From: Coriobacterium glomerans PW2
GTDB lineage: Bacteria > Actinomycetota > Coriobacteriia > Coriobacteriales > Coriobacteriaceae
NCBI RefSeq assembly: GCF_000195315.1
Contig: NC_015389.1
Location: forward strand, 1,736,001 to 1,800,000
DNA: 64,000 nucleotides
Direction of reading: 5' to 3'
This document shows positions 1-64,000 of the stretch, piece by piece. The notes under the pieces are model-generated. The model was given only the letters and a program-made list of their open reading frames with translations. It was not told the origin of the DNA and did no database searches. Position numbers and translations under genes: made by a program. How positions within the stretch are numbered: position 1 is the first letter of the stretch; each line of letters opens with the position of its first letter.

Positions 1-112
1 GGTCGCTGCTCGGGAGTGAACGCGAGCATCTCCGTCGGTGGATGGGCTTCCAGCCTGGGACCCGTCCTCTCTTGACCGGACGCATATGAGACGCAGACCC
101 TCTCCGTCATCG
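1..112 (-). promoter_or_regulatory. T-box riboswitch leader (5' part), probable Phe (UUC) specifier
   Basis: Read on the minus strand, the sequence has T-box stem I landmarks in order: GATGACGGAGAG at the 5' end (about 112-101), AGAGAGGACGGG (75-64), AGGCTGGAAGCCC as the distal GNUG-type loop, and then TTCACTCCCGAGC, the segment that normally carries the specifier codon followed by A. If this alignment is right the codon is UUC, so the RNA senses uncharged tRNA-Phe and the gene beyond the left edge would be pheS/pheT. A TACGAT hexamer at 123-128 could be the -10 box. The antiterminator and terminator lie outside the window. The T-box call is firm; the specifier is an inference. Confidence 0.75.
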
Positions 113-169
113 CGTTGTGCGCTATCGTAGCACAACCGGGACGAGGGCGCGACGCGCGCAGTTGATGTT

Positions 170-325
170 TCAGGCTGTCTCGGTGGACGATATTCTTTTG
201 ATATGGGCATGCTCGACCATCAGAATCCGCGGCTCGCGCTTTGTCGCTTCTTCGGTGAGAAAGCCGAGCACTCGGGTGAACTCAAGCGGGCTTTCAATGA
301 TTGCACTTTGTTCTTGTTCTGCCAT
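170..325 (-). CDS. small hypothetical protein downstream of the symporter
   Basis: This is an open frame of 51 codons from ATG at 325 to TGA at 170, beginning 32 bases after the stop of the upstream symporter gene on the same strand. The product starts MAEQEQSAIIESPLEF and is acidic at the N-terminus, with no membrane segment and no motif I recognise. There is no clear Shine-Dalgarno sequence. Its position suggests a last gene of the ydj-type operon, but it could be a remnant or a chance frame. Confidence 0.35.
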   Translation of the reverse strand: MAEQEQSAIIESPLEFTRVLGFLTEEATKREPRILMVEHAHIKRISSTETA

Positions 326-357
326 CGGAACAAAACGTCCAACGAATATGCACTATA

Positions 358-1704
358 TCAACGGGACCGGCTGTTATAGGTCTCCTCATCCAGCTCGCCA
401 TCCTTGCTGCAGACGATGATGTCAACTGCGGCATCGCCGACGACATTCATGGGCATCACTGCCATGCTTGCCGGAAAATTGATAGCCAATACAAGCGAAT
501 AGGCCATGTAGCACAGATCGGTCGTGAACCCGAGCGCGTTCATGAGCACGAACACGAGTGTGACACCGGCCATTGGCACGGGTGGCGTGGCGATCGCCAT
601 GATTATGGACAATCCAGCCGCGAGCGCGATCTGATAGGGCTGAATATCGATACCCGCAGCCGTTGCTATGAACGTGACGGCGACGATCTGCATGACCGTG
701 GTCCCATTCATGTGAATCGCCATACCACACGGCAGAATGAAACTAGAATACTCGCTGCTGCATCCCAACTCTTTTACGCAAGACGCCATGTTTTCAGGAA
801 GAACTGCCGCTGAGGACTGAGTCGCCGCAGCGAGCAGGGCTGTCTTCACGGTCTTTCGAATGAAGGGAAGCGGGTTCAGATGAGTCGTCATGAAAATAGC
901 GATCGGATAGACGCTCAGCAGCAGCACAGGACCGGAGAGAACCACGGTGATGACGAACGCACCTGCAGGTAACAGGTACTCGACGCCGTAGGTGGCGAAG
1001 GCCCGGGATATCATGAAGCATATCGCCCATGGCGATACCCGATCGATCAGAAAATCCAGATACGTGAGGACGATCCGATCGATGCTGCGGAGAAGATCCC
1101 TGAACGGTTTGGTCTGATCGGGCATGCGGTGCATGCACAGCCCCGTGACGACTGCGACGAAAATCACCGACAGAACCGCTCCGTTGTCAGAGAACACTGA
1201 AAATAGGTTGCTTGGAACGATTCCCATAAAGATGGCAAGTGGATTGTACTCGTCAACCTTCTGCAAGTCGCCAAGATCGTTCATCGGCAGCGAGATGTTG
1301 AAAAACCCGGCAGACTTCACAACATAGGCAATCAGCGAGGCGAGGACAACGCAGATCACATAGAAGATGAGAAAACTCAGTATCGCCTTGCCCGCAATTC
1401 TTCCGAGTCGTGCTCTATCCTCGATACCTTCCATCGCAAGAGTGAGGGATATGAAGACAAGGGGCATGATACCAAGCTGGAGCGCATGCATGAACAGCTG
1501 CCCGACGATATAGAAGATGCCGATTCCGTCCGCATCAGAGGCAGCCTCGATATTTGCGAACAGGATCCGGTATACCTCCCTCCAGATGGGTGATTCAGCA
1601 CCGATGCGCATCTTGAGACCTAGAAATCCGATTCCCACGGCGAAACCAACTGCAAGCGCTATGACCATTCTCCCCATCAAAGATAGGCGATTCTTAGCTC
1701 GCAT
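358..1704 (-). CDS. DAACS-family sodium:dicarboxylate/amino acid symporter
   Basis: Membrane symporter of the dicarboxylate/amino acid:cation (SdcF/GltP) family, which couples uptake of organic acids to Na+ or H+. The 448-residue product has the usual 8 or so hydrophobic segments, starting about residue 12, and the family signature MNGTTVMQ in the last third. The ATG at 1704 is preferred over an in-frame upstream extension to 1872 because it follows GAGAGGAGATGCC, and the extension contains no family sequence. It is the last large gene of the minus-strand operon, 104 bases after the DeoR regulator. At this place the E. coli ydj cluster has the MFS gene ydjE, so a carboxylate carrier seems to have replaced it. 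Substrate unknown. Confidence 0.88.
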   Translation of the reverse strand: MRAKNRLSLMGRMVIALAVGFAVGIGFLGLKMRIGAESPIWREVYRILFANIEAASDADGIGIFYIVGQLFMHALQLGIMPLVFISLTLAMEGIEDRARLGRIAGKAILSFLIFYVICVVLASLIAYVVKSAGFFNISLPMNDLGDLQKVDEYNPLAIFMGIVPSNLFSVFSDNGAVLSVIFVAVVTGLCMHRMPDQTKPFRDLLRSIDRIVLTYLDFLIDRVSPWAICFMISRAFATYGVEYLLPAGAFVITVVLSGPVLLLSVYPIAIFMTTHLNPLPFIRKTVKTALLAAATQSSAAVLPENMASCVKELGCSSEYSSFILPCGMAIHMNGTTVMQIVAVTFIATAAGIDIQPYQIALAAGLSIIMAIATPPVPMAGVTLVFVLMNALGFTTDLCYMAYSLVLAINFPASMAVMPMNVVGDAAVDIIVCSKDGELDEETYNSRSR

Positions 1705-1808
1705 GGCATCTCCTCTCGCGTTGAATCCAAAGACGATTCGTGTGGGAACGCAAACCCAACAGTCCGTCGGACTCCGCTTCAGAGAGAAACGCGGATCGAT
1801 GGACCGGG

Positions 1809-2567
1809 TCAATACAGCAATTTGACTCCACGGGCGCAACAAGCCTGTTTCCAGTCGTCTGACGGTTCGCAATCCGTGACCAGATAATCGATGCGATCCA
1901 GATCAGCCAAGGGAACAAAAGCGTTCTGATCGAACTTCGAGTGATCGGCAAGCAGTGCGATCTCTTTCGCCCGCTCAATCAGGACGCGCTTGGTTTCGGC
2001 CTCGCTTTCGCGTGAATCGCGCAATCCGCCATCGATGCTCAAGCTCTTGCAGCTGAGCAGCAGTATATCGACATGATATTGACTGATTGCGCGAATAGTC
2101 GTACGTCCGTACAGGGCTAATCCGCTCTTATCGAACTGACCTCCCGGTGAAACGATAGTGATCGCAGGATCGTTGAGCTCATGGAATACTGCTGCTGAGT
2201 ATGTCAGCAAACTGACATCCTCACGGTTGCCGATCAGTCGAATCGTCTCCAACACCGTCGAACTCGCATCCGCTGCGATGGCATGCTTTCCCTGAAGTAT
2301 AGGTAGGACATTCAGTGCGATCGCGCGCTTTTCAGCGAGATTGCGACGAGTTCTCCTATAAAAATGAACATCCTCTGCCCTATGCGCCTCGTTCAGCACT
2401 GCTCCACCATAGGTGCGCATGAGAAATCCCTCAGCCTCAAGCTTCTCGAGGTCGCGTCTGATCGTTTCCTCGGTCACCGACATGCTCCGGCTCAAGTCCG
2501 AGACACTAACCTGCCCGTCATTCGTCAGCAGAGCCCTGATGGTTTCGAGTCGTTCTCCTGCAGCCAT
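1809..2567 (-). CDS. ydjF: DeoR-family transcriptional regulator (YdjF-like)
   Basis: Repressor-type regulator of 252 residues. An N-terminal DeoR helix-turn-helix (about residues 6-58, with VSVSDLSRSMSVTEETIRRD) is followed by a DeoR sugar-phosphate sensor domain containing AADASSTV and the late SKFDQ segment. Such proteins normally bind a phosphorylated intermediate of the pathway they control. The gene lies 118 bases after the aldo/keto reductase in a ydjL-to-ydjF gene order, so autogenous control of the operon is the simple model. A palindrome over the -35 box upstream of the first gene (9314-9326) is a candidate operator. The ydjF name rests mainly on synteny. Confidence 0.85.
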   Translation of the reverse strand: MAAGERLETIRALLTNDGQVSVSDLSRSMSVTEETIRRDLEKLEAEGFLMRTYGGAVLNEAHRAEDVHFYRRTRRNLAEKRAIALNVLPILQGKHAIAADASSTVLETIRLIGNREDVSLLTYSAAVFHELNDPAITIVSPGGQFDKSGLALYGRTTIRAISQYHVDILLLSCKSLSIDGGLRDSRESEAETKRVLIERAKEIALLADHSKFDQNAFVPLADLDRIDYLVTDCEPSDDWKQACCARGVKLLY

Positions 2568-2685
2568 GTATCGATCCCCTCACCTCTGATTCTTGATCAC
2601 CCTGCAGGATACACGATGCTGCAAAATCAACCAAAAAGATCTGTGGACCGGACATCTCCTGCTCTCTTCGAATGAGCCCTACTTG

Positions 2686-3663
2686 TCAGCCGAGCGCTTC
2701 AGCGCGCTCTCGCATCCATGCAACATCCGATGGCTCGAGCATAATATCGGCGGCCAGCACGTTCTCACGCACCTGATCGGGTGATGTCGAGCCGGATAGG
2801 ATCGAGATGAAATCTCCTTGAGCGAGAACCCATGCGAGTGCAAGTGTCGGCACAGAGCAGTCATACTTTTCGCACAGCGGCTTCCAAGCATCGAGCATGT
2901 CGAGGACCCGCTCCAAGTTGCCCGGCTGGAACCACCTCTTGTTCGCGCGAGCACCGACCGCATGGTACCCTCGCTCGATCGTTCCGCTGAGCAGACCCTG
3001 CTCGAGCGGCGAATAAGCTTGCAAAACGATACCGTTTTGCCGGCAGATATCGCACAGCTCGTCTTCCACTCCGCGATCGACGATGCTGTACTTGCCCTGC
3101 ACGATATCGAGTTCGCCCGCCTCCAGGTATTGTCTGACATCAGCGGCCGTCACATTTGCCGCACCGATCGCGCGAATCTTTCCTTGTCTTTTGAGCTCTG
3201 TGAGCAACTCCATGGTCTCCGCGATGGGAGTAAAGTAGGGTTCGACCGCCTGCCAATGACTCATGTAGATATCGATGTAGTCGGTGCCCAGCCGCTCAAG
3301 GCTCTGATCGATCTCCTTCAAGATCGATTCGGCTGAGAGATTCTTGTAAAGCTGGCGATCGCCGACCTTGTTGAACAGCGCCCCCTTGCGATCCCATACG
3401 ATGCCGAACTTCGTCTCCAAGATGACGTCCTCGCGTTTGAGATGCTCAAGCGCACGTCCAACCATGATTTCACTGTTGCCGAAGTTATAACCGGGCGCGG
3501 TGTCGATCAGATTGACTCCACAGCCGACGGCTGTGACGATCGTGTCGACGCACGTCTTGGTCTCAAGGTCTTGGTCCCAAGCGGGGCCGCCCCCGATTGC
3601 CCACGTGCCGAGGCCGATCTGCGAGATCCGACTCCCCGTATCGCCCAACTTGATGTTGTTCAT
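2686..3663 (-). CDS. ydjG: aldo/keto reductase (YdjG-like)
   Basis: NAD(P)H-dependent carbonyl reductase of 325 residues in the (beta/alpha)8 aldo/keto reductase family. The catalytic set is visible: Asp and Tyr in LIDTAPGYNFGNSE, Lys in ILETKFG, and His in IYMSHWQ. The start at 3663 follows AGAGAGGAATCGACG; the longer frame to 3837 has no family sequence and would overlap the upstream kinase gene. It lies between the PfkB kinase and the DeoR gene, exactly as ydjG does in E. coli. By that analogy it would reduce a keto- or aldo-acid intermediate, perhaps the aldehyde released by the neighbouring aldolase. Substrate not shown by sequence. Confidence 0.88.
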   Translation of the reverse strand: MNNIKLGDTGSRISQIGLGTWAIGGGPAWDQDLETKTCVDTIVTAVGCGVNLIDTAPGYNFGNSEIMVGRALEHLKREDVILETKFGIVWDRKGALFNKVGDRQLYKNLSAESILKEIDQSLERLGTDYIDIYMSHWQAVEPYFTPIAETMELLTELKRQGKIRAIGAANVTAADVRQYLEAGELDIVQGKYSIVDRGVEDELCDICRQNGIVLQAYSPLEQGLLSGTIERGYHAVGARANKRWFQPGNLERVLDMLDAWKPLCEKYDCSVPTLALAWVLAQGDFISILSGSTSPDQVRENVLAADIMLEPSDVAWMRERAEALG

Positions 3664-3733
3664 CGTCGATTCCTCTCTGAGTGAAATGACCGATCTTTCC
3701 GTGCAAACAGGTGCCACAGGGGCCTTCTGCATG

Positions 3734-4681
3734 CTAGCGATATGCGCGTGCGCGTTCGCGCTCGACCTGAGCTCGGTTTTGAACACCCCCTGTGGCACCG
3801 ATAGCGCGAACTGACAAGCTGCCCGCGGCATTTGCAAACTGAGCGCACCCCTCGAGCGATCTTCCGTCGAGAACCGCTGTCAGAAACCCCGCGACGAAGT
3901 TATCACCGGCACCGATTGTGTCGATCGCATGTACCCCATGTATCGCGTCGACCGTGAAGGAGCGCACGACGTTCTTTACAAAACAGCCCTTCGCACCGTT
4001 TTTGATCACAACGTTTTTCACACCGCAGGCGAGCAGCGCATCAGCGATATCATCGAGCTGCTCGCAGCCGGTGAGCCATGCTGCCTCGTCGCGATTCGGA
4101 AAGAAGAAATCCAGATAACCCAAAGCCTCCCGCACGTTCTCAAGCGTCTCGCCCAACCTGGGGTAGATCATGTCTGCAGCGATCGTAAGACCGCAGGCGC
4201 GCGCTCGCCGAAAGATCGTGACCAGCGCAGTACCGTCAACCAGTGGATTGTTAAAAATACTTGCAAACGACAGAAGACGCGCGCCGGCAAATGGTGCGCA
4301 ATCCAAATCCGCGGTCGTCGTCCTCCAAAGGCTTCCATTGCGATTCGTGACGAACGTTCGCTCGCCGTCGGGCGTGACGAGTCCGACGTTGATCGAGGTA
4401 TCGATATCTTTCTTTACCTTTACAAACGTGCGATCGATGCCCTCAGCGTCGCAGTGGGTGAGCACATGGCTGCCAGCTGCATCGTCGCCCACCATGGCGA
4501 CGAGCGAGACGCTGTGGCCGAGTCGCCTGACGATGGTTGCCTCATTAATGGCGTCGCCGCCAATCACCATCGCGATCTGCTCGACGGGATTGGAATCCAC
4601 CTCGAAGATCTCACGGGTCACCGGCTGCAGCGGAATATCCACGATAGCAGCACCCATGCACACGACATCGGTACGACCCAT
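3734..4681 (-). CDS. ydjH: PfkB-family sugar kinase (YdjH-like)
   Basis: ATP-dependent sugar kinase of the ribokinase/PfkB fold, 315 residues. The N-terminal glycine motif is VIGGDAINEA and the C-terminal signature with the catalytic Asp is DTIGAGDNFVAGF. Translation probably starts at ATG 4681, one base after the aldolase stop, so the two genes are likely translationally coupled; the ribosome binding site falls inside the end of the aldolase gene. In the pathway it would phosphorylate the keto-sugar formed by the dehydrogenases, giving the substrate for the aldolase. E. coli YdjH is known for preferring long-chain sugar acids; whether this enzyme shares that is inference from synteny. Confidence 0.88.
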   Translation of the reverse strand: MGRTDVVCMGAAIVDIPLQPVTREIFEVDSNPVEQIAMVIGGDAINEATIVRRLGHSVSLVAMVGDDAAGSHVLTHCDAEGIDRTFVKVKKDIDTSINVGLVTPDGERTFVTNRNGSLWRTTTADLDCAPFAGARLLSFASIFNNPLVDGTALVTIFRRARACGLTIAADMIYPRLGETLENVREALGYLDFFFPNRDEAAWLTGCEQLDDIADALLACGVKNVVIKNGAKGCFVKNVVRSFTVDAIHGVHAIDTIGAGDNFVAGFLTAVLDGRSLEGCAQFANAAGSLSVRAIGATGGVQNRAQVERERARAYR

Positions 4682-4682
4682 C

Positions 4683-5519
4683 TTATTCAGCCTTGCCTTC
4701 GTCGCCGAACAAAATGATCTTTGAAGCGGCTCGATCTCGCACCGCATCGCGCACGCAACGCTCAAGCGAGAGGAACGACTCATCGACATGAGCACGAACC
4801 GCCTCCATCGCGGCCAAGCACAGCTCGGTGTGAATGTTTATCTTGGCGATGCCCCCCTCGATGGCGCGACGAATGTCCTCATCGCCGATGCCGGATGCAC
4901 CATGAAGCACGAGCGGAACGCGTACCGCCTCATGCACACGCGCGAGCACGTCGAAGTTGATCTTGGGCTCCGAGCTGTACTGACCATGCATGTTCCCGAT
5001 CGCGACCGCCAGAGAATCACATCCCGAGCGCTCGACGAACTCGGCTGCCTGATCGGGGTCGGTGTAGGCGTAGCCCGCGAGCGCATCCTCATAGACCGCC
5101 TCGTCGCAAACATGGCCGAGCTCCGCCTCGACTGGCACTCCGCGGGGATGGAACCAATCGACGACCGTTTTGATCTGACGAATGTTTTGCTCGAACGTCT
5201 CGGCAGACGCGTCGCGCATCACAGAGTTCATGCCGTGCTTCCAAGCATTTTGAACAATCTCCATCGATCGGCCGTGATCCCAGTGCGTGATGACGGGAAC
5301 GGTGGCAGTACGTGCCATCGACACCATCATCGCGCTGAAGTCCTCAAATGAAGTGTTGCCGACGAATCCGGTGCCGAACGAGATGATGACGGGCGCGCGA
5401 TGCTGCTCTGCCGCATCCATGACACCCATGAGCATCTCTGCGTTCCAAACATTGAAATGAGGGATCGCGAAGTGGCCCTCGGTGGCCTTGTGCTCCCAGT
5501 AACGAATATCTGCCAGCAT
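4683..5519 (-). CDS. ydjI: class II zinc-dependent aldolase (YdjI-like)
   Basis: Class II (zinc) aldolase of the FbaA/GatY/KbaY superfamily, 278 residues, releasing dihydroxyacetone phosphate from a ketose 1-phosphate. Metal-site and catalytic elements are present: THWDHGRS with the catalytic Asp, VEAELGH, LVLHGASG and INIHTE. The start MLADIRYWEH and the stretch HFNVWNAEMLMG strongly recall E. coli YdjI, the most distinctive resemblance in this operon. From memory, YdjI cleaves an octuluronate 1-phosphate into dihydroxyacetone phosphate and a uronate. The gene lies 2 bases after the dehydrogenase and 1 base before the kinase, so it is firmly part of the operon. Confidence 0.92.
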   Translation of the reverse strand: MLADIRYWEHKATEGHFAIPHFNVWNAEMLMGVMDAAEQHRAPVIISFGTGFVGNTSFEDFSAMMVSMARTATVPVITHWDHGRSMEIVQNAWKHGMNSVMRDASAETFEQNIRQIKTVVDWFHPRGVPVEAELGHVCDEAVYEDALAGYAYTDPDQAAEFVERSGCDSLAVAIGNMHGQYSSEPKINFDVLARVHEAVRVPLVLHGASGIGDEDIRRAIEGGIAKINIHTELCLAAMEAVRAHVDESFLSLERCVRDAVRDRAASKIILFGDEGKAE

Positions 5520-5521
5520 GA

Positions 5522-6589
5522 TTACTCTCCTTTTTCGCTTGGTTCCCGGCTCCCGCCGACCTTGATGACTCCCTTGATAATATTTGCTTTATTTGAAACG
5601 GATTCCTCGAAAGCATGCTGCACGTCTTCAAAGTCGTACACGTTGCTCACCATGGATGCGACATCGAAACGACCCTGTGAGATCGCCTCGATGGTCATCG
5701 GATAGTTGTTCACATACCGAAACACAGTCTGAATCGTGACCTCACGGTTGATCTTCAAGAAGTCAATCGGGACGGGCTCAGGAATAGTGCCGACTATCAT
5801 GATATTGCCCCCGCGATCAACGATGTCCGTTGCCTGCAGAGCGGTGACTTTGGCACCCGCGGTCTCGAACACGATATCTGCACCACCGGAGAGGATCTCA
5901 CGGCAGCGCGCAACGGTATCTTCCTTCGTCGCGTTGACGGTCCAGGTCGCCCCGAGCTTCTTGGCCATCTCAAGGCGCTTCGGCATGACATCAACCACGA
6001 CGATCTCTGTCGCGCCCAGACTCTTGCAGCCCTGAAGCACCATAAGCCCGATGCATCCGGATCCGAGTATGACGATCTTCTTTCCCAGGCGCGCGTTGCC
6101 GGCGAGCGCCGCATGCATGCCAACCGCCGCGGGCTCGACAAGCGCCCCCTCAATGAAACTCATGTTCTCAGGCAGATGGTAGACTAAGTTCGATGGATGC
6201 GTTATGAATCGCGCGAGTGCGCCGCGATAACGGGGCTGAGTCGCCAAAAAGTCAACATCGGGGCAGATGTTGTAGCGTCCTCCCAGACAGTAGCGACACG
6301 TTCCATCTGGCACGCCCGGCTCGGCGCACACGCGGTCACCGACACGGAAGTCAGTCACTTCATCGCCCACTGCAACGACGGTTCCAGCGTACTCATGCCC
6401 GAGACCAATTCGTTGATTCGGATCAGACGGCGGAATGTAGGGTCCGCTTTCGAATCCGTGAACATCTGATCCGCAGATGCCGACATATTCGACTTCTATG
6501 AGCACCTCGTTTTTCGCTGGCTTCGGTACCGGCGCATCAAAGATCTTCATGGTACCCGGCGTGACGAGTATCGCTTCAGAGTTCCTCAT
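5522..6589 (-). CDS. ydjJ: zinc-dependent alcohol/polyol dehydrogenase (YdjJ-like)
   Basis: Medium-chain zinc dehydrogenase of the sorbitol/xylitol dehydrogenase group, 355 residues. Catalytic zinc ligands lie in GICGSDVH and GHEYAG. The structural-zinc region (CAEPGVPDGTCRYCLGGRYNIC) has the cysteine cluster, and the NAD site reads ILGSGCIGL. ATG 6589 follows CAGGAGGAACC, which decides it over the longer frame to 6736. It would oxidise a polyol or a secondary alcohol of a sugar acid to the ketose that the neighbouring kinase and aldolase use. Two such dehydrogenases flank the MFS gene, as in the E. coli ydj cluster. Substrate unknown. Confidence 0.9.
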   Translation of the reverse strand: MRNSEAILVTPGTMKIFDAPVPKPAKNEVLIEVEYVGICGSDVHGFESGPYIPPSDPNQRIGLGHEYAGTVVAVGDEVTDFRVGDRVCAEPGVPDGTCRYCLGGRYNICPDVDFLATQPRYRGALARFITHPSNLVYHLPENMSFIEGALVEPAAVGMHAALAGNARLGKKIVILGSGCIGLMVLQGCKSLGATEIVVVDVMPKRLEMAKKLGATWTVNATKEDTVARCREILSGGADIVFETAGAKVTALQATDIVDRGGNIMIVGTIPEPVPIDFLKINREVTIQTVFRYVNNYPMTIEAISQGRFDVASMVSNVYDFEDVQHAFEESVSNKANIIKGVIKVGGSREPSEKGE

Positions 6590-6626
6590 GGTTCCTCCTG
6601 AATATAGACGTGGCGTTCTGATACGG

Positions 6627-8030
6627 TTAGACTTCCTCAGTCCGAATGGCACCACGTCCTTTCCCCTCAACACTTCCGATCGTCTCCACCGAAACCCCGC
6701 GGGTCTCGATGCCGATGGTCGCGATGGCGATGGCAACGATTACCGACACCCCGCCGAGCAGAGCAAAGACTCCCATCACGCCCGTTGAATCGAGCAGAGC
6801 CGCAACAGCGTAGGGCGCGAGGATCCCACTCATGCGCCCCACGGCGTTTGCGAGCCCGTTGCCGCGCAGCTTTGCCGCGGTCGGCCAGATCTCGGGCACG
6901 TAGACGGCCGAGGCATAGCAGACATACATGTACACAAAGGTGATGAGGAAGAATCCGACGACGGTGATCGTGGTCATGTCACGCTGCATGGCGTAAATGA
7001 TTCCGAGCACGGCAATGAGCATGAGCAGTCCGATTCCCATGGCTTTGCGCGGAACACGATCCATGACGAGCATGGCGATGAAGATGCCGAACGGTGCACC
7101 GAACATGCTCATCGTATTCAAGACAATCGAATCGCTGAGATTGATACCTTGCGTCAGAAAGATCGTGGGCAACCAGTTGATAAGCGTGTACTGTACGACA
7201 TTCATGGCGATCAGGACAAATGATCCCAAGATCACACGCCTCAGTAGATTGCCTTCAAGCAGCGCCGAGAACGGCAGAGACTTGACCGCTGCGGTTTCAG
7301 AGGAACGCAGCTCGGGTTCCGGCAGCTTTGAGCCTGTCGCGGCTTCAACCCTGCTCTCGATCTCAGACATGATGGCGTCGGCTTCGTCAAAGCGTCCCTG
7401 CGACTCAAGCCATCGCGGCGACTCGGGAAATCTTGCCCAAGCCAGAATCGCTGCGACAAGTGAAAGTGCCGACGGGATGAGAAACTGTACGCGCCAGTTC
7501 ATGTCCGCCGACAGAATCGGAGAGATGAGCACAGCGATCGACGAGCACAGAGGATACGACCAGTTGCCGATGAACGAGGCGCGACTCGACCATGTACCTC
7601 GATTGCGACCGGGCATGTATTCCGTGAATCCTGCAAACAGCGTCACCAGAAGCGCACCCAGACCGATACCCTGAATGAGCCGGCAGAAGATGAGCAATCC
7701 CATATTCGGAGCGATCACCGCCGCGAGCATCGAAGCGATGTGAACCGCTTGGCAGACCAAAAGCGCCCGCCTGCGTCCGATCCTGTCGCCAATCACCCCG
7801 CCGGCAAGCGCACCGACAAACATTCCCGCTGTTGTAAGCGATGTAAATACAGCGCTTGTCGCATTATCGGTCCAGCCGATCTCCTTGAGCTGCGCGAGCA
7901 CAAGCCCTCCGATGGCGTTGCTCCAGCAGACGAGCAGGCTGAATGAGACCATCATGAAAATCGACAAATGCCATCTGCAGTCGGGAAGACGGTCCAGCCG
8001 CGCACCGCAGTTCGGAATCAACTTTTTCAT
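6627..8030 (-). CDS. ydjK: MFS sugar/sugar-acid transporter (YdjK-like)
   Basis: Major facilitator superfamily carrier of 467 residues, about twelve membrane segments. The loop 2-3 signature GVIGDRIGRRRALLV and the sugar-porter-like GRNRGTWSSR and PESPRWLES segments place it with metabolite:H+ symporters. The central cytoplasmic loop is marked by FDEADAIMSEIESRVEAA. ATG 8030 lies downstream of AAAGGG; upstream residues to 8117 look non-coding. It sits between the two dehydrogenase genes, 37 bases before ydjJ. It probably imports the operon substrate, a polyol or sugar acid. Confidence 0.88.
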   Translation of the reverse strand: MKKLIPNCGARLDRLPDCRWHLSIFMMVSFSLLVCWSNAIGGLVLAQLKEIGWTDNATSAVFTSLTTAGMFVGALAGGVIGDRIGRRRALLVCQAVHIASMLAAVIAPNMGLLIFCRLIQGIGLGALLVTLFAGFTEYMPGRNRGTWSSRASFIGNWSYPLCSSIAVLISPILSADMNWRVQFLIPSALSLVAAILAWARFPESPRWLESQGRFDEADAIMSEIESRVEAATGSKLPEPELRSSETAAVKSLPFSALLEGNLLRRVILGSFVLIAMNVVQYTLINWLPTIFLTQGINLSDSIVLNTMSMFGAPFGIFIAMLVMDRVPRKAMGIGLLMLIAVLGIIYAMQRDMTTITVVGFFLITFVYMYVCYASAVYVPEIWPTAAKLRGNGLANAVGRMSGILAPYAVAALLDSTGVMGVFALLGGVSVIVAIAIATIGIETRGVSVETIGSVEGKGRGAIRTEEV

Positions 8031-8129
8031 GTTATCAACCCTTTTCACTTCCTTCAGCAGGTTTGAACAGCTGATATCAATGCAATCAACTCTGTCTGGC
8101 TGTACCCCGCAGATCACCGCAGACGGAAA

Positions 8130-9206
8130 CTACTCGTCGTAGTCGTAGGTGAAAATGACCTTGATGGCCTCCTTGGCAGCCATGGCCGCAAAGCCCTCCT
8201 CCCATTGAGAGAGCCCCAACCGATGCGTGATCATAGGTTGCACGTGTATATCTCCGCTCGCGAGCAGGCGGATAGCATTGCGCCAACTTGTTGAGTCATA
8301 TGCCATATGACCGATGATGCTTTTGTTCCAAGAGGTGATGTCATTAATTGAGAATTCAAGCGGCTTGAAACCCATACCAACACGAACTACCTCTCCATTG
8401 GGTCGCAACATATTGATCGCCTGCTCGAGCGCGATGTTCGCGCCCGAGCACTCCATGACGAGCCCGAGATTATCGCGTCCGCATATCTCAGTGCAGCGGC
8501 TGACAACATCTTCTGTCGACGCGTTCACGCAGTGCGTCGCTCCGATTTGCCTCGCAACAGGGAAGCGCACGGCAACATCGTCTGCGAGGCCGACCATAAC
8601 GATATTGACCGCTCCCATGATCCGGGCCATCTGCACGCAAAACAGGCCCAGGGGACCGGTCCCGAACACGACCACGTCGCTGCCGGGAAGGAAACTCGAC
8701 TGCTGCGCGAGCGCCTTGTAGGCGTTGCAGATCGGATCGAGGACCGCTGCTTCCTCGTACTTGACGCCTTCGGGGATCTCCCAGAGTGCATGCTTGTGTA
8801 TCGCCAGAATCTCGCCGGGAACAAGACAGTATTTGGAGAAGCCGCCGCCCCAGGTGTTGTTATCAAGACCGAGATTGACCTTCTGCTCGCAGCACAGAAA
8901 ATCACCGCTGTCACATGCTGGGCACACACCGCAGACGTGCGCAGAGTTGTCGGACACGACGCGCTGGCCGACATGCCAATCAGTGACGTTTTCACCGACT
9001 TTCACGATGTCGCCAGCGAACTCATGGCCGCGAACGGAATTGAACTCATCAGACCCGTTGTCCACTTTCCAATGCTTCATGTCTGCGCCGCAGATCGCCG
9101 CCGCCTTGATCTCGATGATGAGATCACTGTCCCCGCAGACCGGTTCAGGGACGTCGATCATTCGATAGCCACCAAATTCTTTACCGTAGCGCGCCAGTGC
9201 TTTCAT
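8130..9206 (-). CDS. ydjL: zinc-dependent dehydrogenase (YdjL-like), first gene of the operon
   Basis: Medium-chain zinc dehydrogenase, 358 residues, in the threonine/galactitol dehydrogenase group. Catalytic zinc ligands lie in AICGADMKHW and RGHEFAGD, structural-zinc cysteines in CGVCPACDSGDFLCC, and the nucleotide site in VFGTGPLGLF. ATG 9206 follows GGAATGGAGGACACGC. It is the first gene after the promoter region 9291-9326, so it opens the operon and probably catalyses the first oxidation. The product shares only the family fold with the second dehydrogenase of the operon, which suggests that the two act on different carbons or substrates. Confidence 0.9.
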   Translation of the reverse strand: MKALARYGKEFGGYRMIDVPEPVCGDSDLIIEIKAAAICGADMKHWKVDNGSDEFNSVRGHEFAGDIVKVGENVTDWHVGQRVVSDNSAHVCGVCPACDSGDFLCCEQKVNLGLDNNTWGGGFSKYCLVPGEILAIHKHALWEIPEGVKYEEAAVLDPICNAYKALAQQSSFLPGSDVVVFGTGPLGLFCVQMARIMGAVNIVMVGLADDVAVRFPVARQIGATHCVNASTEDVVSRCTEICGRDNLGLVMECSGANIALEQAINMLRPNGEVVRVGMGFKPLEFSINDITSWNKSIIGHMAYDSTSWRNAIRLLASGDIHVQPMITHRLGLSQWEEGFAAMAAKEAIKVIFTYDYDE

Positions 9207-9290
9207 GCGTGTCCTCCATTCCTGCTGGATGCAATCAGGCATTGGGTCGATCCCACTGCCTAATGTCTAATCTAAAGATAATTTCTTTGT

Positions 9291-9326
9291 TTTAAAGAAG
9301 AATTCTGTGTTTAGTTCAAATTGAAC
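9291..9326 (-). promoter_or_regulatory. candidate promoter and operator of the ydj-type operon
   Basis: On the minus strand a -35 box TTGAAC (9319-9314) and a -10 box TTTAAA (9296-9291) are 17 bases apart, leaving a leader of about 80 bases before ydjL. A perfect inverted repeat, GTTCAAATTGAAC (9314-9326), covers the -35 box and is well placed for a repressor such as the DeoR protein encoded in the operon. A second repeat, TTCTTT-N5-AAAGAA (9283-9299), covers the -10 box and start site, and a third, GTTGAAG-N5-CTTCAAC, lies at 9405-9423. The surrounding DNA (9240-9430) is clearly AT-rich for this genome. Confidence 0.5.
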
Positions 9327-9510
9327 TGTGAACGGTACTCTATTGTGATTGTTCTGTGCTTTACCGTTAGCTAAACTTCTGCTTCACGAGCGGCAGCTAA
9401 TTCGGTTGAAGCGTTTCTTCAACGACTGCCGATTTCATATTGAAGTGAGATGACGACCGAAACGAGGCACGAAAAGCATCCCGCACCGTTGCTCATCGAT
9501 GTGCAGCCGA

Positions 9511-9548
9511 AGAAAAAGGCCCTGTCGGATCAATTCCGACAGGGCCTT
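9511..9548 (-). terminator. intrinsic terminator of the ligase-aminotransferase operon
   Basis: A perfect 14-bp stem (9516-9529 paired with 9535-9548, core GGCCCTGTCGGA) has a 5-base loop. On the minus strand it is followed by a T-rich run (CCTTTTTCTT). It lies about 38 bases beyond the stop of the Ddl-like gene. Confidence 0.88.
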
Positions 9549-9585
9549 GGCAACCGCCGAGACAACGCAATCCAATAGCCGCGCC

Positions 9586-10713
9586 TCAGGCTCCGCGCAC
9601 AGCAGCCCGTCGCACAAGGCCATCGAAGATATCACCGAGATCGAAACCGCTCGCGGCCACCGCCATCGGCAGAAGCGAGTTCTCAGACATGCCCGGAGCC
9701 ACCTTGACATCGATGACGTAGGCGACCCCATCGGAGAGCATCATGTCAACCCGCGCCAGATCGCGGCAGCCCAGTGCGCAAAACGCATCGAGCGCCGTCC
9801 GCGCGATAAGGGAATCAAGATCGTCGGCGGAGCGTCCATGGCCATTCGCCACCAACGACTCCTCGCGCACCGGTGCGAAGTAATCGACCGCGCTCGGATC
9901 GAGCCTGGCGGCTGTGGTGAAAAACGTCTCCTTGGGTGCGATCTCGACTGGAGTCAGACTTCTGGCCGCCCCGTCCTGGCCGCAGCAGATCGCAACCGAC
10001 AGTTCGACGCCCTCCAGCCACTCTTGGATGATGACCTTGTCGTCGAAGGACAGCGCGCCCATGATGGCCTCGCCCAGCGCCTCTTGGCATCCCACGCGCG
10101 AAACGCCCATCGCCGAACCGCCGCATGCCGGTTTGACAGCTACCGGATATCCCAGGCGGTCGCACACGAGATCAAGCGCGGCTGCGGCCCCCATCGAGCG
10201 AAAAGCGACCTCTGTCAGGCAAAACGTCTTCGGGGTCGGAATGAGCGGATTGTTCGGGAGCATATCTCGGGCGCAGTCGCTGCCGACTCGGCTGAAGACG
10301 GCGTCGAGCTGATCTGCGGGATGCTCGGATGAGCAGCCTCGCTCATGCGCGGATCGCGACGCGCTCGCATCCTCGAGCCTATCTGGGTGCGCGAGCAGAT
10401 AGCTGTTGAATGCTCGAGGCAGATCAACCTTGTTCCAGCTTGCGCGGCAAGATTCTGATGTTGATCCCACATAGGGAATCCGCAGGAATTCCAGAAGCCC
10501 CTGGATCGCGCCGTCCTCGCCGCCCAACCCGTGGACGGCGATGAGGGCGACATCGGGTCTGCCGGAGCGCAGGGCGCAGGTGAGCTCGGATGTGGCGTCG
10601 AGAGGCAGGACGATATGATCCTTCGCCTCCAGCTCACGGGCGATGCGATGCCCGCTTTTGAGAGAAAACTCGCGTTCGAGCGACGTGCCGCCCATGATAA
10701 CTGCGACCTTCAT
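9586..10713 (-). CDS. D-alanine--D-alanine ligase-like ATP-grasp ligase with altered active site
   Basis: ATP-grasp ligase of 375 residues in the D-Ala-D-Ala ligase family, which normally makes the dipeptide for peptidoglycan. Recognisable parts are GGTSLEREFSLKSG, HGLGGEDGAIQGLLE, KPACGGSAMGVS, RVDMM and PGMSENSLLPMA. Key positions differ from true Ddl: the EANT-type metal motif reads DVKV (Glu to Asp, Asn to Lys), and the omega-loop EAKY reads AARL, losing the Lys-Tyr pair that shapes D-Ala specificity. A low-complexity insert of about 45 residues follows the first ATP-grasp subdomain. ATG 10713 follows AAGGAGGAATC and overlaps the aminotransferase stop as ATGA, so the two are translationally coupled. 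It may ligate another substrate or be a diverged paralogue. Confidence 0.82.
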   Translation of the reverse strand: MKVAVIMGGTSLEREFSLKSGHRIARELEAKDHIVLPLDATSELTCALRSGRPDVALIAVHGLGGEDGAIQGLLEFLRIPYVGSTSESCRASWNKVDLPRAFNSYLLAHPDRLEDASASRSAHERGCSSEHPADQLDAVFSRVGSDCARDMLPNNPLIPTPKTFCLTEVAFRSMGAAAALDLVCDRLGYPVAVKPACGGSAMGVSRVGCQEALGEAIMGALSFDDKVIIQEWLEGVELSVAICCGQDGAARSLTPVEIAPKETFFTTAARLDPSAVDYFAPVREESLVANGHGRSADDLDSLIARTALDAFCALGCRDLARVDMMLSDGVAYVIDVKVAPGMSENSLLPMAVAASGFDLGDIFDGLVRRAAVRGA

Positions 10714-12119
10714 GATTCCTCCTTGATCGTGCGGGCTGAACCAGCCGCGCCGGTCGTCGCCGCCGATCGCGGATGCGCGCGGTCGGGTGTTTCTCTGGCC
10801 ACCGACGCCGAAGCGCTCGCCGGCGACTCTGAGTCGAGGGTGTTTTTTCCCGGAGCTGGCTGAGGACTCTCCGGCAGCGCACCGACCGCGAGAAAGGCGC
10901 GATAGAGATCCATGCGGTCCGAGATGGCCTCTGCGAGCCGTCGAATGCCCTCGCGCAGCACCTCGGGCTCCTCGTAGCAAAATGCGATGCGCAGACTGTT
11001 TCTCCCCTCTCCGTTGTAGAAGCACCCGGCACCGGGAACGAACGCCACGCCCGCCTTGAGGGCGCAGGAGAGCAGCTGATCGGAATCGAAGTAGCGAGGC
11101 AGCGTGACCCAAATGAAAAAACCCCCAGCCGGGTGCGTCCACGTGACCTCCGGCGGGAAAAGCTCTGCGAGCGCGGAAAGCATCGCATCGCGACGCCTGC
11201 GATACAGAGCTATGACGCGACGCTGGGTGGCGTGCCAATCCACATCGGTGAAATAGCGCTCGACCATAACCTCGTTCATGGGCGAGGTGCACAGGCATGC
11301 ACCCTGCTTTGCAAGGTTTACCTTCTCGATGACGGCATGCGGGGCGACGACCCATGCGAGCCTCAGGCCCGGTGCGAAGATCTTTGAGACGGTCCCCAGA
11401 TAGATGACGGAGGAATCCATGCTCTTGATAGCAGGCACCGGGTCCCCCTCGTAGCGCAGCCGGCCGTAGGGATCATCCTCGATGATCGGAATCTCGTACG
11501 CGCGGCTGAGCTCGATGAGTCTGGTGCGCCGATCGAGGGACATGGTCACACCGCTCGGATTCTGAAAACTCGGAATCGTGTATATGAACTTCGCCCCGTG
11601 TGGACCCAGCTCGCGCAGGCGCTCCTCAAGCAGATCGACGCGCATGCCGTTCTCGTCGAGCTCGATGTGGATAACGCGAGGCTCGTAGGCGGAGAACGCC
11701 TGGAGCGCACCGAGATAGGTCGGTCCCTCGGTGATGATCACATCGCCGGGATCGATGAAGATCTTGGCCAGAAGATCGAGGGCGGACTGAGAGCCCCCCG
11801 TCAGGATCACGTCATCGGGCGTGGCGGCGATGTCGAGCTCTGCGAGCGTGTCGCATACGACGCGACGACACTCCAGACGACCGAGCGAACCGGCGTACTG
11901 AAGAGCGCGAACCCCCTCTTTTCTGATGCAGTCCGCAGCGCACTCGGCAACCTGCTCCAGAGGAAGCACGGATATGTCGGGCATACCGCCCGACAGACCG
12001 ATCACATCCGGACGCGATACGGCGGCGAACAGGTCGCGCACCGCCGAATGGCGAAGCGAGGCGAGGCGTCTCGCGTAATGTCCTTCCCACGCATCGAATT
12101 GAACCGTTGCGGATGGCAC
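10710..12119 (-). CDS. PLP-dependent class I aminotransferase (2-aminoadipate transaminase-like)
   Basis: Fold-type I aminotransferase of 469 residues, resembling LysN/aromatic aminotransferases without the GntR domain. Visible landmarks are LSGGMPD, the PLP-contact loop TGGSQSALD, IIEDDPYG with the PLP-pyridine Asp, the Schiff-base Lys in TVSKIFAPGLR, and the carboxylate-binding Arg in NSLRIAFC. Translation starts at GTG 12119 after AAGGGAGGTC. The last 50 or so residues, after AFLAVGALPES, are Ser/Ala/Pro-rich and do not belong to the fold. The stop overlaps the Ddl-like start. A joint role, such as supplying a D- or non-standard amino acid to the ligase, is inference. Confidence 0.87.
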   Translation of the reverse strand: MPSATVQFDAWEGHYARRLASLRHSAVRDLFAAVSRPDVIGLSGGMPDISVLPLEQVAECAADCIRKEGVRALQYAGSLGRLECRRVVCDTLAELDIAATPDDVILTGGSQSALDLLAKIFIDPGDVIITEGPTYLGALQAFSAYEPRVIHIELDENGMRVDLLEERLRELGPHGAKFIYTIPSFQNPSGVTMSLDRRTRLIELSRAYEIPIIEDDPYGRLRYEGDPVPAIKSMDSSVIYLGTVSKIFAPGLRLAWVVAPHAVIEKVNLAKQGACLCTSPMNEVMVERYFTDVDWHATQRRVIALYRRRRDAMLSALAELFPPEVTWTHPAGGFFIWVTLPRYFDSDQLLSCALKAGVAFVPGAGCFYNGEGRNSLRIAFCYEEPEVLREGIRRLAEAISDRMDLYRAFLAVGALPESPQPAPGKNTLDSESPASASASVARETPDRAHPRSAATTGAAGSARTIKEES

Positions 12120-12243
12120 GGTTTGACCTCCCTTGACGGAGCCGTCGCGATCGTCTGACAGATTTTCGCGTCCGACTTCCCCTGCTCTGCCTTAACTGGT
12201 TACACTTTAGCTGTTCGAGATGAACCCGCCGTGAAAGGGATGC

Positions 12244-13773
12244 GTGAATCACATGAGCGACAGACGGACAGCCGATATCGTGGAAGCCTTTGATCGGACC
12301 CAGCGCGAGCTGTGGATGAGATCCTATCTCACCCGCATCGCGTCGTTCGACGGGGCGACGGTCGCCCCCGCACAGGGTGCAGCCGCGCGAGGCGAGGCTC
12401 TCGCCGCGCTCGCCGGCCAGCGCCATGCCATCATGACCGGGCCGGATGCCGTCGAACTCGTGGAAGCGCTCCAGCGAGCCGAGGCCGCAGGGCTTCTCGG
12501 CGAGCAGACCACCGAGGAGCTGCGCGTGTTCTCCCGTGACCAGAAGGAGGCCGCAGCCATCCCGGCAGATGAAGCCATCGCGTGGGCCAGGCTCACCTGC
12601 GAGGCGGAGGCGGTATGGCATCGCGCGAAGGCAGCCGACGACTGGGAGTCGTTCGCCCCCTATGTGGACGACATAGTCGAGACGCTGAAGCGCCACGCCG
12701 GGTATCTCGATGCGGTGCGCGATCCCTACGACGTCTGGCTCGATCAGTACGAGCGCGGTCTGGACAGCGCGTCGTTCGACGCGTTCTGCGAGGCCGTGCG
12801 CTCCACGGTCGTACCGCTCGTCGGTGAGATCAACGAGCGCGGCGAGCAGCCGCACGCGCCCTGGCTCAGCGCCGCGGTTCCCACCTCGGTTCAGCTCCGG
12901 CTGTCCTACGATCTCATGGCGCTTCTGGGGCTCGACCCCGAGGGCACGGCGCTCGCCCAGACCGAGCACCCCTTCTCGGATGGCTTCGCCCCAGGTGATG
13001 TGCGCATCGCAACCCATATCCACGAGCATGACGTCATGAGCAACGTGTTCTCGATGATTCATGAGAGCGGACACGCTCTCTACGAGCAGAACGTGAATCC
13101 CGCCTTCTCCTACAGCTGCCTTGGAGGCGGAACATCGATGGGCATCCATGAGAGCCAGTCGCGCTTCTTCGAGAACACCGTCGGCCGCAGCCGTGCGTTC
13201 ATGGGGCCGCTGCTCGAGCTGCTGCGCAAACATGTGCCGGATGCATATGGCTCCGTCTCCGAGGAGGAGCTATATCGCGCCGTCAACATCGCGACTCCCT
13301 CGCTCATACGAACCGAGGCCGACGAGCTCACCTATCCGCTTCATATCATGATCCGCTACGAGATCGAGCGACTGCTGTTCGCCGGCGAGGCGAGCGCGCG
13401 AGACATACCCGGACTGTGGGCGCAGCTCACGAAACGCTACCTCGGACTCGCAGTGCCCGACGACGTGCACGGTTGTCTGCAGGATGTGCACTGGTCGGGC
13501 GGCAGCTTCGGATATTTCCCCACCTATGCGCTCGGAAGCGCCTACGACGCCCAGTTCACTTTTGCCATGAGAGCATCGGGGGTCGATCTGGGAGCTGCCT
13601 GCGCCACAGGCGATCTCGCACCGGTGCGCGATTGGCTGCGCGAGCGCATCTGGAGTCGTGGCCGCTCCGCTGACGCACCCGAGCTCATCCGAGAAGCCTG
13701 CGGGGCCGATTTCGATGCGTCCTATTACTGCGGATATCTCTCGGAGAAGTTTCGCGCGCTCTACGGCCTGTGA
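12244..13773 (+). CDS. M32-family carboxypeptidase (carboxypeptidase Taq)
   Basis: Zinc metallocarboxypeptidase of the M32 family, 509 residues, close to the usual 500, cytoplasmic with no signal peptide. The zinc motif HESGH (about residues 273-277) lies in MIHESGHALYEQ, and the family segments HESQSRFFENTVGRS and DVHWSGGSFGYFPTYALG are present. GTG 12244 is 3 bases from AAGGGA; ATG 12253 in the same frame is an alternative start with wider spacing. It is divergent from the aminotransferase across 124 bases. It probably trims peptides from the C-terminus during peptide turnover. Confidence 0.93.
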   Translation: MNHMSDRRTADIVEAFDRTQRELWMRSYLTRIASFDGATVAPAQGAAARGEALAALAGQRHAIMTGPDAVELVEALQRAEAAGLLGEQTTEELRVFSRDQKEAAAIPADEAIAWARLTCEAEAVWHRAKAADDWESFAPYVDDIVETLKRHAGYLDAVRDPYDVWLDQYERGLDSASFDAFCEAVRSTVVPLVGEINERGEQPHAPWLSAAVPTSVQLRLSYDLMALLGLDPEGTALAQTEHPFSDGFAPGDVRIATHIHEHDVMSNVFSMIHESGHALYEQNVNPAFSYSCLGGGTSMGIHESQSRFFENTVGRSRAFMGPLLELLRKHVPDAYGSVSEEELYRAVNIATPSLIRTEADELTYPLHIMIRYEIERLLFAGEASARDIPGLWAQLTKRYLGLAVPDDVHGCLQDVHWSGGSFGYFPTYALGSAYDAQFTFAMRASGVDLGAACATGDLAPVRDWLRERIWSRGRSADAPELIREACGADFDASYYCGYLSEKFRALYGL

Positions 13774-13837
13774 TGACATCGCCTCGCGCTCCGCGCCCCG
13801 CGTGAATTTGATGCGCGAGAGGGGTATCGGGGGGGGT

Positions 13838-14728
13838 CTACACGGTCAAAAACACCATCGCGATGATGAGGACGAACCCTGCGATATCGGTGGGAGCGAA
13901 CACCGTGCCGAGCACGATAGCGGAGGTCACGGTCGCCGAAACGGGCTCGACGGTGCCCAGCAGACTCGCGCGCACCGACCCGAGGTCGGTCACACCCTGC
14001 ATGTAGAGGAAGTACGCCAAAAACGAACCGACGACCACGAGAACTGCAAGGGCCTGCCAGCCGAGAGGGTCGAGGACCGGGGGATCGCGCCAGGGCTGAA
14101 CGAACGCACTCGTGACCACACCCGAGCACAGCATGCCCGAGCCGGTGACGATCGATGAGCCGTACTTCGGCAGGATCCTCACCGGGATGATCGCCATCGA
14201 CGCCGCGCTCAGCGCCGTGACGAGACCCAAGACAAGTCCCTCAGGAGGAATTGACATGCTATCCAAGCTGCCGCCCGTAGCGATGAGGAACGTCCCCCCG
14301 AACGCCAGCGCGAGGCCGGCGATCTCTCGGCGCTTCGGTCGACGATGAGCTGCCACGCAAGCGAACGCCATGATGAACACGAGCGACAGGCACTGCAGCA
14401 CCGTCGCGGTGCCCGGATTGGTGATGCGCACGGTCCACAGATAGAAGAACTGGTTGAGCAGGAGGCCGCACAGCGTGAACGCGTACAGCACGCGGCGATC
14501 GCGCTTGGTCGTCCACAGCTCGATGAGCCGCCTGCGATCACGCACCAAGATGACCACGAGAAACAGCAGACCGGCGAGCACCTGGCGCACGCAGGTGAGC
14601 CAGGCGGTATCCACCTTGTAGAACGCGAACAAAAAGCTCGCGCTCGTTCCGGACAGCCCCCAGAACGATCCGCCTGCGAGCGTGGCGAGGACGCCGCGCA
14701 CGAGTCGACGATCTCCCATCGCTCTCAT
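13838..14728 (-). CDS. EamA-family (DMT) transporter
   Basis: Drug/metabolite transporter superfamily protein, 296 residues with about ten hydrophobic helices arranged as two EamA repeats; the second begins near EGLVLGLVTALSAAS. Typical features are GGSFWGLSG at the first helix and LLGTVEPVSA late in the second repeat. ATG 14728 is the first start that keeps only family-like sequence; ATG 14719 is close by and neither has a strong ribosome binding site. Longer frames up to 15019 run into the divergent promoter region. The gene is convergent with the M32 peptidase. Probably a metabolite exporter of unknown substrate. Confidence 0.87.
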   Translation of the reverse strand: MRAMGDRRLVRGVLATLAGGSFWGLSGTSASFLFAFYKVDTAWLTCVRQVLAGLLFLVVILVRDRRRLIELWTTKRDRRVLYAFTLCGLLLNQFFYLWTVRITNPGTATVLQCLSLVFIMAFACVAAHRRPKRREIAGLALAFGGTFLIATGGSLDSMSIPPEGLVLGLVTALSAASMAIIPVRILPKYGSSIVTGSGMLCSGVVTSAFVQPWRDPPVLDPLGWQALAVLVVVGSFLAYFLYMQGVTDLGSVRASLLGTVEPVSATVTSAIVLGTVFAPTDIAGFVLIIAMVFLTV

Positions 14729-15063
14729 TCGAATCCGTCTATCTGTCTCCACGCTGGCGGATGCCTCTCCGGTCAGGGCGTCGCAGGGCTGAGCGAGATC
14801 GCACATCAAGCGGGCTCGGCGCAGTCCATTCTTGCATGCAACCATAGCGCAACATGCGCTCGCACGGGAGCGAAAATCGCTTGCGGCGTGCAAACTTGTC
14901 GGAGATTGCATTATCATGCATGGGAGCCGCCCGCCCAGGGCAAAGGATACAACCTGAGCGAAGAGTTCGGCATCGCTGATCTCGAGCTCGCGCCGACTCC
15001 TCGACTTTGCCGATATCATCCGATGCGGGCTCGCGAATGCGACGACCCGATGTTAGGAGAACC
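14729..15063. other. divergent intergenic region between the EamA gene and the M16C peptidase
   Basis: 335 bases between divergent genes. No convincing reading frame. It should hold the promoters for both genes; short inverted repeats (for instance GCGCAACATGCGC near 14850) and a TATCAT hexamer near 15013 are visible, but no promoter pair is clear. Confidence 0.5.
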
Positions 15064-18000
15064 ATGTCAGCCACGCAGAGCACCCAGACCGATCCCAGAC
15101 GCGCCGCCGCCGAGCTGCTTGCACCGGATACTCATGTGCTGGGATTTTCAGTCATTTCGCAGGAGACCATCGAAGAGATAGATGCCGATGCCTACGTCTT
15201 GCGACATGATCTATCCGGCGCGCGGTTGCTGTATCTCGCCTGCGAGGATGAGAACAAGGCCTTTGCCATCGGATTCAAGACACCGCCCGCAGACGATACG
15301 GGGGTCTTCCACATCTTGGAGCACTCCGTGCTGTGCGGCTCGAAGAGATACCCGTTGAAGGAGCCGTTCGTCGATCTCATCAAGACATCCATGCAGACCT
15401 TTCTGAATGCGATGACCTTCCCGGACAAGACGCTGTACCCGGTCGCCTCCACCAACGAGCAGGACCTTGTGAACCTGATGAGCGTGTATCTGGACGCCGT
15501 CCTGAATCCTGCCATCTATACGAAGCCCGCCATCTTCGAACAGGAAGGATGGCACTACGAGCTCGAGAGCCCCGAGGCGCCGCTGCGTCTGAACGGCGTC
15601 GTGCTCAACGAGATGAAAGGTGCACTGTCCGATCCCATGGAGGTGCTCGATGGCGCGATCATGCGGGAGCTGTTCTCCGGCACGGCCTACGCCTTCGAAT
15701 CCGGCGGTGACCCGCGCTTCATTCCCGAGCTCACCTACGAGCGGTTTCTGGACTCGCATGCACGTCATTACAACCTCGCGAACAGCTACATCACGCTCTA
15801 CGGAGACATGGACGCGGCGCGCGTTCTAGAATTTCTTGATTCCGAGTACCTCTCGGCTCCCACCGCCGCGAGCGAGCGGGCCCGTGAGGGGGCACTCGCC
15901 GCCCCCAACCCCCTTTGTGCCCATGAGCCCGTACGCTGCGAGCACGCGCGCGTCGAGATGCGCACAACACCTGACAACGCCTTGGTTGGCATGGCCTACG
16001 TACTCGGTTCGGTCGCGGAGCGCAAGCGCATCATCGCCGCCGACATCCTCTTCGACGCGCTGCTCGGTTCGAACGAGGCACCGGTCAAGAAAGCCGTCAT
16101 CGAGGCTGGCATCGGCGGCAATCTCGTGAGCTACACATCCAGCGCGTGCCTGCAGCCCTATGGCCTGATCATCCTCCAGAACGCCTCGCCTGATTCGGCG
16201 ATGCGCCTGCGCGAGATCATCGAGCAGCGCTGCGCTCGCCTCGTCGCCGAGGGCATCCCGCGCGACCGGCTCGAGGCCGTGCTCTCGAGCAATGAGTTCA
16301 GCCTTCGCCAGCGCGACTACGGCACGGCCGACGGAGTCGTGCTCGCCTCCGAGGCGCTGTCCACCTGGCTCTACGATGAGCAGGCGGCGACCCGCGCGCT
16401 CAGATACGCTGAGGTCTACGCGGCACTTCGCGACGAACTCTCAGGTTCCTACTTCGAGGACCTGCTGCGCGAGATCATCTTGGAGAGCGAACACTGCGCG
16501 CTCGTGGAACTCGTGCCGATCCAAGAAGACGGACAAGACGCTGCTGCAGCCAGCTCAGCTGACAGCGGCGACCCGGAAGGCGACTTCGACGAGGCGACCA
16601 GACTCGCTGCGAAAAAGGCCGAGATGTCTTCGCAGGAGCTGGGCACCATCATAGACAACGTCGCCGAACTTCGTCGACAGCAGGAGAGCGCCGACTCGCC
16701 GGATTCTCGCTCGTCCCTGCCTCAACTGCATGTGAGCGACATCGGCGAGGCGGCGCGGGAGGCGGTCCCGACCCTTGATGAGAGCTCGGCGATCCCGTGC
16801 TTGAAACACGACATACCCACCAGGCGGCTCGCCTACGCGATGACCTACTTCGACCTATCATGCGTCGATTACGGCGAGCTTCCGCTCGTGGGGCTGCTCA
16901 GCCAGCTCATGCAGCAGCTCAAGACCTCCCGGCACAGCGCATCCGAGCTTGACAGCCTCATCGGATCGAACCTGGGCTTCCTTTCCTTTCGGCCCGAGGT
17001 GCTCGGCGCGCCGGGATGGCGCGATCTGCGTCCGGTGCTCACGGTGTCTGCCGGAGCGCTCTGCGAGAAGATCGATGCGCTCGCCGACATCCCACGTGAG
17101 ATCTGGTCGCAGACCCTGTTCGAGGACGATGACCGGATTCGCGATGTCCTGACGCAGGTCCGCATCGGCATGGAGCAGGGTTTTCTCATGAGCGGTCATC
17201 AGGCGGCGATAGCCAGGGCGATGTCGTACGTTTCGCCGGCAGCGCTCGTTCGCGAGCAGCTCGATGGCATCGAGTACTACCGATTCGTCCGCGATGTCCT
17301 CGAGCATTTCGACGAGCGGAAGGGCCAGGTGATGGATGACCTGCGCGACCTGCAGCGCCGCATCTTCAGCTCGACGGGCGCGATCGCGAGCTTCACCGGA
17401 TCGGATGAGGACTACGCGCGCTATTGGTCGGTGGCAGGCGATCTCGGATTGAGCGAGCGACAGGAGGGCGCGGGCCAGCTGCAGGTGCCCGTGCCCGCTC
17501 CCGCGAACGAGGCGTTCGTCATCCCGAGCGACATCTGCTATGTGGCGCGAGCCACCGATCCGCGCGCGATCGGCATCTCCACAGACGGCATCTGGAAGGT
17601 CGCTTCGCGCGCGCTGTCCTTCGACTATCTCTGGAACGAGATCCGAGTCAAGGGAGGAGCCTACGGCTGCGGTCTGATCTGCGCCATCGATCGGCAGCTG
17701 GCCTTCTACACCTATCGCGATCCGGCCATCGACCCATCGCTCGAGCGCATCGAACGCGCTGGCTCCTGGCTCGGCCGCTTCGAGCCTGACACCGCGACCC
17801 TGGAGGGCCTCATCGTATCCTCGGTCGCCGCTCACGACGCTCCGATCAAGCCCTATGCGCTCACGAAGCGGCAGAACGCCGCCTATCTGTGCGGCATGCC
17901 GGCCGATGAGCGGGCTCGCATTCGCTCTGAGATCCTGTCCGCGACACCGGCGGGCTTGCGTGAGATCGGCGCGGACGTGAGCAGGCTCGCTGTCGAGGCT

Positions 18001-18078
18001 CCGGTGTGCGTGTTCGGTGGCCGTGATGCGATAGAAGCGAGTCACTCGAATCTCTCGGTGCGCGATCTCCTCTGCTGA
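15064..18078 (+). CDS. M16C-family insulinase-type zinc peptidase
   Basis: Large zinc peptidase of the M16C (presequence protease-like) family, 1004 residues and thus full length for four homologous domains in one chain. The inverted zinc motif HILEH lies at about residues 83-87 in VFHILEHSVLCGS, and the distal Glu is in LNEMKGALSDP. The C-terminal half carries VKGGAYGCG and FYTYRDP, typical of the non-catalytic half of the chamber. ATG 15064 follows TTAGGAGAACC; an N-terminal extension to 15007 is in frame but lacks a ribosome binding site. No signal peptide, so it probably degrades peptides in the cytoplasm. Confidence 0.94.
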   Translation: MSATQSTQTDPRRAAAELLAPDTHVLGFSVISQETIEEIDADAYVLRHDLSGARLLYLACEDENKAFAIGFKTPPADDTGVFHILEHSVLCGSKRYPLKEPFVDLIKTSMQTFLNAMTFPDKTLYPVASTNEQDLVNLMSVYLDAVLNPAIYTKPAIFEQEGWHYELESPEAPLRLNGVVLNEMKGALSDPMEVLDGAIMRELFSGTAYAFESGGDPRFIPELTYERFLDSHARHYNLANSYITLYGDMDAARVLEFLDSEYLSAPTAASERAREGALAAPNPLCAHEPVRCEHARVEMRTTPDNALVGMAYVLGSVAERKRIIAADILFDALLGSNEAPVKKAVIEAGIGGNLVSYTSSACLQPYGLIILQNASPDSAMRLREIIEQRCARLVAEGIPRDRLEAVLSSNEFSLRQRDYGTADGVVLASEALSTWLYDEQAATRALRYAEVYAALRDELSGSYFEDLLREIILESEHCALVELVPIQEDGQDAAAASSADSGDPEGDFDEATRLAAKKAEMSSQELGTIIDNVAELRRQQESADSPDSRSSLPQLHVSDIGEAAREAVPTLDESSAIPCLKHDIPTRRLAYAMTYFDLSCVDYGELPLVGLLSQLMQQLKTSRHSASELDSLIGSNLGFLSFRPEVLGAPGWRDLRPVLTVSAGALCEKIDALADIPREIWSQTLFEDDDRIRDVLTQVRIGMEQGFLMSGHQAAIARAMSYVSPAALVREQLDGIEYYRFVRDVLEHFDERKGQVMDDLRDLQRRIFSSTGAIASFTGSDEDYARYWSVAGDLGLSERQEGAGQLQVPVPAPANEAFVIPSDICYVARATDPRAIGISTDGIWKVASRALSFDYLWNEIRVKGGAYGCGLICAIDRQLAFYTYRDPAIDPSLERIERAGSWLGRFEPDTATLEGLIVSSVAAHDAPIKPYALTKRQNAAYLCGMPADERARIRSEILSATPAGLREIGADVSRLAVEAPVCVFGGRDAIEASHSNLSVRDLLC

Positions 18079-18094
18079 CCGACGTATCCGTCGG
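18079..18094. terminator. short hairpin between convergent genes
   Basis: CCGACG-TATC-CGTCGG forms a perfect 6-bp stem directly after the M16C stop codon. There is no T-run, so termination is only possible, not shown. Confidence 0.3.
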
Positions 18095-18189
18095 CATCGA
18101 CAGCACTCGTACTCCGGCTCGACTCATGCCCCGTCAGAAGGCCGCGCACGCGAGCTGGAGCCTCCAAGCTCGATCGCGCCCGCGTCTCC

Positions 18190-19320
18190 TCAGGTCGTCT
18201 CGCCTGCGACCGGTACACCGGCGGCGCGGGCGAGTGCGGCCTCCTCGGGGTAATATATGCCCCAGCTGAAGCGCAGACGGGTCATGATGTCCATCACATC
18301 GGAGGTATAGCCGATCAGCTCGCGTCGTGAGCGGTCGCCGTCGACGGCAGCCTCCAGATCTGCCACCGCATAGAGAAGCGCATACTCCTGCCTGCCTGCT
18401 TGAATCTCCTCCCGATGCCCATCGGAGGTCCACACGACCATTGCGCTATCAGCGCGCGGATAGTCGATGATCTCGATATAGCAGTCCTCGAAGCACAGAT
18501 CGATGCGTTTGGGTTGCTTGGTGTGCAATGTCAGCGAAAAGACACCGAGCTGCCCCTCGGCGTTTCTCGTCACGAATCCGCTCGACTGATCAACACCGGT
18601 CGATGCGCGCGTCGAGAGGCTCACGATCTCCTTCGGCTGGCTGGCCATGAACAACCTGGCAGCCGTGATCGCGTACACGCCGATGTCGAGCATGGCCCCT
18701 CCGGCGAGACGCGGATTGTAGAAGCGATTCGTCAGATCTCCGTATTCTTTGAAGCTGCCGAAGTTCACCTGGGCGAGAGTCAACGCTCCGAAGTCACCGT
18801 TTCGAGCGCGGCGCCCAAGCTCGCGGTAAAGCGGCATATGCAGGATCGTCGTGGCATCCATGAGCTGGACTTCGCGCTCTGCCGCCAGAGCGCGGGCCTC
18901 GTCGAGCTCGGCGGAGTCGAGCGTGATGGCCTTCTCGCACAGGACGTGCTTGCCCGCTTCGAGAGCGGCGCGGATGAACCTGATGTGAGTGTTGTGCGGT
19001 GTGCTGATGTAGACCGCGTCCACCAGCGGATCGGCGAGGAGCTCATCGAGGGATCCGTAGACGCGCTCGATGCCGTATCTGCGTGCGAAGGCATCGGCCT
19101 TCGCACGCGTGCGGTTGGTGACGCCGACGAGGTGACGATCCGCCAAGAGAAGCGCCTGCGCCATCTGATTGGCGATGGCTCCGGTTCCGATGAGCGCCCA
19201 TCGCAGCTCTGGTGTCGCGAACAGCGCTTTGGGATGCGACTCGTCCTCGACCGTGACCAAGGGCTCTTCGCGTGCCCCGGCTCCACCGCGAGCAGATACG
19301 ATCTTTGCTGAATCAACCAT
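18190..19320 (-). CDS. Gfo/Idh/MocA-family oxidoreductase
   Basis: NAD(P)-dependent oxidoreductase, 376 residues. The Rossmann motif is ALIGTGAIANQ, preceded by an unusual N-terminal stretch of about 45 residues. The family catalytic-lysine motif reads CEKAITLD (usually EKP), and NFGSFKEYG and RLAGGAMLDIGVYAI fit the second domain of trans-dihydrodiol/glucose-fructose-type members. ATG 19320 follows GAAGGGGCAACC. It is transcribed away from RecQ's direction of reading only in position: both lie on the minus strand, 115 bases apart, so it may have its own promoter. Substrate unknown. Confidence 0.9.
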   Translation of the reverse strand: MVDSAKIVSARGGAGAREEPLVTVEDESHPKALFATPELRWALIGTGAIANQMAQALLLADRHLVGVTNRTRAKADAFARRYGIERVYGSLDELLADPLVDAVYISTPHNTHIRFIRAALEAGKHVLCEKAITLDSAELDEARALAAEREVQLMDATTILHMPLYRELGRRARNGDFGALTLAQVNFGSFKEYGDLTNRFYNPRLAGGAMLDIGVYAITAARLFMASQPKEIVSLSTRASTGVDQSSGFVTRNAEGQLGVFSLTLHTKQPKRIDLCFEDCYIEIIDYPRADSAMVVWTSDGHREEIQAGRQEYALLYAVADLEAAVDGDRSRRELIGYTSDVMDIMTRLRFSWGIYYPEEAALARAAGVPVAGETT

Positions 19321-19435
19321 GGTTGCCCCTTCATCGCAGGTGCGAGCAGCTCTCATCATAGTTCCCCGCCTGAGCGCGCGCGGGCGCGACGAGGGCCATC
19401 TTCATGGTTGCGTCACGCTCGATCGCGGTGGCGGC

Positions 19436-21466
19436 TCAGCGCTGAGCGCGCTCGAAGGCGACGATCTCGGCGAGGAACTCCTCTCCGAACTCCGCCGCCT
19501 TCTTCTCGCCGATCCCGTTGACATCGAGCAGCTGAGCGCGCGTTGCGGGACGCAGACGGCACATGCCGCGCAACGCGGCATCGCTGCAGATCATGTACGG
19601 CGGCAGCTGCCGCTGCGTCGCAAAGGTCGTCCTGACGCCGCGTAATCGCTCGAACAGCTCCGCATCGTCGCCGGCCCGCGGTCGCGATCCGAGCCCGGAC
19701 TCCTCACGTAGCAGATCGACAACCCGCCGCGCTCTGTGCGCGCTCGCGCGCCGAGAGGCGCGACGCTTCATGGTGAAACTGAAGTCGGCGGACGCGGCCC
19801 CCACCGCGCTCAGCGCCTCTTCCGAGCGCGGTCCCAAACCGATGACGGGGTAGTGTCCCTGCGAGACCGCGAGATAGCCGCGGCCAGACAACTGATCGAT
19901 CACCGTCTTGATCAGTCTCAGGGGCTCTGCGGACAGCGCGCCGCAACCCTTGTCGGCATCCAAGCGAGAACTCCTCACGCGCTCGTTTCGCGCTCCGTGC
20001 AAAGCATCGGCGATGAGGGTCTTTCCGAAACGAGCCGGGTTCCTCGAGACGAATTCCAAGATCTCTCGAGCGGTCTCGGTCACATCCTCGACCTCGAAGG
20101 TTGAAAGGCAGTTCGAGCAGTTGCCGCAACCCGTGCTCTCCGACGCGCCCTCGATGGCAGAGGGCTTGGACGCTGAATGCTCGTCACCGAAATAGCGCAA
20201 GATGTACTCGCGCAAACAGCCCGTGGTCTGGCAGTAGCCCTCCATCTGGTTGAGCAGCCGAAAGCGGTTCATCTTTGCGTGCTCTCGCTGCTCGGGCGAG
20301 GACCGCTCGTCTTCGGGGTCGCGGTCGATCAGGAAGCGCCGCAGCCTGAAATCGTTGCCATTCCACAGCAGATGCGCGCTCGCCGGATCGCCGTCGCGGC
20401 CGGCGCGACCAGCCTCCTGATAGTACGCCTCGATGCTCTCGGGAACGTTGTTGTGAATGACATAGCGCACATTGGGCTTGTCGATGCCCATGCCGAAGGC
20501 GTTGGTGGCGACGATGACCGGCATCGCGTCGTCGATGAAGGCCCGTTGGCTCACCTGACGCTCCCGAGCGCCCATGCCCGCATGGTAGCGTCCCACCCGG
20601 ATGCCATCGGGAGACAGAGCGCGTTCGAGTTCCTCGGCGAGAGCGTCGACGGCCTTTCGAGTCGAGCAGTAGATGATGCCGCTCTCCCGGCTGTGCGCGA
20701 GCGCGTAATCGCGTATCCAGGCGGTCTTGGCTCGCTCACCGAGCTCCTCGATGCTGAACGACAGGTTCGCGCGATCAAACCCGGTGACGGCGGTCTGCGG
20801 TGAGCGCAAGCCGAGCATGTTCGTGATGTCCTCGCGGACGCGCTCGGTCGCCGTGGCGGTGAACGCCGCCACGATCGGTCGGCGGTCAAGCGCATCGATG
20901 AAATCGGCGATCCCCAGGTATGCGGGACGGAAGTCCTGCCCCCATTGCGAGACGCAGTGCGCCTCGTCGATGGCTACAAGCGGCAGACCGATGCCGCCTG
21001 CGCCCGCCGCGCGGCGCGCGAAGTCCACGAAGCGCGGATCGGACAGCCGCTCCGGAGCGACATACATGATCTGATAGCTGCCCTGCTGCGCACGGCACAT
21101 GACGGTCGCCTGCTGAGACGGGCTGAGCGAGGAGTTCAGATACGCGGGTCTGGCGCCGACGCTCATCAGCGAGCGGACCTGATCGGCCATGAGCGACACG
21201 AGCGGGGAGACCACGATCGTCATGCCTTGAAGCATGAGAGCGGGGACCTGGTAGCAGATGGACTTGCCGGCCCCTGTGGGCATGACGCCCAATACATCGC
21301 AGCCGGCGAGCACCGCATCTATGAGACGCTGCTGCCCGGCGCGAAACGTCTCGTAGCCGAAGAAGCGCTTGAGCACCTCATGGGCCGATACGCACTCGGT
21401 CCTCTCGAGAACCTCATCGCGAGTTCTCGCATCGGCGCTCGATGATCTATCTGCGCTCACGGGCAT
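19436..21466 (-). CDS. recQ: ATP-dependent DNA helicase RecQ
   Basis: 3'-5' DNA helicase for recombination and repair, 676 residues. The superfamily 2 motifs are clear: VMPTGAGKSICYQ (about 61-74), IDEAHCVSQWGQDFRPAY, TATATERVREDI, and the motif VI region QEAGRAGRDGDP. A four-cysteine zinc site follows (C in QTTGCLREYILRYF, then CGNCSNCL), then the winged helix, and a C-terminal HRDC domain ending about DVNGIGEKKAAEFGEEF. ATG 21466 follows GAGGGGAGACCACCAG. The zinc-site segment contains an insert of about ten residues (EHSASKPSAI) compared with the compact E. coli form. Confidence 0.96.
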   Translation of the reverse strand: MPVSADRSSSADARTRDEVLERTECVSAHEVLKRFFGYETFRAGQQRLIDAVLAGCDVLGVMPTGAGKSICYQVPALMLQGMTIVVSPLVSLMADQVRSLMSVGARPAYLNSSLSPSQQATVMCRAQQGSYQIMYVAPERLSDPRFVDFARRAAGAGGIGLPLVAIDEAHCVSQWGQDFRPAYLGIADFIDALDRRPIVAAFTATATERVREDITNMLGLRSPQTAVTGFDRANLSFSIEELGERAKTAWIRDYALAHSRESGIIYCSTRKAVDALAEELERALSPDGIRVGRYHAGMGARERQVSQRAFIDDAMPVIVATNAFGMGIDKPNVRYVIHNNVPESIEAYYQEAGRAGRDGDPASAHLLWNGNDFRLRRFLIDRDPEDERSSPEQREHAKMNRFRLLNQMEGYCQTTGCLREYILRYFGDEHSASKPSAIEGASESTGCGNCSNCLSTFEVEDVTETAREILEFVSRNPARFGKTLIADALHGARNERVRSSRLDADKGCGALSAEPLRLIKTVIDQLSGRGYLAVSQGHYPVIGLGPRSEEALSAVGAASADFSFTMKRRASRRASAHRARRVVDLLREESGLGSRPRAGDDAELFERLRGVRTTFATQRQLPPYMICSDAALRGMCRLRPATRAQLLDVNGIGEKKAAEFGEEFLAEIVAFERAQR

Positions 21467-21732
21467 CTGGTGGTCTCCCCTCGTCGTTTTGCTGAGGCGA
21501 TTATACGCCGCCGTCACGCAGGAGACCTCGCTCGAATCTTCCGCTCATGAGATAACTCGTCGGCTTCTTCAGAGCGCGAGGCGCGCGCAGATGGGCTCCG
21601 CACCACGAGCGCCTCGAGAAGTCCCTGAGGTCTCGCTACCATGTCCTCACGCAGACGGATCGGATCATGTATCGTCCCTGCGAACAGGTGGGATATGCGC
21701 TCGCTGATGTCGAGGCGCTCTGAGCGATGGCT

Positions 21733-23094
21733 CTAATCCTGAGCTGCCAGAACGCCTACGATGTCCCTTCGCAGCGCACTGAGCGTGGGCATGAGCGTCG
21801 CGGTGAGAATCAGAAGAAAGCCCGCCACCGAGACGATGAGTCCCTCGCCGAGCGCCATGTCCGCGAGAAGCGGCCTGCCGAACACGCTGGCGATGAGCGC
21901 CGCCGCGGCGGCGGCCGCGCCCATGCCGAGCAGGGTCGATGTGACCGCATGGATGAGCGCCTCGAAGGCAGCCGCGGCCACAAGCGTTTTCGGTCGCGCT
22001 CCCGCAGCGCTGAGCAGAGCGATGTCGCGGGTGCGCGACCCGGAGGACATCACGACGCTCACGGCGGCGCCGATCGCGCACAGCAGCACCGGTCCGCCCA
22101 GAAACATCAGCCCGGTGGAGAAATCGAGCATCCAGGCACCGGTGTCGCCTTGAGCGTGCGCGTAGCCTCCCAACACGCCGATCACGGAGTAGAGACCGGC
22201 CACGATGCTTACACCCACCATGACAGGGGTCTCGATCGATGCGGAAGCCGACAGCCCCTCGCGCGCCGCATGCCGCGCCAGCCACCAGTCGGTCCCACGG
22301 CGCTGCGGCACGATAGAGGTCCACACCGTGAGCACGGCGGGAAGCACGACCGGGGCGGCGGCCACCAAAGTGGCCGCCAAAAAAACGGGAATGAGTAATC
22401 CCCAAGAGGCCATATTGAACCAAGATGAGGGATCCTGCGCCAGCAGACGCACCATGGTGGCGCGGATCCAGGCGACGCATCCGATGAGCGCGAGCGCGAG
22501 CGCGGCTCGCGGCAAGGTCATCCGCCTGACTCGCTGCTCGGGATCTCGCAAGGCGGAGATCGGCGGGGTGCGCGACGCGCTGCGTGCACCACGGGCACCA
22601 CCGATCACGAACACCGCCGCCACAACAAGCCAGACCATCGGCATCCGGCCGAGATCCACCCGAGGAACCACACCCGTGAACACCTCAGCCGAGCTGAGCG
22701 TCCAAGGCAGCAACGGGGCGAATATCGCAGCGGCGACGAGCGTGCCGACAAGCGAGCCGACTACGGCCACGACAACGAGCTGCGCGAGCACGATCGCGCC
22801 CACCCGCCGTGGGCTGACGCCCACGAGCTGCCACAACGCGTAGGAACGCCGCTGGACCGCGACCGTGAGGTTCGCCGCGGAGATGAGCACCGCGACGGCA
22901 GCGAGCACCGAGAACATGAGATAACCGCTCACGGCGTTGCGCAGCATCCAGTGCACGTGCCCCCCGTAGGCATCGGCGGTCGTCTGCAGAGACGCCACCC
23001 ACCCGCCGATGAACCCGCAGCCCACGGCCACGATCAGCGCGCCGACCCATGTCGCGGCGTGCTCTCTCAGATCGGAGAAGATGAGCCGGATCAT
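21733..23094 (-). CDS. FtsX-type ABC transporter permease
   Basis: Permease of 453 residues with about eight predicted membrane helices and two FtsX-like halves: the first after a short N-terminal helix (MIRLIFSDLREHAATW) and the second near DIALLSAAGARPKTLVAAA, the conserved cytoplasmic coupling segment. Its ATG overlaps the stop of the ATPase gene as ATGA, so the pair forms one exporter or lipoprotein/peptide-handling complex. No extracellular domain of MacB size is present. It ends 266 bases before recQ with no clear terminator. Substrate unknown; no two-component system is adjacent. Confidence 0.87.
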   Translation of the reverse strand: MIRLIFSDLREHAATWVGALIVAVGCGFIGGWVASLQTTADAYGGHVHWMLRNAVSGYLMFSVLAAVAVLISAANLTVAVQRRSYALWQLVGVSPRRVGAIVLAQLVVVAVVGSLVGTLVAAAIFAPLLPWTLSSAEVFTGVVPRVDLGRMPMVWLVVAAVFVIGGARGARSASRTPPISALRDPEQRVRRMTLPRAALALALIGCVAWIRATMVRLLAQDPSSWFNMASWGLLIPVFLAATLVAAAPVVLPAVLTVWTSIVPQRRGTDWWLARHAAREGLSASASIETPVMVGVSIVAGLYSVIGVLGGYAHAQGDTGAWMLDFSTGLMFLGGPVLLCAIGAAVSVVMSSGSRTRDIALLSAAGARPKTLVAAAAFEALIHAVTSTLLGMGAAAAAAALIASVFGRPLLADMALGEGLIVSVAGFLLILTATLMPTLSALRRDIVGVLAAQD

Positions 23095-23825
23095 GCCGCC
23101 GCCTCCATCGCGTCGAGGATCTCCTTGGAGCTGGAGCGACCCATCTCCCGCAAGATCAGACCGTCGCGCAAGATGAGCACGCGATCGGCCATGGACGCCG
23201 CCTCCAGATCGTGGGTCACCATCACGACCGAGCGCGAGGGTTCGTCGGCGATGTCTCTGAGCATCCCGAGCACCTCCCGTCCGTTCTTCGTGTCCAGAGC
23301 GCCGGTCGGCTCATCGGCGAAGACCACGTCCGGCGCGCTCGCAAGCACGCGCGCGATAGCCACGCGCTGCTGCTCGCCGCCGGACAGATCCTGCGGCCGA
23401 TTGCGCTCGCGCCCGGCCAGGCCGACGCGCTCGAGCGTCTCGTTGAGCCGCGCGTCGCTTACGGGCCGCCCGGCCAAGCGCGCCGGCAGGGCGACGTTCT
23501 CCCGTGCGCTGAGCGAGGGAAGCAGGTTGTAGGACTGGAAGATGAAGCCCACGTGCTGCCGGCGGATGCGCGACAGCGCGTTGCGCGACGCGTCGGCGAC
23601 CTGCTGACCCATCACCTCGATGGAGCCGCCGTCGACGGCCTCCAGCCCTGACATGCAGTACAGCAGGGTCGACTTGCCCGAGCCGGAGGGCCCCACGATC
23701 GCAACCATCTCTTTTGGGCGCACACTCAGACTGACGCCCCTGAGCACCGGGGTCGTCCGCTTGGCGCGCCCCCGTCCCGTGACGAACGTCTTTTGGACGT
23801 CTTTGACCACTACCGAGAATGCCAT
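23091..23825 (-). CDS. ABC transporter ATP-binding protein (LolD/MacB type)
   Basis: ABC ATPase of 244 residues. Walker A is VGPSGSGKSTLLY, the ABC signature LSGGEQQRVAIARVL, Walker B VVFADEPTG followed by ALDTKNG, and the switch His is in VVMVTHDLEAAS, the pattern of the LolD/MacB/YtrE exporter group. ATG 23825 follows AAGGAG with 9 bases spacing and is better than the ATG at 23843. It is first gene of a two-gene operon with the FtsX-type permease. Confidence 0.93.
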   Translation of the reverse strand: MAFSVVVKDVQKTFVTGRGRAKRTTPVLRGVSLSVRPKEMVAIVGPSGSGKSTLLYCMSGLEAVDGGSIEVMGQQVADASRNALSRIRRQHVGFIFQSYNLLPSLSARENVALPARLAGRPVSDARLNETLERVGLAGRERNRPQDLSGGEQQRVAIARVLASAPDVVFADEPTGALDTKNGREVLGMLRDIADEPSRSVVMVTHDLEAASMADRVLILRDGLILREMGRSSSKEILDAMEAAA

Positions 23826-24319
23826 ATTCGACCACTCCTTCATATCATGATCCGGCTATCGCCAGGTGGACGACGCGGTTTGTCTTTCGGTCCCTCAGGC
23901 CGCCTGGCATGACTATAGCGAGCCGACCTTGGCCGACGGTTAAGCGAAGATGCGTTTCGAGTTAACGCACGGGTCTTTTCAGATGAATACTCGAGTCGCG
24001 AACCGCGGACGTCGCGTGACTCGAACTCCGAATGAGTTTTGGACACATCTGCGGGGGATCCGCTTGAGAAGAGCACATCGCACCGCGCTGCCGCAGACGC
24101 GCGAAGCGGGCGGGAATGCGCCGGGCCCCCTGAGGCGACAGCTGCGAACCTGGCCAGCCTCTCAACCACCTCCGAGCTGAGCGCAGCGCAGATCATATGA
24201 CGGTTCAATCGACACGCGGCGTCGGTGAGAGCGCGCGGAGACGCGCGGGGGTACAATTCAGAGAACCATTCGCATCCGACGCCCGATATCGCGCGGGCGC
24301 ACGACGCAAGGAGTGCTGC
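23826..24319. other. 494-base divergent intergenic region with repeat-like stretch
   Basis: No frame here looks like a gene. The right end carries a -10 box TACAAT (24251-24256) for the pyrophosphatase gene, without a clear -35. From about 23983 to 24045 there is a stretch of imperfect inverted repeats: ACTCGAGTCGCG, CGCGGACGTCGCG and CGTGACTCGAACTC. Its role is unknown; it could be a dispersed repeat or an operator region. Confidence 0.45.
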
Positions 24320-25987
24320 ATGACTGAGGCAATTCGCAAGGTCAATGTTATTGGCCATCTGCATCCCGACACGGACAGCATCTGCTCGGCCATTGCCTAC
24401 GCCTACCTCAAGAACAAGATCGGAGACACCGAGTACGAGGCCCGGCGAGCCGGCACGATCAACCGCGAGACGGCGTTCGTCCTCGATCATTTCGGCTTCG
24501 AGGAGCCCGAGCTCATCACCACGGTCTCCCCGCAGATCAAAGATACGATGATCCAGCGCCTGGGAGGAGTGGACCGCGATCTGAGCCTCTACGCCGCGTG
24601 GGATCTCATGCGCGAGGAGGACGTCGGCACGCTGTGCATCACCGATCACAGCGACTCGATCCAAGGCATCATCACCGTGCGCGATATAGCCAATGCCAAC
24701 ATGGACATCTTCCACGCGTCGATCCTGTCGGACTCCGAGACGAAGTACGGCAACGTGCTCTCGACACTCAAAGGTGACATGGTCGTCGGCGACCCGCAGA
24801 GCCGCATCACTCGCGGCAGCATCCGCGTGGGCACCTCCCCTGAGATGATGGATGGAGCTGTTGAGCCGGGTGATATCATCTTGGTCACCAATCGCTTCGA
24901 GACGCAGCGCTTCGCCGTCGAATCCGGAGCATCATGCCTCATCATCTGCAACGATGCGAAAGTGACCGATACGGTGCGCGAGCTCGCGAAGAAACGTGAG
25001 TGCGCGATCATCACCACCCCGTATGACACCTATGCGGCCGCTCGTCTCATCAGCATGTCGATCCCCGTGAGCGCCGAGATGCTGCCGTTTGAGGACGTCA
25101 TCCGCTTCAGCGTCAACACCGCTGTCGACGATGCGCGCAAGATCATCGCCCAGACGCGTCACCGGTTCTTCCCCGTGCTCGACGAATCTGGCGGCTATGA
25201 GGGCATCACGAGCATGGCGAGTCTGCTGAATGTCACGAAGAAGCATGTCATACTCGTCGACCACAACGAGCGGTCGCAGGCGGTCGATGGCCTCGAGCAA
25301 GCCGAAATCGTCGAGATCATCGATCATCACCGCATCGGGTCGATCGAGACGAGCGGGCCCGTGTACTTTCGAAACATGCCGGTCGGGTGCACCGCAACGA
25401 TCATCTACGGCATCTATGAGGAGAGCGGCGTTGAGATCCCGCGCGACATCGCCGGACTCATGCTCTCGGCGATCCTCTCCGACACGCTGGCGTTTCGCTC
25501 ACCCACCTGCACCCCCCGTGATGTATTCGTCGGCGGGAAGCTCGCCGAGATATCCGGCGTCGAGATCGAAACGTACGCCGATGCGATGTTCGATGCGGGT
25601 GCCGATCTCACCGGCCGCACGGCCGAGGAGGTCTTCCACCAGGATTTCAAGGTGTTCAGCCGCGGCAACGTCCGTTTCGGCGTCGGCCAGGGCAGCTTCA
25701 TGACCGAGCCCAGCCGTCGCGCCGCAGAGCGGCTCGTGGGCCCTTGGCTCAAGACGGGAGCGAAGTCCGAGGAGCTGCCGATCGTGTTCTACATGTTCAC
25801 AGATGTCAAGAGCCAGTCGACCGATATGATGTACTACGGTGCGAACGCCGAGGCCACGGTGATCCGCGCATTCGGGGTGACGCCGGAAGACGGCATAGCC
25901 GTGCTTCCCGGCGTCGTGAGCCGCAAGAAACAGGTCACCCCTGCGCTCATGACGACCCTGCAGGAAATGCTCGAGGAGCATTCGTAG
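24320..25987 (+). CDS. ppaC: manganese-dependent inorganic pyrophosphatase with CBS-DRTGG regulatory insert
   Basis: Family II (DHH) pyrophosphatase, 555 residues, hydrolysing PPi to phosphate in the cytoplasm. The first metal motif is GHLHPDTDSICSA (residues 11-23). CBS and DRTGG domains are inserted from about 65 to 300, which is why it is longer than the 310-residue simple form. The DHH region resumes with LVDHNERSQAV (about 313) and IIDHHRIGSIE (about 333), and the DHHA2 domain ends the protein with SRKKQV, the substrate-binding motif. In this subfamily the CBS pair binds adenine nucleotides to tune activity. ATG 24320 follows AAGGAGTGCTGC; the in-frame extension to 24197 is not family-like. 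Confidence 0.95.
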   Translation: MTEAIRKVNVIGHLHPDTDSICSAIAYAYLKNKIGDTEYEARRAGTINRETAFVLDHFGFEEPELITTVSPQIKDTMIQRLGGVDRDLSLYAAWDLMREEDVGTLCITDHSDSIQGIITVRDIANANMDIFHASILSDSETKYGNVLSTLKGDMVVGDPQSRITRGSIRVGTSPEMMDGAVEPGDIILVTNRFETQRFAVESGASCLIICNDAKVTDTVRELAKKRECAIITTPYDTYAAARLISMSIPVSAEMLPFEDVIRFSVNTAVDDARKIIAQTRHRFFPVLDESGGYEGITSMASLLNVTKKHVILVDHNERSQAVDGLEQAEIVEIIDHHRIGSIETSGPVYFRNMPVGCTATIIYGIYEESGVEIPRDIAGLMLSAILSDTLAFRSPTCTPRDVFVGGKLAEISGVEIETYADAMFDAGADLTGRTAEEVFHQDFKVFSRGNVRFGVGQGSFMTEPSRRAAERLVGPWLKTGAKSEELPIVFYMFTDVKSQSTDMMYYGANAEATVIRAFGVTPEDGIAVLPGVVSRKKQVTPALMTTLQEMLEEHS

Positions 25988-25994
25988 GTCCCGC

Positions 25995-28900
25995 TCAGTC
26001 CTCGTCTGCGGTGGTGCCGAGCTGGCTTGCGATCTCGAGTGCGGCCGCGACGGCGCTGGGCTGGTCGTGAGCATCGATTCCTCGACCCCGCCCGGAGCCC
26101 GCTCCGGCCCCGATTCGGTAGGGCACCGAGAGCTTGCGCGACTTCGGATAGACGATCGCTCCCAACCGCTCTCGCAAGGCGGCGGCGATCGGGGCGCGCA
26201 CATCTATGCCGGTGAACGTGAGCCTGCCCGCCGCGAGCGAGACGCTCTCAAGACCCAGCCGGTCCGCCCGGATGCGCAGCCGGGCGCGGTCGAACAGATT
26301 TCTGCCCGCAAGCGGCAGCTCGCCGTTATCCGCCTCGCATTCCTGTTGCGCCTCGTCAACCGTACGCAGATCCGCTGCTGCAGCGAGCTTGCGATAGAGC
26401 AGCACGCGGCGGTCCACGTCGCGCAGATAGGCCTCATCCAAAAAGAAATCCGCCGGCAGATTGATCGTCACTCCGGACTCGCTCATCTCGGACGCCCCCT
26501 CGCCGCGCGCCTCGGCAACAGCCTGCCCGAGCATCTGAGTGAACAGATCGAATCCCACATTCGACAGGTTGCCGTGCTGTTCGGCTCCGACAAGCGAGCC
26601 GGCCCCCCTGATCTCGAGATCGCGCATCGCGATGCGCATGCCGCTGCCCAGCTCCTGGAACTCGGACAGCGCGCACAGCCGCTCGGTCGCCTCCTGAGTG
26701 AGCGGCTGCTCGCCGGGGAACATGAAGTAGGCGAAGGCCTGCGAGGCGGACCGGCCGACTCTGCCCTTTAACTGGTAGAGCTGGGCGAGGCCCAATCGCT
26801 GCGCGTCCTCGATGATGAGGGTGTTCGTGTGAGGATTGTCGATGCCGCTCTCGATGATGGTCGTCGCAACGAGCACGTCGATGCGATGGGCCGTGAAGTC
26901 GATCATCGTCTCCTCGACCTCTCGTGAGCTCATCTTGCCGTGCGCGACGCCCACGCGAGCCTCCGGCGCGGCCTCGTGCACCCGATCGATCGCATCCTCG
27001 ATCGTCTTCACGCGGTTCGACACGTAGTATACCTGCCCTTCGCGCGCCAACTCGAAACGGATCGCCGCGGAGACGGTATCCGGATCGTACTCCCCCACAT
27101 GCACCGTAACGGGCCGCCGCCCGCACGGCGGCGTCGTGATGAGCGACATGTCGCGCACCCCCGACATCGCCATCTGCATGGTGCGCGGAATCGGCGTCGC
27201 GGACAGCGTAAGCACGTCGATCTGCTCGCGAAGGTTCTTGAGCTGCTCTTTGTGCTGCACGCCGAAGCGCTGTTCCTCATCGATGATGACGAGCCCGAGG
27301 CTGTGCGGATTGACATCGGAGGAGAGCAGTCGGTGCGTTCCCACCAGAACGTCCACGCTGCCGTCCGAGAAGCCCGCGAGCGCGGCGCTCAGCTCGGAGG
27401 GCGTGCGGAAGCGACTGAGCACCTCGACCTCGATATCGAAAGGGGCGAAGCGCTCGAAAAGGGTCTCGTAATGCTGCTGGGCGAGAATGGTCGTGGGGCA
27501 CAGCACCATGACCTGATAGCCGTTGTCCACGCACTTGAATGCCGCGCGCAGCGCGACCTCGGTCTTGCCGAAGCCGACGTCGCCGCACAGGAGGCGATCC
27601 ATCGGCTTGGGGGCCTCCATGTCAGCTTTGATGTCGCCGATCGCCTCGATTTGGTCGCGCGTGGGTTCATAGGGAAAGGCCTGCTCCATCTCGAGCTGCG
27701 CGGGCGTATCCGGAGCGAAGGCGTGCCCGGCCACAGTCGAGCGACGCGTGTAGAGATCGACGAGATCGAAAGCGAGCCGCTTTGCGCTGTTGCGCGCGCG
27801 GACCGTGGCACGCGACCAGTCAGCCGTGTTCAGACGCGTGAGTCTGGGAGATGACCCGTCCGGACCCACGTAACGGGTGATCCGATCGACCTGTTCGAGC
27901 GGAACGTAGAGCTTGTCGCCGTCGGCGTACTCGAGCAGGAAGTAGTCGCGTTCGAGTCCGCCGACCTCCTGACGAACGATGCTCGCGAACCGACCGATGC
28001 CGTGAGTGGCGTGCACGACGTAGTCTCCCGGCTGATAGGGAAAGGTGATATCAGTCACATGTGCGCGACGACGCGCGCGGCCGCGGCGTCTGTCCATGCG
28101 CGCGCTCAGATCCGACAGCGAGAGCACCGCGAGATGCGCATCGGGCACGACGACGCCAGCGGTCAGCGGGATGTCGACGAAGGTGACGCGTCCCCGTGTC
28201 AGCGTCCGAGCGGTGGGCGCAGCCGCGTCCGCCTCGATGCGTCGGGCGTTGATCGGGTCCGCGGCGCGCCGCAAGCACGCTACATCGATCGGATCAGCGT
28301 TCTCCGGAGCCGCGCTGAGGGACTCCTCGATAGGGATCGACTCGTCATTCAAGGAAAGCTCGATCGCTTCGCGGGCACCCCGATCGGGAATCGCGAAGAC
28401 TATCGCGTCGCGGCGCGCCACGAGCTGCCTCAGGCGCGTGATGAAGCGGGTATCGGTGCCGGCGATCGAGGGCTGCTCGATCTTGAGCTCGGCGGTGGGC
28501 CCGCCTCCCGCACGGATGAGCGACACGTAGTTCACCCGCTGCTGCCTGCCGAAATCAAGCTCCTTCGGGCGCACGTAGAGCCCATCGAGCCGGCGCACGC
28601 CGCAATCCTGCGCCCGCTGCGCGATCGTCTCGTAGGCGCGCGTGCAGTCGTCGAACAGCGAGCGCGGCTCGGATAGCGCGATGAGCGCCTCAGGAGGGAC
28701 GTGTTCGAGCGGGCTGACCGTGCGGTCATACATGAGCGGCAGCAAACGATCGAGTTCGGGAACCGCGATACGAGCTTTCACCTGCTCGAGCAGTGAAGCG
28801 AGTTCGCTGTCGCCCTGCGATGCCTCATAGAGCGCCGCATGGAGGCGCCGTACGGCATCATCTGTCAGAGCGAGCTCGCGACACGGGAAGATGGACACCT

Positions 28901-29558
28901 CCTGCACCTCGCCGATAGTCTGACCGGTGAGCGCGACCATGAGACGGATACGGTCGATCTCATCGCCGAAGAACTCGATGCGCACCGGAGAGCCGGACTG
29001 CGCGGGAAAGATGTCCACCGCGTCGCCGTGGACGCGAAACGTGCCCGCGACATCGGCTGCGCCTGCTCGCGCATAGCCCATGCCGACGAGCAACGTGGGT
29101 ACCTGCTCGAAGGGGAACTGGTCGCCAACGGCGAAGCGCTTCTCTTCCCAGTATCGGCTCTCGGGCTCTGGGACGCACCTGAGCAGAGACCGTGCCGACG
29201 CGACCATGATGGCAGCGTCGCCGCGCGCCATGCGGCCCAGAGCCTCGCACCGGGTCGCGACAGCCGCGTCATCGGCTGCCGTGGCGGCCCAAGGCCAGTC
29301 GGCGCGCTCCGGATAGCGAACGACGTGTTCGAGGCCGACGAAGGCGGTGAGCGCTCGGGCGGCGCGATCAGCGGCCTCCTCTCCGGAGACGATGTAGACC
29401 GTCGGGCGGGGCCTGCGCGCGAACTGGGCTGCGATGAGCAGGTTGCGAGCTGATTGCGATACGGCGAGCGTCGCATCCTCGCCGCGCTCGAGAGCGGCCT
29501 CGATGAGACGAATCGGCTCGGCAGACAAGAGCTGGGCGGCGATGCGGTGAATGAGCAT
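25995..29558 (-). CDS. mfd: transcription-repair coupling factor Mfd
   Basis: Translocase that removes RNA polymerase stalled at lesions and recruits UvrA, 1187 residues and full length. Order of domains: UvrB-like N-terminal region; CarD-like polymerase-interaction domain at about 505-565 (PGDYVVHATHGIGRF and DKLYVPLEQVDRI); Walker A LLCGDVGFGKTEVAL near 655; DEEQ box in IIDEEQRFGVQHKEQL near 757; TRG and motif VI in KGRVGRSASQAFAYF; and the C-terminal regulatory domain. ATG 29558 is used, but TTG 29573 in the same frame is possible; neither has a good ribosome binding site. It overlaps no gene and is convergent with the pyrophosphatase at 7 bases. Confidence 0.95.
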   Translation of the reverse strand: MLIHRIAAQLLSAEPIRLIEAALERGEDATLAVSQSARNLLIAAQFARRPRPTVYIVSGEEAADRAARALTAFVGLEHVVRYPERADWPWAATAADDAAVATRCEALGRMARGDAAIMVASARSLLRCVPEPESRYWEEKRFAVGDQFPFEQVPTLLVGMGYARAGAADVAGTFRVHGDAVDIFPAQSGSPVRIEFFGDEIDRIRLMVALTGQTIGEVQEVSIFPCRELALTDDAVRRLHAALYEASQGDSELASLLEQVKARIAVPELDRLLPLMYDRTVSPLEHVPPEALIALSEPRSLFDDCTRAYETIAQRAQDCGVRRLDGLYVRPKELDFGRQQRVNYVSLIRAGGGPTAELKIEQPSIAGTDTRFITRLRQLVARRDAIVFAIPDRGAREAIELSLNDESIPIEESLSAAPENADPIDVACLRRAADPINARRIEADAAAPTARTLTRGRVTFVDIPLTAGVVVPDAHLAVLSLSDLSARMDRRRGRARRRAHVTDITFPYQPGDYVVHATHGIGRFASIVRQEVGGLERDYFLLEYADGDKLYVPLEQVDRITRYVGPDGSSPRLTRLNTADWSRATVRARNSAKRLAFDLVDLYTRRSTVAGHAFAPDTPAQLEMEQAFPYEPTRDQIEAIGDIKADMEAPKPMDRLLCGDVGFGKTEVALRAAFKCVDNGYQVMVLCPTTILAQQHYETLFERFAPFDIEVEVLSRFRTPSELSAALAGFSDGSVDVLVGTHRLLSSDVNPHSLGLVIIDEEQRFGVQHKEQLKNLREQIDVLTLSATPIPRTMQMAMSGVRDMSLITTPPCGRRPVTVHVGEYDPDTVSAAIRFELAREGQVYYVSNRVKTIEDAIDRVHEAAPEARVGVAHGKMSSREVEETMIDFTAHRIDVLVATTIIESGIDNPHTNTLIIEDAQRLGLAQLYQLKGRVGRSASQAFAYFMFPGEQPLTQEATERLCALSEFQELGSGMRIAMRDLEIRGAGSLVGAEQHGNLSNVGFDLFTQMLGQAVAEARGEGASEMSESGVTINLPADFFLDEAYLRDVDRRVLLYRKLAAAADLRTVDEAQQECEADNGELPLAGRNLFDRARLRIRADRLGLESVSLAAGRLTFTGIDVRAPIAAALRERLGAIVYPKSRKLSVPYRIGAGAGSGRGRGIDAHDQPSAVAAALEIASQLGTTADED

Positions 29559-29589
29559 GTGACACGTGTCCAATCGGTCGTGAACGCAG

Positions 29590-29617
29590 AAAAGCCCGCT
29601 CGGTCACGCCGGGCGGG
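29590..29617 (-). terminator. intrinsic-terminator-like hairpin just upstream of mfd
   Basis: A 9-bp stem with one G-T pair (29595-29603 with 29609-29617, CCCGCTCGG / CCGGGCGGG on the plus strand) has a 5-base loop. On the minus strand it is followed directly by CTTTTCT. It lies 32 bases before the mfd start, where no minus-strand gene ends, so it may be a leader attenuator or a leftover terminator. Confidence 0.55.
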
Positions 29618-29805
29618 TTCGCGCCGTCTATCGTACCGCAGGCGGTGCGTCCCAATTCGCTCGACAGCCGCTCCGCGATGGAATCCGGTATTCGTCCACG
29701 ACGGAGGCGTGCCTTCGCGATATGGATCGATTCCGCCGTCATGCGCCATTCAGTTGCGTCGAGGTATCCAACTTGAAACACTCCATCGTTTTGCGTCGAG
29801 GGGCG

Positions 29806-29811
29806 TACAAT
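29806..29811 (+). promoter_or_regulatory. -10 box of the L-hydroxyacid dehydrogenase gene
   Basis: TACAAT, 32 bases before the ATG at 29844; the same hexamer precedes the pyrophosphatase gene. No good -35 box is visible at 16-18 bases. Confidence 0.4.
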
Positions 29812-29843
29812 GGTGCCGTGCACCTTCGAAGATTGGAGCCGCC

Positions 29844-30806
29844 ATGTCATTGCAAGCTCGAACCGTTGGAATCATCGGTGTCGGCCATGTCGGGGCCCAC
29901 GTCGGCAACAGCCTGCTCTTGCAGGGTATCGCAGATGAGCTGTATCTCTGCGATATCGATCGGCACGCAACCGAGGCCCAGACGCAGGATCTCTCCGATT
30001 CTCTGCTGTTCTGCCCCCATAACGCCCTCATCCGTGATTGCGGCGATCGCTACGAGGAACTCGCGAGCTGCGATATCATCGTGAACGCCGCCGGCAAGGT
30101 CGCTCTGGCAAAGGAGAACCGCGACGGGGAGCTCTTCTTCTCCAGCGATGCCGTGCACGGATTCGCTCAGCGCATCGTCGATGCGGGCTTCAAAGGCATC
30201 TGGGTCACGATCGCGAATCCCTGCGATGTGGTGGCGACCGCGTTTTGGAAGCTCACCGACTACGATCCGGCCCGAATCATCGGAACGGGCACGGCGCTGG
30301 ACTCCGCGCGGTTGCGCTATCAGATCGCCAGGGTCGCGCGCATCGATCCGAAATCGATCGATGCCTATATGGTTGGCGAGCACGGCTTCTCCGGATTTGC
30401 GGCATGGTCCGGAGCGTCCATCGGCGGAATACCGCTGCAGGCGCTCGCCGAACTCGACCCGCAGCGCTTCGATCTCGATAGAGACGATCTGGGTAAAAAG
30501 GCGCTCTATGGTGGTTACGTCACCCTGAACGGGAAGGGCTGCACCGAGTACGCCGTTGCAAACGCCGCGGCGCGCATCATCGCGGCCGTCTTCCATGACG
30601 AGCATTCCGTCATGGGTGCATCAACGCTGCTCACAGGTCAGTACGGGCAACGGGGTATCTTCACCTCGCTGCCCTGCATCATAGGACGCGAGGGGATCGA
30701 GGAGGTCCTGGATCCCGGTCTCGACGATGCCGAGATCGAGCTGTTCCGCGCCTCATGCGAGCACATCCGCACCAACATCTCGCAGATCAGCTGGTGGCCG
30801 AAGTAG
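29844..30806 (+). CDS. L-2-hydroxyacid dehydrogenase of the lactate/malate family (L-HicDH-like)
   Basis: NAD-dependent dehydrogenase of 320 residues in the LDH/MDH family. The nucleotide motif is GIIGVGHVGAHVG, the substrate loop has KENRDGE, and the catalytic His is in MVGEHGFSGFAAWS with IANPCD before it. The change from GEHGDS to GEHGFS and the loop form fit the L-2-hydroxyisocaproate dehydrogenase branch better than true lactate dehydrogenase, so branched 2-keto acids may be substrates. ATG 29844 follows GATTGGAGCCGCC. Monocistronic, divergent from mfd. Assignment to L-HicDH rather than L-LDH is moderately sure. Confidence 0.88.
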   Translation: MSLQARTVGIIGVGHVGAHVGNSLLLQGIADELYLCDIDRHATEAQTQDLSDSLLFCPHNALIRDCGDRYEELASCDIIVNAAGKVALAKENRDGELFFSSDAVHGFAQRIVDAGFKGIWVTIANPCDVVATAFWKLTDYDPARIIGTGTALDSARLRYQIARVARIDPKSIDAYMVGEHGFSGFAAWSGASIGGIPLQALAELDPQRFDLDRDDLGKKALYGGYVTLNGKGCTEYAVANAAARIIAAVFHDEHSVMGASTLLTGQYGQRGIFTSLPCIIGREGIEEVLDPGLDDAEIELFRASCEHIRTNISQISWWPK

Positions 30807-30826
30807 CTCTGGACAAGAGCGCGCGC

Positions 30827-30890
30827 AGAGGAGGGGGTCGCGGCTCGATGCCAATCGCGGCGTCGCAGCCCTTCGTATCCCCTCCTCTTT
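30827..30890. terminator. long-loop inverted repeat between convergent genes
   Basis: AGAGGAGGGG (30827-30836) and CCCCTCCTCT (30879-30888) are perfectly complementary, with a 42-base loop that contains a smaller GC-rich repeat; TT follows. It lies between the convergent dehydrogenase and ABC genes and may stop transcription from the left. Confidence 0.45.
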
Positions 30891-30963
30891 GCACCCATCG
30901 ACGCGCCGGCGCACGGTGGGACCGATCGCCAAGCGACATGGGCCTGCTGGCGGTCGGTCTCGA

Positions 30964-32829
30964 TCAGCCTCTGAGCGCCCGCGCGGGATCCGCCCTCAGC
31001 AGCCGCGCGCTTGCCAGCGCGCTCACGATCAGAACCGTCGCGAACGCCGCTGCGGAGCTGAGCGCGACCTCCGCGACGCCGATCTCGATCGGAAAGGCGA
31101 TCAGCGATGCGACGATGTTGACGAGACCCACGAGGACACAGCACATCACCGCAGCTAGACCTGCGAGCATCAGGTTCTCGAAGCGTATCACGGCAGCGAC
31201 ATCCCGTCGGCGAAAGCCGAGCGCGGACAGCAGACCCATCTCGCGGACTCTGGAGCCCTGCAGCCTGACGAGCAGCACGGCGCACAGGAACAGCGCGACC
31301 GCGCAAACCAGCACCGCGACGCTCAGAAAGAGTCGGTTGACATTGGCGAACGTCTCCGATAGGTTCTTCACCTCGGCAGACGCGTCGGTGGGCTCGAAGC
31401 CCAGAGCGCGCAGCGATGCTCTCACGGGCAGCACATCGTCGAATTCGGGAACATCGTAGCTGATTGAGTAGACCTGTTGATCCTGCATGCCCTCATACAG
31501 ATCCCGCTCGATGTCCGAGCTGATGAAGAAGTCATCGTATCCGGCGTTGTAGATCCCGCTCACCCTCAGCTTGCGGGAGGTGCCTCCGATGTCGAACTGC
31601 ATCTGCTTGCCGAGCAGACTGTGGATGTTCGCCGCGAACTTCTTGGCGAGGCTCGGCGTCAGCGCGATCTCTTCGCGCCCCTCGCGCGGCATGGTGCCAT
31701 AGGACAGCGATTCGGTCGCCTTCGGAAGCGGCAGCTTCTCCGCCATCGTCTCCTGCTTGCCATCCAGACTCAAGCCCACATCATTGAGGACATACTGGTT
31801 GTAGCTGTCAGCCACGCGGCCATCGGCGCGAAGCTTTGAAAGCGCCTTCGCCGTGTCGCCGCCCTTGATATAGCCGTTGCCGAAAACAGGGTTGCTCTGC
31901 TTGAATCGCTCGATGGACTGGCGCTCAACGTTGCGGCAGGACAGGGAGAGCAGAACGGCCAGCAACCCCAAGGAGATGATCGCGGCGATGGCGACGAGTC
32001 TGGGCGCATGGGCTCTGAAGTTCGCCGCAGCCGTCGCGAGCGCGCGCACGGGGGCTCGCGGTGCAGGGGCGTCCGCGACGTGCGGCTGGGCATCTTTGGC
32101 GGCTGCGGCCTCCGGAGTGCAGGCGATGGCATCGGGTTCGGTCGTCTCGAAAGACGTCTGAGCGGCATCAGTCGTCGCACCATCCGCGACGAGGCGTCCG
32201 TCCTCGATGTGCAAGACATCGTCAGCAAAGGGCAGCAGCTTCTCGTCATGTGTGATCACCACCACGAGCCTCTCATGCGCGATCTCGCAGAGCAGGTCCA
32301 TGATCTCACCGGACGTCGCTCGGTCGAGGGCACCGGTGGGTTCATCGGCCAAAATGAGCGTCGGCGATCCCATGAGCGCCCGAGCGATCGCGACACGTTG
32401 CTTCTGCCCGCCGGATAGCGTCTTCGCGTGCTGCGAGGCCTTGTCGCCCAAGCCCACACGACCGAGGAGCCGCTCTGCGCGAGCACGCCGGTCTTCCTCT
32501 GAGGTCGCGTTCAGAGCTGATGCCATCAACACGTTCTCGAGAGCCGTGTAGCCCGAGATCAGACAATAGTCCTGAAAGACGAACCCCACCTCTGTGCGGC
32601 GGTACTCGCACAGCGCGTCGGGATCCATATCCGAAAGCACCAGTCCATCTAAGCGGATCTCTCCCTCATAGTCGCGGTCGAATCCCGCCAGCAGGTTCAA
32701 CAGCGTCGACTTTCCAGCGCCGGAAGGACCCATGATGCACACGAGACCTCGTGCCGGAAACGAGAACGTCACGTGTTCCAGGACAGTCGTCTGCCCGTAG
32801 CGCTTCGTCACATCCCTGAGTTCGAGCAT
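30964..32829 (-). CDS. MacB-like ABC transporter, ATPase fused to FtsX permease (second of pair)
   Basis: Fusion protein of 621 residues. The N-terminal ATPase (about 1-225) has Walker A MGPSGAGKSTLLN, signature LSGGQKQRVAIARAL, Walker B LILADEPTGALD and ITHDEK. A low-complexity Ala/Pro linker follows, then one membrane helix, an extracellular domain (about 350-500) with FAANIHSLLGKQ, and three C-terminal helices with the FtsX segment MGLLSALGFRRRDVAA. ATG 32829 is preceded by GAGAGGTGAGC and lies 1 base after the stop of the first fusion gene. The two probably act together, as an exporter or antimicrobial-peptide resistance device. Confidence 0.88.
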   Translation of the reverse strand: MLELRDVTKRYGQTTVLEHVTFSFPARGLVCIMGPSGAGKSTLLNLLAGFDRDYEGEIRLDGLVLSDMDPDALCEYRRTEVGFVFQDYCLISGYTALENVLMASALNATSEEDRRARAERLLGRVGLGDKASQHAKTLSGGQKQRVAIARALMGSPTLILADEPTGALDRATSGEIMDLLCEIAHERLVVVITHDEKLLPFADDVLHIEDGRLVADGATTDAAQTSFETTEPDAIACTPEAAAAKDAQPHVADAPAPRAPVRALATAAANFRAHAPRLVAIAAIISLGLLAVLLSLSCRNVERQSIERFKQSNPVFGNGYIKGGDTAKALSKLRADGRVADSYNQYVLNDVGLSLDGKQETMAEKLPLPKATESLSYGTMPREGREEIALTPSLAKKFAANIHSLLGKQMQFDIGGTSRKLRVSGIYNAGYDDFFISSDIERDLYEGMQDQQVYSISYDVPEFDDVLPVRASLRALGFEPTDASAEVKNLSETFANVNRLFLSVAVLVCAVALFLCAVLLVRLQGSRVREMGLLSALGFRRRDVAAVIRFENLMLAGLAAVMCCVLVGLVNIVASLIAFPIEIGVAEVALSSAAAFATVLIVSALASARLLRADPARALRG

Positions 32830-32830
32830 A

Positions 32831-34795
32831 TCAGCGCTCACCTCTCTGCAGGGCGTCCGCCGGCCGGCTGAGAGAAGCCACCACCATGGTGATGACATAG
32901 GCGAGCAAACTGAGCCCCGCCGCCATGAGCGCACCCACGGCGATCAAGTCGATTCGCATGATCGAGACGCGCCATAGAGCCTGTGTGATAGCGTTGACCA
33001 CCGGAGACGCGACAACGAACAGCGCGGCCGACATCACAGCGAGCAGCACGAACTCCCCGACGAGGGCACCGGCGAGTCGCCTGCCGACATAGCCCGCAAC
33101 GTTCAGGATCGCGAACTCTCGTCTGCGCAGAATCGCTCCGATCAGCGCCACCGCGGCTACGACCGCGACAGAAAGGGTTCCCATGACCGTTGTCGCAGAT
33201 CCAGTCTGCTGGCTCGTCTCATCATTCATCTTGACGAGCTTCTCAACCTGCTCGAAATGTCCGGTCGGAACGATCCCGTTTGCATTGAGCTCGTTTTTGA
33301 GAGAGATCAGATCCTTCGGACTCTTGGCGCGGAGATAAAGCGCCGGCGCATCGCCGCTCATTCCGGCGGCCTCGCGCATGCGCTTGAGGGTGGCGGGGCT
33401 GAAGAAGAAGGAGTCATCGACCGAGTATTTGCTGGTCGAACCTCCGACATCGGAGACCATATCGGTGTTGATCACGCCGCTGATCTTCACGTGCGCGCTC
33501 AGCGGCACCTCGACCGGAGAACCGGACGCCCAATTGTACACAGAGCCCTTGAAATCGAGCTCACGGCCGATCGCATCCTCGTTTGAGATGCCGAGTTTCT
33601 TCACAAAGCTCTCGGGCACGGCGATCTGCTGACTGTCGGAAGCGTCGCCGCCTTTGGAGTCGGCGGGCATCGAGCCGGCGAGCAGCTTGTTCATCACCGG
33701 CACGTTGTTCGTCGAGGTGATCGGATACTCATGGCCGTCCACGGTGACGTGAATGTCTTGGAACGGCTGGGGCACCATCAACATCTTGACGCGATCATCT
33801 TGCGCGTATTTCTCATAGAGGCCAGAGAGATCCTGATCGACATCCACATTTGGATCATCGCTCTTCTTGCCGTTGTTGTATCCCGCGCCAATGAATGAGG
33901 AGAACAGGCTGAGGTCGAGCAGCTGATCGCCATATGAGGCATAAAGACGGTCGAACTCGCTCTGCCCGGCGCCGGCCACCGCCGTACCCGCCGAAGAGAG
34001 CAGAAGAGACGCGGAGATGAGCGCGGCCAGAAGGATGGACAGCGTATGGCCGAGGTTCCTCCGTACGGCGATCGCACCCATGCGCAGGGCCGCAGCGATG
34101 GGGAGCCGGGGTGGCCGGCGCTCGCGCGCGGCGCGCTCGGCGGCGCGCCTGGGCTTGGGTGCCTGAGAGAGCGTCCCCTTGTCCAGCTCATAGACATAGG
34201 GGCTGCCCGCGAGCAGCGAGCGGTCGTGCGTGACGACGACCACGCTGCGCTCCTTGGCCAGCACGCGCAAGATGCCTATCGTCGCTTTCGCGGAGCGCTT
34301 GTCCAACGCGCTGGTCGGTTCGTCCGCGAAGATGACCTCGGGGTCCTTGACCAGTTCGCGGGCGATCGCGACGCGCTGCTTCTGTCCACCGGACAGTTCG
34401 CGGACCGGGCGCTCGGCGAGCTTCTCGATCTTCATGTCGCGCATCGCCCGGACGATGGCGCGCTCATCGGCCTCGGCGGAGATCCAGGACGCAAGCTCTA
34501 CGTTCTCGCGAACGGTCCTTTCCTCTATGAGATTGAAGTCCTGCCAGACGAAGCCGAACACCTGTCCGAACAGGCGGGAGCGATCGCGTTTGGCAAGGGT
34601 TCTGAGATCTTGTCCGTTATAGCTCACCGTTCCCTCGTAGCGATCATCCATCCCGCTCATGATCTTGAGAAGCGTGGTCTTTCCGCTACCCGAGGGGCCC
34701 ACGATGTAGCTCATGCCGCCACCGATCTCGAGCGTCACATCGTGCAGCGCATCCTGCCCACCGTATGTCTTGGAAACATGACTCAGTTGAAACAC
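32831..34795 (-). CDS. MacB-like ABC transporter, ATPase fused to FtsX permease (first of pair)
   Basis: Fusion protein of 654 residues, same plan as its neighbour: ATPase with Walker A VGPSGSGKTTLLK, signature LSGGQKQRVAIAREL, Walker B VIFADEPTSALDKRS and VTHDRSL; a membrane helix after the basic linker; an extracellular domain of about 250 residues; and three terminal helices with FAILNVAGYVGRRL. The start is taken as GTG 34795 after GAGAGGAAGAGGACAC, where the ATPase domain begins; a longer frame to 34885 runs into the divergent promoter. It opens the operon opposite the two-component genes, which are its probable regulators. Confidence 0.87.
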   Translation of the reverse strand: MFQLSHVSKTYGGQDALHDVTLEIGGGMSYIVGPSGSGKTTLLKIMSGMDDRYEGTVSYNGQDLRTLAKRDRSRLFGQVFGFVWQDFNLIEERTVRENVELASWISAEADERAIVRAMRDMKIEKLAERPVRELSGGQKQRVAIARELVKDPEVIFADEPTSALDKRSAKATIGILRVLAKERSVVVVTHDRSLLAGSPYVYELDKGTLSQAPKPRRAAERAARERRPPRLPIAAALRMGAIAVRRNLGHTLSILLAALISASLLLSSAGTAVAGAGQSEFDRLYASYGDQLLDLSLFSSFIGAGYNNGKKSDDPNVDVDQDLSGLYEKYAQDDRVKMLMVPQPFQDIHVTVDGHEYPITSTNNVPVMNKLLAGSMPADSKGGDASDSQQIAVPESFVKKLGISNEDAIGRELDFKGSVYNWASGSPVEVPLSAHVKISGVINTDMVSDVGGSTSKYSVDDSFFFSPATLKRMREAAGMSGDAPALYLRAKSPKDLISLKNELNANGIVPTGHFEQVEKLVKMNDETSQQTGSATTVMGTLSVAVVAAVALIGAILRRREFAILNVAGYVGRRLAGALVGEFVLLAVMSAALFVVASPVVNAITQALWRVSIMRIDLIAVGALMAAGLSLLAYVITMVVASLSRPADALQRGER

Positions 34796-34922
34796 GTGTC
34801 CTCTTCCTCTCGTCTCGCTTTTGCCTTCGGCCACCGGAGCATAGCAGATGCGATGTAAAGTCCGCGTTAAGCGCGAGCTCGCCAACTTGGGACTATAGTT
34901 GTTGAAAACGAAAGGGGCGGAT

Positions 34923-35588
34923 ATGAGACTGCTTGTGGTGGAAGACGAGCGCGATCTCGCAGACGCGATCGCCGAGGGCCTGAGACTCGATGGCTACGCG
35001 GTCGAAACCTGCGCGGACGGACAGATGGCCTCCGAGCTTCTTGCCGTGGAATCCTATGATCTGGTAATCCTCGATCTCAATCTGCCCGGCAAGGACGGTA
35101 TCGAGATCCTGCGCGAGCTGCGCGAGAGCGCGCGTGATATCAAGGTCCTCATCCTGTCAGCGCGCTCCTCGGTCGCTGACCGAGTGAACGGACTCGATAG
35201 CGGCGCGAATGACTATCTGATCAAACCATTCGCCTTCGAGGAGCTTGAGGCGCGCATTCGCGCGCTGACTCATAGAAGCTTCACTCAAGCCGCCTCCGTT
35301 CTTCGCTGCGGCGACCTCAGACTCGACACGATCGGCAGAACGCTTCGCGTCGGGTCGCGCGAGATCGCGCTGACGCGCAAGGAGCTTGCCGTACTCGAGC
35401 ATCTCCTGCTTCACAGAGGAGAGGTCGTAAGCCAAGAGGACCTGCTCGACCACATATGGGACCGCGATGCGAACACCTTCAGCAACGTCGTGCGGGTCCA
35501 TGTCGCCTCGCTGCGCAAGAAGCTGCGCGCCGAAGTGGGCGACGATGTGGTCAAAACGAGAATCGGCGAGGGCTACTATATAGATTGA
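34923..35588 (+). CDS. OmpR-family response regulator
   Basis: DNA-binding response regulator of 221 residues. The receiver domain begins MRLLVVEDERDLAD (acidic pair), carries the phospho-acceptor Asp in VILDLNLPGKDG, and has the Lys in YLIKPFAFEE. The C-terminal winged helix has LTRKELAVLEHLL and the late FSNVVRVHVASLRKKL typical of OmpR/PhoB. ATG 34923 follows GAAAGGGGCGGAT. It is divergent from the paired MacB-like transporter genes across 127 bases and 13 bases before the kinase gene, so it is likely to control that transporter. Confidence 0.94.
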   Translation: MRLLVVEDERDLADAIAEGLRLDGYAVETCADGQMASELLAVESYDLVILDLNLPGKDGIEILRELRESARDIKVLILSARSSVADRVNGLDSGANDYLIKPFAFEELEARIRALTHRSFTQAASVLRCGDLRLDTIGRTLRVGSREIALTRKELAVLEHLLLHRGEVVSQEDLLDHIWDRDANTFSNVVRVHVASLRKKLRAEVGDDVVKTRIGEGYYID

Positions 35589-35601
35589 AGGGGGAACGGC
35601 C

Positions 35602-36804
35602 GTGAGATCCATACCGCTTCGTGTTCGTCTGACGCTTGTGAGCACCGGACTCATTCTCATCTTGAGCATCAGCCTGTGCGCCCTGCTGAACCGCTCGGCC
35701 AATGCGATGGCCGATACGATCGAGGCAACGCCGACCCTCGAGATCGGCGGTGGTATCTCGAGTGCCGAGTCTGGCACCCGCTCCTTCTCGCTGCGAGAGC
35801 CACCCCATCAACCGCGGACCTCCGTGGACGCGCGACGCACCTATCTTCTTGACAGCCTGGGATATCTCGCTGTCACCGTCCTCGCTGGTTTCGGCCTCAT
35901 CTGGGTGCTCACCGGCAGAGCAATGCGGCCGCTGCGCGAACTCAGCGAGCACATGGCGACGCGCACGGCATGGAACCTATGCGAGCGCGCGGAGATTCCG
36001 CCCGGTCGCGATGAGGTGGCCTCACTCGCCGTGTCATTCAACAAGATGAGCGAGAAACTCGAGGAGGCGTTCGTCGCCCAGAAGCGATTCTCCCAGAGCG
36101 CCGCACATGAGCTGCGCACGCCACTCGCGGTCCTGAAAACGCGCCTCGAGGTCTTTCGCAAGCGCTCGTCTCGCACGCCCGCTGAGCAAGAGGCCTTGCT
36201 GGAGACGTTCTCCTGTCAGATAGATAGACTGTCCCGCATCGTCGGAGACCTGCTTGATCTGGCGAACATGAACGAGATGACACTTCACGAGCACATATAC
36301 ATCGAATCGATGATCGACAACGTATGCGCGGAGCTGGAGGACAAGGCCCGCGAACGCGGCGTGCGCCTCGTCAGAATGCAGCATGCGGACACTCCTTCCA
36401 TAACCGTGACGGGAAACGCCGCTCTGCTGCAAAGGGCGCTCGCCGACCTCGTGGAGAACGCGATCGATCACGGCGGTCATGGCATAGATGTCGAGCTATC
36501 TGCGGCGGCGTCAGACGACGAGGTAAGCATCAGCGTAGCCGATCACGGCGCTGGTATCGAAGATGCGCGAAAGGACCTCGTCTTCGATGCCTTCTACCGC
36601 GCGGACTCATCACGCTCGAGCAGCCAGGGAAACGTCGGCCTCGGTCTGGCGATCGTGCGCGCCATCGCCGAGGGGCACGGCGGCAGGGTGTCACTCGAGG
36701 ATAATCCCGGTGGCGGCTGCGTGTTCACCCTGACGATCCCCTTGGTTGCCGCCACCCGCGCGCGCACCGAAGATGCAGCGTGCGGCACCCGGGGGCCCGA
36801 CTGA
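35602..36804 (+). CDS. sensor histidine kinase
   Basis: Membrane histidine kinase of 400 residues. Two membrane helices (about 10-30 and 78-98) enclose a short extracellular loop of around 45 residues. Then come a HAMP domain (GRAMRPLRELSEHM), the HisKA dimerisation helix with phospho-acceptor His in SAAHELRTPLA (about residue 169), and the ATPase with N-box ENAIDHGGH, DHGAGIED and GLGLAIVRAIAEGHGG. GTG 35602 follows GAAGGGGGAACGGCC. The small sensor loop is typical of kinases that sense through a partner ABC transporter, which fits the divergent MacB-like pair. Confidence 0.93.
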   Translation: MRSIPLRVRLTLVSTGLILILSISLCALLNRSANAMADTIEATPTLEIGGGISSAESGTRSFSLREPPHQPRTSVDARRTYLLDSLGYLAVTVLAGFGLIWVLTGRAMRPLRELSEHMATRTAWNLCERAEIPPGRDEVASLAVSFNKMSEKLEEAFVAQKRFSQSAAHELRTPLAVLKTRLEVFRKRSSRTPAEQEALLETFSCQIDRLSRIVGDLLDLANMNEMTLHEHIYIESMIDNVCAELEDKARERGVRLVRMQHADTPSITVTGNAALLQRALADLVENAIDHGGHGIDVELSAAASDDEVSISVADHGAGIEDARKDLVFDAFYRADSSRSSSQGNVGLGLAIVRAIAEGHGGRVSLEDNPGGGCVFTLTIPLVAATRARTEDAACGTRGPD

Positions 36805-36832
36805 GGCAGTTCGGCTCGTCCAAGCGGCCCAG

Positions 36833-37486
36833 TTAGGCTTTCATGAGCTTGACGATGTCTTTTCGCGCGATCGTGTGCTCGGCCCACTGCTGCTCCTGCT
36901 TGTCGTCTCTGAACAGCAACGTCATCTCAACCTCTGCTGAATCCTTGTCGAAGCGGCGGATATCATAGGAGATGAGCTTGGTGGCTCCGTTGCTCGCATC
37001 CAGCAGATGAGCCATGTCACTGGTCTTTCTGAGCTTGAGGATGTAGGTCTGCTGCATCTCCGGCTGCAGGCGCCCGACATGGTGCACGAGGGCGTGAAAA
37101 CCCACGAGGGAGGCGGTACCGAAGATACCGACGACATAGAGGCCGGCACCATATGCCATTCCGACCCCGGCGGTTCCCCAGATATTTGCCGCTGTCGTGA
37201 GACCCTGCACCGTGCGATCGCGCTGGATGATGATGCCCGCGCCCAGAAAACCGACCCCTGAGACGATCTGGGCCGCGATACGAGAGACATCGACCGCGAA
37301 TCCCGTGCTATCTGAGAACCCGTATTTCGATACGACCATGATCAGCGCAGCCGACAGGCCTACCGTCATATGCGTGCTGACACCGGCCACCTTGAAGTGG
37401 CTCATGCGCTCGAACCCGATGATGATGCCACTCAGGGCTGCAAGCGCGATCCTCGCGAACAGGTCTAATGTGAATAGAACGCTCAT
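36833..37486 (-). CDS. MgtC/SapB-family membrane protein
   Basis: Integral membrane protein of 217 residues. The N-terminal MgtC domain has four or five helices with the family segments GFERM, VSTHMTVGLSAALIM, VSGVGFLGAGIII and GLTTAANIWGTAGVGMA; a soluble C-terminal domain of about 80 residues follows. ATG 37486 follows GGAGAGAAGTTGACACT. Members act in magnesium limitation or inhibit F-type ATPase in pathogens; a general role in ion homeostasis is the safest reading. The gene is convergent with the histidine kinase gene and divergent from the RpiR regulator. Confidence 0.9.
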   Translation of the reverse strand: MSVLFTLDLFARIALAALSGIIIGFERMSHFKVAGVSTHMTVGLSAALIMVVSKYGFSDSTGFAVDVSRIAAQIVSGVGFLGAGIIIQRDRTVQGLTTAANIWGTAGVGMAYGAGLYVVGIFGTASLVGFHALVHHVGRLQPEMQQTYILKLRKTSDMAHLLDASNGATKLISYDIRRFDKDSAEVEMTLLFRDDKQEQQWAEHTIARKDIVKLMKA

Positions 37487-37881
37487 AGTGTCAACTTCTC
37501 TCCAACTATACAGACTGGAGCTGTTTTTCCACATACTCAGGATGCGCAGACTGTATTCATATATTCGATGGAAAATGACTCCGTGTTCACTCTAGCCTGC
37601 TGCAGCCGGAGTGTCAAAGACATCGAGATGTATGGGAAACAAACAGTGAAGGAGTCAGCGCTTCGTCTCATCACTTCGACCCGCTCTTGGCATGAATCCC
37701 TTTTCATAGGTTGCGATCTTGATTCGAAGAAAATTTTTTCTAAGATCTCATAGATTTTTTCTACCAGCGTCCAGATGCAGTAGTATACATATCGGGCAGG
37801 CGACTCCCTCGATTGAGCGCAACTCATACTTCGATCAGCTGAGATATGACTGTTGCGCTAAAAGCAACCGCAGAAGGGATC
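37487..37881. other. divergent intergenic region between mgtC-like and rpiR-like genes
   Basis: 395 AT-rich bases without a convincing gene. It contains GAAAATTTTTTC (37729-37740; 5-base arms around TT) and a related GATTTTTTCTACC nearby, possible RpiR operator sequences. TATACA (37784-37789) may be a -10 box for the regulator. Frames on the minus strand (37537-37827) lack a ribosome binding site and coding character. Confidence 0.45.
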
Positions 37882-38739
37882 ATGATGACGGGACAAACGC
37901 TCAAACTCAAGATCAAAACCATGGAGAAAGCTTTTTCCGCCAAAGAGATTCAGATTGCTTCGTTCATCCTGAGCGACCCCAAGAGAGCATCGCGCATGAC
38001 CATCAACGAGATGTCAGAGCAGCTGAGCATGGCTGACTCGACGATCTTCAAATTCACGCGCAAACTCGGTTACCAAGGCTTTCGCAGTTTCAGAAATGAT
38101 CTGCTTCTCGAAGACTTTGATCGGGAGGTCTCCATCCACGAACACATCTCGGAATGCTCCGGTCCATGCGAGATCGCCGCGAGCGTATTCGATTCATCGA
38201 TAAAGTCTCTCACCGACACGAAAGCCATGTTGGAAGAAGCGGACATCGTTGCCGCAGCAGATCTGATCATTCACTGCGAGCGACTGTCCTTCTATGGGAT
38301 GGGAGGCAGCAGCATCGTCGCGGCAGACGGGTTCCATAAGTTCATGCGAACCCCGATCGACGTGCGCTATGAGGCAGACTTCCACCTGCAGCTCATGGAA
38401 GCTGCGCGTCTCACAGATCGAGACTGCGCGATAGCCATCTCTCACAGCGGCTGCAGCAAGCAGACAATAGACATCGCGACCATGCTTGAGAAGCGGGGCT
38501 GCCCTGTGATCGCGATCACGAGCAACCCCGCCTCCGCTCTTGCACGCGCGAGCACCGTAGCTCTGGTGACGATCTCCGAAGAGACTGGATATCGCTCGGA
38601 GTCGCTCTCCTCGCGCATCTCGCAGCTCGCGCTCATCGATACCCTCTACACCATGGTGATGCTTCACGATGAGGAGCGCTCGAAGCATTCCCTGCAGCTC
38701 GTTCGAGAGGCGATCGGAACGACCCGCGTCGAGCGATGA
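37882..38739 (+). CDS. RpiR/MurR-family transcriptional regulator
   Basis: Regulator of 285 residues: N-terminal RpiR helix-turn-helix (about 1-77, with MTINEMSEQLSMADSTIFKF) and a C-terminal SIS sugar-phosphate binding domain (FYGMGGSSIVAADGF and AISHSGCSKQTIDIA). The start is ATG 37882 or 37885, both behind AGAAGGGATC. It faces the ascorbate-type PTS operon and is convergent with ulaG 45 bases on, so it is the likely controller, responding to a phosphorylated sugar acid. A small hairpin (38748-38763) between the two genes could end both transcripts. Confidence 0.9.
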   Translation: MMTGQTLKLKIKTMEKAFSAKEIQIASFILSDPKRASRMTINEMSEQLSMADSTIFKFTRKLGYQGFRSFRNDLLLEDFDREVSIHEHISECSGPCEIAASVFDSSIKSLTDTKAMLEEADIVAAADLIIHCERLSFYGMGGSSIVAADGFHKFMRTPIDVRYEADFHLQLMEAARLTDRDCAIAISHSGCSKQTIDIATMLEKRGCPVIAITSNPASALARASTVALVTISEETGYRSESLSSRISQLALIDTLYTMVMLHDEERSKHSLQLVREAIGTTRVER

Positions 38740-38784
38740 GACACCGTGAAGCGAGACCGCTTCGTTTCGGGCCCGCTCGGAAGT

Positions 38785-39858
38785 CTACAGAAACGATGGA
38801 TAGGGCACATCCGTGGGATGCATATGATGATCGGAAAATCCTCGATCATGAAAGTAAGCGATCTTCTCCGCATCCCGAGGATAGATGAAGCTGCCGCCAG
38901 GCAGCCAGGCGAACGGATAGAACGTATAGCCCATGCGATCACGACGCATCCGCCACAGATCGATGACCTCCTGCGGATCTGCAAGCATGTTGCTCCATAC
39001 ATCCCAATGAACGGGAACCACGACGCGGCATCCCAGTGACTCGGCAGCGCGCAGGACATCGGACGAAGTCATCTTGTCCGTTACGGCGATGGGGTTCTCG
39101 GCATAGGCGACGATCGCTACATCGATATCGAATCTCTTGCCGTGCTCAGCCATCATGGTCGCAAAATGAGAGTCCCCGCCGTGGTAGACGCTGCCGGCAT
39201 CCGTTTTGACGACGAAGTTGACTGCGCGCTCGTCCATGTCGGGGATCTCCTTGCCCTCCGGCACCGGCTCACCCTTCTGATCGGTGATCAGAACAGTCCG
39301 GTCAAACGACTCGCAGACATCGATCTCAATATCATGGACCTTGACGGTGTCTCCGGGTCTGACCGTGACGCAGCGCTCGGCGGGCACGCCCCACGCGATC
39401 CACTGATCAACCACGAACTTCGGACCGATGAAGGGTATGTCCTGCTCAACCCCCTGCAGGATGGCGGCCGCGACATTCAGATCGATGTGATCGTGATGGA
39501 AGTGCGTGCACAGCAGCGCATCGAGACGATGGATCGCAAAGGGATTGATGACCATGGGCACGGCGCGCAGATTCGGTTGGATCTTGCGCCCTCCCGTCAG
39601 GCGCGACCACTGATGGCGCGGACCCATATCGGGTGCGTCGTGAGTCCGCTTGCCCGGCCCGCACCACAGATCGATCGCGATCTGTGTCTGCTTGTCGCTT
39701 TTGATCATGACCCCCATGTTCGTGAGCCACCACATACCGAAGGTGCCGTGCTCGATCTCCGTGCGGTCGATCTCTTCGTTGAGCCAGGTCCCCCATTCGG
39801 GAAACACCTCGTTGATCCAGCTCTGCTGGGTCACCTCTTGGACACATTTCGCTGACAT
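38785..39858 (-). CDS. ulaG: L-ascorbate-6-phosphate lactonase, metallo-beta-lactamase fold (UlaG)
   Basis: Metal-dependent lactonase of 357 residues, near the 354 of E. coli UlaG, which opens the lactone of L-ascorbate 6-phosphate. The metallo-beta-lactamase motif is THFHHDHID, with further ligands in YHGGDSHF and VPVHWDVWSN. The N-terminal stretch SWINEVFPEWGTWLNEEI and GTFGMWWLTNMG are typical of UlaG. ATG 39858 follows GGAGAGGAGAGGTCGCC. It is the last gene of a five-gene operon with an ascorbate-family PTS, 114 bases after the IIB gene. UlaD, UlaE and UlaF are not present here. Confidence 0.93.
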   Translation of the reverse strand: MSAKCVQEVTQQSWINEVFPEWGTWLNEEIDRTEIEHGTFGMWWLTNMGVMIKSDKQTQIAIDLWCGPGKRTHDAPDMGPRHQWSRLTGGRKIQPNLRAVPMVINPFAIHRLDALLCTHFHHDHIDLNVAAAILQGVEQDIPFIGPKFVVDQWIAWGVPAERCVTVRPGDTVKVHDIEIDVCESFDRTVLITDQKGEPVPEGKEIPDMDERAVNFVVKTDAGSVYHGGDSHFATMMAEHGKRFDIDVAIVAYAENPIAVTDKMTSSDVLRAAESLGCRVVVPVHWDVWSNMLADPQEVIDLWRMRRDRMGYTFYPFAWLPGGSFIYPRDAEKIAYFHDRGFSDHHMHPTDVPYPSFL

Positions 39859-39972
39859 GGCGACCTCTCCTCTCCTTCTGTGCATTCGGGCGAGCCGAAT
39901 GCACGGGTACAAACGGTTTGACGACGCATCGAACTCGAAAACGACTCGTCATCGATCATGAACTCACATCCG

Positions 39973-40257
39973 CTAGGCTCCCAAGGCCGCGATGCGCGGA
40001 TCGAGGCTCTGCTGGATGGAAGCACGGTCGATGAAGTTGTCGAGAACGACCGTCTTGTCTTTGAACTCCTCGGGGAAGTTCTCCGATAGCTCGTTGGTCG
40101 TCACATAGATATCCGCATCGGTGCCCGAGATGCTGCCGAGATCCACAGTGATGACCTCGATCTCCTCGCGGCCCTCATCGGCCAGGATCGCCTCGATGTT
40201 CATCTTGGCGATGATAGATGAACCGACTCCGAAAGCGCAGACTGCGCAGATCTTCAT
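39973..40257 (-). CDS. ulaB: PTS ascorbate-family IIB component (UlaB/SgaB)
   Basis: Small cytoplasmic phosphocarrier of 94 residues in the lactose/ascorbate IIB fold. The phosphocysteine is in the N-terminal loop CAVCAFGVGSS, and DIYVTTNEL lies near the middle as in SgaB. It takes phosphate from IIA and passes it to the sugar bound by IIC. ATG 40257 follows AAGGAGAGCATT; the longer frame to 40356 lies inside the IIC gene. It starts 20 bases after the IIC stop. Confidence 0.92.
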   Translation of the reverse strand: MKICAVCAFGVGSSIIAKMNIEAILADEGREEIEVITVDLGSISGTDADIYVTTNELSENFPEEFKDKTVVLDNFIDRASIQQSLDPRIAALGA

Positions 40258-40277
40258 AATGCTCTCCTTGAATTGAA

Positions 40278-41594
40278 TCAGATGAACAGCGCTGAGATGA
40301 ACTTGATCACATACATGACCGGCATCCAGACAATAGCGTAGTCGATGTTGGACCACGTCACACCCTGCCCGAAGACCGCGCCGGTGAGCGGATAGAAAAG
40401 TATGACAGCGGCCGAGGTGATCAAGCCTCCCGCGAAGCCCGCAGCGAGCGCGCCCTTCCAGCCACCTGCTTTGTTGCCGAACACGCCCATGACGTTGCCA
40501 TCGAAATACATGATGATCGGTGAGGGGAACACGATGATCGGCGAATGCAGCGCGATCGTCAGCAGACAGACCAGAATGGCCCCGACCGATGAGCCGAGAA
40601 AACCGAACATGCCCCCCATCGGCGAATAGGGGAAGAACGTCGGAGCATCCAGCGCCGGGATGGAGCCGGGCAGAAACCTGTCAGAGATGCCTTTGAACGC
40701 CGGAACTATGGATCCGACGAACATGCGCACGCCCTGCAGCAAAATGACGATGCCCGCTGTGAACGTCCAGGCTTGGATCACCAGCCATATGAACCAGTTG
40801 GTCGCATCCGGTCCCTTGCCGGCGAGCGCTTGGATGCCGTCCTGACCGACGGCTACGCCCATGCCGATGAAAATGATCGGCATCAGGAAGAACAACACGA
40901 CGGTGTTGTCGCGAAACATGATCGCCCATTTGGGTAGCTTGAGTTTGTCCGCATCCTGAGCGGGCTCCGTCGAGCCCACGAGTCTTCCGACACCGGTCGC
41001 GACCAGCGAGCCCACCTGGTCGTTGAACCCGAGGGTGATGACGTCGCCTGTCCACGCGCGCGCCAGTTTGCGAGTGATGGCCGGGGAAAGCGTGAAGTAC
41101 AGCGCGTTCAAAACGCTGCCGAGGCCGATGACGAGCGCGGCGTTGTCTACACCGAGCACCGCTGGCAGCGTGACGGCCATGAAGCATGCGTGGAACAAGG
41201 CGAGATGCGCAGTCAGGTAGACATTCTTGAAATCCTTGGCGGGAATGAGCCGTACGAGCAGCAGATGGAGCAGGAAGGCGAACAGAAATATGAGCACCGC
41301 ATTGCGACCCACGCTCTCCATCGACAGCACCAGAGCACCGGCTGCTTCATTCAGGGGCAGCACGCCCGCCACTCCCAGCGATCCGTTGAGCGCGGTCACG
41401 ACCTTGGAAAGAGAGCTGTTTACGATGCCGGCCCCGGAGGACACGACAAGAAACCCGATGACCGTCTTCACGACGCCATCGATCGTCTGGGGCAACTTCT
41501 TTTTCTGCAGCAGAAGCCCCACGAGTGCGATCAGTCCCAAAAAGATAACCTGATTGGTCAGAAGCTGATATACGATGAAATTCAGAGCGTCCAT
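40278..41594 (-). CDS. ulaA: PTS ascorbate-family IIC permease (UlaA/SgaT)
   Basis: Integral membrane sugar permease of 438 residues in the SgaT/UlaA family, with eleven or so helices. Characteristic segments are LLQKKKLPQTIDGVVKT near the N-terminus, GDVITLGFNDQVGSL in the middle, and VFPSPIIMYFDGNVMG near the C-terminus. ATG 41594 follows GGGGGAGTAGCAC, 3 bases after the IIA stop. Together with IIA and IIB it imports and phosphorylates ascorbate or a related sugar acid. It is slightly shorter than E. coli UlaA (465). Confidence 0.93.
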   Translation of the reverse strand: MDALNFIVYQLLTNQVIFLGLIALVGLLLQKKKLPQTIDGVVKTVIGFLVVSSGAGIVNSSLSKVVTALNGSLGVAGVLPLNEAAGALVLSMESVGRNAVLIFLFAFLLHLLLVRLIPAKDFKNVYLTAHLALFHACFMAVTLPAVLGVDNAALVIGLGSVLNALYFTLSPAITRKLARAWTGDVITLGFNDQVGSLVATGVGRLVGSTEPAQDADKLKLPKWAIMFRDNTVVLFFLMPIIFIGMGVAVGQDGIQALAGKGPDATNWFIWLVIQAWTFTAGIVILLQGVRMFVGSIVPAFKGISDRFLPGSIPALDAPTFFPYSPMGGMFGFLGSSVGAILVCLLTIALHSPIIVFPSPIIMYFDGNVMGVFGNKAGGWKGALAAGFAGGLITSAAVILFYPLTGAVFGQGVTWSNIDYAIVWMPVMYVIKFISALFI

Positions 41595-41597
41595 GTG

Positions 41598-42056
41598 CTA
41601 CTCCCCCGTGTTGATCGCGCAGACGATATCCAGCGCGTCCTTCGTCGTGCAGGCCGCCCGCAGGCTGTTCAAACTGTCGGGCGCGTTGAAGAAGATGACA
41701 AGTCTCCGTAGAAGCTCGATGTGGGCGTCATCATCGACGGCAGCGAAGATCACCACGATGTCGACCGGATCATTGTGCTCGCTGCCAAACGCGACAGGTT
41801 CGTCCAGCGTCGCGATAGCCACGCAGGGGCGATGCACCGCTGCGCTCGGACGTGCATGACCCAAGGCCAGCCCGGGTGCGAGCACGATATAGGGTCCGAG
41901 CTTTTTGATCGCTTCGACCATGTCATCGATGTATGCGGTGTCGATACCGCCGTCTTGGATGAGCGGATCCGCCGCCTTGGCCAGCGCATCCTGCCAGCTG
42001 GATGCATGAATCTTGAGTTGGAGATATCTGGCCTCGAACAAATTGCGCGTCATCAT
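41598..42056 (-). CDS. ulaC: PTS IIA component, mannitol/fructose-ascorbate type (UlaC)
   Basis: Cytoplasmic phosphocarrier of 152 residues. The active-site His is in LALGHARPSAAV, followed by EPVAFGSEHNDPVDIVVIFAA, the standard IIA(Mtl/Fru/Asc) arrangement. ATG 42056 follows CCGGAGGCCGA; the frame beyond it overlaps the gnd-like gene and is not family sequence. It precedes IIC by 3 bases and follows the dehydrogenase gene by 23 bases. Confidence 0.92.
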   Translation of the reverse strand: MMTRNLFEARYLQLKIHASSWQDALAKAADPLIQDGGIDTAYIDDMVEAIKKLGPYIVLAPGLALGHARPSAAVHRPCVAIATLDEPVAFGSEHNDPVDIVVIFAAVDDDAHIELLRRLVIFFNAPDSLNSLRAACTTKDALDIVCAINTGE

Positions 42057-42079
42057 TCGGCCTCCGGTTTGTCTGTCGT

Positions 42080-42979
42080 TCACTTGGTTACGACCGCATG
42101 CCCGCCAAAGCCCTTTCGCAGCGCTGCGACAACTTTGTGCGAGAAATTCTCCTCGCCCATCTGCGATGAATTCCGCTCGAACAGCGACTGAGCGATAACC
42201 GGGGCCGGGACGTTCTGCTCGAGTGCGGCCTGCATCGTCCATTTCGCCTCATCAGATGTACCGATGATGCCTTTGATGCCAGCCAGATCGGGCTCGGCGA
42301 TAAGCTGCTGCTCGATGAGTTCCATGAGCCAGGAGCGAACAACCGACCCGTGGTTCCAGTTCTTGCACACCGCGGCGAGATCGTAGTCGAACGGGGCCGT
42401 GCGCATGATGGCGAGACCCTCCCCGATCGTTTGCATCATGCCGTACTCGACGCCATTGTGGACCATCTTCATGAAGTGCCCGGATCCGGCGGGCCCCACG
42501 TAAGCGCAGCCATCCTCGCATGTGACATCGAGCAGCGCGTCCTCGATCAGCTCGTAGGCGTCTCGATCGCCACCGATCATGAGGCACGCACCCTGTCGGG
42601 CCCCAGACGTTCCGCCTGAGGTGCCGATATCAAGAAAGCGCACGTTATGAGCGGCGCAGGCTGCAGCATGATCGATGGTGTCTCTGTAGTTGGTGTTGCC
42701 CGCGTCGATGAGAATGTCTTCGGGTTCGAGCACCTCCAGGCACTTCGTGATCGTCGCATCGGTCGCATCCCCAGGGGGCACCATCAGCCACATCACGCGC
42801 GGCGCGTCGAGTGCGGCGGCGAGCTCGGTCAGACTCCTCACGGTGTCCACGCCCTTGTCCGCGAGTCTCGCACGTGCCTGTTCCGCGAGGTCGAAGCCGA
42901 TCACTTCGTGGTTATGGTCACAAAGGTTGAGGGCGAGGTTGTAGCCCATCTTCCCCAAACCGACAAGTCCGATCTGCAT
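42080..42979 (-). CDS. gnd: short-form 6-phosphogluconate dehydrogenase family protein
   Basis: Decarboxylating beta-hydroxyacid dehydrogenase of 299 residues, the short GndA/YqeC type rather than the 470-residue form. The nucleotide motif is GLVGLGKMGYNLA, the substrate motif GTSGGTSGA, and the catalytic Lys is in MKMVHNGVEYGMMQ. ATG 42979 follows AGGAGAAAGGACGC. It is first gene of the ascorbate-type PTS operon. It may act as an NAD-dependent 6-phosphogluconate dehydrogenase, or it may take the place of the missing UlaD by oxidatively handling the opened sugar acid phosphate; the second idea is inference only. Confidence 0.88.
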   Translation of the reverse strand: MQIGLVGLGKMGYNLALNLCDHNHEVIGFDLAEQARARLADKGVDTVRSLTELAAALDAPRVMWLMVPPGDATDATITKCLEVLEPEDILIDAGNTNYRDTIDHAAACAAHNVRFLDIGTSGGTSGARQGACLMIGGDRDAYELIEDALLDVTCEDGCAYVGPAGSGHFMKMVHNGVEYGMMQTIGEGLAIMRTAPFDYDLAAVCKNWNHGSVVRSWLMELIEQQLIAEPDLAGIKGIIGTSDEAKWTMQAALEQNVPAPVIAQSLFERNSSQMGEENFSHKVVAALRKGFGGHAVVTK

Positions 42980-43073
42980 TGTTTGCGTCCTTTCTCCTGC
43001 GGCCGTGATCGAGCGCAGCGACGCGCGCTGCAGCTCTCTCGGTTGCGACGGCCGACTCCCGATGGATTCAGGT

Positions 43074-43122
43074 ACTATATCAAAAATTTCTTTTTATGTA
43101 ATTAATAGTGAAAAATTATTTC
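43074..43122 (-). promoter_or_regulatory. promoter and possible RpiR site upstream of the ascorbate-type operon
   Basis: On the minus strand, -35 ATTACA (43102-43097) and -10 TATAGT (43079-43074) are 17 bases apart, with a leader of about 90 bases before the gnd-like gene. GAAAAATTATTTC (43110-43122, 4-base arms) lies just upstream of the -35 box and resembles GAAAATTTTTTC near the rpiR-like gene. Confidence 0.5.
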
Positions 43123-43198
43123 TTTTTTGTCTTCTTTGCACCGTCTGCAGCTGCAAAACCGCCGTTCATCGACAATGATCACAGTTCATCCGCGAACC

Positions 43199-43978
43199 TC
43201 AGCGATGCCCCACTGAGCGCGCAACAACATATATGACCGTCGAGATGCTCGCAACGAAAAATCCCACAGGGAAGTCGGTCATCACGGAAAGAGCGATCGA
43301 GGCCCATATGGAGAACAGACAAAGAGCGCATGAGAGTCCCATCGCGCGCGCCGGTGTCCGACACAGCTCGCAGGCTGCAGCGGGCGGTGCGACGAGCAGG
43401 CTGAACAATAGCAGCACGCCGACGACCGGCACGCTCGCCGTGGTAACCGCCGCGAGCACAAGAGAGAACGCGATATCGAGTGCGAGGCGATTCGCGCCCC
43501 TCGCCGTTCTGGAACCGGGTAACACGGAGACGGCAAGCAGCGGTCTGAGCATCGTCACGACAGCGAGCACAGACAGCGAGGCGCAGATCGCCATGACGCC
43601 GAGTCCGGAGGAGGACACGGCGAGCACCTGTCCGAACAGCAGACCATAGACCTGGTTCGCATACGCTCCTCCGAGACTCAAGACAAGGGATCCTCCCGCG
43701 AGCAGAAAAGACAGGAGCAACGCGATCACCACATCCTGTTTGCCGCGCCTTCCCAGCGTGACAGCGGCGATGCTTGTAGCCGCCGCTGCCGCACCCATAC
43801 CGGCCATCGAGCTGACCCCGAAGATGCTCGCCAGAGCCGCACCGGCAAACGATCCGTGTGGAACGGCATGAGCAAGAAAGGAATCGCCGCGCATGACCAC
43901 GAAGAAGCCGACGACACCGGCCGCCAGGGCGATGATCGTCCCGCCGAGCCATGTGTTCCACAGGTAGGACTCAAACAC
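43199..43978 (-). CDS. metal ABC transporter permease (ZnuB/MntB type), second
   Basis: ABC-3 family permease of 259 residues with about eight helices. Family marks are GDSFLAHAVPHGSFAGAAL near the N-terminus and a late SVPVVGVLLLFSLLVAPPAAA. The likely start is GTG 43978, behind AAGGGGGCGCG and inside the last codons of the upstream permease gene; a TTG at 44011 is in frame but less convincing. The pair of permease genes with the upstream ATPase and binding protein makes a zinc or manganese importer. Confidence 0.87.
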   Translation of the reverse strand: MFESYLWNTWLGGTIIALAAGVVGFFVVMRGDSFLAHAVPHGSFAGAALASIFGVSSMAGMGAAAAATSIAAVTLGRRGKQDVVIALLLSFLLAGGSLVLSLGGAYANQVYGLLFGQVLAVSSSGLGVMAICASLSVLAVVTMLRPLLAVSVLPGSRTARGANRLALDIAFSLVLAAVTTASVPVVGVLLLFSLLVAPPAAACELCRTPARAMGLSCALCLFSIWASIALSVMTDFPVGFFVASISTVIYVVARSVGHR

Positions 43979-44846
43979 GCTTACGCGCCCCCTTGCGAGC
44001 AGCCCCTTCAATGCCGCTCATCATCAAAGCGGCCAGATAGCAGACGAAGACGAGAGCGACTATGCAGAAACTGGCTGAAAGCGATCGTCCGCCGAGAAAT
44101 GCATAGCTCGCATAGGAGAGCGCGACGCCGCCCCAGACGCATGCGACGCCGATGAGACATGATGCGACAAGGGCGGCACGCGTGCTGCCGGCGACACGCA
44201 AGCTCGAAGCTGCGGGGCCCACGAGCAATGCGGTCGCGAGCACCGCGCCGACCGAGATCGCGCCGAGGGCGACCCCGATGCCGAGCGCGCACATGAACAG
44301 CGCATCAACCGCACGGGTCCGCGCCCCGCGTGCCCGCGCGAACGGAAGAGATGCCGTCGCCAGAAGCGACGGCCGCCAGATGAGTGCAAGCACGACAGCG
44401 CAAAGGATCGCCAGAACGCAGACAAGCGGAACGACGCTGGCGCGCAGGGAGAACAGGGAGCCGAAGAGCACAGACATCGGAGAGCCGCCCGAAGACCGAC
44501 CGGTCGCCGCCAGCATGAGAAACAAAGCAGTGAGCCCCATGCCCGCGCTGAGAACGATCCCTGTTGCGATATCGCGCTTCCTGATGCGCTCGATTCCTAT
44601 GGCATGCATGCCCAAAGCAGACAGGACCGAGGCTATCACGAACCCCCAGAGCTGATCGCCACCGAACAGAAATGCAGCGGAGCCTCCCACCGATGCGAGA
44701 TCGGTGAGGGCGTGGGCGGCGAACGACTGGCCCCTCAACACGGTCAGAACGCCGACCGCAGCCGTGATCACGGCCACGATCGTTCCGACAGCGAGCGCGA
44801 CGCGCACCTCCGGTGAGGAGCTCATGCCCTCGACGAGGCCGATCAT
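43971..44846 (-). CDS. metal ABC transporter permease (ZnuB/MntB type), first
   Basis: ABC-3 family permease of 291 residues with eight or nine helices. Family marks are RGQSFAAHALTDLASVGGSAA and the late ISVGAVLATALLVGPAASS. ATG 44846 overlaps the ATPase stop as ATGA. The two permeases in this operon are only distantly similar, suggesting a heterodimeric channel. The C-terminus is strongly basic (RKGARKRV). Confidence 0.87.
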   Translation of the reverse strand: MIGLVEGMSSSPEVRVALAVGTIVAVITAAVGVLTVLRGQSFAAHALTDLASVGGSAAFLFGGDQLWGFVIASVLSALGMHAIGIERIRKRDIATGIVLSAGMGLTALFLMLAATGRSSGGSPMSVLFGSLFSLRASVVPLVCVLAILCAVVLALIWRPSLLATASLPFARARGARTRAVDALFMCALGIGVALGAISVGAVLATALLVGPAASSLRVAGSTRAALVASCLIGVACVWGGVALSYASYAFLGGRSLSASFCIVALVFVCYLAALMMSGIEGAARKGARKRV

Positions 44847-45631
44847 ACCCGATCACCTGCAAGAACAAACAGATGACCATCATGGCGAACAACCTCGATG
44901 GGTCGTCCGTAAAGTCTGCTTAAAACATCGGTACGGACCACTTCGTCTGTCGTGCCGCTCACGGCGTGGCCGTTCGCGAGGTAGATGACTCGATCAAGAA
45001 CGCCGAGAAGCGGATTGATGTCATGCGAGGACATGATCACGCTCATGTTCCGCTGATGGCGCAGCCCATCGAGAAGCCGCACCACATCGATCTCGTTAGC
45101 GGGGTCGAGACTGGCGAGTGGCTCATCAAGTATAAGAAGCGCAGGATCCGAAACGGTCGCCGCAGCGATCATAACGCGCTGCTGCTGCCCACCGGAGAGC
45201 CGCCCGACCGGACGATCTGCAAGATCGATCGCATCGACACCGATGAGGGCATCCTCGACGCGCTTCCAGAACGCCCGACCCCGGCGATGCAGGCCGAATC
45301 GATGACCATCCAGCCCCAAAGCTACAAGGTCGCGCGCGCGCAAGGGGAGATCTCGGTCGAACCCGACGCTTTGCGGCACGTAACCGACCTCGCCCGGGCG
45401 CACCCGCGCATGACCGAGCAGATCGATCTGACCCGACCGAGATGGAATATCACCTAAAACGGCGCGAAACAGCGTTGTCTTGCCTACGCCGTTGGACCCG
45501 ATGAGGCCGATCAGCTCGCCGGCGGCGATCTTGAACGTCACCTGGTCCAAAACGCATCTTCCGCCGAGCTCGACGCTCAGATCACAAACGGCGAGCACCG
45601 TCTGTCCGAAACCGCTGTGCTCCGCAGTCAT
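44843..45631 (-). CDS. metal ABC transporter ATP-binding protein (ZnuC/MntA type)
   Basis: ABC ATPase of 262 residues. Walker A is LIGSNGVGKTTLFR, the signature LSGGQQQRVMIAAAT, Walker B LLILDEPLASLD, and the switch His is in VIMSSHDINPLL. The Walker and D-loop pattern is that of zinc/manganese importers. ATG 45631 overlaps the binding-protein stop as ATGA, so translation is coupled; there is no separate strong ribosome binding site. It drives uptake through the two permeases that follow. Confidence 0.93.
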   Translation of the reverse strand: MTAEHSGFGQTVLAVCDLSVELGGRCVLDQVTFKIAAGELIGLIGSNGVGKTTLFRAVLGDIPSRSGQIDLLGHARVRPGEVGYVPQSVGFDRDLPLRARDLVALGLDGHRFGLHRRGRAFWKRVEDALIGVDAIDLADRPVGRLSGGQQQRVMIAAATVSDPALLILDEPLASLDPANEIDVVRLLDGLRHQRNMSVIMSSHDINPLLGVLDRVIYLANGHAVSGTTDEVVRTDVLSRLYGRPIEVVRHDGHLFVLAGDRV

Positions 45632-46608
45632 GACAGACTCGTCGTGGACTCGTGTTTTGACAGCGCGGCTTTGATCGCGTCCACCTCGGCGAGCATCCAT
45701 GACGCGTAATCGTGGTGCTCCGGCATCGTCTCATACACTGCCACCACCGGTACGCCGCCCTCCTTCGCCGCGTCGAGAAACTTCTTCGTAAGCGACGAAG
45801 TGACCTGCTCGTTGTACACGAAGAAGTCTACCTGCCTATCGCTGAGCAGCTTCATCTGCGAGCCGATGTCTTGTGCCGACGGATCCTGATCGTTCATGAT
45901 AGCCGCTTGAAGGCTCCAGGGAGTCTTGATGGTGACGCCGGCAGCGGCGAGCATATAGTTGGCAACAGGCTCGGTCGCAGCGGCGCTCGCGGCCGGATAC
46001 TGGCTTCCCAGATCGGCGAGTGCGGATCGATAGCGCTCCACGGAACTAGAAAAGGTTTTGAGATTCTTGTCGTACTCGCTCGCATGATCGGGATCGTGCT
46101 TCTTGAGCGCCGCGGCCATTGTCTTCGCCACCTGCGGCATGGTTGCCGGATCATACCAGAGATGAGGATTTTGCGTGTCATCGGGAAGTTTCAAAACCTT
46201 CTGTGCGCTGATGATCGTTCGGTCCACCCTCTCGCTGGAGGCGAGCATCTTGTCCATCCAGTCGTCGTAGCTCAAGCCGTTCTCGACCACGATAAGCGCC
46301 TGGCTGATGATCTTCGCATCCGACGGCGTGATCTCGAAGTTATGGGGATCGGCTCCAGGATCACTGATCACCGAGGTCACATCCGCGAAGCTGCCCCCGA
46401 TCTGACGAGCCACGTCACCATAGGTGTTCTCAGCCGCCAATATGGCGAGCTTGCCTTTCTCGCCCTTCCCTGCTCCCGCGTGTCCGGCCCTGTCACAGCC
46501 ACCCAGCGAGATGCCGGTGAGAGCTGTGAGTCCCAAGGCGGCGCTGATGCCAAGGAACGTTCTGCGACTCAAGCTAGGCGAACGAGGGTCAAGTTCGTTA
46601 TCAGACAT
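45628..46608 (-). CDS. metal ABC transporter substrate-binding lipoprotein (ZnuA/MntC family)
   Basis: Cluster A-I metal-binding protein of 326 residues. The N-terminus combines a twin-arginine-type motif (LSRRTFLGIS) with a hydrophobic stretch and a lipobox ending ISLGGC, so it is probably a Tat-exported lipoprotein. Metal-ligand candidates are His in DPHNFEITPSD, His in NPHLWYDP, and the C-terminal acidic residues; there is no His-rich loop of the ZnuA type. ATG 46608 follows CAGGGAGAAACCAGC. First gene of the importer operon; zinc versus manganese cannot be decided from the sequence. Confidence 0.91.
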   Translation of the reverse strand: MSDNELDPRSPSLSRRTFLGISAALGLTALTGISLGGCDRAGHAGAGKGEKGKLAILAAENTYGDVARQIGGSFADVTSVISDPGADPHNFEITPSDAKIISQALIVVENGLSYDDWMDKMLASSERVDRTIISAQKVLKLPDDTQNPHLWYDPATMPQVAKTMAAALKKHDPDHASEYDKNLKTFSSSVERYRSALADLGSQYPAASAAATEPVANYMLAAAGVTIKTPWSLQAAIMNDQDPSAQDIGSQMKLLSDRQVDFFVYNEQVTSSLTKKFLDAAKEGGVPVVAVYETMPEHHDYASWMLAEVDAIKAALSKHESTTSLS

Positions 46609-46734
46609 GCTGGTTTCTCCCTGTCAACGCGACCGGACCGGCACGATCGTGCACGGACTGGATTTCTACCCATCCCGGCCCACCTTCATCCGGCCCGCCT
46701 CTGGGGAAAGACTGCGAAATCGGAAATCAGTTTT

Positions 46735-46762
46735 AGTTTAATTCCAACGCGCGCAAAGTCAA
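46735..46762 (-). promoter_or_regulatory. promoter of the metal importer operon
   Basis: On the minus strand -35 TTGACT (46762-46757) and -10 TAAACT (46740-46735) are 16 bases apart. The region between them and the downstream TAAAACTGATTTCC is AT-rich and is where a Fur-family repressor would be expected to bind; no perfect palindrome is seen. Confidence 0.5.
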
Positions 46763-46824
46763 ATAGACACATCAGGCGATGCCGCACCCAAGATCTCAGT
46801 CGCCCCTACAATACGGATCCGTCA

Positions 46825-47262
46825 TCATCGGGCATGGGTGATCCCCTGGTTCTCCTCATGCGCGCCGCGGGCGCACGTCCCGCAGTAGCCGTGCAGAACT
46901 GTGGAACGCAATTCAAGATCGAAATCGTGCTCGCCGCTGATGTGCCTGACGAACGTCTCGAAGCCGTCGCAGGAAAGCGGAAAGACCCGGTGGCAGCCCA
47001 AGCAGACCAGATAGGTCCCCTCTCCGGAAATCCTGCAGTAGCGTGACGGCCCGCCGCGCACGTCCGCCACTTGGATGACGCGACCAAGCGAAGAGAGCTT
47101 GCCGAGCAAGCGATAGACAGTTGTGCGACCGACGCTGCTACCGCGATCGCTCAGCGCATCGCATATCTCCTCAATGGTCAAGGCCTCGCCTGCGTGGGCC
47201 TCGAGCAGCTCCATGACAAATGCCTGCTGCCGCGTGTTGTAGTGTCCCCGCTTGACGGACAT
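46825..47262 (-). CDS. Fur-family transcriptional regulator
   Basis: Metal-responsive regulator of 145 residues. The winged helix includes EEICDALSDRGSSVGRTTVYRLLGKL; the dimerisation half has two zinc-type cysteine pairs, VCLGCHRVF and HGYCGTCARG, for a structural zinc. ATG 47262 follows CGAGGAGGATCTG. It is directly upstream of the metal importer on the same strand, with the importer's own promoter between them, so a Zur- or Mur-like role is likely. PerR-type oxidant sensing cannot be excluded. Confidence 0.9.
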   Translation of the reverse strand: MSVKRGHYNTRQQAFVMELLEAHAGEALTIEEICDALSDRGSSVGRTTVYRLLGKLSSLGRVIQVADVRGGPSRYCRISGEGTYLVCLGCHRVFPLSCDGFETFVRHISGEHDFDLELRSTVLHGYCGTCARGAHEENQGITHAR

Positions 47263-47457
47263 CAGATCCTCCTCGGTTGAGAGCAATCCCATTATGCCGT
47301 CTGATTCGATCGAGTCAAACGCTCCAAGCTGCCGACCACATGCGGCACGCGATTGACCGGCCCGATGAGGGATGCGATAATGACCAGCACTGCGATGCAG
47401 TCTCGGATATGTGAGCGCTCGACGCGATTTCGCGCACACCGGCGAAGGGATACCAGC

Positions 47458-48060
47458 ATGTTTTGCAAAAACTGCGGCAAGGAGAACCCGGATACGGGAA
47501 GGTTCTGCATCGAGTGCGGCGCACCGATGGTCAGAGAGGCCGTCAATCCCGATCCCTTCAACTCAGGCAAGCCAACGCCAATCGGTTACGATCAGAGCAT
47601 CTATCAGCACCGCACCGTCCCCCCGGCGGCCCCTGCGACGCCGCAGTACCAGCAAAGCAGCTATCAGAACTGCACCGTCCCCCCGGCGGCCCCTGCGACG
47701 CCGCAGTACCAGCAAGGCAGCTATCAGAACTGCACCGTCCCTCCGGCAGTCCCGGGAATGCCTGCTACGAATATCAACGTGCAGATCCCGCCCCCTCAGA
47801 AGAACTCATTCGGCACAGCTGGGTTCGTGCTTTCTGTGATCTCGATCTTTCTTGGCATGATCCCTTTGCTCGGGCAGGTCCTGTGGCTCCTCGGCACCAT
47901 CTTCTCCGTGATGGGGTTGTTCAAGACACCAAAGGGACTGGCGATAGCCGGAACCGTGATCTCATGTTGCGTCTTGGTCCTTATCATCTGGATCTATGCA
48001 ACCGGCTCCCCGTTAGCGCCCTCCCATTCGGAGTACTACACGTATCGCTACTCCATGTAG
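47458..48060 (+). CDS. zinc-ribbon membrane protein with 20-residue tandem repeats
   Basis: Protein of 200 residues. It begins with a zinc ribbon, FCKNCGKENPDTGRFCIECG, then a Pro/Gln/Tyr-rich region made of 2.5 tandem repeats of 20 residues (about residues 48-99, unit YQNCTVPPAAPATPQYQQ..), then two membrane helices (about 119-175) like a DUF4190-type domain. The C-terminus is Tyr/Ser rich. ATG 47458 follows CGAAGGGATACCAGC. It is convergent with a second zinc-ribbon protein 8 bases on. Function unknown; the ribbon is probably cytoplasmic. Confidence 0.8.
   Translation: MFCKNCGKENPDTGRFCIECGAPMVREAVNPDPFNSGKPTPIGYDQSIYQHRTVPPAAPATPQYQQSSYQNCTVPPAAPATPQYQQGSYQNCTVPPAVPGMPATNINVQIPPPQKNSFGTAGFVLSVISIFLGMIPLLGQVLWLLGTIFSVMGLFKTPKGLAIAGTVISCCVLVLIIWIYATGSPLAPSHSEYYTYRYSM
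47601..47755 (+). repeat. 60-bp in-frame tandem repeat, about 2.5 copies
   Basis: Copies at 47601-47660, 47661-47720 and a diverging half copy from 47721. The first two are nearly identical at DNA level (differences near CAC/AAC and AAAGC/AAGGC), so the array is recent and could change copy number. Confidence 0.9.
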
Positions 48061-48068
48061 AGCGCTCA

Positions 48069-49550
48069 TCAGTCGATATAGGGTGAGCTCCGTTCGACTT
48101 CGATCTTGTGGATCGCGTCCAAGTTCTTGTGCTCGCAATCGTTTAGCACCGATGCGTCGAAGGCGTCAGGAGCAACGGTCGGATGATACCAGGACTTTCC
48201 CTTGAAAAACGAGTTCAACTTATCAGAATTGAACTCCCTGCCGTGGCGAGCGTAGATCTCGTTGCGCGCGAAAAATAGGTCCTCGGTCGAAAGCTTGTCC
48301 AGCTCGGATTCACCCATATACCGCTTGTCGCTGTCCGGCAGCACATAATCAGAGGCTTTGCTCGTCGCGTCATCGGAGGTGGAGTCGCTCGACGAGGTCT
48401 GTGGGGAGTCGCTTACTGTGAGACTCGCCAGTATAGCTACGAGCTGCTGCTGCTCCTCCTTCGAATACACACCGTCATCGTAATAGCAATAAAACGATAT
48501 CAGATTGCCGTACTCGAACTGCGGTCTCGCCAGATCGGTCCTGAGCGCATCGGTATCCTTGAGCGCTTTTTCGGGCACCAGCGCGAGAAAAACGGTCGGC
48601 GGATCAGCGGGCTGATCGGCAGCCATCTCTACCTTTGCGACGATGAACTTGCCGAGATCCTTGTAGCTCTTGCCTTGAGACGTCCCCGGGGAGAACTTCG
48701 CGTCGGCGATTCTGGTGATGGTAACCTTGGGTGAGCTGCTCGAATCATCTCTTGAGAGCGGGCTCTCGTCATCGAAGTAAATCGTCGGGGAATAACTATT
48801 GCTCAGTGCTACGTGTTCCGAGTCGGTGCTCACGCTGGTTTTTTCGATGTTCCATTTATCAGGGTAGGCGAACTTGAACGTCGGGCCGCCGGCACCGCTT
48901 TTCGCAGCGAGCGTGCTGGTATATGTGTGAGACAGGTTGACTCCGCTGATATCGATGCCCCGAAGATCATCATCGGCGGCAGAACCCGCGCCGTCATCTT
49001 GGCCTTCCTTTGCATTCCGGCTGCCGCTGTCTTCTGAACCTGCGGCGATGTCGGCCCCAGCGCCGGGCGCTCGTCCTGTTCGGGAACTGATCGCCAGGTA
49101 GACCGCGGTGGCAGCCACCACGACTATCACAAGCGCCGCCACCACGATAAGAATCGTCTTCTTCTTTGATCTCCTCTGCTCCGCCGGGGAGCCGGTGTTG
49201 AAATCTATCGGTGCGACGGCGGGGCGTGACGCTGCGGTGGCGTCTGATCTCTCAAACAACTCGCCGGATGATACGGAATGCTCCGCCGCAGGCACCGCAG
49301 GCCCCGCGGCGGGGATGTCGGATTCGGTGCGGCCAGGTGCGGTCTCGGCATCGACCGCCCCATCAGCCATGTCGTTATCGACGCGCTCCCGGCCAATCGA
49401 AGCGGACTCGGTGACAGATTCGCTCGATGTGGCACCCGAATCCTGCACAGGGGCGCCGCAGTTCGTGCAGAAGCGCATCCCCGGCTTGATCGGACTGCCG
49501 CATTCAGTGCAGTACCTATCTCCCTGATCGCTTTCAATCTTATCCTGCAT
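48069..49550 (-). CDS. zinc-ribbon membrane protein with C-terminal YARHG domain
   Basis: Protein of 493 residues. An N-terminal zinc ribbon (YCTECG and FCTNCG) is followed by an Ala/Ser/Glu-rich linker, one membrane helix (about 133-153, KKKTILIVVAALVIVVV), a second Ser/Asp-rich spacer, an extracellular domain of unknown type (about 205-390), and a C-terminal YARHG domain with LFFARNEIYARHGREF. The start is ATG 49550, with GTG 49553 just before it; AAGGGAGG precedes. It ends close to the convergent zinc-ribbon gene. YARHG proteins are extracellular and often bind or sense cell-wall material; the role is otherwise unknown. Confidence 0.85.
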   Translation of the reverse strand: MQDKIESDQGDRYCTECGSPIKPGMRFCTNCGAPVQDSGATSSESVTESASIGRERVDNDMADGAVDAETAPGRTESDIPAAGPAVPAAEHSVSSGELFERSDATAASRPAVAPIDFNTGSPAEQRRSKKKTILIVVAALVIVVVAATAVYLAISSRTGRAPGAGADIAAGSEDSGSRNAKEGQDDGAGSAADDDLRGIDISGVNLSHTYTSTLAAKSGAGGPTFKFAYPDKWNIEKTSVSTDSEHVALSNSYSPTIYFDDESPLSRDDSSSSPKVTITRIADAKFSPGTSQGKSYKDLGKFIVAKVEMAADQPADPPTVFLALVPEKALKDTDALRTDLARPQFEYGNLISFYCYYDDGVYSKEEQQQLVAILASLTVSDSPQTSSSDSTSDDATSKASDYVLPDSDKRYMGESELDKLSTEDLFFARNEIYARHGREFNSDKLNSFFKGKSWYHPTVAPDAFDASVLNDCEHKNLDAIHKIEVERSSPYID

Positions 49551-49568
49551 CACGCGATGCCTCCCTTG

Positions 49569-50396
49569 CTACTGAACCGCATGTCTACGGTGAGACTGAT
49601 AATTCGCCAAGAAGGAGGCGAATTCAGGCGAGGTATCCGAGTTCCCCGTCCGCCATGCCTTGTGATCGATGATCGTGCTCTCGGAGCCGTAATACGCATC
49701 GATATAGGCGATGAGGTTGTCCAGAGCATCGAGCTGGGCTTCCGGATAGGGTCCCGAACCCCCGACATGAACGAGCTCGATGCCCACGGAGTACGAGTTC
49801 ATACCGTAGTCTCGCGCCCATCCGCCGATCTGATCCGCGCCCACCTTGTCATCGCGGCTCTCATCGCACGTGCCGTAGAAATCATTATGCCCGGTGTCGC
49901 CATATCCGGCGTGGTGGGCGATATTGTCCAGCGCTACGCACTGCACCACGCTTCCATCTCGATTGACGACGAAGTGCGCGGCGACTCCATGGCCGCTGGC
50001 GTCCCACCAGTTGATTACCGAGTCGGCATCCCCGGTGCCCTCCGTGTCATGAAGCACGATATAGCGTTGGAACTCGGCGGGCTTGGGACCGTGTGCGAAG
50101 CTTGTCCTCATATCCTCCCTCAGCGAGAGCCTGCCCCGCGCCTCAGCGACCAAACGGGCGCGATCCGTTTCTCCGTGCTCCTCACCGTCGCCGCCCGATC
50201 CGTTCGAGCGGCTCGATGCGCTGCCTGCATCGCTTCCGTTGCTTTTACCGGACGCGGTGGCCGAACCCGCAGAACCGCTCCCGCCATGCGACGTGCGAGG
50301 CGGCAGCGCACAGGCTGTGCAGGCACCGCACAGCCCGCATATCAGGACTGCGCACAGAAGAGCCCGCCTCATCCTGGATGCCAGGTCCCTGCTCAC
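49569..50396 (-). CDS. secreted N-acetylmuramoyl-L-alanine amidase (Amidase_2)
   Basis: Predicted peptidoglycan amidase of 275 residues. A signal peptide (RRALLCAVLICGLCGAC) with Cys-rich end suggests export, perhaps as a lipoprotein; a Gly/Ser-rich linker of about 50 residues follows. The catalytic domain has the first zinc His in YIVLHDTEG, HFVVNRDGSVVQCV, the second His in NIAHHAG, VGIELVHVG, and the last ligand in STIIDHKAW. GTG 50396 overlaps the previous stop as GTGA; ATG 50372 is an alternative that starts at the signal peptide. It cleaves muramoyl-L-Ala bonds outside the cell. Confidence 0.88.
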   Translation of the reverse strand: MSRDLASRMRRALLCAVLICGLCGACTACALPPRTSHGGSGSAGSATASGKSNGSDAGSASSRSNGSGGDGEEHGETDRARLVAEARGRLSLREDMRTSFAHGPKPAEFQRYIVLHDTEGTGDADSVINWWDASGHGVAAHFVVNRDGSVVQCVALDNIAHHAGYGDTGHNDFYGTCDESRDDKVGADQIGGWARDYGMNSYSVGIELVHVGGSGPYPEAQLDALDNLIAYIDAYYGSESTIIDHKAWRTGNSDTSPEFASFLANYQSHRRHAVQ

Positions 50397-51478
50397 CGCT
50401 GCGCTGTGGGCTCATCCGGCCTGCCCTGCCGGGCCTGCGCCTTCCACTCGGGTGCGTAGCGCTCGATCCAATGACCGAGTGCGCGAAACGACCAAGCCTG
50501 TGCAAATCCAGTGAAAAACTTGAAGAGCAGCGACAGGACGGTGATCCAGATACTGAAGGCGATCAAAAGCCGCATTATGTATCCAACCGGGTCGCTGGCG
50601 AAACTCTGGATATCCGCCATATGATTGTAGGCCCAAGACATCGTATCTGATGAGTAGCGTACTCGAGCCATGCTGCTAACAAGCAAGATGAAAACGATGA
50701 TCCAGAGTACGGCTCCGACGATGATGCCGGGCACGCATGCGGACGCGAACAAGCTGCCCATGCGCCTTCTGCTCTTCTGCACGATATCGGAAAGCTCAAA
50801 CGCCTCGCCAAAGCGGTCGAACATGGCCATGCGCATGACGGCCAGCCCTTTGAACATGTCGACGAAGCATCCGAACACGATGATGATCGGCAAACCGATG
50901 AATGGGATCCATGTCAGAGGCATAACTGCAAACAAGGCGAAAAAGCCCATGATAGATAAAACGGTGAGACACAGCCCGCTCAGAAAAGCCCGTTTGCTGA
51001 AGGTGCCGATCGGCATCGGACCTTGCATTCCGACAGCCCGGTCCGATCCCCACTGGATGCAATAGCCGTTGGCGTACCAATTGAGGAATGGCACGCAGTT
51101 GAACGCCATGAGTAACAGTATGCGCTTGAACCATCCGGGCGAGGAGGTGATGTCATGCCACGCTGCGCCCAGACAGCCCGGCTGAGAGAACCCGAAGCCA
51201 CCGCTGGGTTGAATCCCGTAGGGCTGTTGAGATCCCGCGGCCGCAGCGGAGGGCCCCGCTGGCGGATAAAAAGGACCCCCGGGGCCGCCGGCGGGGCCGC
51301 CCGCAGGAACAGGAGCGGGCCGCTGCGCCCCCTCAGCAGCCGCCGGACCAGCCGGCGCAGCGGGGTTCACAGACGGATGATGAGGCCCCGGAGCTGCGGC
51401 GCCATCAACCGGCTTGCCACACGAACCGCAGAATCGTGCACCGTCCTTGAGCGGATTGCCGCAATGTGGACACTCCAT
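50393..51478 (-). CDS. zinc-ribbon protein with DUF4013-like membrane domain
   Basis: Protein of 361 residues. It starts MECPHCGNPLKDGARFCGSC, a zinc ribbon, then a Pro/Ala/Gly-rich linker of about 70 residues and a membrane domain with five or six helices (from about 115) resembling DUF4013: segments GFFALFAVMPLTWIPFIGLP and FAQAWSFRALGHW. ATG 51478 follows AAAGAGGTACCAC. It is first gene of an operon with the amidase (4-base overlap) and the YARHG gene. Function unknown; the arrangement suggests an envelope-associated complex. Confidence 0.8.
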   Translation of the reverse strand: MECPHCGNPLKDGARFCGSCGKPVDGAAAPGPHHPSVNPAAPAGPAAAEGAQRPAPVPAGGPAGGPGGPFYPPAGPSAAAAGSQQPYGIQPSGGFGFSQPGCLGAAWHDITSSPGWFKRILLLMAFNCVPFLNWYANGYCIQWGSDRAVGMQGPMPIGTFSKRAFLSGLCLTVLSIMGFFALFAVMPLTWIPFIGLPIIIVFGCFVDMFKGLAVMRMAMFDRFGEAFELSDIVQKSRRRMGSLFASACVPGIIVGAVLWIIVFILLVSSMARVRYSSDTMSWAYNHMADIQSFASDPVGYIMRLLIAFSIWITVLSLLFKFFTGFAQAWSFRALGHWIERYAPEWKAQARQGRPDEPTAQR

Positions 51479-51531
51479 GTGGTACCTCTTTCGCTTGATG
51501 ACTACAACCATCGGTGTTTCACACTTTCACC

Positions 51532-51539
51532 ATTATAAT
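51532..51539. promoter_or_regulatory. bidirectional -10 box
   Basis: ATTATAAT contains TATAAT on the plus strand (51534-51539) and TATAAT on the minus strand (51537-51532). The minus reading serves the zinc-ribbon operon with a leader near 50 bases; the plus reading could serve the methyltransferase. Neither has a good -35 box. Confidence 0.45.
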
Positions 51540-51719
51540 ACATATCTATTCGCGCTTTATCGCCAATGTGCGCGCGCTCTCTCAAGATGCAAGGAATGAG
51601 CGGACCCCAAGCGGACGCATCGCATATCAATGTACTTATTTTATGCGCCTGACCGCGATATCCTAGATTCCGCTGAACAACCCTGGTACCTTGTGGTTCG
51701 TTTGACTCGAAAGGAACCC

Positions 51720-53261
51720 ATGGAGAAGCCGATTCCAATCATCGATCTGTTCGCCGGCGCGGGGGGTTTGGGAGAGGGGTTTTCCTCAGCATGCAATGAG
51801 AGCGGCTCTCCTGCGTTCAAGATCATCATGTCTGTGGAGAAAGATCCCCTCGCGCATCGGACGCTCCGAATGCGCGCCTTCTTCCGCGCTGCGTACCGTG
51901 CGTGCGGCGCGATGCCTGCAAGCTATATCAACTATCTGCAAAATCCGAGCGCCGAGAATCTCGAGGCCCTCAGAAACGAGTTTCCCGAGCAGTGGCAGCA
52001 GGCAAACCGCGAAGCGCTGTGCGAAACGCTCAAGGAGGGCGATGATGCCCTTGTGGAGGAAGCCAAGCGCCGTCTTGACGCATACGGATCCGATTCGTTC
52101 ATCCTCATCGGTGGTCCCCCCTGCCAAGCGTATTCGCTGGTTGGTCGATCTCGTCGGACACACGATCGGCAAGGCCTCCAAAAAGACGAGAAGCAGACGC
52201 TGTACAGATGCTACCTGAGGTTCATCGAGCGGCTCAACCCCGATATCTTCGTGATGGAGAACGTAAGTGGGATTCTGTCGGCGAAGCTCGCCCGCAAAGG
52301 TGTCTTCCACATGATCCTTCGTGATATGGAGAGCGCCGGCTATCGCATTCGTTCTTTGTCAAAGCTCCGCGCTGTGGAACCGAGAGATTATATCGTCGAT
52401 GCGGAGCGCTATGGCATCCCGCAGGCTCGGCACCGCGTGGTCCTGCTCGGGTTGCGTTCGCATTCTTCGCTCACCCCCTCGATTCTCACCCCGCGTTTTG
52501 CAGAGAAGACGGTTCGCGATGCTCTCACCGGCATACCACCCGTGAGAAGCGGCTTCTCAAAACGAAGTGGAAACATGAGAGAATCCTGGCAGCGATATAT
52601 CGCGCACGCTGCGAAGCGCCTGGCAGGCACCGCCGAGGGCCGCGCGCTGCGCGCCGAGCTCTCCGCGCTGTCTGACGCGCGATTCCCTGAAACGCAGGCG
52701 AAGCGCAGCATCGTGCGAGTACAGCGAACGCCGCTGATCAGCTGGTATCGCGCGAGACTGGACGGCATATCGGTTCTTCCGAACCATGAGGCCAGAAACC
52801 ATCTTGCAAGCGACCTGGATCGCTATCTATTCTGCGCCGTCTTCGGCCAGCGATACGGATATTCGCCCAAGCTGCAGGATTTCCCTGCATCGCTGCTCCC
52901 CAATCACAAGAACGCCCTTGACGCGAAGGTGAACAAAGACGTCATCTTCTCCGATCGGTTCCGAGTCCAGATCTTTGACAGGCGCTCCATGACCGTGACA
53001 TCGCATATCTCCAAGGACGGGCACTACTATATACATCCTGATCCCGTGCAGTGCCGCAGCCTCACGGTGCGCGAGGCCGCGCGGCTCCAGACATTTCCCG
53101 ATGACTACTATTTCGAAGGCAATCGCACCTCTCAGTATCAGCAGGTCGGCAATGCTGTACCCCCGTTGCTCGCCAAACAGATCGCCGAGGTCATCTACGA
53201 TTGCATGATGCGCGGCGGACACGATCGCAAGCCCATGGTGGTCGCGGCGAAACCGAGCTGA
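51720..53261 (+). CDS. DNA (cytosine-5-)-methyltransferase
   Basis: C5 cytosine methyltransferase of 513 residues. Motif I is DLFAGAGGLGEGF (residues 9-21), motif IV GGPPCQAYSLVGR with catalytic Cys about 135, motif VI VMENVSG, motif VIII PQARHRVVLLGL, motif IX REAARLQTFPD and motif X QYQQVGNAVPPLLA. The Cys lies about 55 residues later than in compact enzymes such as M.HhaI because of a charged, helix-like insert between motifs I and IV. ATG 51720 follows CGAAAGGAACCC; an in-frame start at 51630 lacks a site. No endonuclease or Vsr gene is adjacent, so it appears solitary. Recognition sequence unknown. Confidence 0.94.
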   Translation: MEKPIPIIDLFAGAGGLGEGFSSACNESGSPAFKIIMSVEKDPLAHRTLRMRAFFRAAYRACGAMPASYINYLQNPSAENLEALRNEFPEQWQQANREALCETLKEGDDALVEEAKRRLDAYGSDSFILIGGPPCQAYSLVGRSRRTHDRQGLQKDEKQTLYRCYLRFIERLNPDIFVMENVSGILSAKLARKGVFHMILRDMESAGYRIRSLSKLRAVEPRDYIVDAERYGIPQARHRVVLLGLRSHSSLTPSILTPRFAEKTVRDALTGIPPVRSGFSKRSGNMRESWQRYIAHAAKRLAGTAEGRALRAELSALSDARFPETQAKRSIVRVQRTPLISWYRARLDGISVLPNHEARNHLASDLDRYLFCAVFGQRYGYSPKLQDFPASLLPNHKNALDAKVNKDVIFSDRFRVQIFDRRSMTVTSHISKDGHYYIHPDPVQCRSLTVREAARLQTFPDDYYFEGNRTSQYQQVGNAVPPLLAKQIAEVIYDCMMRGGHDRKPMVVAAKPS

Positions 53262-53272
53262 TCGATACGATG

Positions 53273-53318
53273 GATCTCGACAGGCCGGTGAAAAGACTGC
53301 CGCCGACCTGTCGAGATC
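53273..53318. terminator. 12-bp perfect inverted repeat between convergent genes
   Basis: GATCTCGACAGG (53273-53284) and CCTGTCGAGATC (53307-53318) are perfectly complementary with a 22-base loop. It lies just after the methyltransferase stop and before the end of the gut operon. No T-run follows on either strand, so a terminator role is only likely by position. Confidence 0.45.
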
Positions 53319-53384
53319 GGTACAACCGGAGCATCCCCCGGGGAGTCGATGTCATCCAACCGATCCCACGCACATCGTTGATCT

Positions 53385-53768
53385 TCAGACAGCCGGCCCC
53401 CATATGCGAATCACGTCTCCAGGTCTGAGACTCGGGTACTCCTTCCTCTCGACATATACAGATCCTTCCAATTTCGCAGAAGGCGATCCATCAAAGACAA
53501 CCGAGATATGGCCGAGAGTAGCAAGATTTCTGTTTACCTCGCTACCGATTGCCGTGATCACATACCTCTGATCGTTGAATTCGAGAGAATCGCCCGCACG
53601 GATCTGATCGAAGACCGGGCTGACCCGGATTATGAAGCAAAACGGACGCAGTTCGCTCGGCGCGGTATCCCCAAAAAGTACAGCGATGTTCACATTCCTG
53701 AAGTCGGTTGCATTGCACCCCGCTTCCAAGATCACTGTTTCATACTTCACGCCTTCAGCTGATGACAT
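53385..53768 (-). CDS. gutA: PTS glucitol/sorbitol IIA component (GutA / SrlB)
   Basis: Phosphocarrier of 127 residues in the IIA-glucitol family, passing phosphate from HPr to the IIB domain. Visible family parts are VILEAGCNATDF, FGDTAPSELRPFCFII, the His in ATLGHISVVFDG and the terminal RPGDVIRIWGP. ATG 53768 follows AGAAAGGTGCACAAG and starts at the family's N-terminus; an ATG at 53825 would overlap the IIBC gene. Last gene of the gut operon, 23 bases after IIBC. Confidence 0.93.
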   Translation of the reverse strand: MSSAEGVKYETVILEAGCNATDFRNVNIAVLFGDTAPSELRPFCFIIRVSPVFDQIRAGDSLEFNDQRYVITAIGSEVNRNLATLGHISVVFDGSPSAKLEGSVYVERKEYPSLRPGDVIRIWGPAV

Positions 53769-53791
53769 CTTGTGCACCTTTCTACCGATTT

Positions 53792-54835
53792 CTACTGTGC
53801 ATACAGGCCAAAGCTCGCTATCCATGCAATGATGACCCGTGGAACGCCATTCAAAAAACGCGAGTAGAGCACGGAGACGACACCGACTTCGACTGTTTTC
53901 GAGTCAGCCTCTTCGAGACCGAGGCCGACCGGGATGAAATCGCATGCGTTCTGCGTATTGATCGCAAAAAGAGCCGGCAGCGCAAACTGCGGCTGTATGT
54001 TGCCACGGCCGATCTGGACGCCGATCAGCGTACCGATAACCTGAGCGATCACCGCTCCGGGTCCCAAGATCGGCGAAAGAAACGGTAGCGAACAGATGAG
54101 GCCGATGCAGATGAGACCGAAGATATTGCCCGCCAACGGGGTCATCAGCGAGGCGAACCAGTTGCCCAAACCGGACCCCTGAATGATACCTATGAGCAAA
54201 GCAACGAATGCCATGAACGGAATCACCGTCGTGAGCATCGTTTGGACGGAGTCCTTGGCAGCTTGGTTGAAGGTTGATATGACTCTGCCAGCACCGATGC
54301 CGATCCGGGCGATGAAGTTCGGTCGTTTCATCTGCCCTGTGATCGTCTTGCTGGTATCGTACTTTTGTTCATGTTCTCTGCTGGCTTCGGGCTTTGTCTG
54401 GTGCATCTGCTGCTCGTCGATTTTTCCATTCAGATCCTGACCAGGAATCGCATCATCGGGAAGCGCGGTGATCTGGTCGACGCCAACATTGGAAACATAA
54501 GTGCTTGGTGTGATGAACTCGGCGAGTGGGCCCGATTTCCCACTTGGTAAGATATTGATCGTCAGCACATGTTTCTTGGGATAGATACCGCATCTCAGTG
54601 TCCCTCCGCAATCTATGATCGCAACCGCGATCTCGTCTTCAGGAATCGACGTCTTGAATCCATCGACGGCCTCCATGCCTGTGAGCTGCGCGATCTTTTC
54701 CACGATAGGAGGTTTATTTCCGCCTGTCACATAGATGAACTTGTGCTTTTTCTCCGTCGGTGTGATCGTAAGCGGCCCACCGTATCCACCGGATCCTTTT
54801 ACGACCCTGATACTATGCCATTTTTTTCCAGTCAT
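53792..54835 (-). CDS. gutB: PTS glucitol/sorbitol IIBC component (GutB / SrlE)
   Basis: Protein of 347 residues joining the IIB domain and the second half of the membrane channel. The phosphocysteine is in [14 protein letters not shown] (about 70-84). A hydrophilic linker (about 130-175) precedes four or five helices that contain [17 protein letters not shown] and the IIC segment [16 protein letters not shown] 54835 follows TTGGAGGCGACATATTC, 29 bases after the IIC stop. Works with GutC and GutA to import and phosphorylate sorbitol to sorbitol 6-phosphate. Confidence 0.94.
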
Positions 54836-54864
54836 GAATATGTCGCCTCCAAGGTAGTCGAGTA

Positions 54865-55434
54865 TTACTCCGCTTGACCGATCCGCGCTGAGATATCAAC
54901 TGTCTTGCTCAGCATGACGCCGGTCTGTCTGCAAACAATTGACGTCGTGAAATCGGTTACCCAGCCTCCGATAAAGTTCAGCACGATTCCCACGAGCATA
55001 TAACGGATCGCCAGGTCCATTTCATTCAATCCCAGCTGCTGGACGCCTTGGGCAATCCCAAGCCAGACGAAGAGCTCCCCGGGGTTGATATGCGGAAAGA
55101 CACCGTTGCTCGTGTGACAGAACTGCGCCTGAGCCGCATAGTAACTTGGCTTGTAGTACTCGGGTAGAAAACGCGCAAGCGTGAAGCACATTGGGTTGCC
55201 CAACATGAACGCAGCAAGGAAAGGCAGAATCAGATATCGCATGAAAACGTTTCTGCTCGCCCTTTGAGCGAAGCGCTCAATGCGCTCCTCTCCTATGAAC
55301 GCGATGATCGTATTCATAAGTACCAGCAATAGTAGAACTACCGGAACGATACTCGTCATCCAGCCAATGAATGTTTGAGCACCTGTTTGGAACAAGCCCA
55401 TGAATCCGGCGGCTAGATCAGATATATAGCTCAT
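54865..55434 (-). CDS. gutC: PTS glucitol/sorbitol IIC component (GutC / SrlA)
   Basis: Membrane subunit of 189 residues, about the length of SrlA. Features are the N-terminal region [29 protein letters not shown] in the first cytoplasmic loop, [22 protein letters not shown], and the terminal [18 protein letters not shown] 55434 follows TAGGAGATGAAACC. Forms the sorbitol channel with GutB. Confidence 0.94.
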
Positions 55435-55445
55435 GGTTTCATCTC

Positions 55446-55955
55446 CTAGATAGCATCTCGATCGCACTCACGCATGAGTTTTCTCACTTTCGATCTGCCG
55501 GTTGCAAGCAATGAATTGAACACAGGGAGTGAAAAGATGCTGACACTGCTGGTGTCAAAATCTTCGACACTCAGATTATGAGTTTTAAAGTTAATGAAAT
55601 TTCGATACGCATTGAGAAGGCACTCACGTTCCGTTCTACTTAACCGCTGCAATGCATCATGATCGGCTCCAATCTCTTCTATTGGCCTACCCACACCTAA
55701 AGAAAGCTCCCTGAACCTGCTAAATACGCTCACCCCCTTCATGACGCGAATCTCCTGCACACGGCCAGCTGAATCGAGGCCTATGAGCATCAGACTGCCC
55801 GAGCGAAATCTGCGTGGGTTTTTTCCGATCAGCACGCGTCCCCTCCGTCGAACTTCGCGATAATGCTTTGCAAAGTTCTTGATTTGAAAGAATCCCATCA
55901 ACGCTTGGACCAGAAATGCTGCGGCTATCATGAGACCGATTTGCAAAAATGGCAT
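55446..55955 (-). CDS. gutM: glucitol operon activator protein GutM
   Basis: GutM family protein of 169 residues: one N-terminal membrane helix (about 5-24, GLMIAAAFLVQALMGFFQ), then RRRGRVLIGKNPRRFRSGSL and LIGLDSAGRVQEIRVMKG, both typical of GutM. In E. coli and lactobacilli GutM is an accessory activator of the sorbitol operon. ATG 55955 follows CGGAGGGCCTGTAG; the stop of gutR is directly before it. The C-terminal half (after FRELSLG) is longer than E. coli GutM (119), as in the Lactobacillus forms. Confidence 0.92.
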   Translation of the reverse strand: MPFLQIGLMIAAAFLVQALMGFFQIKNFAKHYREVRRRGRVLIGKNPRRFRSGSLMLIGLDSAGRVQEIRVMKGVSVFSRFRELSLGVGRPIEEIGADHDALQRLSRTERECLLNAYRNFINFKTHNLSVEDFDTSSVSIFSLPVFNSLLATGRSKVRKLMRECDRDAI

Positions 55956-57824
55956 CTACAGGCCCTCCGTTACAATAGTCAGCGGTTTTAGCGCGGTCGC
56001 AGTTCGTTTCAAGTTGGCGACCGCTTCTTCATTGACAGCGATCAAAAACAGCAGATCGTACAACATCGAGAGATCCTCGAGGGTCTTCTTCTCCAGCACA
56101 GACGGGATTCCGATAATGAAGATGTATCTGACCTCAGATCTTCGTACCAGAATCGGTTCCGTTAAAATAACCAAGCTGAGAAAAAGATTGTTTCCTCTGA
56201 TCTTACCGATGGCATGAGGAATGGCCACGCCATTGGCCAGTATGAGTTTTGATGAGGCTTCATTGTCGATCAACCGCTGGCAAAACTCAGTGTCGACCGT
56301 ACCAGCCTTGCCGTCCGGTCTAAGGACCCGGCGGAGAACTTCTTCGTAGCCCAACCGTCTCCTGTTGTCAAAGGGCTGAGACCTCCAGATAACCCTACCC
56401 GCATCAATTTCATGCTGAAGAGCCGAAGCTTTGACTTTCGTCTCCAAGATACGGTCGCGGAAGATGTCGCCAACCATGACAACGGGAATCTTCAGTCCGC
56501 AGTCCAATATGCGATCCGAAAACACCATGATCAGATCGTTTTGGTCTTGAATGATCTCGGCCTCGTTTTGATAGGCGGAAAGCACCACGTTCGACTCAAA
56601 CATGATATTCAATTGATTCTGCAGGTAGTTCAGGGCACTGAGGCCCATATCGAGCAGAAATCCAACTCTCGGCTGGTCAGAACCAACATTATTGGACTTT
56701 TGAAGCGCCATCTCAAAGTAAATAGTGAGATAGTTGATCTCCACGTCAGAGATTTCAAGATCCAATCGGTCCTCAAGCGCTTTGCTGAATGAAGCGGCCA
56801 GATCTGCGGCAAGTTGAAACTTCTCGAGCATCTGATCTCTTAAAAAATCTGAAGGGGCGACATGAAAGACAGCTCTGTTGATAAGAAATATCAAATGATA
56901 TTTGATGGAGTCGTAAAACTGGTCATAATCGATCCGCGTATTGATCAGCGCATTGAGCGATTGAGACACCTCATCGAAAAGCACTTTGTTTCGATCGAGC
57001 GCAGAGGAGGTCTTCTCGTTCGAAAGCAAGGGATTTGAATACAAATTGAACGGAAAGGTCAAAAACAATCGCTCCATCGGATTGAAAACAACCTGACACT
57101 GGTCCTCGATGATCTCCATCAATTTGGAAAGGTGGTCGGAATCATCGACCAGATTCGTGTATACGACATTCACCTCAGTGATTTCATAACCGTTCCTTTT
57201 CAGAAAAACCAATATTCTTGTTATGTTGACAAAGGTTCGAGTAATGGTTTTGCTGACGTTCAACGACGTGAGCAAATCGACAACCTGATTGATCAGGCCC
57301 TCATCTGTCGGCAATCTGTTTTGAATGTAATCCAGCATCTTGTAATACACGAAAACGACCAGATCAGCCGCAGATCCTATGCGAAGTCTGATTCCTCGAC
57401 TTGTCACACCTTGAATCGCAATGTCATACCCATGTAACCAAACTTGACAGGAATCCAGATCTTTTTGAAGTGTCCCACGGCTGACAATGAGCTGATCAGC
57501 AAGATCGTCAATAGAAATAAACCCCCCCTCTTGGATTAGCATGAACAGGATCTCGGCTTGGCGCTTTTGACGATCGTTGTTGTCGATATTGTGCTTCAAA
57601 GCACCTGACTGAATCAGACAAAAGAGTCTACGATTCAAAATATGCAGGTAGTAGCCATTGCTATTGATTTTGACTTCTGCGGCGGTTCCAAGAGCTCGTG
57701 ATAGGTTGAGTATATATTTCCTCATGGTTCGGCAGGATACGTTCTCGCTTTCAGCTAGTACGCTTAGCTTCGTGGTTCCGTTGATGAGCAGATAGCGAAG
57801 AAGGCGGTAGTCAAGGCTGTTCAA
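55956..57824 (-). CDS. gutR: PRD-containing BglG-family transcriptional activator (GutR)
   Basis: Transcription factor of 622 residues with PTS-controlled domains. N-terminal helix-turn-helix regions (about 1-150, with SIDDLADQLIVSRGTLQKDL), two PTS regulation domains around 170-390 with the conserved His lost or altered in part, a IIB(Gat)-like stretch (near 400-480) and a C-terminal IIA(Mtl/Fru) domain with His in VAIPHAIGKIRG. TTG 57824 follows AAAAGGGGGAGAGAC with good spacing and is preferred; GTG 57863 in the same frame would overlap gutF. The coding sequence is AT-rich (19 G/C of 60 at 57181-57240), unlike most of the window. Confidence 0.9.
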   Translation of the reverse strand: MNSLDYRLLRYLLINGTTKLSVLAESENVSCRTMRKYILNLSRALGTAAEVKINSNGYYLHILNRRLFCLIQSGALKHNIDNNDRQKRQAEILFMLIQEGGFISIDDLADQLIVSRGTLQKDLDSCQVWLHGYDIAIQGVTSRGIRLRIGSAADLVVFVYYKMLDYIQNRLPTDEGLINQVVDLLTSLNVSKTITRTFVNITRILVFLKRNGYEITEVNVVYTNLVDDSDHLSKLMEIIEDQCQVVFNPMERLFLTFPFNLYSNPLLSNEKTSSALDRNKVLFDEVSQSLNALINTRIDYDQFYDSIKYHLIFLINRAVFHVAPSDFLRDQMLEKFQLAADLAASFSKALEDRLDLEISDVEINYLTIYFEMALQKSNNVGSDQPRVGFLLDMGLSALNYLQNQLNIMFESNVVLSAYQNEAEIIQDQNDLIMVFSDRILDCGLKIPVVMVGDIFRDRILETKVKASALQHEIDAGRVIWRSQPFDNRRRLGYEEVLRRVLRPDGKAGTVDTEFCQRLIDNEASSKLILANGVAIPHAIGKIRGNNLFLSLVILTEPILVRRSEVRYIFIIGIPSVLEKKTLEDLSMLYDLLFLIAVNEEAVANLKRTATALKPLTIVTEGL

Positions 57825-57843
57825 GAGTCTCTCCCCCTTTTGA

Positions 57844-58644
57844 TTAACCTCGAGACTTCCCACCCGCTACATTTGCAGTTATTCCGGTGACATAGCTCGC
57901 TCGATTTGAAAGAAAGAACGCTACGACGGAAGCGACTTCTTCGAGCTTTCCATCCCGTCCGAGAGGAGTACTCGATGTCGAAGTGTATCCCGCCCGTAGT
58001 TGATCGACCGTGATGTTGCGTGTATACGCCAGAGCCTCTTCGTAGGATGCTGTTCTGAGCCCTGTGGCCTCCATTATCCCTGGTGCCACTCCGACAACGC
58101 GAATATTATATTTCCCCAGCTCTTTACCCCATGAACGCGTAAATGCATTTATCGCGCCCTTTGTTGCAGCATAAATGCTCTGTCCGATCGAACCTTCGAG
58201 CCCTGCCTCAGAAGACATGTTGACGATCACGCCATGTCTCTGCTTGATCATTCTGCGGACCGCGGACTGCGAGATCAAGAACACGCTTCTGACATTGACG
58301 TTGAAAAGAGATGTGAATGTTCCATCATCAAGTTCATATTTTCCGTGCATGTCATCTGGATCCACTAGGACACGGGGCTGATTAATACCAGCATTGTTGA
58401 CAATGCCCCAGATCTCACCATTGATCGCAACTGCCTTCTCCACAAGATGCTCGACCTCATGTGCTTTTGTGACATCTGTTTTGACAAATGTAAGCTTCTG
58501 GGCTGAAAAGGTCCCTTCTTTGATATCTCCGTTGACAACATTGGCACCATCATGAATGAGCTCTCTGACAATCGCATCTCCGATACCCGATGAACCACCG
58601 GTTACGATAACTGTCTTGCCGTCAAGATCTAGCCAGCTGCCCAT
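57844..58644 (-). CDS. gutF: sorbitol-6-phosphate 2-dehydrogenase, SDR family (GutF / SrlD-like)
   Basis: Short-chain dehydrogenase of 266 residues converting sorbitol 6-phosphate to fructose 6-phosphate with NAD. The nucleotide motif is VTGGSSGIGDAIV; NNAGINQPR follows, and the catalytic triad is Ser in VNMSSEAG and YAATK. The length and the C-terminal GKLEEVASVVAFFLSNRASY match the Lactobacillus GutF type. ATG 58644 follows GGAAGAGGAGTTCGTC. It is first gene of the operon, so the promoter lies in 58645-58940. Confidence 0.92.
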   Translation of the reverse strand: MGSWLDLDGKTVIVTGGSSGIGDAIVRELIHDGANVVNGDIKEGTFSAQKLTFVKTDVTKAHEVEHLVEKAVAINGEIWGIVNNAGINQPRVLVDPDDMHGKYELDDGTFTSLFNVNVRSVFLISQSAVRRMIKQRHGVIVNMSSEAGLEGSIGQSIYAATKGAINAFTRSWGKELGKYNIRVVGVAPGIMEATGLRTASYEEALAYTRNITVDQLRAGYTSTSSTPLGRDGKLEEVASVVAFFLSNRASYVTGITANVAGGKSRG

Positions 58645-58940
58645 GACGAACTCCTCTTCCCTATGGATCGATATGTCGTGCGGCTACATGGTAGTTTCTA
58701 AAAACCCGCAGGTTAAGATAGTTTTTTTCTTGCGTGGGCGTAAAAGCGTGCCTTAACGTGCGCTGTGCGGGTGATCGTTTCATATGAGATTCATTACGTG
58801 AGGCCATAGGACCGCTCGCAGAGCTGTCTCTACCGATAAGCATGTTTGAATACAGTTCTTGGGCATAGTCTCATCTTAATATCTTAATATATTAAGTATG
58901 GTGGTTTGAGCTATTCTCTGCGACAGATCGGACGGCGGGC
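58645..58940. other. divergent control region between the gut operon and the beta-galactosidase
   Basis: 296 AT-rich bases without a gene. CTTAATATATTAAG at 58883-58896 is a perfect 14-base palindrome, preceded by a direct repeat of CTTAATAT (58875-58882); both lie 45-65 bases before the beta-galactosidase start. On the gut side, AACCTGCGGGTTTTT (minus strand, near 58715) is a small hairpin with T-run in the leader. A GutR target is expected here but cannot be placed. Confidence 0.5.
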
Positions 58941-60734
58941 GTGCATACATTCGAGATCGGCTCTGATTTCTATATGGATGGGCGTCCTTTTCAGATCAGA
59001 AGCGGTGCGATCCATTATTTCCGCCTGCACCCAGACGACTGGGAGCATTCACTTTACAATCTCAAAGCCATGGGCTTCAACACAGTCGAAACATATATAC
59101 CATGGAATATGCATGAGCCGCACAAAGATGAATTCCGCATCACCGCCGAGACGGACTTCGAGCGCTTCCTGGGGCTCGCATCAGATCTCGGCCTCTGGGC
59201 GATCGTGCGGCCCTCCCCCTTCATTTGCGCCGAATGGGAGTTCGGCGGCCTGCCAGCATGGCTGCTGGCCGAGCGCGGCATGCGCATCCGCTCAAACGAC
59301 CCGAGATTTCTCGAGCGTCTGGCCCTCTACTATGACATGCTCATGCCTCATCTGGCCAAGCACCAGATCACGCGTGGGGCCAATATCATAATGATGCAGA
59401 TTGAAAACGAGTACGGCTCATATTGCGAGGACAGCGACTACATGCGCTCCGTTCGCGATCTCATGGTCGAGCGAGGCATCGATGTGAAGCTGTGCACCTC
59501 AGACGGACCATGGCGTGCCTGTCAGCGCGCCGGATCGCTTATCGAAGACAACGTCCTCGCCACCGGAAACTTCGGATCTCATGCGACGGAGAACTTTGCC
59601 GCGCTCAAGGGATTCCACAAAGAGCACGGCAAGACCTGGCCGCTCATGTGCATGGAATTCTGGGCTGGCTGGTTCAATCGATGGGGCGAGTCGGTCGTGC
59701 GACGCGATCCGGAAGAGCTTGCCCGAAGCGTTCGCGAAGCCCTGCGCGAGGGAAGCATCAATCTCTATATGTTCCATGGCGGCACGAATTTCGGTTTTAT
59801 GAACGGGTGCTCGGCACGACATGACCATGACCTGCACCAGATCACGAGCTACGATTATGACGCCCCGCTCGATGAGGCGGGCAACCCGACCGAGAAGTTC
59901 TACGCCCTGCAACGCATGGTGCGTGAGGACTTCCCCGACGCGCGGACCGCCTCGCCGCGGATCAAGGGCACGCTGGCTCCGATGACGCTTGAGCGCTGCG
60001 GCCTCGCCGGCCTGTTCGAAACACTCGACACGCTCTCCGAGCCCTTGGAGATGCGCCATCCCGCGGCCATGGAGGACCTCGGGCAGGCATACGGCTACAT
60101 CCTGTACCGCACGCGCATCGAGGCGGACACAGCCGGTGAGGAGCGCTTCCGCATCGTCGACGCACGCGACCGCGCCCAGCTCTTCCTCAACGGCCGGCTT
60201 GTGGCGACCCAGTACCAGGAAGACATCGGCGAGGACATCTTGGCCGCACCGAAGCCGGGTATCAATCAGCTCGACATCCTCGTCGAGAACATGGGTCGTG
60301 TCAACTACGGCCACAAGCTGCTCGCGTCAACCCAGCACAAGGGCATCCGAACGGGTATCTGCGTCGATCTGCACTTCGTGACAGGCTTCGAAGTGTTCCG
60401 GCTGCCGCTCGCATCCGCCGACAAGGTGGATTTTTCCCGGGGGTGGACCCCAGGGGCACCGGCGTTTCATCGCTTCGCTGCGGTTGTCCGGGACACGGCT
60501 CTCGACACGCATCTGGACCTCACCGGTTTCGGCAAGGGCTGTGTGTTTGTAAACGGCTTCAATGTAGGTCGATTCTGGGAGAAGGGCCCCACGCGGAGCC
60601 TGTATGTTCCCCATGGCCTGCTGCGAGTGGGATCGAATGACATCATCGTCTTCGAGACCGAGGGGATCTATTCGGACGAGCTCAAACTGAGCTCAAGGCC
60701 TGTGATCGACGAACGGGCCGGAGAGGAGAGATAG
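58941..60734 (+). CDS. bgaC: GH35 beta-galactosidase (BgaC-like)
   Basis: Cytoplasmic glycoside hydrolase family 35 enzyme of 597 residues, the length of pneumococcal BgaC, with no signal peptide. The acid/base Glu lies in QIENEYGSY (about 157) and the nucleophile Glu in MCMEFWAGWFNRWG (about 239). FHGGTNFGFMNG and C-terminal jelly-roll segments (GCVFVNGFNVGRFW) are typical. GTG 58941 is behind a weak GGACGG, and no better start is visible. In BgaC the substrate is Gal-beta-1,3-GlcNAc; with the PTS genes directly after it, uptake of such disaccharides or of galactosides as phospho-sugars is likely. Confidence 0.92.
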   Translation: MHTFEIGSDFYMDGRPFQIRSGAIHYFRLHPDDWEHSLYNLKAMGFNTVETYIPWNMHEPHKDEFRITAETDFERFLGLASDLGLWAIVRPSPFICAEWEFGGLPAWLLAERGMRIRSNDPRFLERLALYYDMLMPHLAKHQITRGANIIMMQIENEYGSYCEDSDYMRSVRDLMVERGIDVKLCTSDGPWRACQRAGSLIEDNVLATGNFGSHATENFAALKGFHKEHGKTWPLMCMEFWAGWFNRWGESVVRRDPEELARSVREALREGSINLYMFHGGTNFGFMNGCSARHDHDLHQITSYDYDAPLDEAGNPTEKFYALQRMVREDFPDARTASPRIKGTLAPMTLERCGLAGLFETLDTLSEPLEMRHPAAMEDLGQAYGYILYRTRIEADTAGEERFRIVDARDRAQLFLNGRLVATQYQEDIGEDILAAPKPGINQLDILVENMGRVNYGHKLLASTQHKGIRTGICVDLHFVTGFEVFRLPLASADKVDFSRGWTPGAPAFHRFAAVVRDTALDTHLDLTGFGKGCVFVNGFNVGRFWEKGPTRSLYVPHGLLRVGSNDIIVFETEGIYSDELKLSSRPVIDERAGEER

Positions 60735-61214
60735 ATGATTATCGGAGTGCGCATAGATTTCCGCCTGCTGCACGGACAGGTGGCCAACCTGTGGGCGAAT
60801 TCGCTCAACGTCGGTCGCTTCATGGTCGTCGATGACGACGTCGCGCAGGACAGCCTGCAGAAGCAGGTGCTCAAGATGGCCTGTCCCACTTCGGTGAGGC
60901 TCTCGGTGCTGCCCGTCGAGAAGGCCGCCGCCAACATCCTAGCCGGGAAATACGATGAGCAGCGCCTGTTCATCATCGCAAAGGGTTCGAAGACGGTGCT
61001 GCGGCTCATCGATGCAGGGGTGCCCATCGAACATGTCAACGTCGGCAACATGGCATCGGAGGGCACCATCAAGAACGTGACCCGCTCGATCGCCGTCACG
61101 CCTTCCGAGATCGAAGACTTCAAGGCGATCGCCTCCCGCGGTGTGACCCTCACCGCACAGATGGTCCCCTCCAACGCAGCGGAGGACTTCATGCCGCTGC
61201 TTGAGAAGGCGTGA
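60735..61214 (+). CDS. PTS mannose/sorbose-family IIB component
   Basis: Cytoplasmic phosphocarrier of 159 residues in the IIB(Man/Sor) family. The phospho-His is in RIDFRLLHGQVANLW (about residue 14). The late segments VGNMASEGTIKNVT and GVTLTAQMVPS fit the family. ATG 60735 follows GGAGAGGAGAGATAG and directly abuts the beta-galactosidase stop, showing tight coupling. It receives phosphate from a IIA that is not encoded here. Confidence 0.93.
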   Translation: MIIGVRIDFRLLHGQVANLWANSLNVGRFMVVDDDVAQDSLQKQVLKMACPTSVRLSVLPVEKAAANILAGKYDEQRLFIIAKGSKTVLRLIDAGVPIEHVNVGNMASEGTIKNVTRSIAVTPSEIEDFKAIASRGVTLTAQMVPSNAAEDFMPLLEKA

Positions 61215-61322
61215 CCGTGAGATTCGGTTTTTCAGTGCCCGATCGCATGGGGAGGCTGCGCTCGGCATGTGATGGACAACGTTGTGCAGGCAGCTCTATT
61301 CGTTGAAAGAAAGGGGAAAGCT

Positions 61323-62201
61323 ATGATTCAATGGTGGCAGATTCTGTTACTGACGCTTTACGCGGCATATCAGATTCTGGACGAACTCGGTCCGTACACC
61401 TCAGCCGGACAGGCGGTCTTCGCCGGCCTGATTTCCGGACTCGTCATGGGAGATGTGACCACCGGGCTCTTCATCGGCGGCAGCATGCAACTGATGGTTT
61501 TGGGCGTCGGCACGTTCGGAGGCGCATCGCGCATCGATGCGAACTCCGGCACTGTTCTGGCCACGGCATTCGCCGTGGCACTCAAATGGAACCCGGAGCA
61601 GGCGCTGACGGCGATCGGCGTTCCAGTCGCAGCCCTTCTGGTCTACACCGACATCTTGGGCAGGTTCGCCAACACGTTCTGGGTGCATCGCATAGACGGG
61701 CGCATCGAGGAGTTCGACTACGCGGGCATTCATCGCGACTTTCTGCTCGGAGCCCTCTCTTGGGCGCTGTCGCGCGCTCTGCCGGTGTTTCTTGCACTGA
61801 CCTTCGGTCAGGGCATCGTCGAGAAGATCGTCGGCCTGCTCCAGGGTGATCTCAGCTGGCTCGCGCAGGGCTTGACCGTGGCCGGCGGCGCGCTGCCCGC
61901 CGTGGGCTTCGCGATCCTGCTTCGCTACCTCCCGGTCAAGAGGCACATCGCCTACCTGCTGCTCGGCTTCGTCATCGCCGCCCTGCTCGGCACCGTGTTC
62001 ACGAGCATCGTGACGCTGGGTGCGGGCGTGTCCGCGGTCAACAAGGACTTCGCCGGCTCGTTCAACAACCTGTCGATGCTGACGATCGCGATCATCGGCC
62101 TGGCGCTGTCGATCCTGTACTACAAGGGCAACCAGGCCGCTCGGCTCGCCGTTGCCGCAACCGCCGACTCGAACGAGGAGGTCGAAGACGATGAGCTCTG
62201 A
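61323..62201 (+). CDS. PTS mannose/sorbose-family IIC component
   Basis: Membrane subunit of 292 residues with about seven helices. Family segments are GLISGLVMGDVTTGLFIGG and VLGVGTFGGASRIDANSGT. ATG 61323 follows GAAAGGGGAAAGCT; an ATG at 61269 in frame has no site. It forms the sugar channel with IID. The C-terminus ends in a run of acidic residues (NEEVEDDEL). A 108-base gap separates it from IIB. Confidence 0.92.
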   Translation: MIQWWQILLLTLYAAYQILDELGPYTSAGQAVFAGLISGLVMGDVTTGLFIGGSMQLMVLGVGTFGGASRIDANSGTVLATAFAVALKWNPEQALTAIGVPVAALLVYTDILGRFANTFWVHRIDGRIEEFDYAGIHRDFLLGALSWALSRALPVFLALTFGQGIVEKIVGLLQGDLSWLAQGLTVAGGALPAVGFAILLRYLPVKRHIAYLLLGFVIAALLGTVFTSIVTLGAGVSAVNKDFAGSFNNLSMLTIAIIGLALSILYYKGNQAARLAVAATADSNEEVEDDEL

Positions 62202-63054
62202 TGACATCCGCATCGGGCGGGACGACCCCGAGCCCGATTCGCACAAGACGACGGGCTACCGGCTCACGCAAGAGGATCTGCGGCAGATCAACCGCAGGAG
62301 CCTGCCGCTGTTCCAGGTGGGCTGGAACTACGAGCGCATGCAGGGATCGGGCTACCTGTGGACCATCCTGCCGCAGCTGCGCAAGATCTACGGGGACGGC
62401 ACGCCCGAGCTCAAGGAGGCCATGCGCACCCACGCGCAGTTCTTCAACACCTCGAACTTCCTGAACACCATCGTCACCGGCATCGATCTCGCCGTCGAGG
62501 AGAAGGAGGGCCTGGAGGGCCTGCGGACCGCAGCCGGCATCAAGACCGGTCTCATGGGACCGTTCGCCTCGATCGGCGACTCGATCTTCGGATCGCTCCT
62601 GCCGACGATCTTCGGTGCGCTTGCCGCCAACATGGCGATCAACGGCAATCCGATCGGCATCCTCATCTGGGTGGTCGTCAACATCTTCGTCGACTGGTTC
62701 CGCTGCCGCCAGACCCGCTTCGCCTACGAGCAGGGGGTCAAGCTCGTGACCACGATGAGCGACAAGCTCAACGCGCTCACCGGCGCGGCGACCGTGCTCG
62801 GCGTGTTCATGGTCGGCGCCCTGGTCGCCTCCAACGTGAACATCGTGCTGGCCGTAAAGCCCATGATCGGCGAGGTTCCCCTGAACCTGCAGAACATCTG
62901 CGACATGATCATGCCCAAGCTCGTGCCGGTGGTGCTGGTGGGCTTCGTGTACTGGATGCTCGGCAAGAAGGGGGTGACCTCGACCAAGGCGATCTTCATC
63001 GTCTTGATCCTGGCCGTGATCCTGGGTGGCTTCGGTATCATCGCAAAGGGATGA
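62191..63054 (+). CDS. PTS mannose/sorbose-family IID component
   Basis: Membrane subunit of 287 residues. The soluble N-terminal part has NYERMQGSGYLWTILPQL and FNTSNFLNTIVTGIDLAVEE, and GPFASIGDSIFGSLLPTI precedes the helices, all typical of IID(Man). ATG 62191 follows GAGGAGGTCGAAGACG and overlaps IIC by 11 bases. The gene is the last of the bgaC-IIB-IIC-IID operon and is followed by a terminator. Confidence 0.93.
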   Translation: MSSDDIRIGRDDPEPDSHKTTGYRLTQEDLRQINRRSLPLFQVGWNYERMQGSGYLWTILPQLRKIYGDGTPELKEAMRTHAQFFNTSNFLNTIVTGIDLAVEEKEGLEGLRTAAGIKTGLMGPFASIGDSIFGSLLPTIFGALAANMAINGNPIGILIWVVVNIFVDWFRCRQTRFAYEQGVKLVTTMSDKLNALTGAATVLGVFMVGALVASNVNIVLAVKPMIGEVPLNLQNICDMIMPKLVPVVLVGFVYWMLGKKGVTSTKAIFIVLILAVILGGFGIIAKG

Positions 63055-63095
63055 TCCAAGCGACTCGTCGCATCTGGAACCTCGTTTCAGTTCCG

Positions 63096-63129
63096 AGCCC
63101 CGGCTGGCATGCACCCGTCGGGGCTTTTC
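63096..63129 (+). terminator. intrinsic terminator of the bgaC-PTS operon
   Basis: AGCCCCG (63096-63102) pairs with CGGGGCT (63119-63125), with TTTT following; it is 41 bases beyond the IID stop. Confidence 0.8.
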
Positions 63130-63195
63130 CATCCGCTCTATTATGAAAAAACAGATCCCACGTAGCGCCGCGATCATTCTGAAGGAGGCAATCAC

Positions 63196-63597
63196 ATGAA
63201 CACGCTCACGATCGGCTGCGTCATCCTTCTCGTAGTGTATTTCATCGGATCTGAGATGGCCAAACGCTATCTGTACCGCAGCTTCGAGGTCTCGTTCATG
63301 AGCGAGCGATACGATGAGTGCATCCATCTGCTCGACGGCGTGCCCATGCGCATCCTGTTCCCGCGATTCAATCTCTTTTTCATGCGCATGAACGTCTGCA
63401 TGGCGAAGGCCGAAATGAGCGACGTTGATTACATGATCGACCGTTTGCTAACGGCTCACTTCACACGAGCGCAGCGCCGCGCGGTGATCAGCCGGGCTCT
63501 AGTCTTCTTTGAGCAGAGCGGCTGCGCCGAGCGCGCGGCCGCCATGCGCAGAGAGCAGGAGAAGCTCGACATTGCCGACAAGAGCAAGCAACGGTGA
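63196..63597 (+). CDS. small single-span membrane protein of unknown function
   Basis: Protein of 133 residues, ATG 63196 behind GAAGGAGGCAATCAC, an excellent site. An N-terminal membrane helix (about 3-20, TLTIGCVILLVVYFIGSE) is followed by a soluble, helix-rich part of about 110 residues with TPR-like spacing of small and aromatic residues. It has no motif I recognise and is not a PTS IIA. It lies behind the terminator of the beta-galactosidase operon and faces the regulator gene at the right edge. Confidence 0.8.
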   Translation: MNTLTIGCVILLVVYFIGSEMAKRYLYRSFEVSFMSERYDECIHLLDGVPMRILFPRFNLFFMRMNVCMAKAEMSDVDYMIDRLLTAHFTRAQRRAVISRALVFFEQSGCAERAAAMRREQEKLDIADKSKQR

Positions 63598-63718
63598 AAG
63601 GGCCGATTTGATCGGGGATGCGAACGGTCGAGCAGCATGGGATGAACGTGTGACGATGTGTGACTGCGAGCCGCGAGCAGCTAAAGATAAGACGCGCTGT
63701 ACACGATATCCGGCGCAG

Positions 63719-64000
63719 TTATCGGCTCGATGTACTTGATGTCGACCTCTTCAGCTCGATCTTGAAGAAATCCCAGCGCTTGTACCCCAATGTGTACTCC
63801 GCGATCTGACCATCACTCAATATCGTCGTCTTGTGCTGCAAGACGCAGGGCGCATCCTCAGCGTACTCAAGTGCCGCAGCGATTTTGGGTGGTGCGGGAA
63901 AGAGGACCTCATCGGTTTCCACGGAAGCCTCATCGAAAAGATGAATATCGAAATCGTCGCGAAAACGTTGATAGATTGAATGGTAATAGTCCGGACTGAT
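63719..64000 (-). CDS. GntR-family regulator, C-terminal UTRA part (partial)
   Basis: The frame enters from the right edge and stays open to a TAA at 63719, giving 93 codons of C-terminal sequence. Segments such as VLQHKTTILSDGQIAEYTLGY followed by RWDFFKIELKR match the end of a UTRA ligand-binding domain as found in GntR/HutC regulators. The DNA-binding part lies outside the window. In Streptococcus the analogous bgaC-PTS locus has a GntR regulator (BgaR), so this may control the beta-galactosidase operon. Confidence 0.72.
   Translation of the reverse strand: MSPDYYHSIYQRFRDDFDIHLFDEASVETDEVLFPAPPKIAAALEYAEDAPCVLQHKTTILSDGQIAEYTLGYKRWDFFKIELKRSTSSTSSR

Follow-up and report, generated by a model that had tools for sequence, protein, structure and literature searches.

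Coriobacterium glomerans PW2 lives in symbiosis with the red soldier bug. Within the 64,000-nucleotide stretch of its genome that was analysed (the window), five genes lie one after another on the minus strand in the order Gnd, EIIA, EIIC, EIIB and UlaG, the ORF listing placing each of them at the coordinates given here. The first, gnd (42080..42979), encodes a short-chain 6-phosphogluconate dehydrogenase (6PGDH) of 299 aa and is followed by the EIIA of an ascorbate-type PTS (41598..42056, PF00359), an EIIC of the ascorbate/galactitol superfamily (40278..41594, PF03611 with 278 bits), EIIB (about 39973..40257, PF02302) and a UlaG-type metal-dependent lactonase (38785..39858, PRK11709 with 526 bits). 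The start of EIIB is placed at the ATG of MKICAVC, the ORF listing also holding a longer EIIB reading frame that overlaps EIIC. The intergenic gaps are 23 bases between Gnd and EIIA, 3 between EIIA and EIIC, about 20 between EIIC and EIIB and about 114 between EIIB and UlaG, spacings that point to a single operon. Both the ORF listing and the family scans find no ulaD, ulaE or ulaF in the operon, in agreement with the first-pass annotation, which had described an ascorbate-type PTS operon with UlaG and Gnd that lacks these three genes. The arrangement is not a chance one, as other Coriobacteriales have the same gene set and so does Bifidobacterium.

Tail to tail with ulaG, on the plus strand, is a gene for an RpiR/MurR-type regulator with a SIS sugar-phosphate domain (37846..38739, PF01418 and PF01380). 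In most of the related loci the corresponding operon likewise has an RpiR gene alongside it, and regulation of the operon by RpiR is predicted. The predicted promoter and regulatory region of the operon (42980..43180, minus strand) carries A/T-rich GAAATAATTTTTC-like repeats, recognised in a by-eye comparison with the relatives G791 and G842; the by-eye search of the window for a conserved RpiR operator gave just A/T-rich half-palindromes common to those two relatives.

The Gnd protein passes both models of short 6PGDH, with 384.3 bits for PRK09599 (cut-off 271) and 353.8 bits for TIGR00872 (cut-off 297), and like UlaG it has strong sequence matches to solved structures, of 6PGDH and UlaG respectively. 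In the alignment it keeps the catalytic and substrate motifs GTSGG and KMVHNGVEYG, with the S-G-G of the former, the equivalents of K183, H186, N187, E190 and Y191, and the C-terminal FGGH, the roles of the catalytic and substrate residues of 6PGDH being known (PMC8900737). Across the genome, a single contig of 2,115,681 bases that is 99% complete, this is the sole 6PGDH (one match to PF00393), and a profile search with PF00479 gave no match that would represent zwf. With a single 6PGDH and no zwf, Gnd would have no oxidative pentose phosphate pathway to supply it with 6-phosphogluconate.

The contacts of L-ascorbate in E. coli UlaA are T86, Y87, H135, I136, Q139, H194, Q195, D314, I358, F362 and M410 (PMC6048161). 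When the operon EIIC is aligned with UlaA, the positions of T86, Y87, Q139, H194, Q195 and M410 are occupied by N, E, F, F, N and N and I136 is replaced by L, with H135, D314, I358 and F362, as well as R288, being kept; the replacements are almost invariant across the clade of this EIIC. The second EIIC of the genome has P, Y, Q, H, Q and M at the same six positions, and nearly all of the UlaA contact residues are present both in it and in the EIIC of a true ulaG/ulaD/ulaE locus. The operon EIIC also falls below the ascorbate IIC equivalog PRK09410, with 336.2 bits against a cut-off of 380 that the second-locus EIIC exceeds with 384.6 bits, and EIIA falls below the UlaC equivalog with 106 bits against a cut-off of 187. 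Judging from these residues, the operon EIIC probably transports not L-ascorbate but another lactone or a sugar acid, and with so many contacts changed its substrate may depart from ascorbate at more than one stereocentre instead of being a simple C5 epimer. The earlier claim that an ascorbate-like substrate is imported needs correcting in that L-ascorbate itself is probably not imported, given that most of the EIIC contacts are lost, and the same loss lends support to the earlier suggestion of a different lactone substrate.

UlaG passes the L-ascorbate-6-phosphate lactonase model PRK11709 (525.8 bits, cut-off 306), is 52% identical to E. coli UlaG and, aligned with 2wyl and 3bv6, keeps the metal-binding HxHxDH motif together with the WW, QPNLR, GDSH and DKM blocks. 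Beside the metal site it has the clade-specific changes NMG for CTG, HHDH for HNDH and HWD for HHD, which leave the predicted specificity for L-ascorbate 6-phosphate open. Taken together with the loss of most EIIC contacts, these clade-wide changes make L-ascorbate an improbable substrate.

The remaining genes of the L-ascorbate pathway were looked for elsewhere in the genome. UlaD is absent genome-wide, the one PF00215 match in the profile search being taken as pyrF since it is the only member, whereas a UlaE homologue adjoins a second ulaG at 566-568 kb and an L-ribulose-5-P 4-epimerase (AraD, of the UlaF type), above the cut-off of its model, belongs to an arabinose-type operon at 424 kb. 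The notion that UlaE and UlaF are wholly missing from the genome was dropped for this reason. The second locus (L039) resembles the studied operon in having an ascorbate-type PTS with UlaG, but differs from it in having a DeoR regulator, an EIIC with the L-ascorbate contacts and UlaE, and in having no Gnd.

A UlaG scan of named genomes found the RpiR / EIIA-EIIC-EIIB-UlaG set in Furfurilactobacillus, Levilactobacillus, Lentilactobacillus, Oenococcus, Bombilactobacillus, L. timonensis and Bifidobacterium. The EIIC search found the clade to be sharply bounded, with Lactobacillaceae at 61-73% identity and then none above 36%; a member is present in 4 of 189 Bifidobacteriaceae, and the Coriobacteriia add three genomes whose EIIC is 78-80% identical, together with a sister group at 46-51%. 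A short Gnd is encoded in the operon of two Coriobacteriales genomes besides C. glomerans and in that of Bifidobacterium, a long Gnd in that of another Coriobacteriales genome, and the Bombilactobacillus operon has a long Gnd together with an HPS-type protein. The operons of Furfurilactobacillus and Lentilactobacillus have an HPS-type protein without Gnd, those of Oenococcus and L. timonensis have neither, and that of Levilactobacillus has neither inside it and is flanked by zwf and gnd. In most of the sister EIIC group a phosphotriesterase-type lactonase replaces UlaG and is coupled with a long Gnd and a 2-hydroxyacid dehydrogenase, and in two related operons (G125 and G088) a HAD phosphatase follows UlaG. 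UlaE and UlaF were found in none of the related operons examined.

In a tree of 25 Gnd proteins, in which some branches are long and the details within the long forms uncertain, the operon copies fall at no fewer than four separate places: the Coriobacteriales short form, the Bifidobacterium short form (with the paralogue of the same genus as its sister), the Coriobacteriales long form and the Bombilactobacillus long form. This shows that Gnd joined this type of operon at least four times independently, the short and long forms clearly coming from different sources. Among approximately 270 Coriobacteriales genomes sampled (the total is an estimate) 14 have a 6PGDH, and in each of the seven whose EIIC is 49% or more identical to the one in the window the only 6PGDH gene lies within the PTS operon. 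Gnd was near none of 18 control loci with an EIIC of about 33-37% identity, one of them being the true ulaG/ulaD/ulaE locus. That Gnd is a passenger gene was considered and ruled out by its repeated independent recruitment, the Gnd-free control loci and its single-copy status. The alternative decarboxylating route through Gnd that the first-pass annotation had put forward is strengthened by the recruitments, at least four in number, by the sole 6PGDH and by the lack of zwf.

The HPS-type proteins of the related operons bear on what UlaG may produce. The 206-aa protein that follows ulaG in Lactobacillus scores 136 bits as 3-hexulose-6-phosphate synthase (HPS), where the cut-off is 200 bits, but in the same scan only 64 and 40 bits with the models of 3-keto-L-gulonate-6-P decarboxylase. 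At UlaD positions E112, R139, T169 and R192, which from UlaD mutant work we take to be those separating UlaD from HPS activity and which the 1xby mutant sequence partly corroborates, it has D, N, A and G. A Salmonella plasmid carries an operon of the order EIIA-EIIB-EIIC-HPS-type-UlaG, without UlaE/F and without an operon Gnd, whose HPS-type protein is about 28% identical to the one of the lactobacilli and has D, A and G at 112, 169 and 192; no near-identical copy of this operon was found in the E. coli genomes searched. HPS enzymes act via the enediol of D-ribulose 5-phosphate. In 6PGDH, decarboxylation of the enzyme-bound 3-keto-6PG gives the ribulose-5-P enediol; the enzyme's partial reaction with 3-keto-2-deoxy-6PG has also been a subject of study (PMC8900737). 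As Gnd and HPS are unrelated types that have the D-ribulose 5-phosphate enediol in common, they point to 3-keto-6-phospho-D-gluconate as the product of UlaG.

It is proposed that the operon serves the catabolism of a six-carbon lactone resembling ascorbate, not L-ascorbate itself but most likely D-isoascorbate (erythorbate), a reading of the sequences that we regard as evenly balanced between right and wrong. The PTS would import the lactone and phosphorylate it at C6, and UlaG would open the ring of the lactone 6-phosphate to give 3-keto-6-phospho-D-gluconate, the very intermediate that 6PGDH normally makes in its own active site. Gnd would then decarboxylate this to D-ribulose 5-phosphate, either directly or by way of a round trip of reduction and oxidation on NAD(H), and the product would feed the pentose phosphate pathway directly. 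The choice of substrate follows from stereochemistry, as the ascorbate isomer giving 3-keto-6-phospho-D-gluconate is D-isoascorbate, whereas L-ascorbate gives the C5 epimer, for which UlaD, UlaE and UlaF would be required. With a direct exit at D-ribulose 5-phosphate these three would not be needed; thus the decarboxylase and epimerases listed earlier as missing are indeed absent from the operon, but UlaE and UlaF are likely to be unneeded rather than lost. There is good support for a distinct and recurrent variant of the pathway, different from an L-ascorbate operon, with Gnd as the decarboxylase and D-ribulose 5-phosphate as the exit. The substrate and the enzyme activities are what we infer, and the identity of the substrate is the less certain part. 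The wider proposal, of an erythorbate PTS pathway leading to D-ribulose 5-phosphate by either Gnd or an HPS-type decarboxylase and assembled several times with unrelated decarboxylases, is a tentative one whose chances fall somewhat short of even. Some observations sit awkwardly with the erythorbate scheme, in that the many changed EIIC contacts leave room for more than a C5 epimer, that the HPS-type protein and Gnd of the one Bombilactobacillus operon would be redundant, and that for the operons of Levilactobacillus, Oenococcus and L. timonensis, which have neither, a housekeeping Gnd has to be assumed sufficient. In the literature on erythorbate or isoascorbate catabolism nothing was found for this route.

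The main rival to D-isoascorbate is gluconolactone, unlikely as we judge it to be. Glucono-lactone, or gluconate plus the lactone, would be imported, the UlaG homologue would convert 6-phosphogluconolactone to 6-phosphogluconate, and Gnd would yield D-ribulose 5-phosphate and NADH. This is simpler for Gnd, whose ordinary 6PGDH activity would suffice, and it is in keeping with a Collinsella-like genome in which a short Gnd stands beside RpiR and a mannose-family PTS that is possibly for gluconate, with the coupling of long Gnd, phosphotriesterase-type lactonase and 2-hydroxyacid dehydrogenase in the sister EIIC group, and with the zwf and gnd that flank the Levilactobacillus operon. It leaves HPS unexplained, however, as the operons of Furfurilactobacillus, Lentilactobacillus and the Salmonella plasmid lack Gnd and have an HPS-type decarboxylase, an enzyme that depends on a 3-keto acid and would be of no use with 6-phosphogluconate; moreover, the known substrate of UlaG is an enediol lactone.

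Alternatively, the PTS and UlaG might have drifted in specificity towards another hexonate lactone, such as the 1,4-lactone of a different aldonate, or towards a cyclic sugar acid, which UlaG would turn into 6-phosphogluconate or a 3-keto acid. The many active-site changes in EIIC and UlaG relative to the L-ascorbate proteins would fit this, as would the HAD phosphatase of G125 and G088, but it is less economical and leaves the convergence on two types of D-ribulose-5-P-enediol enzyme unexplained, which makes it improbable. More doubtful again, and in our view very improbable, is an L-ascorbate route in which Gnd replaces UlaD, taking 3-keto-L-gulonate 6-phosphate to L-xylulose 5-phosphate, with UlaE (567 kb) and AraD (424 kb) finishing the pathway. 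The genome does lack UlaD and possess UlaE and an L-ribulose-5-P 4-epimerase, and UlaG is above the lactonase cut-off. Against this, it is the second locus and not the operon EIIC that keeps most L-ascorbate contacts, the HPS-type replacements are without the UlaD-type residues for L-xylulose 5-P, and the related operons examined all lack UlaE/F.

Compared with the E. coli ulaG / ulaABCDEF regulon, the operon is alike in its ascorbate-family EIIA, EIIB and EIIC with UlaG, so that C6 phosphorylation and ring opening are expected, but it has Gnd and no UlaD, UlaE or UlaF, an RpiR regulator as opposed to the DeoR-type UlaR, an EIIC without most L-ascorbate contacts and a UlaG that is only 52% identical. 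Gluconate-type operons combine a 6PGDH (Gnd) with an uptake system, and with these and the Collinsella-like L184 locus the operon shares 6PGDH, a dedicated transporter, D-ribulose 5-phosphate as the product and RpiR; unlike the L184 RpiR/Gnd locus, with its mannose-type PTS, it has an ascorbate-type PTS and an added lactonase. The ula2 operon of S. pneumoniae is likewise a second ascorbate-type PTS without UlaD/E/F, but carries TktN/TktC and has neither UlaG nor Gnd (PMC4324149).

Family models label the operon UlaG as an L-ascorbate enzyme, and if the erythorbate reading is true it would instead be part of a pathway of its own with another substrate, the EIIC residues offering a simple diagnostic for telling the two classes of transporter apart. 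It would also mean that 6PGDH can serve as the decarboxylase of a preformed 3-keto acid. Erythorbate is a common food additive. It is also made by some Penicillium (PMC4332668), and the pathway, if true, would explain the possible use of erythorbate by fermented-food lactobacilli, bifidobacteria and gut Coriobacteriales.

The host genome carries a second ascorbate-type locus (L039:5272-12128, at 561-568 kb of the genome), made up of genes for a DeoR regulator, EIIA, EIIC, EIIB, a protein of ~350 aa with a weak match to FG-GAP, UlaG and UlaE. The L-ascorbate contacts of UlaA are present in its EIIC, yet UlaD is absent throughout the host genome, and so the decarboxylation step of this route is unaccounted for.

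Cre-like TGAAAGCGGTTTCG sites lie 5' of EIIA in five loci (L052, L055, L057, L058 and L125), and in the same five a dyad, TGTAAAA...AATCAT / ATGA...TTTTACA, is found upstream of EIIA and immediately 3' of the -10. The dyad is common to Bifidobacterium too and is a candidate RpiR operator.

Two lactobacillus-family operons (L122 and L124) have a more divergent UlaG, with 53-54% identity to that of the window, and a HAD-type phosphatase immediately 3' of it that possibly gives the product another fate. The solitary EIIC of L127 (genome G093), with no UlaG, EIIA or EIIB recognised near it and with the equivalents of H135, R288 and D314 altered, is probably a remnant in decay. On a conjugative plasmid of Salmonella enterica (L186, NZ_CP149363.1), EIIA-EIIB-EIIC and UlaG are accompanied by an HPS-type protein of the HUMPS family and by a PRD regulator; this operon has no high-identity match in the E. 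coli collection.

Gnd is also found in other settings. Two Collinsella-like genomes have the short form, in L185 with no adjoining PTS or RpiR recognised and in L184 (5684-9951) grouped with RpiR and mannose-family PTS genes, which may be a gluconate PTS operon. Within the Coriobacteriales, L148, L149 and L150 have an operon of long Gnd, ascorbate-type PTS, a phosphotriesterase-type lactonase and a 2-hydroxyacid dehydrogenase, followed in L148 by a KDPG-aldolase gene; this operon probably encodes a further sugar-acid lactone pathway.
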